The notes under the pieces are model-generated. The model made no database searches. It was not told where the DNA came from and was given only the letters and a program-made list of their open reading frames with translations. A DNA stretch of 32,821 bases, from NCBI GenBank assembly GCA_001783145.1, contig MFQT01000015.1, positions 1-32,821 on the forward strand, written 5' to 3'. The position numbers and the translations under genes are program-made. This stretch comes from Candidatus Magasanikbacteria bacterium RIFOXYB2_FULL_38_10. Lineage in GTDB: Bacteria; Patescibacteriota; Patescibacteriia; Magasanikbacterales; UBA10003. Shown piece by piece: positions 1 through 32,821 of the stretch (positions are counted from its first letter, which is position 1; the number at the start of each line of letters is the position of its first letter).

Positions 1-195
1 CCTTCGCTACATTTCGCCAATCCAAAACTTCGTTTTGTCTTAGCGAAACGTTTGATAAGCGCGCCTCATTATTTTTTCACTTTTTGTTTTTTGTGATTGA
101 CGAACGGCGAGGGGGGGCGAATGTGAGTGAATTGAGGGGTTAAAAGGTGTTTTTTTCGCTACGCTACAAAAACGATCAAATTTATAAATAATATT
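1..195. other. Non-coding leader with small inverted repeats
   Basis: No credible gene is seen here. An imperfect hairpin (cgttt / aaacg, 31-50) and a second AT-arm hairpin around 150-176 (gtttttt / aaaaac enclosing cgctacgctac) are visible. The motif ttcgctac occurs at both 3-10 and about 157-164. A TATAAA-like box at about 183-188 lies just before the ATG at 196 and could drive a nearly leaderless transcript. Nothing more can be said. Confidence 0.4.
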
Positions 196-612
196 ATGAG
201 CATTACAATTACAGCCGATTCAGTTTCTTGGTATGGTGCCATTATCGCGACAATTAGTTTTTTTGGTACAATTACTATCGGCACTCTAGAATATCTTAGA
301 GATAGATCAAAAGTAAAAATAACCGCAAAAAAAGGATACAAAATTTTAACCATAAGTGGACTTGAAAACAACCCCCAAATAATCTTAACGGCCATTAACA
401 AAGGGCGACGCCCTGTTACATTAGAGGGATTTTGTTTTAACACAAAAAATGGCGAGAGTCTTTTATATCCTTTCCACCCGGGCATTACTTTCCCGTATGA
501 ATTAAAAGAAGGAAAATCCTATAAATTTTCAGTAGACGAGGATGGCCTGACAAAGGATCCCAAAATAAAAGAAAATCCGATAAAAGATACTTATTTTAAC
601 TTTAATCGGTAA
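196..612 (+). CDS. Membrane-anchored small protein, beta-rich outer domain
   Basis: This 138-residue protein of unknown function has one probable membrane helix near the N-terminus (about residues 12-32). A short basic stretch follows (LRDRSKVK), then a soluble beta-rich domain with an INKGRRPVTLEGF segment. That segment resembles small anchored proteins with an Ig-like fold found scattered across bacteria, but I recognise no named family. The ATG at 196 has no Shine-Dalgarno site and sits just after a TATAAA-like box, as for other genes on this side. It is the first of four accessory genes (196-2022) that look poorly conserved. Its role is unknown; the coding call is fairly secure because the frame is full-length and ends in TAA. 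Confidence 0.7.
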   Translation: MSITITADSVSWYGAIIATISFFGTITIGTLEYLRDRSKVKITAKKGYKILTISGLENNPQIILTAINKGRRPVTLEGFCFNTKNGESLLYPFHPGITFPYELKEGKSYKFSVDEDGLTKDPKIKENPIKDTYFNFNR

Positions 613-640
613 ATAACAAGGAATATCTGGTTCGCGAGCT

Positions 641-660
641 AAATAAAAGGATTTAATTTT
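641..660 (+). repeat. Left arm of 20-bp perfect inverted repeat
   Basis: This 20-base stretch (aaataaaagg...aatttt) is the exact reverse complement of 1201-1220. It ends 2 bases before the ATG at 663 and contains the AAAGGA that is the best ribosome-binding site of that gene. A second, outer pair (619-629 against 1268-1278, AGGAATATCTG) repeats the symmetry. Confidence 0.9.
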
Positions 661-662
661 CT

Positions 663-1208
663 ATGATAACAATAACTTATTTTGTGCACGGCACAACCAC
701 AGACAACGAAAAAGATCTTGCCACGGGCTGGGCGCCTGGTGAGCTTTCTGATTTAGGTATCGAGCAATCAAAAAAATTAAGTGGAATGGTGGCTAACAAA
801 AAGTTTTCCGTCGTATTTTGCTCGGACTTAAAAAGAGCTATTGATTCGGCACAATTAGCTTTCGGCAACCAATATGAAATAATTCCAGATAGCAGACTTC
901 GCGAAGCTAACTATGGAGATTTCACCCAAAAATCAGCTGCAGATTTCAAAAACGATATGACTAAATATATTAATTCCCCTTTTCCAAATGGTGAAAGTTA
1001 TAAAGACGTTGAAAAAAGAATGAGAGATTTCGTAAAAGAAGCCACGCAAAAATACAACGGAAAACATATCGCAATCGTAGCTCACCAGGCGCCTCAGCTT
1101 GCACTCGATGTCATATTAAAAGGTAAAACATGGGAACAAGCGATAACTGAAGATTGGCGATTGAAAAAAGCGTGGCAACCTGGTTGGGAATACACGACCG
1201 AAAATTAA
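663..1208 (+). CDS. Histidine-phosphatase-like protein, RHG motif altered to VHG
   Basis: This 181-residue protein belongs to the histidine phosphatase (phosphoglycerate-mutase-like) superfamily, whose members use a phospho-histidine. Visible family marks are His9-Gly10-Thr11, SDLKRA with Arg58, REANYGDF with Glu81, and VAHQAP with the second His at 141. The first Arg of the RHG signature, which binds phosphate, is Val8. The enzyme may have a changed substrate or be inactive; a variant subfamily with VHG is also possible. The start ATG is preceded by AAAGGA within a 20-base inverted-repeat arm whose partner overlaps the stop codon, so the gene is exactly framed by the repeat. No partner gene is apparent. 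Confidence 0.82.
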   Translation: MITITYFVHGTTTDNEKDLATGWAPGELSDLGIEQSKKLSGMVANKKFSVVFCSDLKRAIDSAQLAFGNQYEIIPDSRLREANYGDFTQKSAADFKNDMTKYINSPFPNGESYKDVEKRMRDFVKEATQKYNGKHIAIVAHQAPQLALDVILKGKTWEQAITEDWRLKKAWQPGWEYTTEN

Positions 1209-1220
1209 ATCCTTTTATTT
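1201..1220 (-). repeat. Right arm of 20-bp perfect inverted repeat
   Basis: This is the exact reverse complement of 641-660. It includes the TAA stop (1206-1208) of the histidine-phosphatase-like gene. In the mRNA it could pair with the 5' leader and cover the AAAGGA site. In DNA it could mark an invertible or mobile unit. Confidence 0.9.
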
Positions 1221-1309
1221 TTAATGCTCGCTCACGCAAATTTTTACTCCTTTCAGTCGTAAAAACTTCAGATATTCCTAAACATTAGGAAAAAAATCTT
1301 TAATCAATT

Positions 1310-1699
1310 ATGGGCCAACTAATAAAACTAAAAACTAACGTCATAAAACCTTCTCAAGACTTTCTGAAAAAAGGAACAGTTAATTTTATCTTGGATTGCT
1401 ACAAGAAAGGCGAAATGGATTCCTTGCCGCCGACGCCAATAGTGAGAAAGCATCCTAATGTTCCTGGCGTCTATGTTGCTATTGATGGACATAATTTGCT
1501 AGCCGTCAATGAATTTTTAGGAATTGATAGCGAGGTTTATCTTGTTAATTCCGCCGACGATTACCTTCCTAATCCTACTACAAAGGAATCCATTTCTCAA
1601 AGAAATCAAGATTTAGTCGATAAATACGAAAGCAGTGTATTTGAAGCAGATAAAATTAATCGTTCCTTTAAAGAATTGATTAAGGATTTCATCGCCTAA
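1310..1699 (+). CDS. Small protein with ParB/sulfiredoxin-like motif
   Basis: This 129-residue protein is of uncertain function. The segment YVAIDGHNLLAVNEFLG (DGHN at 59-62) resembles the DGHHR-type loop of the ParB/sulfiredoxin fold, in which short proteins read 'where to act' positions or carry nucleotide-dependent activity. The N-terminal part (KTNVIKPSQDFLKKGTV) also fits the first strand and helix of that fold. The canonical Arg after the His is Leu here, so catalysis cannot be assumed. No Shine-Dalgarno site precedes the ATG. It stands between the inverted-repeat cassette and a Fic remnant, in DNA that looks like an accessory patch. Confidence 0.6.
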   Translation: MGQLIKLKTNVIKPSQDFLKKGTVNFILDCYKKGEMDSLPPTPIVRKHPNVPGVYVAIDGHNLLAVNEFLGIDSEVYLVNSADDYLPNPTTKESISQRNQDLVDKYESSVFEADKINRSFKELIKDFIA

Positions 1700-1737
1700 T
1701 TTAATTCATGAGTTTTCAATCGTAAAATTCTGTCAAG

Positions 1738-2022
1738 ATGGTTTATACCTCGGCGCTACGAGAAAAGGATATGACAAAAATACATACTCTAGGAAAACGT
1801 GCTTCGGAAAGTGCTATGTTAGTATTACCAAAATTATACGCTCAACCAATTGTAAATATTGGCATTATTAAAAAATGGACTGGCTTTACCCACGCGGGTG
1901 CTGAGAGAGTAATTGATAGATTTGTAAAAATTGGCATTCTGACACCAAAAGATAAACACAAGAATTACGGGCAATCATACATATATAAAAATTACATTGA
2001 TTTTTTTGTTGAAAATGAATAA
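1738..2022 (+). pseudogene. C-terminal remnant of a Fic-family protein
   Basis: The 94-residue frame reads like the end of a Fic-family protein. A helix (LREKDMTKIHTLGKRASESAMLVLPKLY) is followed by a winged-helix-like segment (IIKKWTGFTHAGAERVIDRFVKIGIL) and the closing YIYKNYIDFF that usually ends such proteins. The catalytic Fic core (HxFxxGNGR) is absent, and the preceding DNA is another gene ending only 38 bases upstream. It is therefore most likely a truncated leftover, although it could be expressed as a stand-alone winged-helix protein. Its stop codon lies within the first copy of a 14-bp direct repeat (2020-2054). Confidence 0.6.
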
Positions 2023-2054
2023 AAAAACACTTTTACAACCTAAAAAAACACTTT
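2020..2054 (+). repeat. Two direct copies of taaaaaaacacttt, 21 bp apart
   Basis: The 14-base word is at 2020-2033 and again at 2041-2054. The 21-bp period equals two helical turns, so a protein could read both from one face. The pair lies directly upstream of the epimerase gene (ATG 2082) and may be an operator, or simply a short duplication. Confidence 0.7.
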
Positions 2055-2081
2055 ATATAAAAAAATCAAATTCATCACACT

Positions 2082-3116
2082 ATGCATTTTTTAATCACTG
2101 GCGGCTCGGGCTTTCTGGGCATCAACTTAATTCGTTATCTTTTAAATAAAAGTCACCGAATCACTTCTTTGGATCTGGTTGAATTTGATTATCCGGAAAA
2201 AGATAAAATCCGTGCCATTATTGGTGATATTAGAAAAAGAGATGATGTAATTAAATCTTTAGAAGGTGCGGATATGGTAGTGCATTGTGCCGCCGCCCTG
2301 CCTCTTTACACTAAAGAGGAAATTTTTTCCACTGATGTTGAAGGAACCAGGATTGTTTTGGAAGAATCTTTAAAAAAAGGAATTAAAAGAGTAATCCATA
2401 TATCCTCTACGGCTGTTTATGGCATTCCCGATCACCATCCACTGATAGAAAATGATAAACTGCAAGGAGTGGGTCCATACGGCGAGGCCAAAATTTTAGC
2501 TGAACAAGTTGGCGAAGAATTTAGAAAGAAAGATTTATGCGTGCCCATCATTCGTCCCAAATCTTTTATCGGCCCGGAACGTTTGGGAGTTTTTGCCCTA
2601 TTTTATGATTGGGCCAGAACCGGACATAATTTTCCTATGCTGGGTAGCGGCAATAATCATTATCAGTTGTTAGACGTAGAAGATTTGTGTGAGGCAATTT
2701 ATTTGTGCATAACCTTACCAAAAGAAAAAGTTAATGATACTTTCAATATCGGCGCCAAACAATTCACCACGATGAAAGAAGATTATCAGGTGGTTTTGGA
2801 TTCAGCGGGATTTGGCAAAAAAATAATTGGCTTACCGGCTACTCCGGCTATTTGGGCATTACGATTTTTAGAAAAAATGCATCTGTCCCCTCTTTACAAA
2901 TGGGTTTACGAAACGGCCAGTAAAGATAGTTTTGTTTCCATAGAAAAAGCTGAACATATTCTGGGGTATGCACCAAAATTTTCCAATAAAAACGCTTTAA
3001 TGAGAAATTATAAATGGTATCTGGCTAATTTAAAAAACTTTGAAGGTAAATCTGGGATCTCTCATCGTGTACCTTGGAAACAAGGAATTCTGGCCCTGGC
3101 CAAGTGGGTGTTTTAA
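2082..3116 (+). CDS. NAD-dependent epimerase/dehydratase (extended SDR)
   Basis: This 344-residue cytoplasmic protein is an extended short-chain dehydrogenase. The Rossmann glycine motif GGSGFLG is at 7-13, Asp31 at the end of strand 2 favours NAD, and the catalytic set Ser109/Thr110 with YxxxK at 133-137 (YGEAK) is intact. The family acts on nucleotide sugars, sterol-like or flavonoid-type substrates; the substrate cannot be told from sequence. The tail (RVPWKQGILALAKWVF) is hydrophobic and may touch the membrane. The gene stands alone, with a tandem 14-bp repeat upstream and a weak terminator at 3124-3146. An envelope polysaccharide role is a reasonable inference. Confidence 0.88.
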   Translation: MHFLITGGSGFLGINLIRYLLNKSHRITSLDLVEFDYPEKDKIRAIIGDIRKRDDVIKSLEGADMVVHCAAALPLYTKEEIFSTDVEGTRIVLEESLKKGIKRVIHISSTAVYGIPDHHPLIENDKLQGVGPYGEAKILAEQVGEEFRKKDLCVPIIRPKSFIGPERLGVFALFYDWARTGHNFPMLGSGNNHYQLLDVEDLCEAIYLCITLPKEKVNDTFNIGAKQFTTMKEDYQVVLDSAGFGKKIIGLPATPAIWALRFLEKMHLSPLYKWVYETASKDSFVSIEKAEHILGYAPKFSNKNALMRNYKWYLANLKNFEGKSGISHRVPWKQGILALAKWVF

Positions 3117-3123
3117 ACAGAAG

Positions 3124-3146
3124 CCGGCTTACAAACCGGATTTTTT
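3124..3146 (+). terminator. Weak intrinsic terminator after the epimerase gene
   Basis: A CCGG / CCGG stem (3124-3127 with 3136-3139) is followed by six T residues on the plus strand. The stem is short, so it is only a candidate. Confidence 0.45.
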
Positions 3147-3168
3147 AGTATATCAAGCTTGAAATTAT

Positions 3169-3201
3169 AAAAAAAGAAGGGTTAGCGTTAGCTTTCCCTT
3201 C
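3169..3201 (-). terminator. Strong intrinsic terminator of the structured RNA
   Basis: On the minus strand GAAGGG (3201-3196) pairs with CCCTTC (3181-3176), with an inner AGC/GCT step, and seven T residues follow (3175-3169). Confidence 0.88.
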
Positions 3202-3719
3202 AAACTGACATTGGTGGATAATCCACAGGTTAAATTCCCGCCACAAGGACGGTGATGAGTATCATTCTCCCTTTTCGTTACTCCGCCCGCTTACGCAAGC
3301 GTCATCACTAAAGGTTATCTGATATGCCCCCTCATCACCGCCTTGTGACAGGCACTTCCCGTACTTTGCCTTTTCTTTAAAGAGACGCTCCGTAAAGTAA
3401 GGCCCGCTATTGCCCATTGGCCGAGGTGCGTAAGCCAAGACTAGCGGTCTGCACCCAACCCAGGCATTTGGGGGCAGCTTTATGTACAGGCACCCCTGTT
3501 TTCCGGCAGCCAAAGCACTTCTCGTGGCCGCTCTTAGAGGCCGTACGGTGACAGCCTCCTAAAAAACAGAAGCCTCGCGCCAGAATGGGGAGGAGATGTA
3601 CCCAAACCCTGCCAATTAAAGGCAGGCAACTTCCGCTATTGCGGAAAGCGTGACGCGAGTTAAAAGTAACACCCCCGCGGAGAAGCAAAGTTATTAAAAA
3701 AGATCTTTTTTATTTGTGT
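3169..3719 (-). ncRNA. Candidate large structured RNA, about 550 nt, unassigned
   Basis: This GC-rich island in AT-rich DNA contains no convincing protein gene. It has a consensus promoter at its minus-strand 5' end (3726-3754) and an intrinsic terminator at its 3' end (3169-3201). Many helices can be drawn: 3242-3259 with 3331-3347 (17 pairs, one bulge), 3289-3292 with 3297-3300, 3404-3409 with 3442-3447 enclosing 3417-3421 with 3434-3438, 3486-3490 with 3495-3499, 3608-3613 with 3621-3626, 3631-3636 with 3641-3646, and 3574-3579 with 3654-3659 closing the last two. I found no RNase P (GAGGAAAGUCC, AGAACCCGGCUUA), tmRNA tRNA-like end or group II domain V signature. It could still be a divergent known RNA. 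Confidence 0.75.
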
Positions 3720-3725
3720 TTTTGT

Positions 3726-3754
3726 ATCTTACCAGACCTGGTTTTTCTTGTCAA
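3726..3754 (-). promoter_or_regulatory. Sigma-70 promoter of the structured RNA
   Basis: On the minus strand TTGACA (3754-3749) is separated by exactly 17 bases from TAAGAT (3731-3726). The predicted start is near 3719. No start codon with a credible protein follows. Confidence 0.85.
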
Positions 3755-3786
3755 GCGCATGTATCAGAGCAAATAAATCCAAACAT

Positions 3787-3814
3787 AAAAAAGCCGTTCT
3801 TACAAAAAACGGCT
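3787..3814 (-). terminator. Intrinsic terminator of the CorA-like gene
   Basis: AGCCGTT (3814-3808) pairs with AACGGCT (3798-3792) on the minus strand and is followed by a run of T. It closes the CorA-like gene and insulates it from the structured-RNA promoter just downstream. Confidence 0.85.
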
Positions 3815-3844
3815 CCTAAGATTACAGCGTTCGCCACCCTCATT

Positions 3845-4780
3845 TTAAAGCCACCTTTTTTTCTTAAAATAAAAAACCATCAAAATCCAAATCAAAGCCA
3901 AAGCGCCGGAAACCGCTAAAACACCTCTTAAATCTCCATAAAATAACAAACTTTCATCTGTAAAAAGGGAAATTAAACCAATGGCCAGTTCTAAAGAAAA
4001 AATTATGGAAGTAAAGATGGTAAAAATCTGCATGGTAGCATTGCTCCTGTAATTTAAAAGCGAAAGCTGGCTGTCGTGAATGGCTTCTATGGTATCTTGA
4101 TAATTTTCCAACATCTCCCATAAATCTTCCGTATCATAAACCAAATCTTTAAATTTATCAGCGGTAAAACTGGAAAACTTGCCGGAAATTTTACCAATCA
4201 AATGTTGCAGTACGCGAGTGTGCCTGTTCATTGATTTACGAAAATTAACAATATTGGTTTTGATGCGTAAAACTTCATTTATTGTCTCCTCTTTAGCGGT
4301 TGAAGCAAAAACTTCATTTTCCACCTTATCTATATCATTGCTGATATGAATAGACATGGGCAGACAATACTGTTCTAATTTTTGCAGTAATTCAAATAAT
4401 AATTCCACTGCGGAGACGGGAAGATTCTTGGAATCTTTTTTTTCTGTTTCTTTTTTAAAATGATTAAAAAAACCGGAAATGGGAGCGTATTCTTCTGAAG
4501 AGGAGGAAATTAAAAAATCCTGACCGATTAAAAAGTCCACTTCTACCGGATGTATTTTTCTGGTGGAACGGTCATAAAGAGGATAAAGAAGAATCATAAA
4601 AATATAATTATCCCTCTCCACCAACTTAGGCCTTTGAACCGGCGGTAAAATTTCTTTTAAATCGGCGGGTTGAAATTTAAAAAGATGAGCCAGCTGATTG
4701 GTTTCCAGCTCGGTAGGGTGACTGATATGAGTCCAAAAAAATTTAGTAAAATTAACTTTAGCAAGTCTGGGTTTAGCCAT
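3845..4780 (-). CDS. CorA-like divalent cation channel protein lacking GMN
   Basis: This protein of about 311 residues (from ATG at 4780; a TTG at 4789 would add three) has the CorA layout. An N-terminal alpha/beta domain (HPTELETNQLAHLFKF, ILPPVQRPKLVERDNYIFMILLYPL) and a long helical region with the stalk (HTRVLQHLIGKISGKFS to SQLSLLNYRSNATMQIFTIFT) lead to two C-terminal membrane helices and a basic tail (FKKKRWL). The GMN signature that forms the Mg2+ selectivity filter between the helices is not seen; IGLISLFTDESLLFYGDLRG stands in its place. It may conduct another ion, resemble ZntB-like members, or be regulatory. It has its own terminator (3787-3814). No Shine-Dalgarno site precedes the ATG. 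Confidence 0.8.
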   Translation of the reverse strand: MAKPRLAKVNFTKFFWTHISHPTELETNQLAHLFKFQPADLKEILPPVQRPKLVERDNYIFMILLYPLYDRSTRKIHPVEVDFLIGQDFLISSSSEEYAPISGFFNHFKKETEKKDSKNLPVSAVELLFELLQKLEQYCLPMSIHISNDIDKVENEVFASTAKEETINEVLRIKTNIVNFRKSMNRHTRVLQHLIGKISGKFSSFTADKFKDLVYDTEDLWEMLENYQDTIEAIHDSQLSLLNYRSNATMQIFTIFTSIIFSLELAIGLISLFTDESLLFYGDLRGVLAVSGALALIWILMVFYFKKKRWL

Positions 4781-4839
4781 AAGGAACAAATTAAAAAGTT
4801 TATTATATTATATCAAGAAAATGCTTTTAGGAAAACAAT

Positions 4840-4869
4840 TTGTGTGGATAGGTGAGAATGTGCTATAAT
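4840..4869 (+). promoter_or_regulatory. Promoter for the acidic protein and ATPase genes
   Basis: TTGTGT (4840-4845), an 18-base spacer and TATAAT (4864-4869). The ATG at 4880 lies about 4 bases after the predicted start point, so the message would be nearly leaderless. Confidence 0.75.
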
Positions 4870-4879
4870 TTTAGCATCT

Positions 4880-5380
4880 ATGAATGATATTAAACCAACC
4901 AAATCGGAGGAAGAAGCCATTAAACCCTACCAAAATCAGGAAAAAATAACTTCTGTCATTTTAGAACAAAAAGAAGGCGAGATGGAACTGTCGGAAGCCG
5001 CAGGAAAAGGAGAGGAAGAAGAAAAAAATGGAGAAGAAAAAATTAATGAAACGCCCGGCGCGGCAATCCCTCGTCCCACCAAGCCAACTCCTCAAATCAT
5101 TCCCAAACCGGCAGAATTAAGGCAAATAGAAAGTATTATGGCGGAAGATTTAAAAGAAGCTTTTTTGCAAATGTCTCCGGAGGAACAACTTAAATTTAAA
5201 GAAGAAGGGGAAAAAGTAGCTAATACTATTTGGGAAATGGTATTAAGCGCCAAAATTCAGGTCAAAAAAATCCTTGATCTTATTTCCGGTTGGCTAAAAC
5301 GCTTACCTGGAGTTAACAAATATTTTATTGAGCAAGAAAGTAAAATTAAAACCGATAGAATAATTAAAATGATCAAATAA
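4880..5380 (+). CDS. Acidic protein paired with TraG-like ATPase
   Basis: This 166-residue protein of unknown function has a highly charged, Glu/Lys-rich disordered N-terminal half (to about residue 55) and a Pro-rich linker (PRPTKPTPQIIPKP). A helical C-terminal half follows (SPEEQLKFKEEGEKVANTIWEMVLSAKIQVKKILDLISGWLKRLPG), amphipathic enough to bind a membrane or partner protein. It ends 8 bases before the ATPase gene and shares its promoter, so the two products probably work together. I recognise no named domain. Confidence 0.75.
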   Translation: MNDIKPTKSEEEAIKPYQNQEKITSVILEQKEGEMELSEAAGKGEEEEKNGEEKINETPGAAIPRPTKPTPQIIPKPAELRQIESIMAEDLKEAFLQMSPEEQLKFKEEGEKVANTIWEMVLSAKIQVKKILDLISGWLKRLPGVNKYFIEQESKIKTDRIIKMIK

Positions 5381-5388
5381 TTTCCCAC

Positions 5389-8064
5389 ATGGAACCAGAT
5401 ATTGTCCCACCTTCCGCTTCTAATTTACAATCTCAAATTACACAAACCGGCGAAGAACTGGCTGCTGAGGTTATTGCTTCCCCTGTTTTTAATTTTTATT
5501 TTTGGTGGGGTCTTATTATTTTTATTGTTGTCATCGCTATCACTCTACTGCGTCTTTTTTTACATCATCGGGAAAGAATGCATTATGTTTTTAAACGTAA
5601 AATATTTTTGGTAATTTTACCCAAAGAGGCCGAGGAAGAAGCTCGCAAAAAAGAAACCACCGATCAAAAAAAAGATACCAAAGAGGCCATTGCCGTAATG
5701 GAAACCCTTTTCGCTTCATTTATAGGAATTTCCCGAGCCAAAGACTGGACCTATTTTTTTTATCTTTTCAAAATATTTTGGATGGGCCTGCACCGCTACT
5801 TATCGCTAGAAATTGTTTATGAAAAAGGTCTGATAAAATTTTACATTGTAGCCCCGGATTATTTGGGAGAATACGTTGAACAACAAATTAACGCGGAATT
5901 TCCTAACGCGGAAATTGAAGAAGTGGTGGATTATAATATTTTTCAACCGCATGGTGTAATTATGGGCACCTATCTAAAACCTTCTCAAAGCCCTTATTTA
6001 CCCATAAAAACTTACAAAAAATTAGATTCCGATCCTACCGAAGGTCTTTTAAACAACCTCAGCAAGCTTAATGAAGAAGAAGGCGCGGTAATTCAAATTT
6101 TTATCAGACCAACTAAGGCTAAATGGCAAAGAAAGCTCTTAAGAATCGCCCACGAGCTTCATTATGGTAAAAAACTCGGCGAAGCTTTGCACAAAATCAG
6201 CGCCGGCAGTATTATTTTTAATGTTATTTTTTTTCCTTTCAAATTGATAGGGAAAATTTTTAACTTTGTTATCTCCACCAGTAAACAAAAAAATCCAGAA
6301 GAAGATTCTAACAATTACAAAACCGCCCCTGTGCGCCTAATGCAAAGAGAGGAAGAAGTAATCAAATCAATAGAAGAAAAGATTGGCCGCGCGGCTTTTG
6401 AGACCAATATCAATATTGTGGTTTCCGCCGCCGATAAAGTTCGCGCCAGTCAAATTTTAGACGGAGTTAGAGGATCTTTTGCTCAATACACGGCCCATGA
6501 AAGCGGCAATTCTTTAAAAGAACAATTAATTGTATTTAAAGGAATGTTTATTCGCGATTTTATTTATCGCAATTTTCGCTGGTGGAAAAAATTTGTCTTA
6601 AATACAGAAGAATTGGCCTCTATTTTTCATTTTCCCCTGCCTTCGGCCAAAACACCCAACATCTTGTGGTTACAAGCCAGAAAATCCCCTCCTCCGGTCA
6701 ATATGCCCGATCATGGACTCTTAATTGGCGAAACCGTCTATCGCGGATTAACCAAACCGGTTTATGTTTTGCCAGAAGATCGCCGCCGTCACGTTTATAT
6801 TATTGGTTCTACCGGTGTGGGTAAATCTGTTTTGCTTGCCAACATGGTTATTCAAGATATTCAAAACGGCGAAGGCCTTTGCGTGGTTGATCCTCATGGC
6901 ACTTTAATAGACGATATTTTACCTCATATTCCCAAAGAACGCGTTGATGATGTGGTTATTTTTGATCCTTCGGATATTGAACGCCCTGTTGGTTTAAATA
7001 TGTTAGAAGCCGATACGCCGGAGCAAATGGACTTTGCCATTCAAGAAATGATAGCTATCTTTTACAAGCTGGTAACAGATCCGGCCATGATTGGACCGAT
7101 GTTTGAACACAATATGAGAAACGCCATGTTAACTCTAATGGCTGACAAAGAATATCCCGGAACTTTGGCCGACATCCCCCGTATTTTTACCGATCAAGAA
7201 TTTCAAAAATACAAGTTAAAGAAAGTGACCGACCCAATGGTGCGCGCTTTCTGGGAAAAGGAAATGGCCAAAACTTCTGATTTTCATAAATCAGAAATGC
7301 TGGGTTATTTAATTTCTAAAGTTGGCCGTTTTGTGGAAAATGAAATGATAAGGAACATTATTGGTCAACCTAAGTCCGGATTCAACATCCGCGAAATAAT
7401 GGATAATAAAAAAATTCTTTTGGTTAATTTGGCCAAAGGAAAAGTGGGCGAAGTCAACTCCAATCTTTTGGGCTTGATTATTGTTTCTAAATTGCAAATG
7501 GCGGCTCTAGCGCGCGCCGACATGCCCGAAGAAAAACGTAATGATTTTTTTCTTTATATTGATGAGTTTCAAAATTTTATCACCGATTCCATTGCCACTA
7601 TTTTGGCTGAAGCCAGAAAATATCGTCTAGACCTAATTATTGCCCACCAATACATTGGACAGTTATTAACAGGTGGAGGTATTGAAGGAAAACAAGGATC
7701 AAGTAAAATAAAAGACGCGGTTTTTGGCAACGTCGGCACAATCATTTCTTTTAGAATAGGTGTGGATGACGCGGAAACTATGGCCAAACAATTTACTCCC
7801 GCCTTAAATGAGTATGATGTAATGAATATTGAAAAATTCCACGCTTACATCCGCCTGCTTATCAGAAACGCTCCCTCTCGCCCCTTTACTGTTAAAATGC
7901 CACCACCGTCAAAAGGAAATCCGGACATTGTTGAACCAATCAAACAACTTTCCCGCTTAAAATACGGCCGCGACAGGGCTTTGGTTAACGCGGAAATTAT
8001 GGAAAGAACCAGGTTAGGCGAAGCGACCAAAGAAGCCTTTATTGAAACTGAACCTAGTTTATAA
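5389..8064 (+). CDS. TraG/VirD4-HerA-type DNA-transfer ATPase
   Basis: This 891-residue protein has an N-terminal membrane helix (about 35-57), a long region with no recognised domain, and a C-terminal P-loop ATPase domain of the FtsK/HerA/TraG kind. Walker A GSTGVGKS is at 473-480, VVDPHGTL follows, and Walker B FFLYIDEF has Asp725-Glu726. Proteins of this type couple ATP hydrolysis to DNA or protein transfer through the membrane, and this architecture is frequent in CPR genomes without a full type IV secretion set. The only partner nearby is the acidic protein 8 bases upstream. The role could be DNA uptake, conjugation or pilus-linked transport; the sequence does not decide. The VirD4-like partial gene at 32077 belongs to the same broad class. 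Confidence 0.88.
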   Translation: MEPDIVPPSASNLQSQITQTGEELAAEVIASPVFNFYFWWGLIIFIVVIAITLLRLFLHHRERMHYVFKRKIFLVILPKEAEEEARKKETTDQKKDTKEAIAVMETLFASFIGISRAKDWTYFFYLFKIFWMGLHRYLSLEIVYEKGLIKFYIVAPDYLGEYVEQQINAEFPNAEIEEVVDYNIFQPHGVIMGTYLKPSQSPYLPIKTYKKLDSDPTEGLLNNLSKLNEEEGAVIQIFIRPTKAKWQRKLLRIAHELHYGKKLGEALHKISAGSIIFNVIFFPFKLIGKIFNFVISTSKQKNPEEDSNNYKTAPVRLMQREEEVIKSIEEKIGRAAFETNINIVVSAADKVRASQILDGVRGSFAQYTAHESGNSLKEQLIVFKGMFIRDFIYRNFRWWKKFVLNTEELASIFHFPLPSAKTPNILWLQARKSPPPVNMPDHGLLIGETVYRGLTKPVYVLPEDRRRHVYIIGSTGVGKSVLLANMVIQDIQNGEGLCVVDPHGTLIDDILPHIPKERVDDVVIFDPSDIERPVGLNMLEADTPEQMDFAIQEMIAIFYKLVTDPAMIGPMFEHNMRNAMLTLMADKEYPGTLADIPRIFTDQEFQKYKLKKVTDPMVRAFWEKEMAKTSDFHKSEMLGYLISKVGRFVENEMIRNIIGQPKSGFNIREIMDNKKILLVNLAKGKVGEVNSNLLGLIIVSKLQMAALARADMPEEKRNDFFLYIDEFQNFITDSIATILAEARKYRLDLIIAHQYIGQLLTGGGIEGKQGSSKIKDAVFGNVGTIISFRIGVDDAETMAKQFTPALNEYDVMNIEKFHAYIRLLIRNAPSRPFTVKMPPPSKGNPDIVEPIKQLSRLKYGRDRALVNAEIMERTRLGEATKEAFIETEPSL

Positions 8065-8138
8065 CTTCCGGCAAAGCCCTTACTAAATTAAGCCAAATAA
8101 ATTTGGATTGATCTTGAATTTATAATTAAACCTCTTTT

Positions 8139-9788
8139 ATGGAAACATTATACAGAAAATACCGACCTCAGCTTTGGGAAGATTTAACAGGACAAGATCA
8201 TGTTAAACTTACTTTAGAAAAAGCCTTAATTCTTAATAAATTGGCTCACGCTTTTCTTTTTGCCGGCCCTAAAGGTAGTGGCAAGACTTCCTCCGCCAGG
8301 CTCTTAGCTAAGGCCTTAAATTGCAAAAAACGCGCTTCAGAATCAGCCGAGCCTTGTAATACTTGTTCTTCCTGCCAAGAAATTACCCTAAGCCGTTCTT
8401 TGGACGTGCTGGAAATTGATGCCGCTTCCAACACCGGTGTAGATAATGTCAGAGAAAACATCATAGATACAGCTCGTCTTTCCCCCACCAAATCTAAACA
8501 TAAAATTTTTATCATTGACGAGGTGCATATGCTCTCGGCCTCGGCCTTTAATGCTCTCTTAAAAATAATAGAGGAACCGCCGATACATGTATTTTTCATC
8601 TTAGCCACTACCGAACCATTTAAAATTCCGCCCACCATTCTTTCTCGTTGCCAGCGTTTTGATTTTAAAAAAGTTGACCTGGCTAAAATTAAAGAAAAAT
8701 TAAAAAAAATCTGCGCTCAAGAAAAAATAGAAATAGAAAGTAAAGTCTTGGAAAGGATAGCCCACCAAAGCGACGGCTGTCTGAGGGATGCTGAAAATTT
8801 ATTAGGACAAATTTTAGCCTTGGGAGAGAAAAAAATTACAGAAAAAGAGGCTTCTTTGGTTCTTCCTCGTTCCAACTGGAAAGAAATTTTTTCTTTTTTG
8901 GAACATTTGGTAAACAGGGAAGCAGGACCGGCTGTTATCTTAATCAACCAATTAATGGAAGATGGCATAGACCTGTTTCACTTTATGGAAGATTTGATTT
9001 CTGCCGCTCGTTATTTGCTTTTAACCAAACTTAACACCAATTTAAGTTTTATTGCCGAGGAGCTAGAGGAAGAAGAATTAAAAAAACTGGGTTCTTTAGC
9101 TTCTAAAATAGAAGCCGGCCTTTTAGGAAAAATGATAGAAACTTTTATCAAACAAAAATCATTTTTGCGTTCCACCCATATTCCTCAACTACCAATAGAA
9201 GTAGCTATAGTAGAAATTTGTTATTCCGGCGCTCCCGCTATCACGCTAAAAGAAGAATTTTCTCCTACGCCAACATCCAAGTCTTACGGATATCCCCCAG
9301 AAAAAAAAGTCATTCCAAAAAAAGAAGAGGAAAAAACAAATCCAACCCAAACGGTAAAAGAAAAAAAAACTGAACTGAAGACAGCCGAAATTTTAGCTGT
9401 TGAAGCAGAGAGCGTTGATTTACCGCCAGCAAACATCACTTTTGAGACAGTAAAAGAAAAATGGGAAATTTTTCTTAAAAAAGTCCAGGAATATAATCAC
9501 TCCCTGCCTTTTATTTTAAAAATGGGAGAACCACAAGATTTGCGTGGAAAAATTCTACGTATTTCTTTCCGTTATACCTTTCATAAAGATAAAATCAATG
9601 AACATAAGATTAAAGTTATTGCTGAGAAAGCCTTAAATGACGTTTTGGGAGGAAATTTAACCATTGAGGGTGTTTATAATCCGGAAAAAAATAATGCAGT
9701 AGAAGAGATTGACAAACCGTTAGAAAAAGCGGATAATGGCTTAGTCTCCAGTTTAATTGAAAGTTTCGGTGGACAATTGGCAGAATAA
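8139..9788 (+). CDS. dnaX: DNA polymerase III subunit gamma/tau
   Basis: This 549-residue clamp-loader ATPase loads the sliding clamp on primed DNA. Visible features are Walker A GPKGSGKT (43-50), a four-Cys zinc module (Cys62, 73, 76, 79), Walker B IIDEVH (125-130), the AASNTG sensor-side motif, and the SRC arginine finger (169-171). The helical collar domain extends to about 360. A low-complexity Lys/Glu/Pro linker (about 365-430) precedes a C-terminal tau-like domain (FETVKEKWEIFLKKVQEYNHSLPFILKMG). It starts 74 bases after the ATPase gene and is followed by a tRNA gene. I saw no strong ribosomal frameshift signal for a separate gamma form, though A-runs occur in the linker. Confidence 0.96.
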   Translation: METLYRKYRPQLWEDLTGQDHVKLTLEKALILNKLAHAFLFAGPKGSGKTSSARLLAKALNCKKRASESAEPCNTCSSCQEITLSRSLDVLEIDAASNTGVDNVRENIIDTARLSPTKSKHKIFIIDEVHMLSASAFNALLKIIEEPPIHVFFILATTEPFKIPPTILSRCQRFDFKKVDLAKIKEKLKKICAQEKIEIESKVLERIAHQSDGCLRDAENLLGQILALGEKKITEKEASLVLPRSNWKEIFSFLEHLVNREAGPAVILINQLMEDGIDLFHFMEDLISAARYLLLTKLNTNLSFIAEELEEEELKKLGSLASKIEAGLLGKMIETFIKQKSFLRSTHIPQLPIEVAIVEICYSGAPAITLKEEFSPTPTSKSYGYPPEKKVIPKKEEEKTNPTQTVKEKKTELKTAEILAVEAESVDLPPANITFETVKEKWEIFLKKVQEYNHSLPFILKMGEPQDLRGKILRISFRYTFHKDKINEHKIKVIAEKALNDVLGGNLTIEGVYNPEKNNAVEEIDKPLEKADNGLVSSLIESFGGQLAE

Positions 9789-9816
9789 TAAAATTTTAAG
9801 TGGATTGCCACCTTGT

Positions 9817-9887
9817 TCGGGGATCGTCTAATGGTAGGACGCATGCCTCTGGAGCATGCTATCTTGGTTCGAATCCAAGTCCCCGAG
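9817..9887 (+). tRNA. tRNA-Gln (anticodon CUG)
   Basis: The 71-nt cloverleaf folds fully. The acceptor TCGGGGA / TCCCCGA has discriminator G9887, and the D arm is gtct aatggta ggac. The anticodon stem CATGC / GCATG holds the loop CTCTGGA, giving anticodon CTG at 9849-9851. The T arm is CTTGG TTCGAAT CCAAG. The 3' CCA is not encoded. The U1-A72 pair is typical of tRNA-Gln. The rhodanese gene begins 20 bases downstream and may be cotranscribed. Confidence 0.93.
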
Positions 9888-9907
9888 TTTAAAGAACTGA
9901 CCATTTT

Positions 9908-10198
9908 ATGAAAGTAAAGCAACTAAAAAAAATACTTGATTCCGGCAAAGAGGTAGTTTTAATTGATGTAAGGGAACCCGAAGAATATAAAAAGGGGTTA
10001 AAAGTTAAAGGGGCCAAGAATATTCCCATGGGACAAATGTTTGTTGATAGCGGGACAGGAAAATTACCTAAAGATAAGAAAATCATTACCATTTGTAAAA
10101 CCGGAGGACGTTGCGACATTGTGGCCAGGGAGCTAAAAAAGAAGGGCTACGACATTGAATCTTTGGAAGGTGGGGCCACGGCTTGGAAAACAAACTAA
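9908..10198 (+). CDS. Single-domain rhodanese-like protein
   Basis: This 96-residue protein is a single rhodanese domain, a small cytoplasmic sulfurtransferase. LIDVREPEEYKKG is the conserved CH2A-like start, and the active-site loop CKTGGR begins at Cys63, the residue that would carry the persulfide. LEGGATAWK closes the domain. Such proteins deliver sulfur or act in redox reactions; the acceptor is not evident here. No Shine-Dalgarno site is seen, and the gene lies just behind tRNA-Gln and ahead of a bidirectional terminator. Confidence 0.92.
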   Translation: MKVKQLKKILDSGKEVVLIDVREPEEYKKGLKVKGAKNIPMGQMFVDSGTGKLPKDKKIITICKTGGRCDIVARELKKKGYDIESLEGGATAWKTN

Positions 10199-10210
10199 TA
10201 ATTTTAAAAT

Positions 10211-10244
10211 AATAAAAACCGCTTGATAAAAAGCGGTTTTTATT
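10211..10244. terminator. Bidirectional intrinsic terminator
   Basis: The stem aataaaaaccgctt (10211-10224) pairs with aagcggtttttatt (10231-10244). T runs on both strands let it end both the rhodanese gene and the convergent acidic-protein gene. Confidence 0.9.
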
Positions 10245-10256
10245 ATTTTTATTTTG

Positions 10257-10481
10257 CTAGGCATTATCAGCGTATTCAAAATCATCCATATTATCTTCAA
10301 TAATAAAATTGTCTTCGTCGTCTGGTTCTAAAGCTTCTAAACCAACAGTTTCTTCTCCCTCCACCTTATCTTCATCTTCTTTTTCTTTTACTTCTTCTTC
10401 ATTGTCTAAATCATCATCGGAATCGTCAACAATCAAAGTATCACCTAAGATATTTTGGTCATCATCATTATATTGTAGCAT
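10257..10481 (-). CDS. Small, extremely acidic protein
   Basis: This 74-residue protein is mostly Asp and Glu, has a single Lys-containing patch, contains no Cys and is probably disordered. Examples are DDSDDDLDNEEE and EPDDEDNFIIEDNMDDF. No family is recognised. Support for a real gene comes from its ATG start, an extended -10 promoter about 65 bases upstream (10553-10561) and the shared terminator after its TAG stop. Acidic proteins of this sort can mimic nucleic acid or bind basic partners, but that is conjecture. The complementary frame is Ser-rich and is taken to be its shadow. Confidence 0.6.
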   Translation of the reverse strand: MLQYNDDDQNILGDTLIVDDSDDDLDNEEEVKEKEDEDKVEGEETVGLEALEPDDEDNFIIEDNMDDFEYADNA

Positions 10482-10552
10482 AACTTTTAAGTGGCCTTTG
10501 GCCTTAAATTAAAATATGAGCTTAATAATAAACTATATTATCAAAATAAAAA

Positions 10553-10561
10553 ATTATAGCA
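10553..10561 (-). promoter_or_regulatory. Extended -10 promoter for the acidic protein
   Basis: On the minus strand TGCTATAAT (10561-10553) is a perfect extended -10. No good -35 is seen. Confidence 0.55.
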
Positions 10562-10604
10562 ATAGTTTAAAAAAAGCTTAACTGAGCCATTTTTTAATTA
10601 AGAG

Positions 10605-10630
10605 TTTTCCACAACCTAAATTTATCCACA
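10605..10630 (+). other. Two DnaA-box-like sites
   Basis: TTATCCACA (10622-10630) is a perfect DnaA box. TTTTCCACA (10605-10613) differs from it at one base. They lie in the same orientation, 17 bp apart start to start, in a 224-bp AT-rich gap between divergent genes. This could be DnaA-dependent regulation or part of an origin; two sites alone are not enough to call an origin. Confidence 0.5.
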
Positions 10631-10670
10631 GCCAAACGCCTTTACCGAGCCGTCAGTGAAAACTGTCAAT

Positions 10671-10699
10671 TTGCGTTTAATTTTTAAAAAAGGTAGTAT
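10671..10699 (+). promoter_or_regulatory. Probable promoter of the dus gene, nearly leaderless
   Basis: TTGCGT (10671-10676), a 17-base spacer and TAGTAT (10694-10699). The ATG at 10706 is 6 bases after the -10 box. Confidence 0.5.
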
Positions 10700-10705
10700 A
10701 CCCAT

Positions 10706-11641
10706 ATGCTTTGGAAAAATATCAAAAAACCAATCATTGCCCTTTCTCCTATGGCTGATTATACCGACCAGCCTTTTTCTTTAATTTGTAAAAAATTTGG
10801 AGCGGAGATTATTTTTAGAGAAATGGTTTCCGCCGATGCTATTGTCCATGGTAATTCAAAAACCTTGGAAATGATAAAAATAAATAAAAAAGAAAGACCT
10901 GTAATTCAACAAATCTTTGGCCGTGATCCTAAAATTATGGCAAAGGCGGCTCAGATTATTTGTACTAAAGCCAAACCGGATGGAATTGACATAAATATGG
11001 GTTGCCCGGCTTCAAAATTAGTTAAAAACTTTCACGGCTGCGCTTTAATGAAGGAACCGAAATTGGCACAAGAAATAATTCAAGCAGTAAAAAAATCTGT
11101 TAGCGTTCCCGTTTCTGTCAAAACCAGACTAGGTTGGTTCAAAGCAGAAGAAATTCTTTCTTTTGCTCCAATCTTAGAATCGGCCGGGGCCGATTTATTG
11201 TCTATACACGGACGAACTAAAATTCAAGGCTACATTGGAAAAGCAGATTGGCAGATGATTGGCAAAGTCAAAGCTTTACTTAAAATCCCGGTTCTGGCTA
11301 ATGGAGGAATTTTTGAAAATTCAGACATTGAACAATGTTTATCCGTCACCAAAGCCGACGGAGTTTTAATCGCCCGAGGAGCATTAGGTAATCCTTGGAT
11401 TTTTAAAAAACAAAATAAAAATGAAATTCACCCTCAAGAACTAGTAAAAACCATTTTAGAACACGCTAAATTGCAAGTTAAAAATTATGGTGAATATGGC
11501 CTGGTACTTTTTAGAAAACACTTAATGTTTTATTTAAAAGGACTTTCTCACAGTAAAGAATTAAAAATAAAATTGACTCAGGTCACATCCTTGAGTCAAT
11601 TGGATGAAATATTAAAGAAAGATTTTTTGCAAAAAACTTAG
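10706..11641 (+). CDS. dus: tRNA-dihydrouridine synthase
   Basis: This 311-residue flavoenzyme reduces selected uridines in tRNA to dihydrouridine using NADPH. The TIM barrel starts with PIIALSPMADYTDQPFS, and the catalytic Cys100 lies in DINMGCPASK. SIHGRTKIQGYIGKADW and VLANGGIF...GVLIARGALGNPWIF form the FMN and phosphate-binding part. The C-terminal helical domain is present but short. It belongs to the bacterial DusB-like group, although assignment of B or C is not possible by eye. The promoter puts the transcript start at about the ATG. It converges on the glycerate-kinase gene, with only 7 bases between the two stop codons and no terminator visible. Confidence 0.93.
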   Translation: MLWKNIKKPIIALSPMADYTDQPFSLICKKFGAEIIFREMVSADAIVHGNSKTLEMIKINKKERPVIQQIFGRDPKIMAKAAQIICTKAKPDGIDINMGCPASKLVKNFHGCALMKEPKLAQEIIQAVKKSVSVPVSVKTRLGWFKAEEILSFAPILESAGADLLSIHGRTKIQGYIGKADWQMIGKVKALLKIPVLANGGIFENSDIEQCLSVTKADGVLIARGALGNPWIFKKQNKNEIHPQELVKTILEHAKLQVKNYGEYGLVLFRKHLMFYLKGLSHSKELKIKLTQVTSLSQLDEILKKDFLQKT

Positions 11642-11648
11642 TGAATAA

Positions 11649-12959
11649 TTATTTATTTTTTACCAATAACACCAAATCACCCAAATTAGTGCCAACATAG
11701 CCGGTTTTTATTAAACCGCCTACTTTTTTAAAAAAATTATAAGAATTATTTTCCGTCGCAAATTTTTTCCAATTTAAACCCTTTTTTTCCGCTTTCTTTA
11801 AAGTTTTTCCGTCAACCAGAGCCCCTCCTACTTTTTCCGGACCCACACCATCCACGCCGTCACTATCAAAAGATAAAAAATAATCTCCTTCCTGCAAATA
11901 AGGCAAAACGGATAAGCACATTTGTTGGTTGCGTCCGCCCGGTTTTTTGGTTTTAACTGTAAAAGTTGTCTCTCCCGAAGCAATATAAAGGTTATTTTTT
12001 TGATTATCGCGATGCATTTTTTTGATGAAAGATTGGCCAATTTCATTGGTAATGCCCTGCATTACGTCACTTAAAATAACGGGCTTAAAACCTTGTTTTT
12101 CAGCTGCTACGGCCGCCGCTTTGGCTAAAATAGCATGACTGCCGATTATTAAATTAATAATATTTTTTCCCAAAATTTTAGGAGTTTCTTTGTATCCATC
12201 CTTTACTCCCATCTCTAAATAAGAGGTAATGGAGGCGGGTATTTTATGAAACAAATTATATTTTTTAATTACTTCTAAAGCTCTGGCAAAATTAGTTTTA
12301 TCAGGCGCAGTGGGCCCTGAACCTATTACCGAAAGATCATTCCCCACCACATCTGATAAATAAAAAGAAATTAAAGTAGAACCATTAGCCGCCTCAGCTA
12401 ACCGACCGCCTTTAATTTGCGAAAGATGCTTGCGAACAGCATTTAACTCTTGGATATTCGCCCCGGAACGCAAAAGAACTTGGGTGGTTCTGATTTTATC
12501 GGCTAAGGAAATACCTTCCACTGGTACAGACATTAAAGCCGAAGCACCACCGGAAAACAAACCCAAGACCAAATCCCCTTTCTGTGCTTTTTTAACCACA
12601 GTCAAAATTTTTCTTCCACCTCTTAAACTTCCAGCCGTGGGCAAAGGATGACCTGCCAAATTTATTTTAATTTTTTTTAAAGTCCCTTTTAATTTTTGAG
12701 GTACGTTGATAATCCCTTCGGTAATTTGATCACCTAAAATTTCTTCCGCCGCTAACGCCATTCTATAGGTTCCCTTGCCCGCCCCCACCACATAAATTTT
12801 TCTGTAAGAAGAAAAATTTAAAGTGGACATTTTTTTTAAAGTAAGAGTGTAAGGATCAGCTTCTTTTAAAGCCAGTTCTAAAATATTCAAAAGATTATTT
12901 TGCATTATTTGTCCCGCTTTGTCATCAGCAGAAATGAGCTTGCGGCGATTTAAGATCAT
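11649..12959 (-). CDS. Glycerate 2-kinase (DUF4147/MOFRL family)
   Basis: This protein of about 436 residues (ATG 12959; a TTG at 12989 would extend it by ten) belongs to the type II glycerate kinase family, which phosphorylates D-glycerate to 2-phosphoglycerate. Visible blocks are VVGAGKGTYRMALAAEEIL, LVLGLFSGGASALMSVPVEGISL (the DUF4147 core), SDVVGNDLSVIGSGPTAPD and the C-terminal MOFRL block (ASGETTFTVKTKKPGGRNQQMCLSVL...DSDGVDGVG). It could feed glycerate into lower glycolysis, which suits a genome with few pathways. It is the last gene of a three-gene operon behind the DedA protein (51 bases between them). Confidence 0.9.
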   Translation of the reverse strand: MILNRRKLISADDKAGQIMQNNLLNILELALKEADPYTLTLKKMSTLNFSSYRKIYVVGAGKGTYRMALAAEEILGDQITEGIINVPQKLKGTLKKIKINLAGHPLPTAGSLRGGRKILTVVKKAQKGDLVLGLFSGGASALMSVPVEGISLADKIRTTQVLLRSGANIQELNAVRKHLSQIKGGRLAEAANGSTLISFYLSDVVGNDLSVIGSGPTAPDKTNFARALEVIKKYNLFHKIPASITSYLEMGVKDGYKETPKILGKNIINLIIGSHAILAKAAAVAAEKQGFKPVILSDVMQGITNEIGQSFIKKMHRDNQKNNLYIASGETTFTVKTKKPGGRNQQMCLSVLPYLQEGDYFLSFDSDGVDGVGPEKVGGALVDGKTLKKAEKKGLNWKKFATENNSYNFFKKVGGLIKTGYVGTNLGDLVLLVKNK

Positions 12960-13010
12960 ATTTATTAGTAGAGCCCTCACCCCCCGCAAATTACCACAGG
13001 GCTAAGTTTG

Positions 13011-13619
13011 TTATTTTTTAAAATGACGACGGATGAATAAAAAAATCCCCGCAACCAAAAACACTCCAATCAATAAATCAAATCTATGAAAATAAACACG
13101 CAGATCCTGCCAACGACCGCCCATTTTAAAACCTACCCAAGCCAACAAAAAACTCCAGGGCCAAGCTCCTAAAAAACTAAAAATGGAAAATTTCCAAAAA
13201 TTCATCTTGACAATTCCAGCCGGAAGAGAAATAAAAGTACGTATCACCGGCAGAAGACGGCTAAAAAAAACTGTGCTTTGTCCATGGCGTCTAAACCAAC
13301 GATCGGCCAAATCCAGATCATCTTTATGCATTAAGATATACTTACCATATCTTTCTAAAAAAGGCCGTCCGCCAAAATAGCCAACGGCATATGCCAACCA
13401 TGAACCCAACAGATTACCCACGGCACCCCAAAAAGCAACCTGCCACAAACTAAAACGTCCCAGACTAACCAAATAACCAGCAAAAGGCATAATAATTTCC
13501 GAAGGCAAGGGAATACAAGCACTTTCTATCGCCATGGTTAAAACTATGCCACTATATCCTAAAGCATTAATCAAAAAAATTATTCCCCTTCCCAAAAATT
13601 CTATAATTCCAGTAATCAT
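13011..13619 (-). CDS. DedA-family membrane protein
   Basis: This protein of about 202 residues (ATG 13619) is a polytopic member of the DedA/SNARE-associated family, linked in other bacteria to flipping of phospholipid or undecaprenyl phosphate. The conserved ESACIPLPSEIIMPFAG block, the GxxxGSWLAYAVGYFGGR re-entrant segment and the FFSRLLPVIRTFISLPAGIVKMNFWKF block with its essential-type arginines are all present. A final membrane helix ends in IRRHFKK. The preceding gene's TGA stop (13627-13625) lies 5 bases ahead of the ATG, so translation is probably coupled. Confidence 0.92.
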   Translation of the reverse strand: MITGIIEFLGRGIIFLINALGYSGIVLTMAIESACIPLPSEIIMPFAGYLVSLGRFSLWQVAFWGAVGNLLGSWLAYAVGYFGGRPFLERYGKYILMHKDDLDLADRWFRRHGQSTVFFSRLLPVIRTFISLPAGIVKMNFWKFSIFSFLGAWPWSFLLAWVGFKMGGRWQDLRVYFHRFDLLIGVFLVAGIFLFIRRHFKK

Positions 13620-13624
13620 AGCTC

Positions 13625-14005
13625 TCAAGGAACAAATTTATTAAGTCCGGACACATCTATTACATCACCGGTTAAAATTCCCATTACATTAACGGTATCT
13701 CCTGTTTTATAGCCCTTACCTTCAAAAATAGAAAGGCTGTTGCGATCCAAAATACGCAAAGTGTAAATTTTACCATCTACTTTTAAAGTGGGAGGTTCAA
13801 CTAAAGTAAGAACACCCGTCCAAATATCTTGATTAGGAGTTAAACTTTGTGGCGCTATAGAAGTGACCGGCGGATTAACACTGTTTGGTTGTTCAACATT
13901 TTTGGAAGTATAAGGAGACCTAAAAAAGAAGAAAAAGAAAATTACCAAAATTAAAGAAGCCGCTAACAAACCGCCAATTATTAAAAAAAATTGTTTTTTA
14001 AACAT
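13625..14005 (-). CDS. Membrane-anchored protein with small beta domain
   Basis: This 126-residue protein has an N-terminal membrane anchor (about residues 8-30, very Phe-rich: VIFFFFFFR), a Pro/Ser/Asn linker and a compact beta-rich domain. That domain (GVLTLVEPPTLKVDGKIYTLRILDR...YKTGDTVNVMGILTGDVIDVSGL) resembles small OB-like domains. It should sit outside the membrane. It is the first gene of the operon with DedA and glycerate kinase, and it ends in TGA, one of two clear UGA stops in this part of the window. Its function is unknown. Confidence 0.75.
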   Translation of the reverse strand: MFKKQFFLIIGGLLAASLILVIFFFFFFRSPYTSKNVEQPNSVNPPVTSIAPQSLTPNQDIWTGVLTLVEPPTLKVDGKIYTLRILDRNSLSIFEGKGYKTGDTVNVMGILTGDVIDVSGLNKFVP

Positions 14006-14058
14006 ATAAAATTTAAATACCTAAAGAGTTATTTTAGGGACTTTTCTAAGCTGACTTT

Positions 14059-14087
14059 ATTATAGCAAATTAATGTCTCATCGCCAA
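14059..14087 (-). promoter_or_regulatory. Promoter of the OB-like/DedA/glycerate-kinase operon
   Basis: On the minus strand TTGGCG (14087-14082), a 17-base spacer and a perfect TATAAT (14064-14059). Confidence 0.78.
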
Positions 14088-14129
14088 TTCTGTGTAGCCC
14101 TTAACAGGCCTACAACAAAGCCACAAAAT

Positions 14130-14159
14130 TAAAATCCCCCGTTAAAACGGGGGATTTTA
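14130..14159. terminator. Strong intrinsic terminator after the RRM gene
   Basis: The stem taaaatcccccgtt (14130-14143) pairs with aacgggggatttta (14146-14159), a 14-bp perfect hairpin with T-rich flanks. It ends the minus-strand RRM gene just upstream of the next promoter. Confidence 0.9.
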
Positions 14160-14170
14160 ATTTTCGCTAA

Positions 14171-14446
14171 TTAGCGAGAACCGTGAGGAGCTCTAGGCTG
14201 TAAAGGCCTGGCTTCATTAACGGTCAAAGTGCGACCATCGAGCTCTTTACCATTGAACATAGCAACGGCATTATCAGCTTCGGCGTCGTTTTCAAATTCG
14301 ACGAAACCAAAACCTTTAGAGCGTCCAGAGAACTTGTCAGTGATGATGGTGGCATTGGCAACTGTACCAGCCTGTGAAAAAGCTTGTTTTAAGCTATCCA
14401 CAGTAGTGCTGTATGACATGTTGCCGACATAGAGTTTCTTTGCCAT
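14171..14446 (-). CDS. RRM-type RNA-binding protein
   Basis: This 91-residue protein is a single RNA-recognition motif. RNP2 LYVGNM is at 5-10 and RNP1 KGFGFVEF at 44-51, with aromatic residues placed for base stacking, and there is a short basic tail (PLQPRAPHGSR). Such one-domain proteins bind single-stranded RNA and are often cold-induced. A consensus promoter (14593-14621) would give a leader of about 140 bases, long for this compact genome. That leader contains a small hairpin (aaggc / gcctt type), so control at the RNA level is plausible. The strong terminator at 14130-14159 makes it a single-gene unit. Confidence 0.93.
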   Translation of the reverse strand: MAKKLYVGNMSYSTTVDSLKQAFSQAGTVANATIITDKFSGRSKGFGFVEFENDAEADNAVAMFNGKELDGRTLTVNEARPLQPRAPHGSR

Positions 14447-14592
14447 AAAAACGTAAAAAATTTTTTGAGTAAGGCGACCTTCTCGTAGATTTCTTAATTT
14501 TTAAGGCAAATAAGCCCTACAAGCTTTAACTTAGTTTTTTAATCTAAATTAAGGCTAAGAAAACAATTGAGAAACACTTACTACTTAAAATA

Positions 14593-14621
14593 AGTATAGC
14601 ATATTTTGATATTTTTGTCAA
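14593..14621 (-). promoter_or_regulatory. Promoter of the RRM gene
   Basis: On the minus strand TTGACA (14621-14616), a 17-base spacer and TATACT (14598-14593). The start codon is about 140 bases downstream. Confidence 0.85.
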
Positions 14622-14660
14622 TCCCCCCTGTAGAAAAATAAAAAAGCGGCTATTTTAACC

Positions 14661-16499
14661 TTATTTTATAATTAACTTAACCCTCTCCATAATTGCCTTA
14701 CTGGAAATATCTTCATAATCTAGCAGTTCTGTTGGTTTGCCACTTTGAGGCATTTTATGCACAGCCAAGGAAATAACCTTACCGGCCAGATCCCCCAAAG
14801 CCGAGCGTACGGCCTCGCCAATTCCTCCAGCCTCATAATGATCCTCTACGACAACCAAAGCCTTGGTTTCTTGAGCCGCTTTAATTAGTGTTTTACTATC
14901 TAAAGGTTTGATGGAATACAAATCAATCACCCTGGCGTTAATCCCCTCTTTTTGTAAAATTTCCTGCGCCTTTAAACATTCAAAAACAGTAATACCGGCG
15001 CCGATCAAAGTAATAACATCACTAGCACCTGCCGTACGTAAAACTTTTGATCCACCAATTATAAATTCTTCTTTCTCTGAATAGATCACTTCCGTAGCTG
15101 ACCGAGTGGTACGCAAATAGGCCAAACCTTTCTGTTCTGTCATGGCTATAACTAATTTTTCCGTAGCCACAGCATCCGCAGGGTATAAAACTACCGAATC
15201 CAAAATGGAACGAAATAAAGCAATATCTTCCAAACCCATTTGTGAAACCCCATCTTCACCAATAGAAACTCCGGCATGCGATCCACAAAATTTAATATTA
15301 GCCTCACTGTACCGCGCCATTCTAATTTGATCAAAAGCGCGACTAAAAAAAGCGGCAAAAGTGGAAACAAAGGGAATAAAACCAACTCGTGAAAAGCCCA
15401 CTGCCGTTCCTACCATATTTTGTTCAGCAATAAACATCTCAAAAAATCTTTTGGGATATTCATTTTTAAAAATTTCCGAATAAGTTGAATTACTAACCTC
15501 AGCATCAAGCACTACTATCTCTGGATGTTGCGGAAAAATTTTAACTAAAGACTCACCATAGGCTTGTCGTGTAGCTTTCTTTTCTCCCAATTTATAAGAA
15601 ACTGATAAATTTTTTTTAGTCCCAGCCGATAATACTGTTTTTTTTGAAGTTTCTTTAGGCTTAATAATCAAGCCTTTTAATTTTTTATCTACCACGCCCA
15701 AATCCTTAAGAGCTGTCTGTGCCTCCTCTGATGAAAGAGGTTTTCCATGCCAACCATTTTTATTTTCCACCATCTTAACACCCTTGCCCTTAATGGTTTT
15801 GGCGATTATGGCTATTGGCCGGCCTTTAGTTTTTAATGACCGCATAAAACCGGCTGAAATTTTATTCAGATTGTGACCATCAACAACTATCGTTTCCCAG
15901 CCAAAAGATTTTAATCTTTTTTGATAAACGGCCAGATTGTGTCCGGACATGGTTTCCCCTCTTTGGCCCAAACGATTAACATCTAAAATAGCCACTAAAT
16001 TATCCAGTTTGTAATAAGAAGCTATTTGTAATGCTTCCCAAACCGAACCCTCGGACATTTCACTGTCTCCTAAAAGAACAAAAGTGCGCGCAGAAGACTT
16101 ATCCACATACTTGGCCGATAAAGCCAACCCTACACCTACTGACAAGCCTTGACCCAAAGAACCGGTGGCGGCCTCGGTATAAGGAAAACGCATAGTAGGG
16201 TGGCCTTCTAAAGTAGAGCCGAATTGACGCAATGTTAAGAGCTCTGCCTCGCTTACCTTGCCGGCGGCCGTCCATAAAGAATACAACAGTGGCGCGGCGT
16301 GACCTTTAGAAAAAATAACATGGTCATTGGCGGGATTTTGCGGATTATCGGCGTCAAAACGTAAAACGCCCCCAAAAAACAGAACAGTCATTAAATCTGT
16401 GGCCGACAGAGAAGAAGTTAAATGACCGGAACCGGCTTTAGTGGTAGCTTCAATAATATAATATCTAATTAATTTAGAAAGATTTTGTAGTTGTTTCAT
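14661..16499 (-). CDS. tkt: Transketolase, single-chain
   Basis: This 612-residue thiamine-diphosphate enzyme moves two-carbon units between sugar phosphates. The PP domain shows His26 (SGHLTSS), His67 (KGHAAP) and the cofactor motif GDSEMSEG (144-151) with Asn175 completing it. The Pyr domain carries the catalytic glutamate in EQNMVGTAVGFS, then DGVSQMGLEDI. The C-terminal domain holds VVEDHYEAGGIGEAV. It is slightly shorter than the usual 630-670 residues but complete. The -10 box TAAGAT ends 8 bases before the ATG, so the message is probably leaderless. In a reduced genome it would be central to pentose formation for nucleotides. Confidence 0.95.
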   Translation of the reverse strand: MKQLQNLSKLIRYYIIEATTKAGSGHLTSSLSATDLMTVLFFGGVLRFDADNPQNPANDHVIFSKGHAAPLLYSLWTAAGKVSEAELLTLRQFGSTLEGHPTMRFPYTEAATGSLGQGLSVGVGLALSAKYVDKSSARTFVLLGDSEMSEGSVWEALQIASYYKLDNLVAILDVNRLGQRGETMSGHNLAVYQKRLKSFGWETIVVDGHNLNKISAGFMRSLKTKGRPIAIIAKTIKGKGVKMVENKNGWHGKPLSSEEAQTALKDLGVVDKKLKGLIIKPKETSKKTVLSAGTKKNLSVSYKLGEKKATRQAYGESLVKIFPQHPEIVVLDAEVSNSTYSEIFKNEYPKRFFEMFIAEQNMVGTAVGFSRVGFIPFVSTFAAFFSRAFDQIRMARYSEANIKFCGSHAGVSIGEDGVSQMGLEDIALFRSILDSVVLYPADAVATEKLVIAMTEQKGLAYLRTTRSATEVIYSEKEEFIIGGSKVLRTAGASDVITLIGAGITVFECLKAQEILQKEGINARVIDLYSIKPLDSKTLIKAAQETKALVVVEDHYEAGGIGEAVRSALGDLAGKVISLAVHKMPQSGKPTELLDYEDISSKAIMERVKLIIK

Positions 16500-16506
16500 A
16501 TCCGAT

Positions 16507-16515
16507 ATCTTACCA
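16507..16515 (-). promoter_or_regulatory. Extended -10 promoter giving a leaderless tkt mRNA
   Basis: On the minus strand TGGTAAGAT (16515-16507) sits with its last base 8 positions before the ATG at 16499. No good -35 is seen. Confidence 0.55.
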
Positions 16516-16531
16516 CATTTTACTTTAATTT

Positions 16532-16562
16532 AAAAAGACTGGGAAAAAACCCAGCCCTTTTA
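16532..16562. terminator. Intrinsic terminator between tkt and the zinc-ribbon gene
   Basis: CTGGG / CCCAG (16539-16543 with 16550-16554) is extended by AAAAGGG-type flanks and followed by T residues on the minus strand. It ends the RGG zinc-ribbon gene upstream of the tkt promoter. Confidence 0.75.
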
Positions 16563-16582
16563 AATTGGCAAAGAAAATTGAT

Positions 16583-17083
16583 TTATTTTTTCTTTTTGAC
16601 AGCCGCTTTTTTAATGGCACTTTTTTTAGCCACTGTTTCTTTAACCTTTTTGGTTTCGTTTTTTTCTTTTGGTTCTTCAATTTTGGAAGTTGCCACCACA
16701 GTTGCGGCCGGTGTTAAAAATCTTAAGATTTTATCAAGCTTAACATTTAACACCTCAAACTGACTTCTGAATTGTTCTATATTCTGACTGCCGGTGATTC
16801 TTTGTTTTTGGTCATTATCAAAATTAGATCTGCCAAAATCTTGTCTGGCCGGTCTTTCGGTACGACCTAAACCCTGAGATCTAAAACAATCGTTACAAAA
16901 AACTGGTCTGTCGCCGGTTGGTCTAAAAGGAACTTCGCATTCTTTATTGCACTTACTGCACATAGCCTGGTGCATTTGCGGCCTGCCGCCGGTCCCATGG
17001 CCACCACCAAAACCTTTATCCCGTCCGCCAAAACCACCACTTCTGCCGCCTCCGCGTCTATCGTCTCTATTAAAATTACCCAT
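16583..17083 (-). CDS. RGG-rich CxxC zinc-ribbon protein
   Basis: This 166-residue protein (ATG 17083; the longer frame to 17209 overlaps the promoter) has three parts. The N-terminus is Gly/Arg-rich (about 1-35, RGG-type repeats). A zinc-binding module follows with CSKC at 42-45 and CNDC at 63-66, around the conserved-looking VPFRPTGDRPVF. A coiled segment (FRSQFEVLNVKLDKILRFL) and a Lys/Ala-rich basic tail (KKSAIKKAAVKKKK) come last. Proteins with this zinc module and RGG tracts are widespread in CPR genomes and probably bind nucleic acid or ribosomes, but their function is not established to my knowledge. It is divergent from cspA, with a strong promoter of its own. Confidence 0.85.
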   Translation of the reverse strand: MGNFNRDDRRGGGRSGGFGGRDKGFGGGHGTGGRPQMHQAMCSKCNKECEVPFRPTGDRPVFCNDCFRSQGLGRTERPARQDFGRSNFDNDQKQRITGSQNIEQFRSQFEVLNVKLDKILRFLTPAATVVATSKIEEPKEKNETKKVKETVAKKSAIKKAAVKKKK

Positions 17084-17158
17084 AATTTTTTCTTTAGTTA
17101 ATTTAAAATAAATGATTGCCCGTCTTAGTTGAATTAAACGACAATCAACTTGATTTAA

Positions 17159-17187
17159 ATTATACTCTAAATTTAGATAAAAGTCAA
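17159..17187 (-). promoter_or_regulatory. Promoter of the RGG zinc-ribbon gene
   Basis: On the minus strand TTGACT (17187-17182), a 17-base spacer and a perfect TATAAT (17164-17159). It lies back to back with the cspA promoter, with 6 bases between the two -35 boxes. Confidence 0.85.
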
Positions 17188-17193
17188 GACCTA

Positions 17194-17222
17194 TTGACAA
17201 AACCGTCATTTTATGATATACT
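17194..17222 (+). promoter_or_regulatory. Promoter of the cold shock gene
   Basis: TTGACA (17194-17199), a 17-base spacer and TATACT (17217-17222). The leader to the ATG at 17309 is about 80 bases. Confidence 0.88.
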
Positions 17223-17308
17223 TAAGTCCTACAAAACATCCTTACTAAAATTAGTCGGATTTTTTAAAAGGAACAAAATTTTTGTAATTATTCACTAGTC
17301 ATTTATTT

Positions 17309-17509
17309 ATGAAAGGTACTATCAAAAGTATTATTTCTGATAAACACTTTGGCTTTATTACCCCTGAAGATGGTTCAAAAGACGTGTTCTTCCATGAATC
17401 AGGTCTTCAAGGAGTTCAATTCTCTGAATTGAGATCCGGTGATGCCGTCAATTTTGATCAGGAACAATCTGAAAAAGGTCCTCGTGCCATCAATGTCACC
17501 CGCGCCTAA
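17309..17509 (+). CDS. cspA: Cold shock protein
   Basis: This 66-residue single cold-shock domain has RNP1 HFGFIT (13-18) and RNP2 VFFH (26-29), and closes with EKGPRAINVTRA. It should bind single-stranded RNA and DNA and melt structures. The initial MKGTIKSI replaces the commoner MxxGxVKWF. The gene has a consensus promoter, an 80-base leader as many cold shock genes have, and a terminator at once after the stop. The RRM gene and the RGG zinc-ribbon gene nearby suggest a group of RNA-handling proteins. Confidence 0.95.
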   Translation: MKGTIKSIISDKHFGFITPEDGSKDVFFHESGLQGVQFSELRSGDAVNFDQEQSEKGPRAINVTRA

Positions 17510-17520
17510 TCAGTCTTAAA

Positions 17521-17565
17521 AACAAAAACACCCCATACTACTTTAAGTGCGGGGTGTTTTTGTTT
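17521..17565. terminator. Bidirectional terminator between cspA and the ABC-F gene
   Basis: aacaaaaacacccc (17521-17534) pairs with ggggtgtttttgttt (17551-17565) around a 16-base loop. Both strands end in T-rich runs, serving the two convergent genes. Confidence 0.88.
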
Positions 17566-17581
17566 ATTTTTTTAAATTTTT

Positions 17582-19033
17582 TTAAAATCGGCCTAAATCC
17601 AGCTCATTATTAAATTTAATCTCTTTAACAAAATCCGGCATATGACTGATAAGAATAATGGCGCCTTCATAATTGTTTATCGCTCTGGCAATAACCGGAA
17701 TATGACGGAAATTAATATGATTAGTAGGCTCATCCAAAACCAAAAGTCCCGGTTTCATCAACACTAAACGAACAAAAGACAACAATCCTTTTTGACCCTC
17801 TGAAAGGTGGGAAATTTTAAGTCCCATCAACTCACCGGTAATTAACAAACCGGCGGAAACCGAACGCATTTGCTGGATATCTGTTCCTTCTGTCAAAACG
17901 CTTTTTAAAGAATCAAAAACTGTTTGGTCATAATCCAAAGTGGCAAAATCCTGACTGTAATAACCAACGCGAGTTTCACTTAAAATGGTAGCGCCTTCGC
18001 TAGTACCATTCACCAAAGAACGCAGTAGGGTGCTTTTGCCAACACCGTTGGGCCCGGAAACCAAAAGCCTGTCTTTTTGTCTTAAAACTATGTCCAATTC
18101 TTTAATTATCGGCTCATGATTTTTAATTACTTTAACCGATTTGATAATCACCACCTTGCCAATAATTTCTTGGACGGGAATTTCAAAATCTCTAATGGTT
18201 TTATCTTCCCGGCGCACATCCACCTTGTTTTCTTCCAATTCTTCAATTTCCTCTTTTAATTTGCTGGCGAGTTTACGCATCTTGCCGCCTTTATTGGCAA
18301 AAAAGTTTACCTTTTCCTTGTTATCTCTTATTTCTTTTTCCAACTGGGCGTTTTTCTTTATTTCTCTTTCAATCCGTTCATTGATTTCCACTACTACGGA
18401 ATAATAATCACCAACATAAATTTCTGTTTTTTTGGTAAAAACATCTAAGTAGACCACGCCTTCGGTAAAACAATTTAAAAAATCAGCATCATGGGAAATA
18501 ACCATCACTGTTTTGTCATACATCACCAAAAATTCTATCAAATGATCAATACCGGCTTTATCTAAATTATTGGTCGGCTCGTCTAAAAGTAAAATATCAG
18601 GATTTTGGATTAGGGCAAAAGTCAATAAAATTCTAGCTTGCTGACCACCGGACAAATCCCCCACCTTTCTCTCAAGCGGAACGGTTAAATTAACCGCATT
18701 CATTACTTTACTAATCTGACTTTTAAGATTCCCCGGAACTTCAACAAAGGCCTTGGCAAAATATTCTTCCACAGTTAAAGACAAATCTTTTTTATCTACC
18801 ATTTGCAAGGCCGTGGCAATGGTAGCATTATTGGTGATAAAAACATTACCCTTGGTAGGTTTGATGTCTCCTTTTATCAATTTAAAGATAGTACTCTTTC
18901 CCGCGCCATTTTGTCCCATTAAAGTTATTTTAGCGCCCTTACGTATGACAAAACTGGCCTCATCAAGAACCGGCTTTCTTTCTACATATTCAAAAGTTAC
19001 ATTATCAAATCTTAAAATTACCTCTTCTGCCAT
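17582..19033 (-). CDS. ABC-F family ATPase
   Basis: This soluble protein of about 483 residues (ATG 19033) has two ABC domains and no membrane part, as in the ABC-F ribosome-associated group (EttA/Uup/Vga kin). Domain 1 has Walker A GQNGAGKS (40-47), signature LSGGQQA and LLLDEPTNNLD. A charged helical linker (KEKVNFFANKGGKMRKLASKLKEEIEELEENK) is the ribosome-facing part. Domain 2 has GPNGVGKS, signature LSEGQ and LVLDEPTNH. The second D-loop/switch region (INFRHI, SHMPDF) departs from the usual LD...SHD, so site 2 may be weak. The start lies within the 3' end of the DEAD-box gene (29-base overlap), indicating coupled translation. Confidence 0.9.
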   Translation of the reverse strand: MAEEVILRFDNVTFEYVERKPVLDEASFVIRKGAKITLMGQNGAGKSTIFKLIKGDIKPTKGNVFITNNATIATALQMVDKKDLSLTVEEYFAKAFVEVPGNLKSQISKVMNAVNLTVPLERKVGDLSGGQQARILLTFALIQNPDILLLDEPTNNLDKAGIDHLIEFLVMYDKTVMVISHDADFLNCFTEGVVYLDVFTKKTEIYVGDYYSVVVEINERIEREIKKNAQLEKEIRDNKEKVNFFANKGGKMRKLASKLKEEIEELEENKVDVRREDKTIRDFEIPVQEIIGKVVIIKSVKVIKNHEPIIKELDIVLRQKDRLLVSGPNGVGKSTLLRSLVNGTSEGATILSETRVGYYSQDFATLDYDQTVFDSLKSVLTEGTDIQQMRSVSAGLLITGELMGLKISHLSEGQKGLLSFVRLVLMKPGLLVLDEPTNHINFRHIPVIARAINNYEGAIILISHMPDFVKEIKFNNELDLGRF

Positions 19034-20207
19034 AATATTTTTTGGTTGTTTTAACCTCAACTTTAGCCGGACGGCGCGGTGGCAAAACAGGGAGGGTCGC
19101 CACGGGAATAATTTTTTTAATAAGTTTTTCTATTTGTCTAACAGCCGTTCTTTCTTCTGGACTGACAAAAGAAATTGCTTTGCCGGCACTCCCTGCCCGT
19201 CCGGTACGGCCAATACGATGCACATAATCATCCGGACTAGTGGGCAAATCATAATTAATTACCAAAGAGATGTTACTAACATCAATGCCACGAGCGGCAA
19301 TGTCAGTGGCCACCAGTACGCGGTATTTATTACCTTTGAATCCAGATAAGGCCGCTTGTCTTTGAGCCAGAGAACGATTGGAGTGAATTTCTACCGCCGA
19401 ATGTCCCATACTCCTAACCAAACCGGCAATTTTTTTGGCACCGCGTTTAGTGCGAGAAAAAACTAAAACGGTGCCGTTGTTATCAATTAGTAATTTATCT
19501 AAAAGTTGGATACGATCTTCCTTAGGCACCATAAAAATTTCTTGTTCCACCTGAGAGACGGTTGTCCCGGCCGGAGCCACTTCTATGCGCCACGGTGTTT
19601 TCATAAAATGCGCAGCCACTTCCGCAATAGCCTTGGGCATTGTTGCGGAAAACATTAAAGTTTGGCGTTCTTTAGGAGCAAAACTCAAAATTTCTTTGAT
19701 TTGAGGTATAAAACCGATATCAAACATTCTATCAGCTTCATCCAAAACAATCATCTTTACCCTATCCAAAAAAAGATTTCTTTGTTTCAAGTGATCAATT
19801 AAACGTCCGGGAGTGGAAACGATAACTTGCGGTTGGCGACGCAGAGCCATAATTTGCTGATAGGAAGAAGTTCCGCCAATTAAAACCGCGGTACGCAAAC
19901 CAAATTTTTTACCGATTTTACGCAAGACCTCATCTACTTGTAAGGCCAATTCACGAGTTGGCAGCAAAATCAATCCTTGGCCTTTTTTTTGATTAAGTAA
20001 TTGGATCATGGGTATGCCAAAAGCCAGGGTTTTACCTGTACCGGTTTGGGCTATACCTACGATATCTTTACCCTCCAAAGCCGCCGGAATACATTGATGC
20101 TGAATGGGGGTAGGAGTAGTGAAATGCAGGTAATTTAATGTTTCAAGCAATTCCGGAGTAATACCTAAACCGTTGAAACTAAGTACCGCCTGATTAATTT
20201 GTGTCAT
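19005..20207 (-). CDS. DEAD-box RNA helicase
   Basis: This 400-residue helicase shows the full motif set. The Q motif is FTTPTPIQHQ, motif I AQTGTGKT, Ia PTRELALQ, Ib TPGR, II DEAD and III SAT. Motif V is ATDIAARGIDV and VI HRIGRTGRAG. A short basic tail follows. Its length matches the RhlE-type core. It unwinds short RNA duplexes in ribosome assembly or mRNA turnover. The gene heads an operon with the ABC-F protein. Its leader of about 105 bases, from a consensus promoter at 20317-20345, contains a terminator-like hairpin just before the ATG. It ends in TGA, good evidence that UGA is a stop in this genome. Confidence 0.95.
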   Translation of the reverse strand: MTQINQAVLSFNGLGITPELLETLNYLHFTTPTPIQHQCIPAALEGKDIVGIAQTGTGKTLAFGIPMIQLLNQKKGQGLILLPTRELALQVDEVLRKIGKKFGLRTAVLIGGTSSYQQIMALRRQPQVIVSTPGRLIDHLKQRNLFLDRVKMIVLDEADRMFDIGFIPQIKEILSFAPKERQTLMFSATMPKAIAEVAAHFMKTPWRIEVAPAGTTVSQVEQEIFMVPKEDRIQLLDKLLIDNNGTVLVFSRTKRGAKKIAGLVRSMGHSAVEIHSNRSLAQRQAALSGFKGNKYRVLVATDIAARGIDVSNISLVINYDLPTSPDDYVHRIGRTGRAGSAGKAISFVSPEERTAVRQIEKLIKKIIPVATLPVLPPRRPAKVEVKTTKKYYGRRGNFKI

Positions 20208-20220
20208 AAATAAAAAAACA

Positions 20221-20252
20221 TAAAAAGGTGACCCGATTTTCTACTGGGTCAC
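20221..20252 (-). promoter_or_regulatory. Terminator-like hairpin in the DEAD-box mRNA leader
   Basis: On the minus strand GTGACCC (20252-20246) pairs perfectly with GGGTCAC (20234-20228) and is followed by CTTTTTA and more T. It lies between the promoter and the start codon, so it is an attenuator candidate. An upstream hairpin AAAGA / TCTTT (about 20279-20264) precedes it. Confidence 0.6.
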
Positions 20253-20316
20253 ACAATGACACAAAAGATTCGAGTCTTTGACCGCTTAATACAGCCAAAA
20301 TTCATTAGAATATAAT

Positions 20317-20345
20317 AGTATACCGCAAAAAAGCAACTTTGTCAA
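20317..20345 (-). promoter_or_regulatory. Promoter of the DEAD-box/ABC-F operon
   Basis: On the minus strand TTGACA (20345-20340), a 17-base spacer and TATACT (20322-20317). Confidence 0.87.
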
Positions 20346-20356
20346 GACTTTGTACC

Positions 20357-20382
20357 AAAATCTCCCCCACAGGGGAGATTTT
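20357..20382. terminator. Hairpin terminator after the 20-residue gene
   Basis: aaaatctcccc (20357-20367) pairs with ggggagatttt (20372-20382), an 11-bp perfect stem. It lies just after the stop of the small basic-peptide gene and before the DEAD-box promoter. Confidence 0.75.
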
Positions 20383-20385
20383 TGC

Positions 20386-20448
20386 TTATTTCTTGTTCTT
20401 TTTTGGTTTCTTGATGTTCTTTCTCTGAGCGTTATTTCCTTTTGCCAT
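20386..20448 (-). CDS. 20-residue basic peptide gene
   Basis: The frame encodes MAKGNNAQRK followed by NIKKPKKNKK, then TAA. Half the residues are Lys, Arg or Asn, and such a peptide would bind RNA or ribosomes. The case for a real gene is structural: an extended -10 promoter (20499-20507), a leader of about 45 bases, ATG with Ala as second residue, and an 11-bp terminator stem 4 bases after the stop codon. Short basic proteins starting MAKGNN or MAKGQN are familiar to me from other bacteria, but I cannot name a family with confidence. A regulatory leader or a small RNA are the alternatives. Confidence 0.6.
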   Translation of the reverse strand: MAKGNNAQRKNIKKPKKNKK

Positions 20449-20498
20449 AAAACTTAAATTAAACTGATTTAAAATTAAGAATTAAATTTGACTTTTAC

Positions 20499-20507
20499 AT
20501 TATAGCA
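20499..20507 (-). promoter_or_regulatory. Extended -10 promoter of the basic-peptide gene
   Basis: On the minus strand TGCTATAAT (20507-20499) matches the extended -10 consensus fully. Confidence 0.65.
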
Positions 20508-20615
20508 CAAAATAACATAATCTCTTTATATATCGTAATCAATTTATCAGTCATAAATGCAATTTTCATTAAGATGATTTATTTAATTTTTAAAAAGTTA
20601 AGCAAATATGATATT

Positions 20616-21545
20616 TTATTTGTTAACAAAAAACTCAACTAAAACAAAAGTTGCCCAAAAGGCGAATAATGCGATAGCCTCCTTTTTGGAAAGAGCCCTT
20701 CCTGATTTCATAAATTTAAAGAGAATAAATGATGCTAACACCATAAACACGCCGGTAATATAAATTATTTTTGTCGGAAATGAGAAGGGATTGACCAAAG
20801 CAAGAATACCAACCACAATTGTCGCATCCGCAAGCACGGTTCCCAATATATCTCCTACCGCCAAAGAATCATCATATTTTTTTACCGATTTAAGCGAAAA
20901 GAAAAATTCTGGCATAGTCGTGCCAAGACCTACGATAAGCATGCCAATCAAAATCGGACTAACTCCGATGTAATTAGCTAAAGATGCGGCTGATGTGACA
21001 GTAAAATGGCCGCCGGTAAGCATAACGGACATGCTGAATATTAAAATTAAAGAATTTTTGATCTTATTGTTGCCATTATTTGCAGGAACCGAATGATTGA
21101 TGCCTTTTTTAAGAGCAAGATAATAAAAAATACCGCCAACCAGTATAAGGATTAAACCTTCTAATCGAGAAAAATGACCATTAAACCCAAGAATGAGCGG
21201 TAACAAAAGTATGAATGGATAAACAGTATCATTCTTTATAATCTTGCCTTCCACTTTAAGACTGCGCCCTGTGAGAAATATAATCATCGCAAAAAGCAGT
21301 GTAAGATCAGCAATATTAGAACCAAACAACACGCCAAGACCGAATGAAGGAATTCCCTCGATAGCGGCATTAATGGATATGAATGTCTCGGGTAAAATGG
21401 AAATGATGGCAATAACAATAAAACCGATCGTGTATTTAGAAAGACGAAAACTTTCCGCCAGCCTACCGGCATATTTTGTGGCAAGTGTCGCACCTTTAAT
21501 AACCAAGAGAAGTGCGACTATAAAAATGAATAAATTATTGATCAT
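20616..21545 (-). CDS. CaCA-family cation exchanger (YrbG-like)
   Basis: This 309-residue polytopic membrane protein has the two inverted alpha-repeats of calcium/sodium exchangers. ILPETFISINAAIEGIPSFGLGVLFGSNIAD (50-80) and GLGTTMPEFFFSLKSVKKYDDSLAVGDILGTVLAD (207-240) carry the acidic residue after Pro (Glu53, Glu213) that coordinates the cation. About ten hydrophobic segments are visible. It would export Ca2+ or a related ion against Na+ or H+. It is the last gene of a same-strand run starting at 25191, with 36 bases between it and the permease gene. Confidence 0.92.
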   Translation of the reverse strand: MINNLFIFIVALLLVIKGATLATKYAGRLAESFRLSKYTIGFIVIAIISILPETFISINAAIEGIPSFGLGVLFGSNIADLTLLFAMIIFLTGRSLKVEGKIIKNDTVYPFILLLPLILGFNGHFSRLEGLILILVGGIFYYLALKKGINHSVPANNGNNKIKNSLILIFSMSVMLTGGHFTVTSAASLANYIGVSPILIGMLIVGLGTTMPEFFFSLKSVKKYDDSLAVGDILGTVLADATIVVGILALVNPFSFPTKIIYITGVFMVLASFILFKFMKSGRALSKKEAIALFAFWATFVLVEFFVNK

Positions 21546-21581
21546 ATTGAATAGTTTAGATAAACAGCAAACATAGATAAT

Positions 21582-22544
21582 TTACTTAATAATTGCATTA
21601 AACAAATATCCTGTAAAAACAATTCCAATTCCTACAACCGACGCAAAGATAATGATTAATTTTGTTTTCATCACCTTCTTTAAAATCATAAACTCTGGTA
21701 ATGACAAAGCCATAACAGCCATCATAAAAGCCAAAGTTGTACCGATAGCAACGCCTTTTTCAGTCAAAGCACTTATTAAAGGAATCAAACCAGCAGCGTT
21801 GGAATACAGAGGAATACCAACTAAAACAGCCAAAGGTACGGCGTACCATTTATCTGCTCCGGCATATTGGGCTAAAAAGTCAGCCGGGACATAACCGTGT
21901 ATCCAAGCGCCAACACCTACACCAACCAAAATATATAGCCAAACTTTTTTTACAATATCCCAAGTATAACTCTTAGCATAATTTAATCTTTGAGACCAAT
22001 TCATTTTTGGTAATTGTAGACTATTTTTAGCTTGATTCTTACGCACAAAATCGGCCAACAAATGTTCCACAGGAAAATTACCAATAATCAGACCGGAAAT
22101 AATGGCGATTACCAAACCACTAACAATATATATACCGGCAATTTTCCAACCAAAAAGACCAAATAATAATACCAGTGCCACTTCATTAATCATAGGCGAA
22201 GATACCAAAAAAGAAAAAGTGACACCAAGTGGCACACCTACTTCTACAAAGCCCAAAAATAATGGCACGGCCGAGCAAGAACAAAACGGGGTAATAATAC
22301 CAAATAAAGCAGCTAAAATGTTACCCGCAAATTTATGCTTACGAGACAGAATATTGCGAATTTTTTCTGCTGGTAAAAAAGATCTAACGAGAGAAACAAT
22401 AAAAATAATTACCACTAATAAAATAAATATTTTAATGATATCAAAGATAAAAAAATTAACTGCCCCTGCTAATAAGGTTTTTGGAGTGATGTCAAAAACT
22501 GAATAAGTTAGCCAATTGGCTAATAGTTGTATTGGATAAAACAT
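21582..22544 (-). CDS. Permease of the DUF318 (ArsP-like) family
   Basis: This 320-residue protein has about eight membrane helices. The family mark TPFCSCSAVPLFLGFVEVGVPLGVTFSFLVSSP has Cys88-Ser-Cys90-Ser, and a second half (SNAAGLIPLISALTEKGVAIGTTLAFMMAVMALSLPEFMIL) mirrors the first. Members are reported to export organo-arsenicals or are annotated simply as permeases; the paired cysteines suggest a thiophilic substrate. A central soluble loop (VRKNQAKNSLQLPKMNWSQRL) is short. A small zinc-ribbon gene and a cation exchanger flank it, so a role in toxic-metal handling is plausible but unproven. Confidence 0.9.
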   Translation of the reverse strand: MFYPIQLLANWLTYSVFDITPKTLLAGAVNFFIFDIIKIFILLVVIIFIVSLVRSFLPAEKIRNILSRKHKFAGNILAALFGIITPFCSCSAVPLFLGFVEVGVPLGVTFSFLVSSPMINEVALVLLFGLFGWKIAGIYIVSGLVIAIISGLIIGNFPVEHLLADFVRKNQAKNSLQLPKMNWSQRLNYAKSYTWDIVKKVWLYILVGVGVGAWIHGYVPADFLAQYAGADKWYAVPLAVLVGIPLYSNAAGLIPLISALTEKGVAIGTTLAFMMAVMALSLPEFMILKKVMKTKLIIIFASVVGIGIVFTGYLFNAIIK

Positions 22545-22662
22545 ATTTTTGTTTTACGCTTTCACTGGCACCTTTTTCTTCTTAAGCCGCCTTTTTCACT
22601 TCATCGCCAATAATACATCCGAATATTTTTAGTCGAAAACCGGCTAAAACAACAAGATCCAG

Positions 22663-23037
22663 TTAGTATTTAATTTTTAATATTTCAATCGGCTGATCGC
22701 TGGTTCTTTTAAAAATAACCTTATCTACAAGTTTGTGTCTTAAAAAAGCAGGTTTATCTATGTCTTCATTTTTATAATTACCTTGTCCGGCAAAAATATA
22801 AGCGGCAACTTCTCCACCACGGAGGCTAAACTCCAAAGGTAAGCCTTTTTTTGTTTTTTTAACTGGTTTTTCAAGCTTCGGTGGATAAGCGTATCCTTTT
22901 GTTTCCAGTGATAAATCTTTACCCTCTTTCACTTCTTTTCCGTCAATCGTAAATATTACCTCAACAAAATCCTTGCTATTGTTGGCAAAATTTATCGTTT
23001 TTTTGCCCTCCAATGTGGTTATTGATAAATTAAACAT
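22663..23037 (-). CDS. Hypothetical beta-rich cytoplasmic protein
   Basis: This 124-residue protein is of unknown function. Alternating hydrophobic residues (LSITTLEGKKTINFANNSKDFVEVIFTIDGKEV) suggest a beta-sandwich, followed by a Lys-rich loop (PPKLEKPVKKTKKGLPLEF) and a second beta part (GGEVAAYIFAGQGNYKNEDID). It has no Cys and no signal. It starts 17 bases after the zinc-ribbon gene. The 118 bases between its stop and the permease gene hold nothing I can identify beyond a short frame ending FGCIIGDEVKKAA. Confidence 0.65.
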   Translation of the reverse strand: MFNLSITTLEGKKTINFANNSKDFVEVIFTIDGKEVKEGKDLSLETKGYAYPPKLEKPVKKTKKGLPLEFSLRGGEVAAYIFAGQGNYKNEDIDKPAFLRHKLVDKVIFKRTSDQPIEILKIKY

Positions 23038-23054
23038 AAGGTTTTACTCAAAGC

Positions 23055-23366
23055 TTAACTCAGTTTTTTCATTGTCTCGGCAAATTCCTCGTCAGTCGCC
23101 GTCTCTCCCTTAAGAACTTCACAGTCTTTACCTTGCCAATACGATTGCGTGTTCATATTCTTTCTGGTGACCTTTTCTGCCATTTGGCGATCGCCTCCAA
23201 TTTGGCTCATAAAGAATTGCACTCCGCCTTCGAATATATCCTCGCAGGATTTCACACTGCCGTCGGCGTTTACACAGTAAAGACAAAATTTGGCATTTTC
23301 ATCACCACCGGCGAAGTCTTCATTTTTCTCAAGTGGCATTCCGCAAGATTCACAATGTTTTTCCAT
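23055..23366 (-). CDS. Putative zinc-ribbon protein
   Basis: This 103-residue protein begins MEKHCESCGMPL. Cys5, Cys8, Cys28 and Cys31 form a zinc-ribbon of the kind in the PF12674-like family. The rest (SVKSCEDIFEGGVQFFMSQIGGDRQMAEKVTRKNMNTQSYWQG) is helical. Such proteins occur beside transporters and stress genes in many bacteria, with no settled function. In this operon it lies between the two-helix membrane protein (22 bases away) and the beta-rich protein. Confidence 0.88.
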   Translation of the reverse strand: MEKHCESCGMPLEKNEDFAGGDENAKFCLYCVNADGSVKSCEDIFEGGVQFFMSQIGGDRQMAEKVTRKNMNTQSYWQGKDCEVLKGETATDEEFAETMKKLS

Positions 23367-23388
23367 ATTTTTATGAAGTTAATAATTA

Positions 23389-23673
23389 TTATTTCTTTTC
23401 TTTAGGCAAACCCCATTGCCAGCGCGGTTTTTCTCCTTTCCAGTAACCAAAAAAGCATACGAGCGCAATCATTAACAGAACACCTAAGAGAGCTGCGCCA
23501 GGTGCATCATCCGTGTCCCCGACATAAATACCCAGAGCGACAATGGCTATGCCGACAACTACGATAAGCCAGCCCTGCCATTTCACCGGCATCCAACCCC
23601 AGCCGTAAAGCTTGGCTTTAAACCAATATCCCTGCGGGTTATCTTTCAAGTATTTTATGTATTCTTTGATCAT
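23389..23673 (-). CDS. Small membrane protein with two helices
   Basis: This 94-residue protein has an amphipathic, aromatic N-terminus (NPQGYWFKAKLYGWGWMPVKWQGWL). Two membrane helices follow (about 34-50 and 59-75, joined by VGDTDDAPGA), then a basic, Trp-rich tail (GYWKGEKPRWQWGLPKEKK). I recall similar Trp-rich small proteins in CPR genomes without known function. Its ATG overlaps the TGA stop of the preceding frame (ATGA), a sign of coupled translation. Confidence 0.78.
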   Translation of the reverse strand: MIKEYIKYLKDNPQGYWFKAKLYGWGWMPVKWQGWLIVVVGIAIVALGIYVGDTDDAPGAALLGVLLMIALVCFFGYWKGEKPRWQWGLPKEKK

Positions 23674-23897
23674 GTGTTTTTATTTTTATGTTCTAATAAT
23701 TTCTCGGCTGGAGAGATGTCATCGAGAGCTTTGTGTAGAAAATAATTCCACGCATCGGTTACGAGTTCGAGAATATTGCTCAATTCCGAAGCGACTGCGC
23801 CAAATTCAAATAACACCGAATCATTCAATGTCGACGCCGGTCAGTGTCCTTCACAATCCACAAATATTAAGTTTTTGATGGCGATTTCCTTTGGCAT
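23670..23897 (-). pseudogene. Exonuclease-like short gene with in-frame UGA
   Basis: The frame starts MPKEIAIKNLIFVDCEGH, meets TGA at codon 19 (23843-23841), and continues in the same frame as PASTLNDSVLFEFGAVASELSNILELVTDAW to a TGA that overlaps the next ATG. VDCEGH-x-P...FEFGAV resembles the first Exo motif of DEDD-type 3'-5' exonucleases, in which the x is Gly in the relatives I remember; one base change (GGA to TGA) would explain the stop. The gene is also far too short for an exonuclease. Other genes here use UGA as stop, so a code change is unlikely. It starts 7 bases after the DUF4143 ATPase gene. Confidence 0.55.
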
Positions 23898-23904
23898 AAT
23901 AGTG

Positions 23905-25191
23905 TTAAGAAGTTTGCGTATCTTCAAGAAGCCATTCCCAGAACGGCCTGAATTGAATATCCAGATTACTTTTTTTAACTACACGTTTGTCATTCCATGT
24001 AAATACGGTAAGTTTGGAGACATTCAACTCTTTTCCTGCCTCAATGAGAGCTTTTATTTCTCTCTGCTCAACATCAGGATCAGTCATGTCATAGCAGACC
24101 TGTATCAACTCCGTGACCTGATATCCTTTTTTAAGCACAAAATCTATTTCTCTGTCGTTCCGGGTTTTGTAATAAAATAACTCGTGACCGGGCTGATTGC
24201 CTTTCTTTACCAACTCGGCAAAAACAAGATTCTCCATAAGTTTGCCGGTGTTCGGGGAATGCTGTACGGCTTTTGCCGTTACAAAACCATTATCAACGAC
24301 ATATGTTTTTTTAGATGATCGAAGTCGTATGCCGGCTTTTGTCGAATGTCTTATCAAAGGGAAAATCAAATATGCTTCCGTAAGATAGCCTACATATTTT
24401 TCCAAAGTAACCTGGCTTTTGAAGCCAAGAATATTGGCCAGTTTTTTAGAACCATACTGTCCTGAAATATTGTTTATAAGATATGAACCGAGACTGGCTA
24501 TTTGTTCGGAAAAACGCACTTTATGGCGCTTCACCACGTCTTTGAATAACACAGCATCGAACAACACATCGAGATACCCTCGCGGATCAACGCCTTTCGT
24601 GACCACTTCCGGATAACCACCGCTCGTCATATACTGCGTCAAGTATTCAAGCAGTTTCGCTTTTTCATCAGGCAATAAAAGTTTGTCGGGAGTAACTTCA
24701 TACTGCCTGGCTTTCAAAATTTCCGCAAAGTTAAACGGCAATATTTCTATTGGAATATGCCTGCCGGTAAGATGCGTGACCAGCTCTTTTGAAAGGAGAG
24801 ATGCATTGGAACCGGTCAATACCAGATTGTACCCGGATCGATGCAGACGATTTACAAACAGCTCCCAATTTGGAAGATTCTGTATTTCATCAAAAAGAAT
24901 ATATTTTGTTTCTCCGTAGGCGAGCTTTAACTCTGTCATTAACTCATCAAGGTCAATTTTTTCTTCTCCGGGAATTAACTCGTCGTCAAAGTTGAAATAA
25001 GCAAATGATTGATCCTTTAAAAGCATCAATGCAAAGACGGATTTGCCTGCTCGGCGGGGTCCTAGAATAACTTTTATCAAATCAGAAGACAGCCACTTTT
25101 TAGCGTCTTTTTCCTTAGTTCTCTCAACATAAGGAAGCGAGAGAAGCCTCTCTTTATCCTGTTTTTGTTTAGAAACTGTTGCTTTAAGCAT
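23905..25191 (-). CDS. AAA ATPase with DUF4143 domain
   Basis: This 428-residue protein combines an N-terminal AAA_14-type ATPase with a C-terminal DUF4143 nuclease-like domain. Walker A GPRRAGKS is at 44-51, Walker B ILFDEIQNL has Asp101-Glu102, and sensor-like LVLTGSNASLLS follows. The C-terminal part has a winged helix (LANILGFKSQVTLEKYVGYLTEAYLIF) and NDREIDFVLKKG...ELIQVCYDM, which has the D...xVK-like layout of a PD-(D/E)xK fold. The family is common in archaea and CPR bacteria and remains of unknown biological role; links to mobile elements and toxin-type functions have been suggested. It heads the long minus-strand run, with a promoter at 25242-25270. Confidence 0.9.
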   Translation of the reverse strand: MLKATVSKQKQDKERLLSLPYVERTKEKDAKKWLSSDLIKVILGPRRAGKSVFALMLLKDQSFAYFNFDDELIPGEEKIDLDELMTELKLAYGETKYILFDEIQNLPNWELFVNRLHRSGYNLVLTGSNASLLSKELVTHLTGRHIPIEILPFNFAEILKARQYEVTPDKLLLPDEKAKLLEYLTQYMTSGGYPEVVTKGVDPRGYLDVLFDAVLFKDVVKRHKVRFSEQIASLGSYLINNISGQYGSKKLANILGFKSQVTLEKYVGYLTEAYLIFPLIRHSTKAGIRLRSSKKTYVVDNGFVTAKAVQHSPNTGKLMENLVFAELVKKGNQPGHELFYYKTRNDREIDFVLKKGYQVTELIQVCYDMTDPDVEQREIKALIEAGKELNVSKLTVFTWNDKRVVKKSNLDIQFRPFWEWLLEDTQTS

Positions 25192-25227
25192 ATTATTTAT
25201 ATTATACTATGTTTATTCTCCCTTTTA

Positions 25228-25248
25228 AGCATAATACAGTCATTATAC
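25228..25248. promoter_or_regulatory. Operator-like inverted repeat over the ATPase promoter
   Basis: Read on the minus strand, GTATAAT and ATTATGC flank a 6-base centre (gactgt), with 6 of 7 arm positions complementary. The repeat covers the -10 box of the promoter below, so a repressor could sit here. Confidence 0.4.
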
Positions 25249-25270
25249 TGGACAAGATAGGAAAATGCAA
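25242..25270 (-). promoter_or_regulatory. Promoter upstream of the DUF4143 ATPase
   Basis: On the minus strand TTGCAT (25270-25265), a 17-base spacer and TATAAT (25247-25242). A second TATAAT at 25206-25201 lies 10 bases before the ATG and could give a leaderless start. Confidence 0.6.
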
Positions 25271-25283
25271 GGATTTTATTCTA

Positions 25284-25307
25284 CCCCGGCCGCTTGTCCG
25301 GGGTTTC
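25284..25307 (+). terminator. GC-rich hairpin at the composition boundary
   Basis: CCCCGG (25284-25289) pairs with CCGGGG (25298-25303), followed by TTTCTT on the plus strand. No plus-strand gene precedes it for more than 2 kb, so its job is unclear; it may only be a leftover. Confidence 0.5.
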
Positions 25308-25316
25308 TTGGTATAT

Positions 25317-25346
25317 AAAAAAACCCTTCACCATTGCTGGCGAAGG
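25317..25346 (-). terminator. Minus-strand terminator at the boundary
   Basis: On the minus strand CCTTCGCC (25346-25339) pairs with GGTGAAGG (25332-25325), with one G-U pair, and is followed by GTTTTTTT. It would end transcription arriving from the nuclease gene at 25541. Positions 25347-25540 between the two hold nothing I can identify. Confidence 0.8.
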
Positions 25347-25540
25347 ATTCGGTAGTCTTAAATCTCTCAGAAGCCAAGACGAAGTTAGAAACGCTGTTAA
25401 GGTACGTGCACGACGACTCGTGGAGTACTTTCAGCGCAACGACGAGGAATCCACCCTTGCGGCCAGTCGGGTTCTACGTCTCGTGGAAGCACAGAAGGAA
25501 CAGACGCGTGCCGATTCGAACGTCGTGTCAGGGCAAGATT

Positions 25541-25855
25541 CTAGCTGAGTTTCTTCCACTGGATCTCGCCGACCTGGTTGAGCTTCTCGTCCACTTGCAC
25601 CCTCGCCTCCCAGGCTTCGCGCTTGGTGTTGGTAGCCCGCGACTTGATGTTTCGCAGTTCATCAGACGAAAGACTGACGGGCGTGTTGGGCAGCACTGCG
25701 GTCTTCACCTGCACGAGGATGCTCGCTGGCCCATTGGCTTCGATGTCCGTCGAGCCCGGCGCCTTTGTGTCCACGTTCGTCATGTAGCCCCTACCGTTCA
25801 GCCACGCGGCCACCAGATGCTCCCCCTTGCTCCCGATCTCGACTGCCGTTGCCAT
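25541..25855 (-). CDS. Small PD-(D/E)xK-like nuclease
   Basis: This 104-residue protein begins at ATG 25855, preceded by GAAGGA ten bases upstream; the long upstream extension of the frame is not protein-like. IGSKGEHLVAAWLNGRGY (Glu12), STDIEA (Asp37) and ILVQVKTA (Gln49, Lys51) match the E...D...(E/Q)xK pattern of restriction-endonuclease-fold nucleases, including small Holliday-resolvase-like and DUF4365-like proteins. The C-terminal half is helical and charged. It would cut DNA or RNA, possibly as a stand-alone subunit. It points away from the AbiJ-like gene and shares a 228-base gap with it. Codon use is GC-rich, unlike the genes to the left. Confidence 0.7.
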   Translation of the reverse strand: MATAVEIGSKGEHLVAAWLNGRGYMTNVDTKAPGSTDIEANGPASILVQVKTAVLPNTPVSLSSDELRNIKSRATNTKREAWEARVQVDEKLNQVGEIQWKKLS

Positions 25856-26083
25856 GGTGTCGCCGTCCTTCTTCTGTGCTAATAGACTTAAACTGCATAT
25901 AGCACCAGCCCCTCCGCCGGTCAAGCGTTCGAAGCGGGGCAGTTTCTTCTTTGGCGCATAGGATTCCTCTTTGGCGACTTGCGCTTTGCGGTCGAACTCG
26001 GCATCATCCATTCGGCACTGTGGGGAGGACATCAGGTGTTCAAGCGGATCTATCCAACAAAACCGTTGGCCAAGCGAAAGGGC

Positions 26084-26899
26084 ATGCCTTTCCACGAACG
26101 CTTCGGTATGGACTTGGACCAAGACGAGGCCAAGCGGAGGTTCTTGAACCGCATCACTAACGTCATCTTCCACTCCTTCTGCGCAACCCTCGGGTCGAGC
26201 TTTGACGGTGACGTGTCCAACTTCGTTAGGGCCGCTGCAAACAAACTTGGGGAGGAGTGGTCCACAAGGGACTTCATGGGCCATCGTGTCGCCCTTACTC
26301 TCGATGACTTGGTTCGTGGCGATTTTGTACGATGTCTGCAAGCCCTTGAGGCGATCTTCGACGCGCTCGAAGATTCCCACTGGAGAAGTAACTTCAACGA
26401 CCTCATTGTATCGATCCTGGGCGAGACCGAAGTGGATCTAGGTATCCGTTGGAAGAATGGTCGCTTCTCTCGAACTGGAGCCGAGATGCTGGACAAGGAC
26501 GTCGTTGAGAAGCCCCTACGCTGGCTGAAGGCCAAGGGGTATGAAGGCGTGCTTGTGCCGTTCAGACGTGCGCTCGTGAACTTCGGACGAGTAACCGACG
26601 AGACCACTACTTTACCGAACGCCGTCGCCGATTTGCACGAAGCCATGGAAGCGTTGGCCAAGAAGGTGACAGGCCGTACCTCCAAGGACCTCGCAGGCAA
26701 CTACGAGATCATGCTGAAAACGCTGGGAACGCCTGACGAATTCAAGGACTTGTTCAGGTGGTATGTGAAGTACGCCAACAGCTTGGCTCGTCACGCTGGC
26801 GACGGGACCGCGCCTCGCAGGTCCCTGGAGAGGCGCGAGGTGGAAGCCTTCCTCTACCTCACGGGGACGCTGATCCGGTTTATCATGGAGGAATCCTGA
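26084..26899 (+). CDS. AbiJ/HEPN-like protein, possible abortive infection
   Basis: From ATG 26084 this protein has 271 residues. The frame stays open upstream to 25892 and could begin earlier (TTG 25979), but FHERFGMDLDQDEAKRRFLNRITNVIF looks like the natural start of the fold. The layout is an N-terminal helical part, a central segment (EVDLGIRWKNGRFSRTGAEMLDKDVVEKPLRWL) and a helical C-terminal domain (DLHEAMEALAKKVTGRTSKDL...YVKYANSLARHAGDG...VEAFLYLTGTLIRFI). This recalls AbiJ-type abortive-infection proteins with a HEPN-like end, by memory of the pattern only. The N-H-x3-H RNase motif is not clear: SLARHAGDG is the closest. It may form a defence pair with the divergent nuclease. Confidence 0.62.
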   Translation: MPFHERFGMDLDQDEAKRRFLNRITNVIFHSFCATLGSSFDGDVSNFVRAAANKLGEEWSTRDFMGHRVALTLDDLVRGDFVRCLQALEAIFDALEDSHWRSNFNDLIVSILGETEVDLGIRWKNGRFSRTGAEMLDKDVVEKPLRWLKAKGYEGVLVPFRRALVNFGRVTDETTTLPNAVADLHEAMEALAKKVTGRTSKDLAGNYEIMLKTLGTPDEFKDLFRWYVKYANSLARHAGDGTAPRRSLERREVEAFLYLTGTLIRFIMEES

Positions 26900-26955
26900 C
26901 ACTGTCCTGATCGGAAGCACTGCTTTGCAGTCTGAGCCCAAAGGCTCAAAGCCAA

Positions 26956-28308
26956 CTATTGTATGGCTCCTGCCGGCGGTGTGTCCTTCTCGCACACCGG
27001 GCCACCCAATGTCGGTTCATCTTCCTTTCCGCGAGAGTTTATACGTAAAAGGAATGCAACAAACAACTTACGTTGCGCACTCTCCTCTTCTTTCACCTGT
27101 CTCTCTCGCAGCATGTAATACGCCAACCGATGGGTGCCCACAAGCCACGAAACAAGCCCCAGAAGAAACACCTTTGAGTACAGCGCCACCACAACGGCCG
27201 ACGACCCCATCATGTATTGCACCGGCCCCTGGGGATTGGCTATTATCGAGAACAACGGCTGTATGCCAATGTATACGATAAGCAATATGACAACTCCGGT
27301 TGGAACGTCAATTGTCCTTGTTCCCATTCTCAATACGAACAAGCCCGTGCAGACCGCTACCGCTATCCCAGACATAACGGAGAAGATATCCGAAACGGCG
27401 GTCGTAGCTTCAGTCGCTCCTGGTCCGCCTGCAATTATTGATGTGGCAACTTCTACAGCAGCAAAAACAAACACAACAACCACGGCAAATATCCAGGCTT
27501 TTGACGGGCGATCTACGCCGACCGTTATTTCAGATAATTCAACATATAGAGCGTAAAAAATTACAGCCGTACAGTTGTTAAAAACGTTTTCAGCCACACT
27601 GCATATCGCAAACATCGTCACATTGTCGTCACATATGCTTTTAATAAACAAAAAAGAGTACAAAAATATCCAACACGCCCAGAGAAACGGCCAGAAACTT
27701 AGGAAGTTACGACATGCTATTGCCGCTGTCTCCGCGCTCTCGAATCCGTCTTTGTTGCCGTCTTTGTGGATCGATTTTATGTCGCCGGCGGTTGGGACAT
27801 CTCGCAAGTTTATCGCCGACAACAGAAGCGCCATAAGTATAATAATATGAAAGAGATAAAAACCACAATCCAAGTACCTCGGAATCAGCGGAATACTTTG
27901 AGGAACTACTGACGCATTACTTCGTTGTTCCACTTGGGAGATCTTAGCAGATGGCTCTTGGGCAGCAGTTTCCATCACTGCGGTCTTCTTCGAGGCCAGC
28001 ATGATGAAGTCGTCTATGTATATACATCGCAGTGAAATAGAAGCGAGCGATCCAATTGAAACGATAGATATAACAACAAGCAGCCAACGCGCCTTCGCCT
28101 TGGTCCACTCCCACATAGAAGGCATTTCCGGATCACTGAGTGGCTCGTACGTGAGACGCTTAAAAAAAGCATTAGAAGCCTTGCGAATATACTCTATGAC
28201 TTCCGTCAGTGAAGACTTATTGGCTCCATTGGCAGTACCCAATTCATTTTCTCTCAAAAGCGCCGCCCCCGCGGATTGTATATCATTTATGGGGACCAAT
28301 AAAGACAC
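26956..28308 (-). CDS. Polytopic membrane protein, unknown
   Basis: This 450-residue protein has a soluble N-terminus of about 70 residues and about eight membrane helices (near 74-96, 148-168, 205-228, 236-258, 270-292, 308-328, 332-350, 370-392). A Glu/Lys-rich cytoplasmic tail follows. A charged loop lies between helices 1 and 2. No transporter signature is recognised. The start is taken as GTG 28308 without a ribosome-binding site, so it is uncertain. Third-codon positions are clearly less GC-rich than in the genes on both sides, with many ATA and TTA codons, which suggests it was acquired separately. Confidence 0.65.
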   Translation of the reverse strand: MSLLVPINDIQSAGAALLRENELGTANGANKSSLTEVIEYIRKASNAFFKRLTYEPLSDPEMPSMWEWTKAKARWLLVVISIVSIGSLASISLRCIYIDDFIMLASKKTAVMETAAQEPSAKISQVEQRSNASVVPQSIPLIPRYLDCGFYLFHIIILMALLLSAINLRDVPTAGDIKSIHKDGNKDGFESAETAAIACRNFLSFWPFLWACWIFLYSFLFIKSICDDNVTMFAICSVAENVFNNCTAVIFYALYVELSEITVGVDRPSKAWIFAVVVVFVFAAVEVATSIIAGGPGATEATTAVSDIFSVMSGIAVAVCTGLFVLRMGTRTIDVPTGVVILLIVYIGIQPLFSIIANPQGPVQYMMGSSAVVVALYSKVFLLGLVSWLVGTHRLAYYMLRERQVKEEESAQRKLFVAFLLRINSRGKEDEPTLGGPVCEKDTPPAGAIQ

Positions 28309-28560
28309 TGCTGGAGGAGTAGCCTCGAGGAATCAGACAATGTAGCAAAGGCAACAGGGAGAGCAGGGCTGCTTGGCGCTGGAGTAGAGAACATGGTGAT
28401 CCGGGGGCAATACTGCGCATTCCCCTGCCTCCCAAGCCGCGAACCCGGAAGTCCATAATAGGCATACGGATATCAGATCCTTAGTGCAAGGGTTTCCGGC
28501 TAGCGTGCCCGAAGCCGGGATACGATGCAGGGGGGCAGTATCGGCTCGAAGGTTTGGCTG
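28309..28560. other. Intergenic stretch without identified features
   Basis: The 252 bases between two minus-strand genes hold a CCGGCT / AGCCGG hairpin (about 28496-28518) with no T run, and no gene that I can support. Confidence 0.5.
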
Positions 28561-29916
28561 TCAGTTCGGGCATTCAGGCGGCCACGCGTAACCGATAATA
28601 GGATCTGGTCCCTTAAACACGTCGAGTCTCAAGTTGTCGTCGTCAGCGAGGGTGAGTCCGCCACCTCTAGAGTAGTCGATACGCACTGGCCGAGTTCCCG
28701 GCGGGTGATGTCCGGCCTTGCCAAAGACCTGCATGCCCTTCCGGTGGCCGGCGGAAGGCGCATCAACAAGGTCGGCGTCACCGGTCTTCGGATCGGGCGG
28801 AACCAGGTACCCCAGGAACCCGCCTGGTAACGGATGTTGGGCCAGCGACACTACGTCCGGGTTGTAGGAGCACGGTGTGAAGAGAGCATTTCCGCACTTG
28901 CCTCCTAGGCAACAGTAGTACTCCTTGCCTAAAGCCGCATCGTCGCTCTGGCGCTTCGTAAAAAACGCCACCCGGATCTTAGTCAGGCGGTGAAGGACGC
29001 CCTCACGATCCTTGAACGACGACAGGCCAGGCCAGGAACTCATGACCACGTCTTTTTTTAATACGTCTTTTTTGTCAATATGCTCGTCCGTGTACTCATA
29101 CACGGCAACGAAGTCGAGGCAAGCCTTCGTCTCGGGCTGGTCGACCAGTCGATAAAGGTCCGTGAACGACGCGCGTGATAAGTCTAGTTCCGTCGCTTCC
29201 TCTTGGCCCTCGGCCACTACCTGTTCACGGGTTAGTTCCCCAGGAGGTTGGTTCGGCGGAGCGTCCTTGGCCGTGCCCCTCTGGCCAGCCTCATGCGAGA
29301 GCACTGGACGCGAACCCCCGACGTCGTCCGATTGCTGACCGCTTGGGGCATCACTGTGGACATGCTGTGGACCGTGGCTGAGTGCCACGACGATAAAGGC
29401 AGAGACGACAACCAAGCCCGTGGTCACGGCTGTGGGCACGAGGTGCTTCCGCGGGCTAGCGCTACTGCGCGGCCCAAGGAATGGCTTCAATGGCAGAAGC
29501 AAAAACGTGGCGATCCGCTGAAGCCGCCACCGGCCTGAACGTTTCTCAGAGCTCTGTACATACGGCAATACGCGTCCGATCTCCTCCAGGTTGCCGTCCA
29601 AGCCCAAACCCGGAGTCTCGCGAGTCGGCGGTTCTTCCGGCAGTTTCATCTTCCGATGACCGGGATAGGCAATGTGGAAGCGCTCTACGAAATGTTGGCG
29701 TCCTTCGCTCTTCGGGTCTGGGAAGTAGTACCAGATGAGCTTCAGGAGAGTGCCCGGGCCGGCCGTCCCCTTTTCAAGCAGCTCGCCAAGCTGCTTCTTG
29801 TCGACTTCAGCCTGACTGATGACTGAGGCCCGAGAGACTCCGGCGGCAAGATCCTGCCGCAGACGCTGGGCAAGATAGTCACCAACATCAGTCCGCTTGT
29901 TCTCAGGCCGCGGCAT
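28561..29916 (-). CDS. Single-span membrane protein with Cys-rich outer domain
   Basis: This 451-residue protein starts at ATG 29916 with GGGGAG upstream. The N-terminal 90 residues are helical and could be a degenerate HTH-like or adaptor domain (DVGDYLAQRLRQDLAAGVSRASVISQAEVDKKQLGELLEKG). A single membrane helix (about 165-183, TAVTTGLVVVSAFIVVALS) separates it from a disordered Pro/Gly/Ser linker. The last 200 residues form an outer domain with paired cysteines (YYCCLGGKCGNALFTPC) and a closing WPPEC. The plan, cytoplasmic sensor plus outer disulfide domain, fits a signalling or envelope component, but no family is recognised. Confidence 0.65.
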   Translation of the reverse strand: MPRPENKRTDVGDYLAQRLRQDLAAGVSRASVISQAEVDKKQLGELLEKGTAGPGTLLKLIWYYFPDPKSEGRQHFVERFHIAYPGHRKMKLPEEPPTRETPGLGLDGNLEEIGRVLPYVQSSEKRSGRWRLQRIATFLLLPLKPFLGPRSSASPRKHLVPTAVTTGLVVVSAFIVVALSHGPQHVHSDAPSGQQSDDVGGSRPVLSHEAGQRGTAKDAPPNQPPGELTREQVVAEGQEEATELDLSRASFTDLYRLVDQPETKACLDFVAVYEYTDEHIDKKDVLKKDVVMSSWPGLSSFKDREGVLHRLTKIRVAFFTKRQSDDAALGKEYYCCLGGKCGNALFTPCSYNPDVVSLAQHPLPGGFLGYLVPPDPKTGDADLVDAPSAGHRKGMQVFGKAGHHPPGTRPVRIDYSRGGGLTLADDDNLRLDVFKGPDPIIGYAWPPECPN

Positions 29917-30047
29917 CGGGCGTTGGCTCCCCGGAAACTGTCTGTTTTCACCCCGTCTTCAAACGGAAACCCAGACTACCACAGCTTCTGACGCCATAGT
30001 ATTTCTCCCGGTTCGCCAAGAGCCAAGAAGCCGTTTTATAGCATAAG

Positions 30048-30073
30048 AAAACCCCAGCGTTGGAGCGCTGGGG
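30048..30073 (-). terminator. Intrinsic terminator of the second RNA
   Basis: CCCCAGCG (minus, 30073-30066) pairs with CGCTGGGG (30059-30052) and is followed by TTTTCTT. Confidence 0.85.
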
Positions 30074-30260
30074 TGGGAGGGGTGCCTCGGCGACGTTGCG
30101 TCGCACGGCGTCCTGGCCGGAGGGAGCCCGAAAAACTCCCGTGACCCGGCCCCGGTCCTGACCGACCGGTGGAACTTGGCTCCCGCGTCCCCCTGAAGGT
30201 CCGGAACTTCAGGGCGAAACAGGAACATCCACCATCGAATCAAACCGGTTCCTAAATGAT
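30048..30260 (-). ncRNA. Candidate structured RNA, about 210 nt
   Basis: A minus-strand unit bounded by a promoter (30267-30296) and a strong terminator (30048-30073) holds four clean hairpins in a row: 30191-30198 with 30207-30214 (8 bp), 30152-30157 with 30164-30169, 30122-30126 with 30136-30140, and 30090-30095 with 30099-30104. The open frame across it is not protein-like. It lies between the start of the Cys-rich membrane protein gene and the vWA operon. Its promoter -35 box is only 23 bases from the vWA start codon. I see no match to 6S, tmRNA, SRP or RNase P signatures. Confidence 0.6.
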
Positions 30261-30266
30261 ATCAAC

Positions 30267-30296
30267 ATGTTACGCCAAGGCGGCCGGGCCTGTCAA
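30267..30296 (-). promoter_or_regulatory. Promoter of the second RNA
   Basis: On the minus strand a perfect TTGACA (30296-30291), an 18-base spacer and TAACAT (30272-30267). Confidence 0.55.
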
Positions 30297-30319
30297 GGGC
30301 CAGCCGCAGGGAGGAGATC

Positions 30320-31750
30320 ATGCGGGATCGGCAGTGGCAACAGGGACTTGACCACGAAATTGGGTCCGGTGAGGACGTGGAGAAGGCTGCCGCGCGCTCT
30401 ATGAAGCTGCGCGCCCCCGCGCGCGATCACCAAGTTGAAGGGTCCATCAACGAGGGCCGCGTCCGGCCCTACGTGGTGGAGCGCGCAATCGCCCGGATCG
30501 CCGACTTGGACGAGTTGGTCCGCGCGGCGGGGTCGGATGTCGTTTCGAAGGTTGCGGCGGCGGCGTCCGCGCCCAATGCGGGGTTCGTGTTCACCATGGT
30601 TGTCTCGTGCACCGTATTTGATGGGTTCCTCCTGGCCGGGGGAATCGCGAACGCCATTCCCACCACCGAATCTTGGTGCGGTCAATTCGCCACCGGGCTG
30701 GGGGTCGCCGTCATGTGCACGTTGGGGGCGTGGGCTTTGGGCGTCGGTATCGTTGCTCTCGACATCGGCCGTTTCGGCCCCCTCGTCGCGTTGACGACCA
30801 GCGCCGTTGCTGGGTGGGTAGCCGGGGCCACTGTTGGCGAAGCCAGCGGTGACACGCCCGAAGCTACGCGCCTCCGCGCGGTTCTTTCCGCTGCTTCGCT
30901 CGCCGCCGCCTGCGTCCTTGAGGTTCTGGCCGCCGAGAGACGCAAGACGGTCAGTCCTGCCAAGGCCGCGGAAAGGGTACTTGCGCGGCTTGTGCATGAG
31001 CGCGACGCCCTGCTCAGCTACGTGGGGGCGTACCAGGACAGGGCGCTGGACGCTTGGCAGGCACATTTGGGCCAGCAGGCCGATCACCAAGATGCCTTGG
31101 TAGTGGGTCACTTCGCCCACCATCAGCAGGGCATTCGCAACAGGTGGGTCTGGCGGACCGTGGCCAGCGCCATCTCCAAATTCTTCGTTATCGCGCTGCT
31201 CGCTACCATTCCGGCAAGGCTCCATGCCGAAACGAAAGCGGTCGTCCTAGACGTCTCCGGCTCCGTTGCGGGAACCGGACTGGCCGACCAGGTGCTCGCC
31301 ACCACTCCGCTTTCGTACGGCGACTCCATTGAGGCGTTTGCGCTGGAGTGCACAGGCCTGCGGCCAATCTACCGCGCTACAATCCGCAGGGTGTCCGAGC
31401 CTCGGCACAAGCAGGACCTTGCGCGCGTACGGCAGGAACTGTCCGATGCCCTGTCTCGGGCCACCGGGGATTCCACCGACCAAGGCTGCAGCCCCATCGC
31501 TAGTTCCCTTGCGACGCTCGCGGCGGATCTCCAGATCCGTATTGCGCAGGGCGAGCCAGTCACCCTCGTCGTGGCGTCGGATTTCATCGAGAACGACGGC
31601 TACAACGCCGCTGATGGACAGGCGTTTCGCGATGTGAGCGTCGTAGTCGCGATGCCGCCGCCCTCTGGAAAAGACCCGTCGGTACGCGCACAGGCGATTG
31701 CCTTGGCCCGGAAGATCTTCGCTTCGGCCAAGTCGTTGATCTTCAAGTAG
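30320..31750 (+). CDS. Membrane-anchored vWA-domain protein
   Basis: This 476-residue protein starts behind a strong ribosome-binding site (GGGAGGAGA, 30309-30317). The N-terminal half has a charged cytoplasmic head (1-85) and four membrane helices (about 88-112, 123-148, 153-173, 186-205). A charged helical stretch with many His (HLGQQADHQDALVVGHFAHHQQ) leads to a fifth helix (282-302). A von Willebrand factor A domain follows, with VVLDVSGSVAG giving the MIDAS motif Asp311-x-Ser313-x-Ser315 and SDFIEND supplying Asp421. The Mg2+ site seems complete, so the domain should bind a partner. The next two genes follow at 9 and 2 bases. No described vWA system has this exact plan that I recall. Confidence 0.85.
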   Translation: MRDRQWQQGLDHEIGSGEDVEKAAARSMKLRAPARDHQVEGSINEGRVRPYVVERAIARIADLDELVRAAGSDVVSKVAAAASAPNAGFVFTMVVSCTVFDGFLLAGGIANAIPTTESWCGQFATGLGVAVMCTLGAWALGVGIVALDIGRFGPLVALTTSAVAGWVAGATVGEASGDTPEATRLRAVLSAASLAAACVLEVLAAERRKTVSPAKAAERVLARLVHERDALLSYVGAYQDRALDAWQAHLGQQADHQDALVVGHFAHHQQGIRNRWVWRTVASAISKFFVIALLATIPARLHAETKAVVLDVSGSVAGTGLADQVLATTPLSYGDSIEAFALECTGLRPIYRATIRRVSEPRHKQDLARVRQELSDALSRATGDSTDQGCSPIASSLATLAADLQIRIAQGEPVTLVVASDFIENDGYNAADGQAFRDVSVVVAMPPPSGKDPSVRAQAIALARKIFASAKSLIFK

Positions 31751-31759
31751 GAGGCGGCC

Positions 31760-32074
31760 ATGCAGACCCTCGGCAGCATCCTCCTGCTTCTCCTGTGCGT
31801 AGCCGGGTTTGGCGTCATGTTCAATGCCGCCTGGGCCAAGCGCTTATTCGGCTGGGTCATCGGCGTGGCGGCCTTATCGGCTTTCGCCATTGCCCTTTGG
31901 CACGTCGTCGCTGGGGCGTTGAACCAGGTCCTGCCCGGTGCCGACTTCGGACTGGTCGTCGGCCTCATCTTCCTCGGTGCGGCAGTGGTCAGGTTCGTGC
32001 GGCACCGCCGGGCTCTCACGAAGTGGTGGGGCGAACGCCCGACATCCATGAAATGGCGCGTGGACAGGGACTAG
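31760..32074 (+). CDS. Small membrane protein of the vWA operon
   Basis: This 104-residue protein has three membrane helices (about 5-22, 29-55, 62-80) and a basic cytoplasmic tail (RFVRHRRALTKWWGERPTSMKWRVDRD). A GGAGG ribosome-binding site overlaps the stop codon of the vWA gene, so translation is coupled. In a conjugation-like setting it could be a small inner-membrane partner of the ATPase that starts 2 bases after its stop. No family is recognised. Confidence 0.82.
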   Translation: MQTLGSILLLLLCVAGFGVMFNAAWAKRLFGWVIGVAALSAFAIALWHVVAGALNQVLPGADFGLVVGLIFLGAAVVRFVRHRRALTKWWGERPTSMKWRVDRD

Positions 32075-32076
32075 CA

Positions 32077-32821
32077 ATGATTACGGATACGACCACCCTT
32101 GCTTTGGCCCTGGGCCGCCTCGGACGGCGGAAGAAGCCCTCGGACGCGACGCCACCTGTCGGCGTTGTCGTCGGGCAGACCAACGCCGGCGCGCCAGTGC
32201 TGTGGCCCTCGCCCTCTCTCTCCCAGGCTTCGCACTCGGCCGTATTGGCCGCTTCCGGCGCCGGGAAAACCATCCTGACGAGTCTCGCCCTCTTGGGCGA
32301 GATCGCCTCGGACAACGGTCATGCCAAGGAGTCGCGACAAGGCACTGTTGTCCTGGACCCCAAGGGTGACCTCATCTCCACGCTTCTCATGGGCCTTGCC
32401 GCCGAATTGCCCGAACGATTGTCCGACGTGGTCTACCTCAACCCTTTTGTGGGTGGATTCCACTTCAATCTCTCGCTGCTAGCGCTCGGCAAGACCCCCT
32501 TGGACATCCGTGCCCATCAGATTGCGGCGCTCGTCGCCGCCGTCAGCACGGGGGTGGGGAGCCAGGCGCACCTTGGCGCTGGCGCCCGGCAGATCGACGT
32601 CCTCGAAGGAACCACCCTCGCGGCTTTAGACTGCGACCATCCCGAGGCGTCCGTCTTGTGGGCCTTGGACGCTCTCACGCAGAAGAAGGGAATGGGCCTG
32701 CTTGCCAAAGCGACGCGCTCGCGCCGGGCCCGGCAATTCCTTGAAGGCGCCAGCCTTTCTGACGAACTCAAAGCGTCGTGTTCGTCGCGCCTGCGCCTGG
32801 CATTTGCGGCGTCCGCAGATC
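32077..32821 (+). CDS. VirD4/TraG-like ATPase, 3' end outside window
   Basis: The first 248 residues are present and the frame runs off the window. The start is ATG 32077, two bases after the preceding stop. There is a Walker A loop ASGAGKT (59-65) and a VVLDPKGDL block (91-99), as in type IV coupling proteins and related DNA-transfer ATPases. A segment follows (SDVVYLNPFVGGFHFNLSLL) that parallels DDVVIFDPSDIERPVGLNML in the AT-rich-side ATPase at 5389. No membrane helix precedes the P-loop, so the small membrane protein encoded just upstream may provide the anchor. The C-terminal Walker B and the all-alpha domain are not visible. Confidence 0.8.
   Translation, partial: MITDTTTLALALGRLGRRKKPSDATPPVGVVVGQTNAGAPVLWPSPSLSQASHSAVLAASGAGKTILTSLALLGEIASDNGHAKESRQGTVVLDPKGDLISTLLMGLAAELPERLSDVVYLNPFVGGFHFNLSLLALGKTPLDIRAHQIAALVAAVSTGVGSQAHLGAGARQIDVLEGTTLAALDCDHPEASVLWALDALTQKKGMGLLAKATRSRRARQFLEGASLSDELKASCSSRLRLAFAASAD

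Follow-up and report, generated by a model that had tools for sequence, protein, structure and literature searches.

A histidine-phosphatase gene inside an attC-type site and gene-long inverted repeats in integron-like cassettes of Patescibacteria

In the DNA analysed here, a window of 32,821 nucleotides from Candidatus Magasanikbacteria bacterium RIFOXYB2_FULL_38_10, the segment 611-1290 is laid out as one attC-type site (R''-L''...L'-R'), in which a histidine-phosphatase gene takes the place of the terminal hairpin. Inverted repeats nested in one another form a chain over the whole span, coding sequence included (Table 1). With a probability of roughly 0.6, the gene would lie in the tip of a hairpin whose stems act in single-stranded DNA during cassette movement and whose arms are made or repaired by template switching. 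Cassettes with attC sites of this family, from other Patescibacteria and in one case from a DPANN archaeon, commonly have ends whose complementarity extends on from the R boxes, and coding sequences that are self-complementary. As far as could be found, cassettes able to fold back on themselves, coding sequence included, are apparently undescribed so far; a literature search that covered neither preprints nor most subscription journals returned no publication that deals with integrons in CPR bacteria or with cassettes complementary over a whole gene. All sequences used are metagenome assemblies.

Table 1. Features of the array end in the window (all on the + strand)
Feature	Position	Partner or remark
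3' part of repeated attC-like element	1..67	at contig edge
R'-type box ATTATTT, opens first cassette	68..74	pairs with 611-617; by sequence
ORF of 138 aa, body gene of the first cassette (attC at 611-1290)	196..612	not self-complementary itself
R''-type box AAATAAC	611..617	pairs with 68-74; attC layout
attC L'' arm AGGAATATCTG, then family motif GGTTCG (a)	619..629	pairs with 1269-1279
Stem arm GTTCGCGAGC	630..639	pairs with 1226-1235 (8 pairs)
Left arm of 21-bp perfect inverted repeat, with putative Shine-Dalgarno AAAAGGA	641..661	
Histidine-phosphatase gene (PF00300, branch 1), 181 aa	663..1208	inside attC hairpin
Coding stem arm	718..725	partner 1171-1178 (8/8)
Coding stem arm	731..745	perfect partner 1079-1093 (15/15)
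Coding stem arm	803..819	partner 1049-1065 (16/17)
Coding stem arm	1049..1065	partner 803-819
Coding stem arm	1079..1093	partner 731-745
Coding stem arm	1171..1178	partner 718-725
Right arm of 21-bp perfect inverted repeat, over stop codon	1200..1220	
Stem arm GCTCGCTCAC	1226..1235	partner 630-639
attC 3' motif ACGCAAATTTTT...GTAAAAACTT	1234..1268	common to other attCs of the family
attC L' arm CAGATATTCCT (a)	1269..1279	partner 619-629
R'-type box ATTAGGA	1284..1290	opens next cassette
Cassette-end arm	1294..1309	pairs with 1674-1689 (15/16)
129-aa ORF, next cassette gene, no Pfam	1310..1699	self-complementary: 1370-1391/1648-1669, 1412-1425/1583-1596
Cassette-end arm	1674..1689	partner 1294-1309
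R''-type box GCCTAAT	1694..1700	by sequence
94-aa ORF at array end	1738..2022	without self-complementarity

a The L''/L' arms were located by their complementarity.

An earlier note on this DNA had reported exact reverse complements at 641-660 and 1201-1220. This pair is perfect over one further base in each arm, that is over 21 bp (641-661/1200-1220), and it is one of several nested stems between 619 and 1279. The outer pair described in the same note exists as well, with its right arm at 1269-1279 instead of 1268-1278 and its left arm at 619-629. As had been recognised, the Shine-Dalgarno-like site AAAAGGA lies in the left arm, upstream of the ATG at 663, and the right arm 1200-1220 contains the stop codon TAA (1206-1208). 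At least three stems are located within the coding sequence; the three listed in Table 1 had not been seen before, and the inner one of 15 bp (731-745/1079-1093) is GC-rich. The gene product matches PF00300 with E = 5e-30.

The site family was defined by comparison of arrays. Its members begin with R'' (NYYYAAC) and a short L'' arm with GGTTC behind it; a terminal structure comes next, then a motif resembling CACCCAAATTTTT...AAAACTT, the L' arm, and ACGTTRRR. The search rule (AAC, a 9-nt arm, AACTT, the reverse-complement arm, ACGTT-like) yielded one match in the 25 kb of low GC content of the window, with arms at 621 and 1264, and none in a 584-kb control strand of the same genome or in 2.9 Mb of shuffled DNA. 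The arms of this match are 643 nt apart, compared to 41-129 nt in ordinary family members from other CPR genomes. Both pairs of elements typical of attC are in place, R''/R' at 611-617 and 1284-1290 and L''/L' in the outer stem. Known attC sites measure 57-142 nt (PMC2727003); the site in the window, with the gene in its tip, measures 680 nt and is for this reason called attC-type rather than counted among the ordinary attC sites. Its R' box starts with ATT and not with GTT, a feature common to the neighbouring sites on contig C5 of the same genome, which may make it a poor or dead substrate for recombination.

A second gene within an attC was detected in Candidatus Uhrbacteria (L050), where 295 nt between the arms enclose a 52-aa ORF and an inner repeat of 22 bp, and where the bottom-strand DNA fold reaches z = -6.8. 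The same locus holds a decayed remnant of the phosphatase unit of the window, recognisable by its R''-L'' sequence and the start of the gene, which match those of the window (85% identity over 93 nt). The interior of the remnant is deleted just inside the stem corresponding to 718-725/1171-1178, and a short hairpin is found in its place. L050 also contains a direct repeat of about 90 nt (2216-2306 and 2847-2937) flanking a HAD-hydrolase gene (2311-2850), the coding sequence of which is strongly self-complementary (z 5.1).

Compared to dinucleotide shuffles, the RNA fold of 612-1285 has z = -7.9 and the bottom-strand DNA fold of 610-1292 z = -5.5. A chain score, which expresses nested exact stems in bits, amounted to 50 bits for the phosphatase gene versus at most 15.6 in three shuffles of the low-GC part of the window. 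Synonymous codons were also permuted within each gene, a procedure that keeps protein and codon usage. The phosphatase coding sequence alone scored 31.2 versus 5.6 +/- 3.9 after permutation, and that of the 129-aa gene 28.7 versus 6.6; neither value was reached in any of 400 permutations. Under the same treatment, nothing remarkable was seen in nine control genes of the window. When 255 ORFs of the window genome (G000, sampled as stretches of about 306 kb plus the window, not as the whole genome) were ranked, the top three (z 8.2, 6.8, and 4.8; next 3.9) were all array genes, the HD gene of C5 and the phosphatase and 129-aa genes of the window. A folding tendency of the window as a whole was rejected, as folds elsewhere mostly gave z values from -3 to +2.5, with few local hairpins lower.

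Of all chains in the genome sample, the highest (116 bits) is located at one end of contig C5 (L082) around the HD-domain gene, which is enclosed by perfect repeats of 27 and 24 bp and adjoined by a 230-aa gene. The array on C5 comprises a repeated palindromic element of about 80 nt and, in divergent orientation, the gene for a tyrosine recombinase of 304 aa (2393-3307). In full length, the element at the start of the window (1-72) is present twice on C5, next to the recombinase. Because of this common element, the window start is most likely the far end of the C5 array, and contigs C5 and C15 most likely carry one array split between them, the joining being based on the repeat. Short N runs in L082 (1237-1250 and 2173-2206) cover parts of two attC sites.

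The C5 recombinase scored 239.7 bits with the integron-integrase model TIGR02249, below the cut-off of 265, and 226 bits with the XerA/integron-integrase model NF040815 (cut-off 220). It is 34.5% identical to IntI1 over the full length and has an insert of about 33 aa, of uncertain homology, where IntI has its specific domain. XerA-like recombinases were observed in the same regions as attC-type arrays at L098:8610-9455 (genome G023), L152:2635-3456, L155:5933-6826, L159:12226-13071, and L163:5392-6249, several directly adjoining the array; the IntI-specific domain is absent from these five. Two features expected of integrons were found: divergent tyrosine recombinases beside the array in C5, L098, L155, and L163, and ORFs separated by repeated R''-L''/L'-R' sites in C5, L155, L157, L160, and L162. 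Since most of the array recombinases are without the IntI-specific domain, the system is called an integron-like variant and not a textbook integron. Recombinases of this XerA-like kind could be near the ancestor of integron integrases. The array-bearing genomes were found by the attC pattern, after having escaped integrase scans at strict cut-offs. A viral origin was considered and rejected: IMG/VR scans with both proteins gave nothing, and matches to the attC pattern in IMG/VR were without a partner arm.

To what extent these properties are general was apparent from 13 further genome regions, chosen by the attC 3' motif alone. Most of them hold gene-long nested chains, the larger ones of 27-85 bits, and cassette coding sequences reach z = 11.8, 11.7, 9.6, and 8.1 at the top under synonymous permutation. 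Genes inside cassettes with end repeats have a median z of 5.6 (n=10, four of them not clearly self-complementary) versus 0.0 for other ORFs (n=188; p = 1e-4). Self-complementarity was not detected in some cassette genes, namely the 138-aa and 94-aa ORFs of the window, a 300-aa gene in L155, and genes in L163 and L164. The two ends of a cassette pair without any shift: GTTRRRNGA, a 2x2 loop (AA/CA), and an arm of 10-31 bp are mirrored by CATCNYYYAAC. The arms continue the R boxes exactly, and their sequences vary between cassettes. Proteins encoded by self-complementary cassettes are unrelated (NUDIX, HD, RibD, methyltransferase, hydrolases); self-complementarity is therefore a property of the cassette and not of a protein family. 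In G023, a perfect repeat of 31 bp encloses a cassette of two genes. Gene-less mini-cassettes, which form near-perfect hairpins flanked by R' and R'' boxes, were noticed at L098:11163-11208, near 27-62 in L082, and near 8693-8735 in L160. A class 1 integron and Thiodictyon, used as controls, showed neither end repeats nor self-complementary cassette coding sequences.

The 49 relatives of the phosphatase are distributed patchily among CPR bacteria and DPANN archaea. Outside such arrays, most homologues are not self-complementary and fold like shuffles, and an RNA structure common to the family was rejected on these grounds. Exceptions are closely similar units from Woesearchaeota (L022) and Patescibacteria (L028), which are identical at 519 of 546 coding positions and whose DNA homology stops at GTTAGAC/GTCTAAC-type boxes. 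Both have gene-long stems in a register different from that of the window, and none of their 27 coding differences falls into the 80 stem nt (p = 0.012). Nearly the same cassette thus occupies L022:88-840 in an archaeon and L028:2915-3670 in a bacterium, a similarity that would point to recent transfer across domains, provided that both sequences are binned correctly. Relatives that keep the gene, in which the repeat pair was to be sought according to the earlier note, give a divided picture: it is missing from most homologues outside arrays, and on the other side stand the stems of L022 and L028 and the remnant in L050. In G023, a phosphatase copy lacking residues 45-128 (contig C5 of that genome, L099:8294-8564) is present just downstream of a tRNA-like gene; as evidence for hairpins it was set aside, because it is not part of an array and its junction does not coincide precisely with a stem.

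Recombination at known attC sites proceeds on the folded bottom strand (PMC8946536), and perfect stems are known to be made and repaired by template switching (PMC8794818). In the reading preferred here, an array strand exposed by replication, transfer, or excision would form alternating hairpins of attC sites and cassette bodies. Folding would join the boxes for the tyrosine recombinase even with a gene of about 540 nt in the tip of the site, and a single-stranded cassette, once excised, would take the form of a rod or a dumbbell. Perfect arms with sharp edges would arise, and be repaired, by template switching across the hairpins; the products would be filtered by protein function and possibly favoured, as folding would help cassettes to move. 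Several points speak against this reading, among them the ATT of the R' box and the cassette genes without self-complementarity. In known integrons, moreover, long terminal structures make attC recombination in replicating DNA less frequent by as much as four orders of magnitude, although not upon single-strand delivery (PMC8946536). In a wider and more tentative proposal, to which we give slightly less than an even chance, Patescibacteria and DPANN archaea might have in common a variant integron that works with XerA-like recombinases. Its cassettes, genes included, would fold over their whole length into a rod as single-stranded DNA, whole genes could ride in the recombination hairpin, and coding sequences would be shaped by such folding for mobility.

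In 22 cassettes, 77 perfect blocks of at least 10 bp were counted, and complementarity is random (0.24-0.33) right past the first mismatch. Among the end mismatches on the sense strand, GT was found 24 times (23 expected) and AC 34 times (23.5 expected), the excess of A-C, equivalent to G-T on the bottom strand, being weak and noticed post hoc. Perfect blocks with sharp edges and without a G-U excess on the sense strand therefore fit pairing in single-stranded DNA and template-switched arms better than control of the mRNA or inversion.

The arms could also be purely mutational, produced by template switching at hairpins in cassettes that are often single-stranded, with a fold of no benefit. 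Sharp-edged blocks with few single mismatches are in line with this explanation, as are the different registers of the stems in homologous genes and the perfection of the stems, which is what template switching creates and restores (PMC8794818). Unusual amino acids, however, are not enriched among stem residues (3/32 versus 25/149), so that the protein shows no direct footprint of template switching, a point that also counts against the preferred reading. Codon rarity does not differ in the stems. As stem residues are ordinary for the protein family, purifying or fold selection must have filtered any switching events. The lack of unusual residues, the conservation of the L022/L028 stems (p = 0.012), and the conserved 2x2 loop beside the R boxes, by which the arms resemble a defined element, make a purely mutational origin rather unlikely.

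Control at the mRNA level, by pairing of the transcript 3' end with the 5' leader to close the ribosome-binding site, as proposed in the earlier note, or by a rod protecting the mRNA until opened, appears improbable. Its geometry is feasible: the left arm contains the putative Shine-Dalgarno site and the right arm the stop codon, the RNA fold is strong, and in L082 the start region lies within an arm. Pairing in mRNA should tolerate G-U and not A-C on the sense strand, but the stem edges are without G-U excess and, if anything, enriched in A-C. Moreover, the sense strand is not clearly more significantly folded than the antisense strand, the same kind of end repeats is found in gene-less cassettes, themselves hairpins, and in a two-gene cassette, and the arms run on exactly from the R boxes.

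The earlier note came close in suggesting a mobile single-gene unit, since the array is integron-like, with a tyrosine recombinase beside it and an attC-type site; its alternative, an invertible switch with the 21-bp repeats as recombination sites, is very improbable. Perfect inverted repeats do flank the gene, but they are attC and cassette-end arms, and more stems lie both inside and outside of them. Invertible segments should share inverted sites and have an invertase next to them; a genome search allowing up to two mismatches gave no further copy of the 21-bp arm, no DNA invertase was found beside the arms, and the differences in arm sequence between cassettes argue against a shared recombinase target. 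Chance, the base composition of AT-rich DNA, or an error of assembly can be practically dismissed as explanations even though the arms are AT-rich and the metagenomic contig ends within a repeat, because the dinucleotide and synonymous-codon controls already refute chance, the finding is replicated in independent genomes picked regardless of self-complementarity, and the inner 15-bp stem is GC-rich.

The arrays resemble the cassettes and attC sites of class 1-3 integrons and of the Vibrio superintegron in their single-gene units beside a divergent tyrosine recombinase, their R''-L''/L'-R' order, RYYYAAC/GTTRRRY-like boxes, and a predicted bottom-strand hairpin. In contrast to the class 1 and Thiodictyon controls, the cassette bodies are gene-long inverted repeats with end arms of 10-31 bp. 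Archaeal integrons likewise form arrays in metagenome-assembled genomes with exchange across domains (Ghaly et al. 2022, PMC9668308), to which the archaeal L022 and bacterial L028 copies would fit. They are described there with an IntI containing the specific domain and with ordinary attC folding; in the passages searched, neither CPR bacteria nor gene-wide complementarity are mentioned. Scores near or above the NF040815 cut-off place the array-associated recombinases close to XerA/XerC/D-type tyrosine recombinases. Xer proteins are generally known for resolution at dif sites; here, Xer-like recombinases adjoin cassette arrays instead. Type I toxin mRNAs such as hok and aapA1 show long-range 5'-3' pairing and encode small toxin peptides, accompanied by antisense RNA. 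Pairing across the gene that is able to hide the ribosome-binding site is a common trait, but the genes described here specify ordinary enzymes in recombination cassettes. Template-switch mutation at quasipalindromes makes and repairs perfect inverted-repeat arms (PMC8794818, PMC8604942, PMC7202029); in the present case, entire genes of a mobile array are covered, for which no report was found.

If the preferred reading is true, a coding sequence would be constrained by its own folding as single-stranded DNA, and not by RNA or protein folding, the gene being part of the recombination substrate. Such genes, scattered across two domains, would offer a testable handle on gene exchange in ultra-small bacteria and archaea and a natural system for the evolution of palindromes by template switching. 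Surveys limited to short attC sites may overlook sites that bear genes.

Two further observations concern the remainder of the window. A GC-rich intergenic stretch (3151-3750) without an Rfam match is strongly folded (z -4.2). From 25300 to 32821, the GC content rises from about 0.37-0.41 to 0.47-0.65 and the gene style differs, which could reflect a chimeric contig join or a foreign island.
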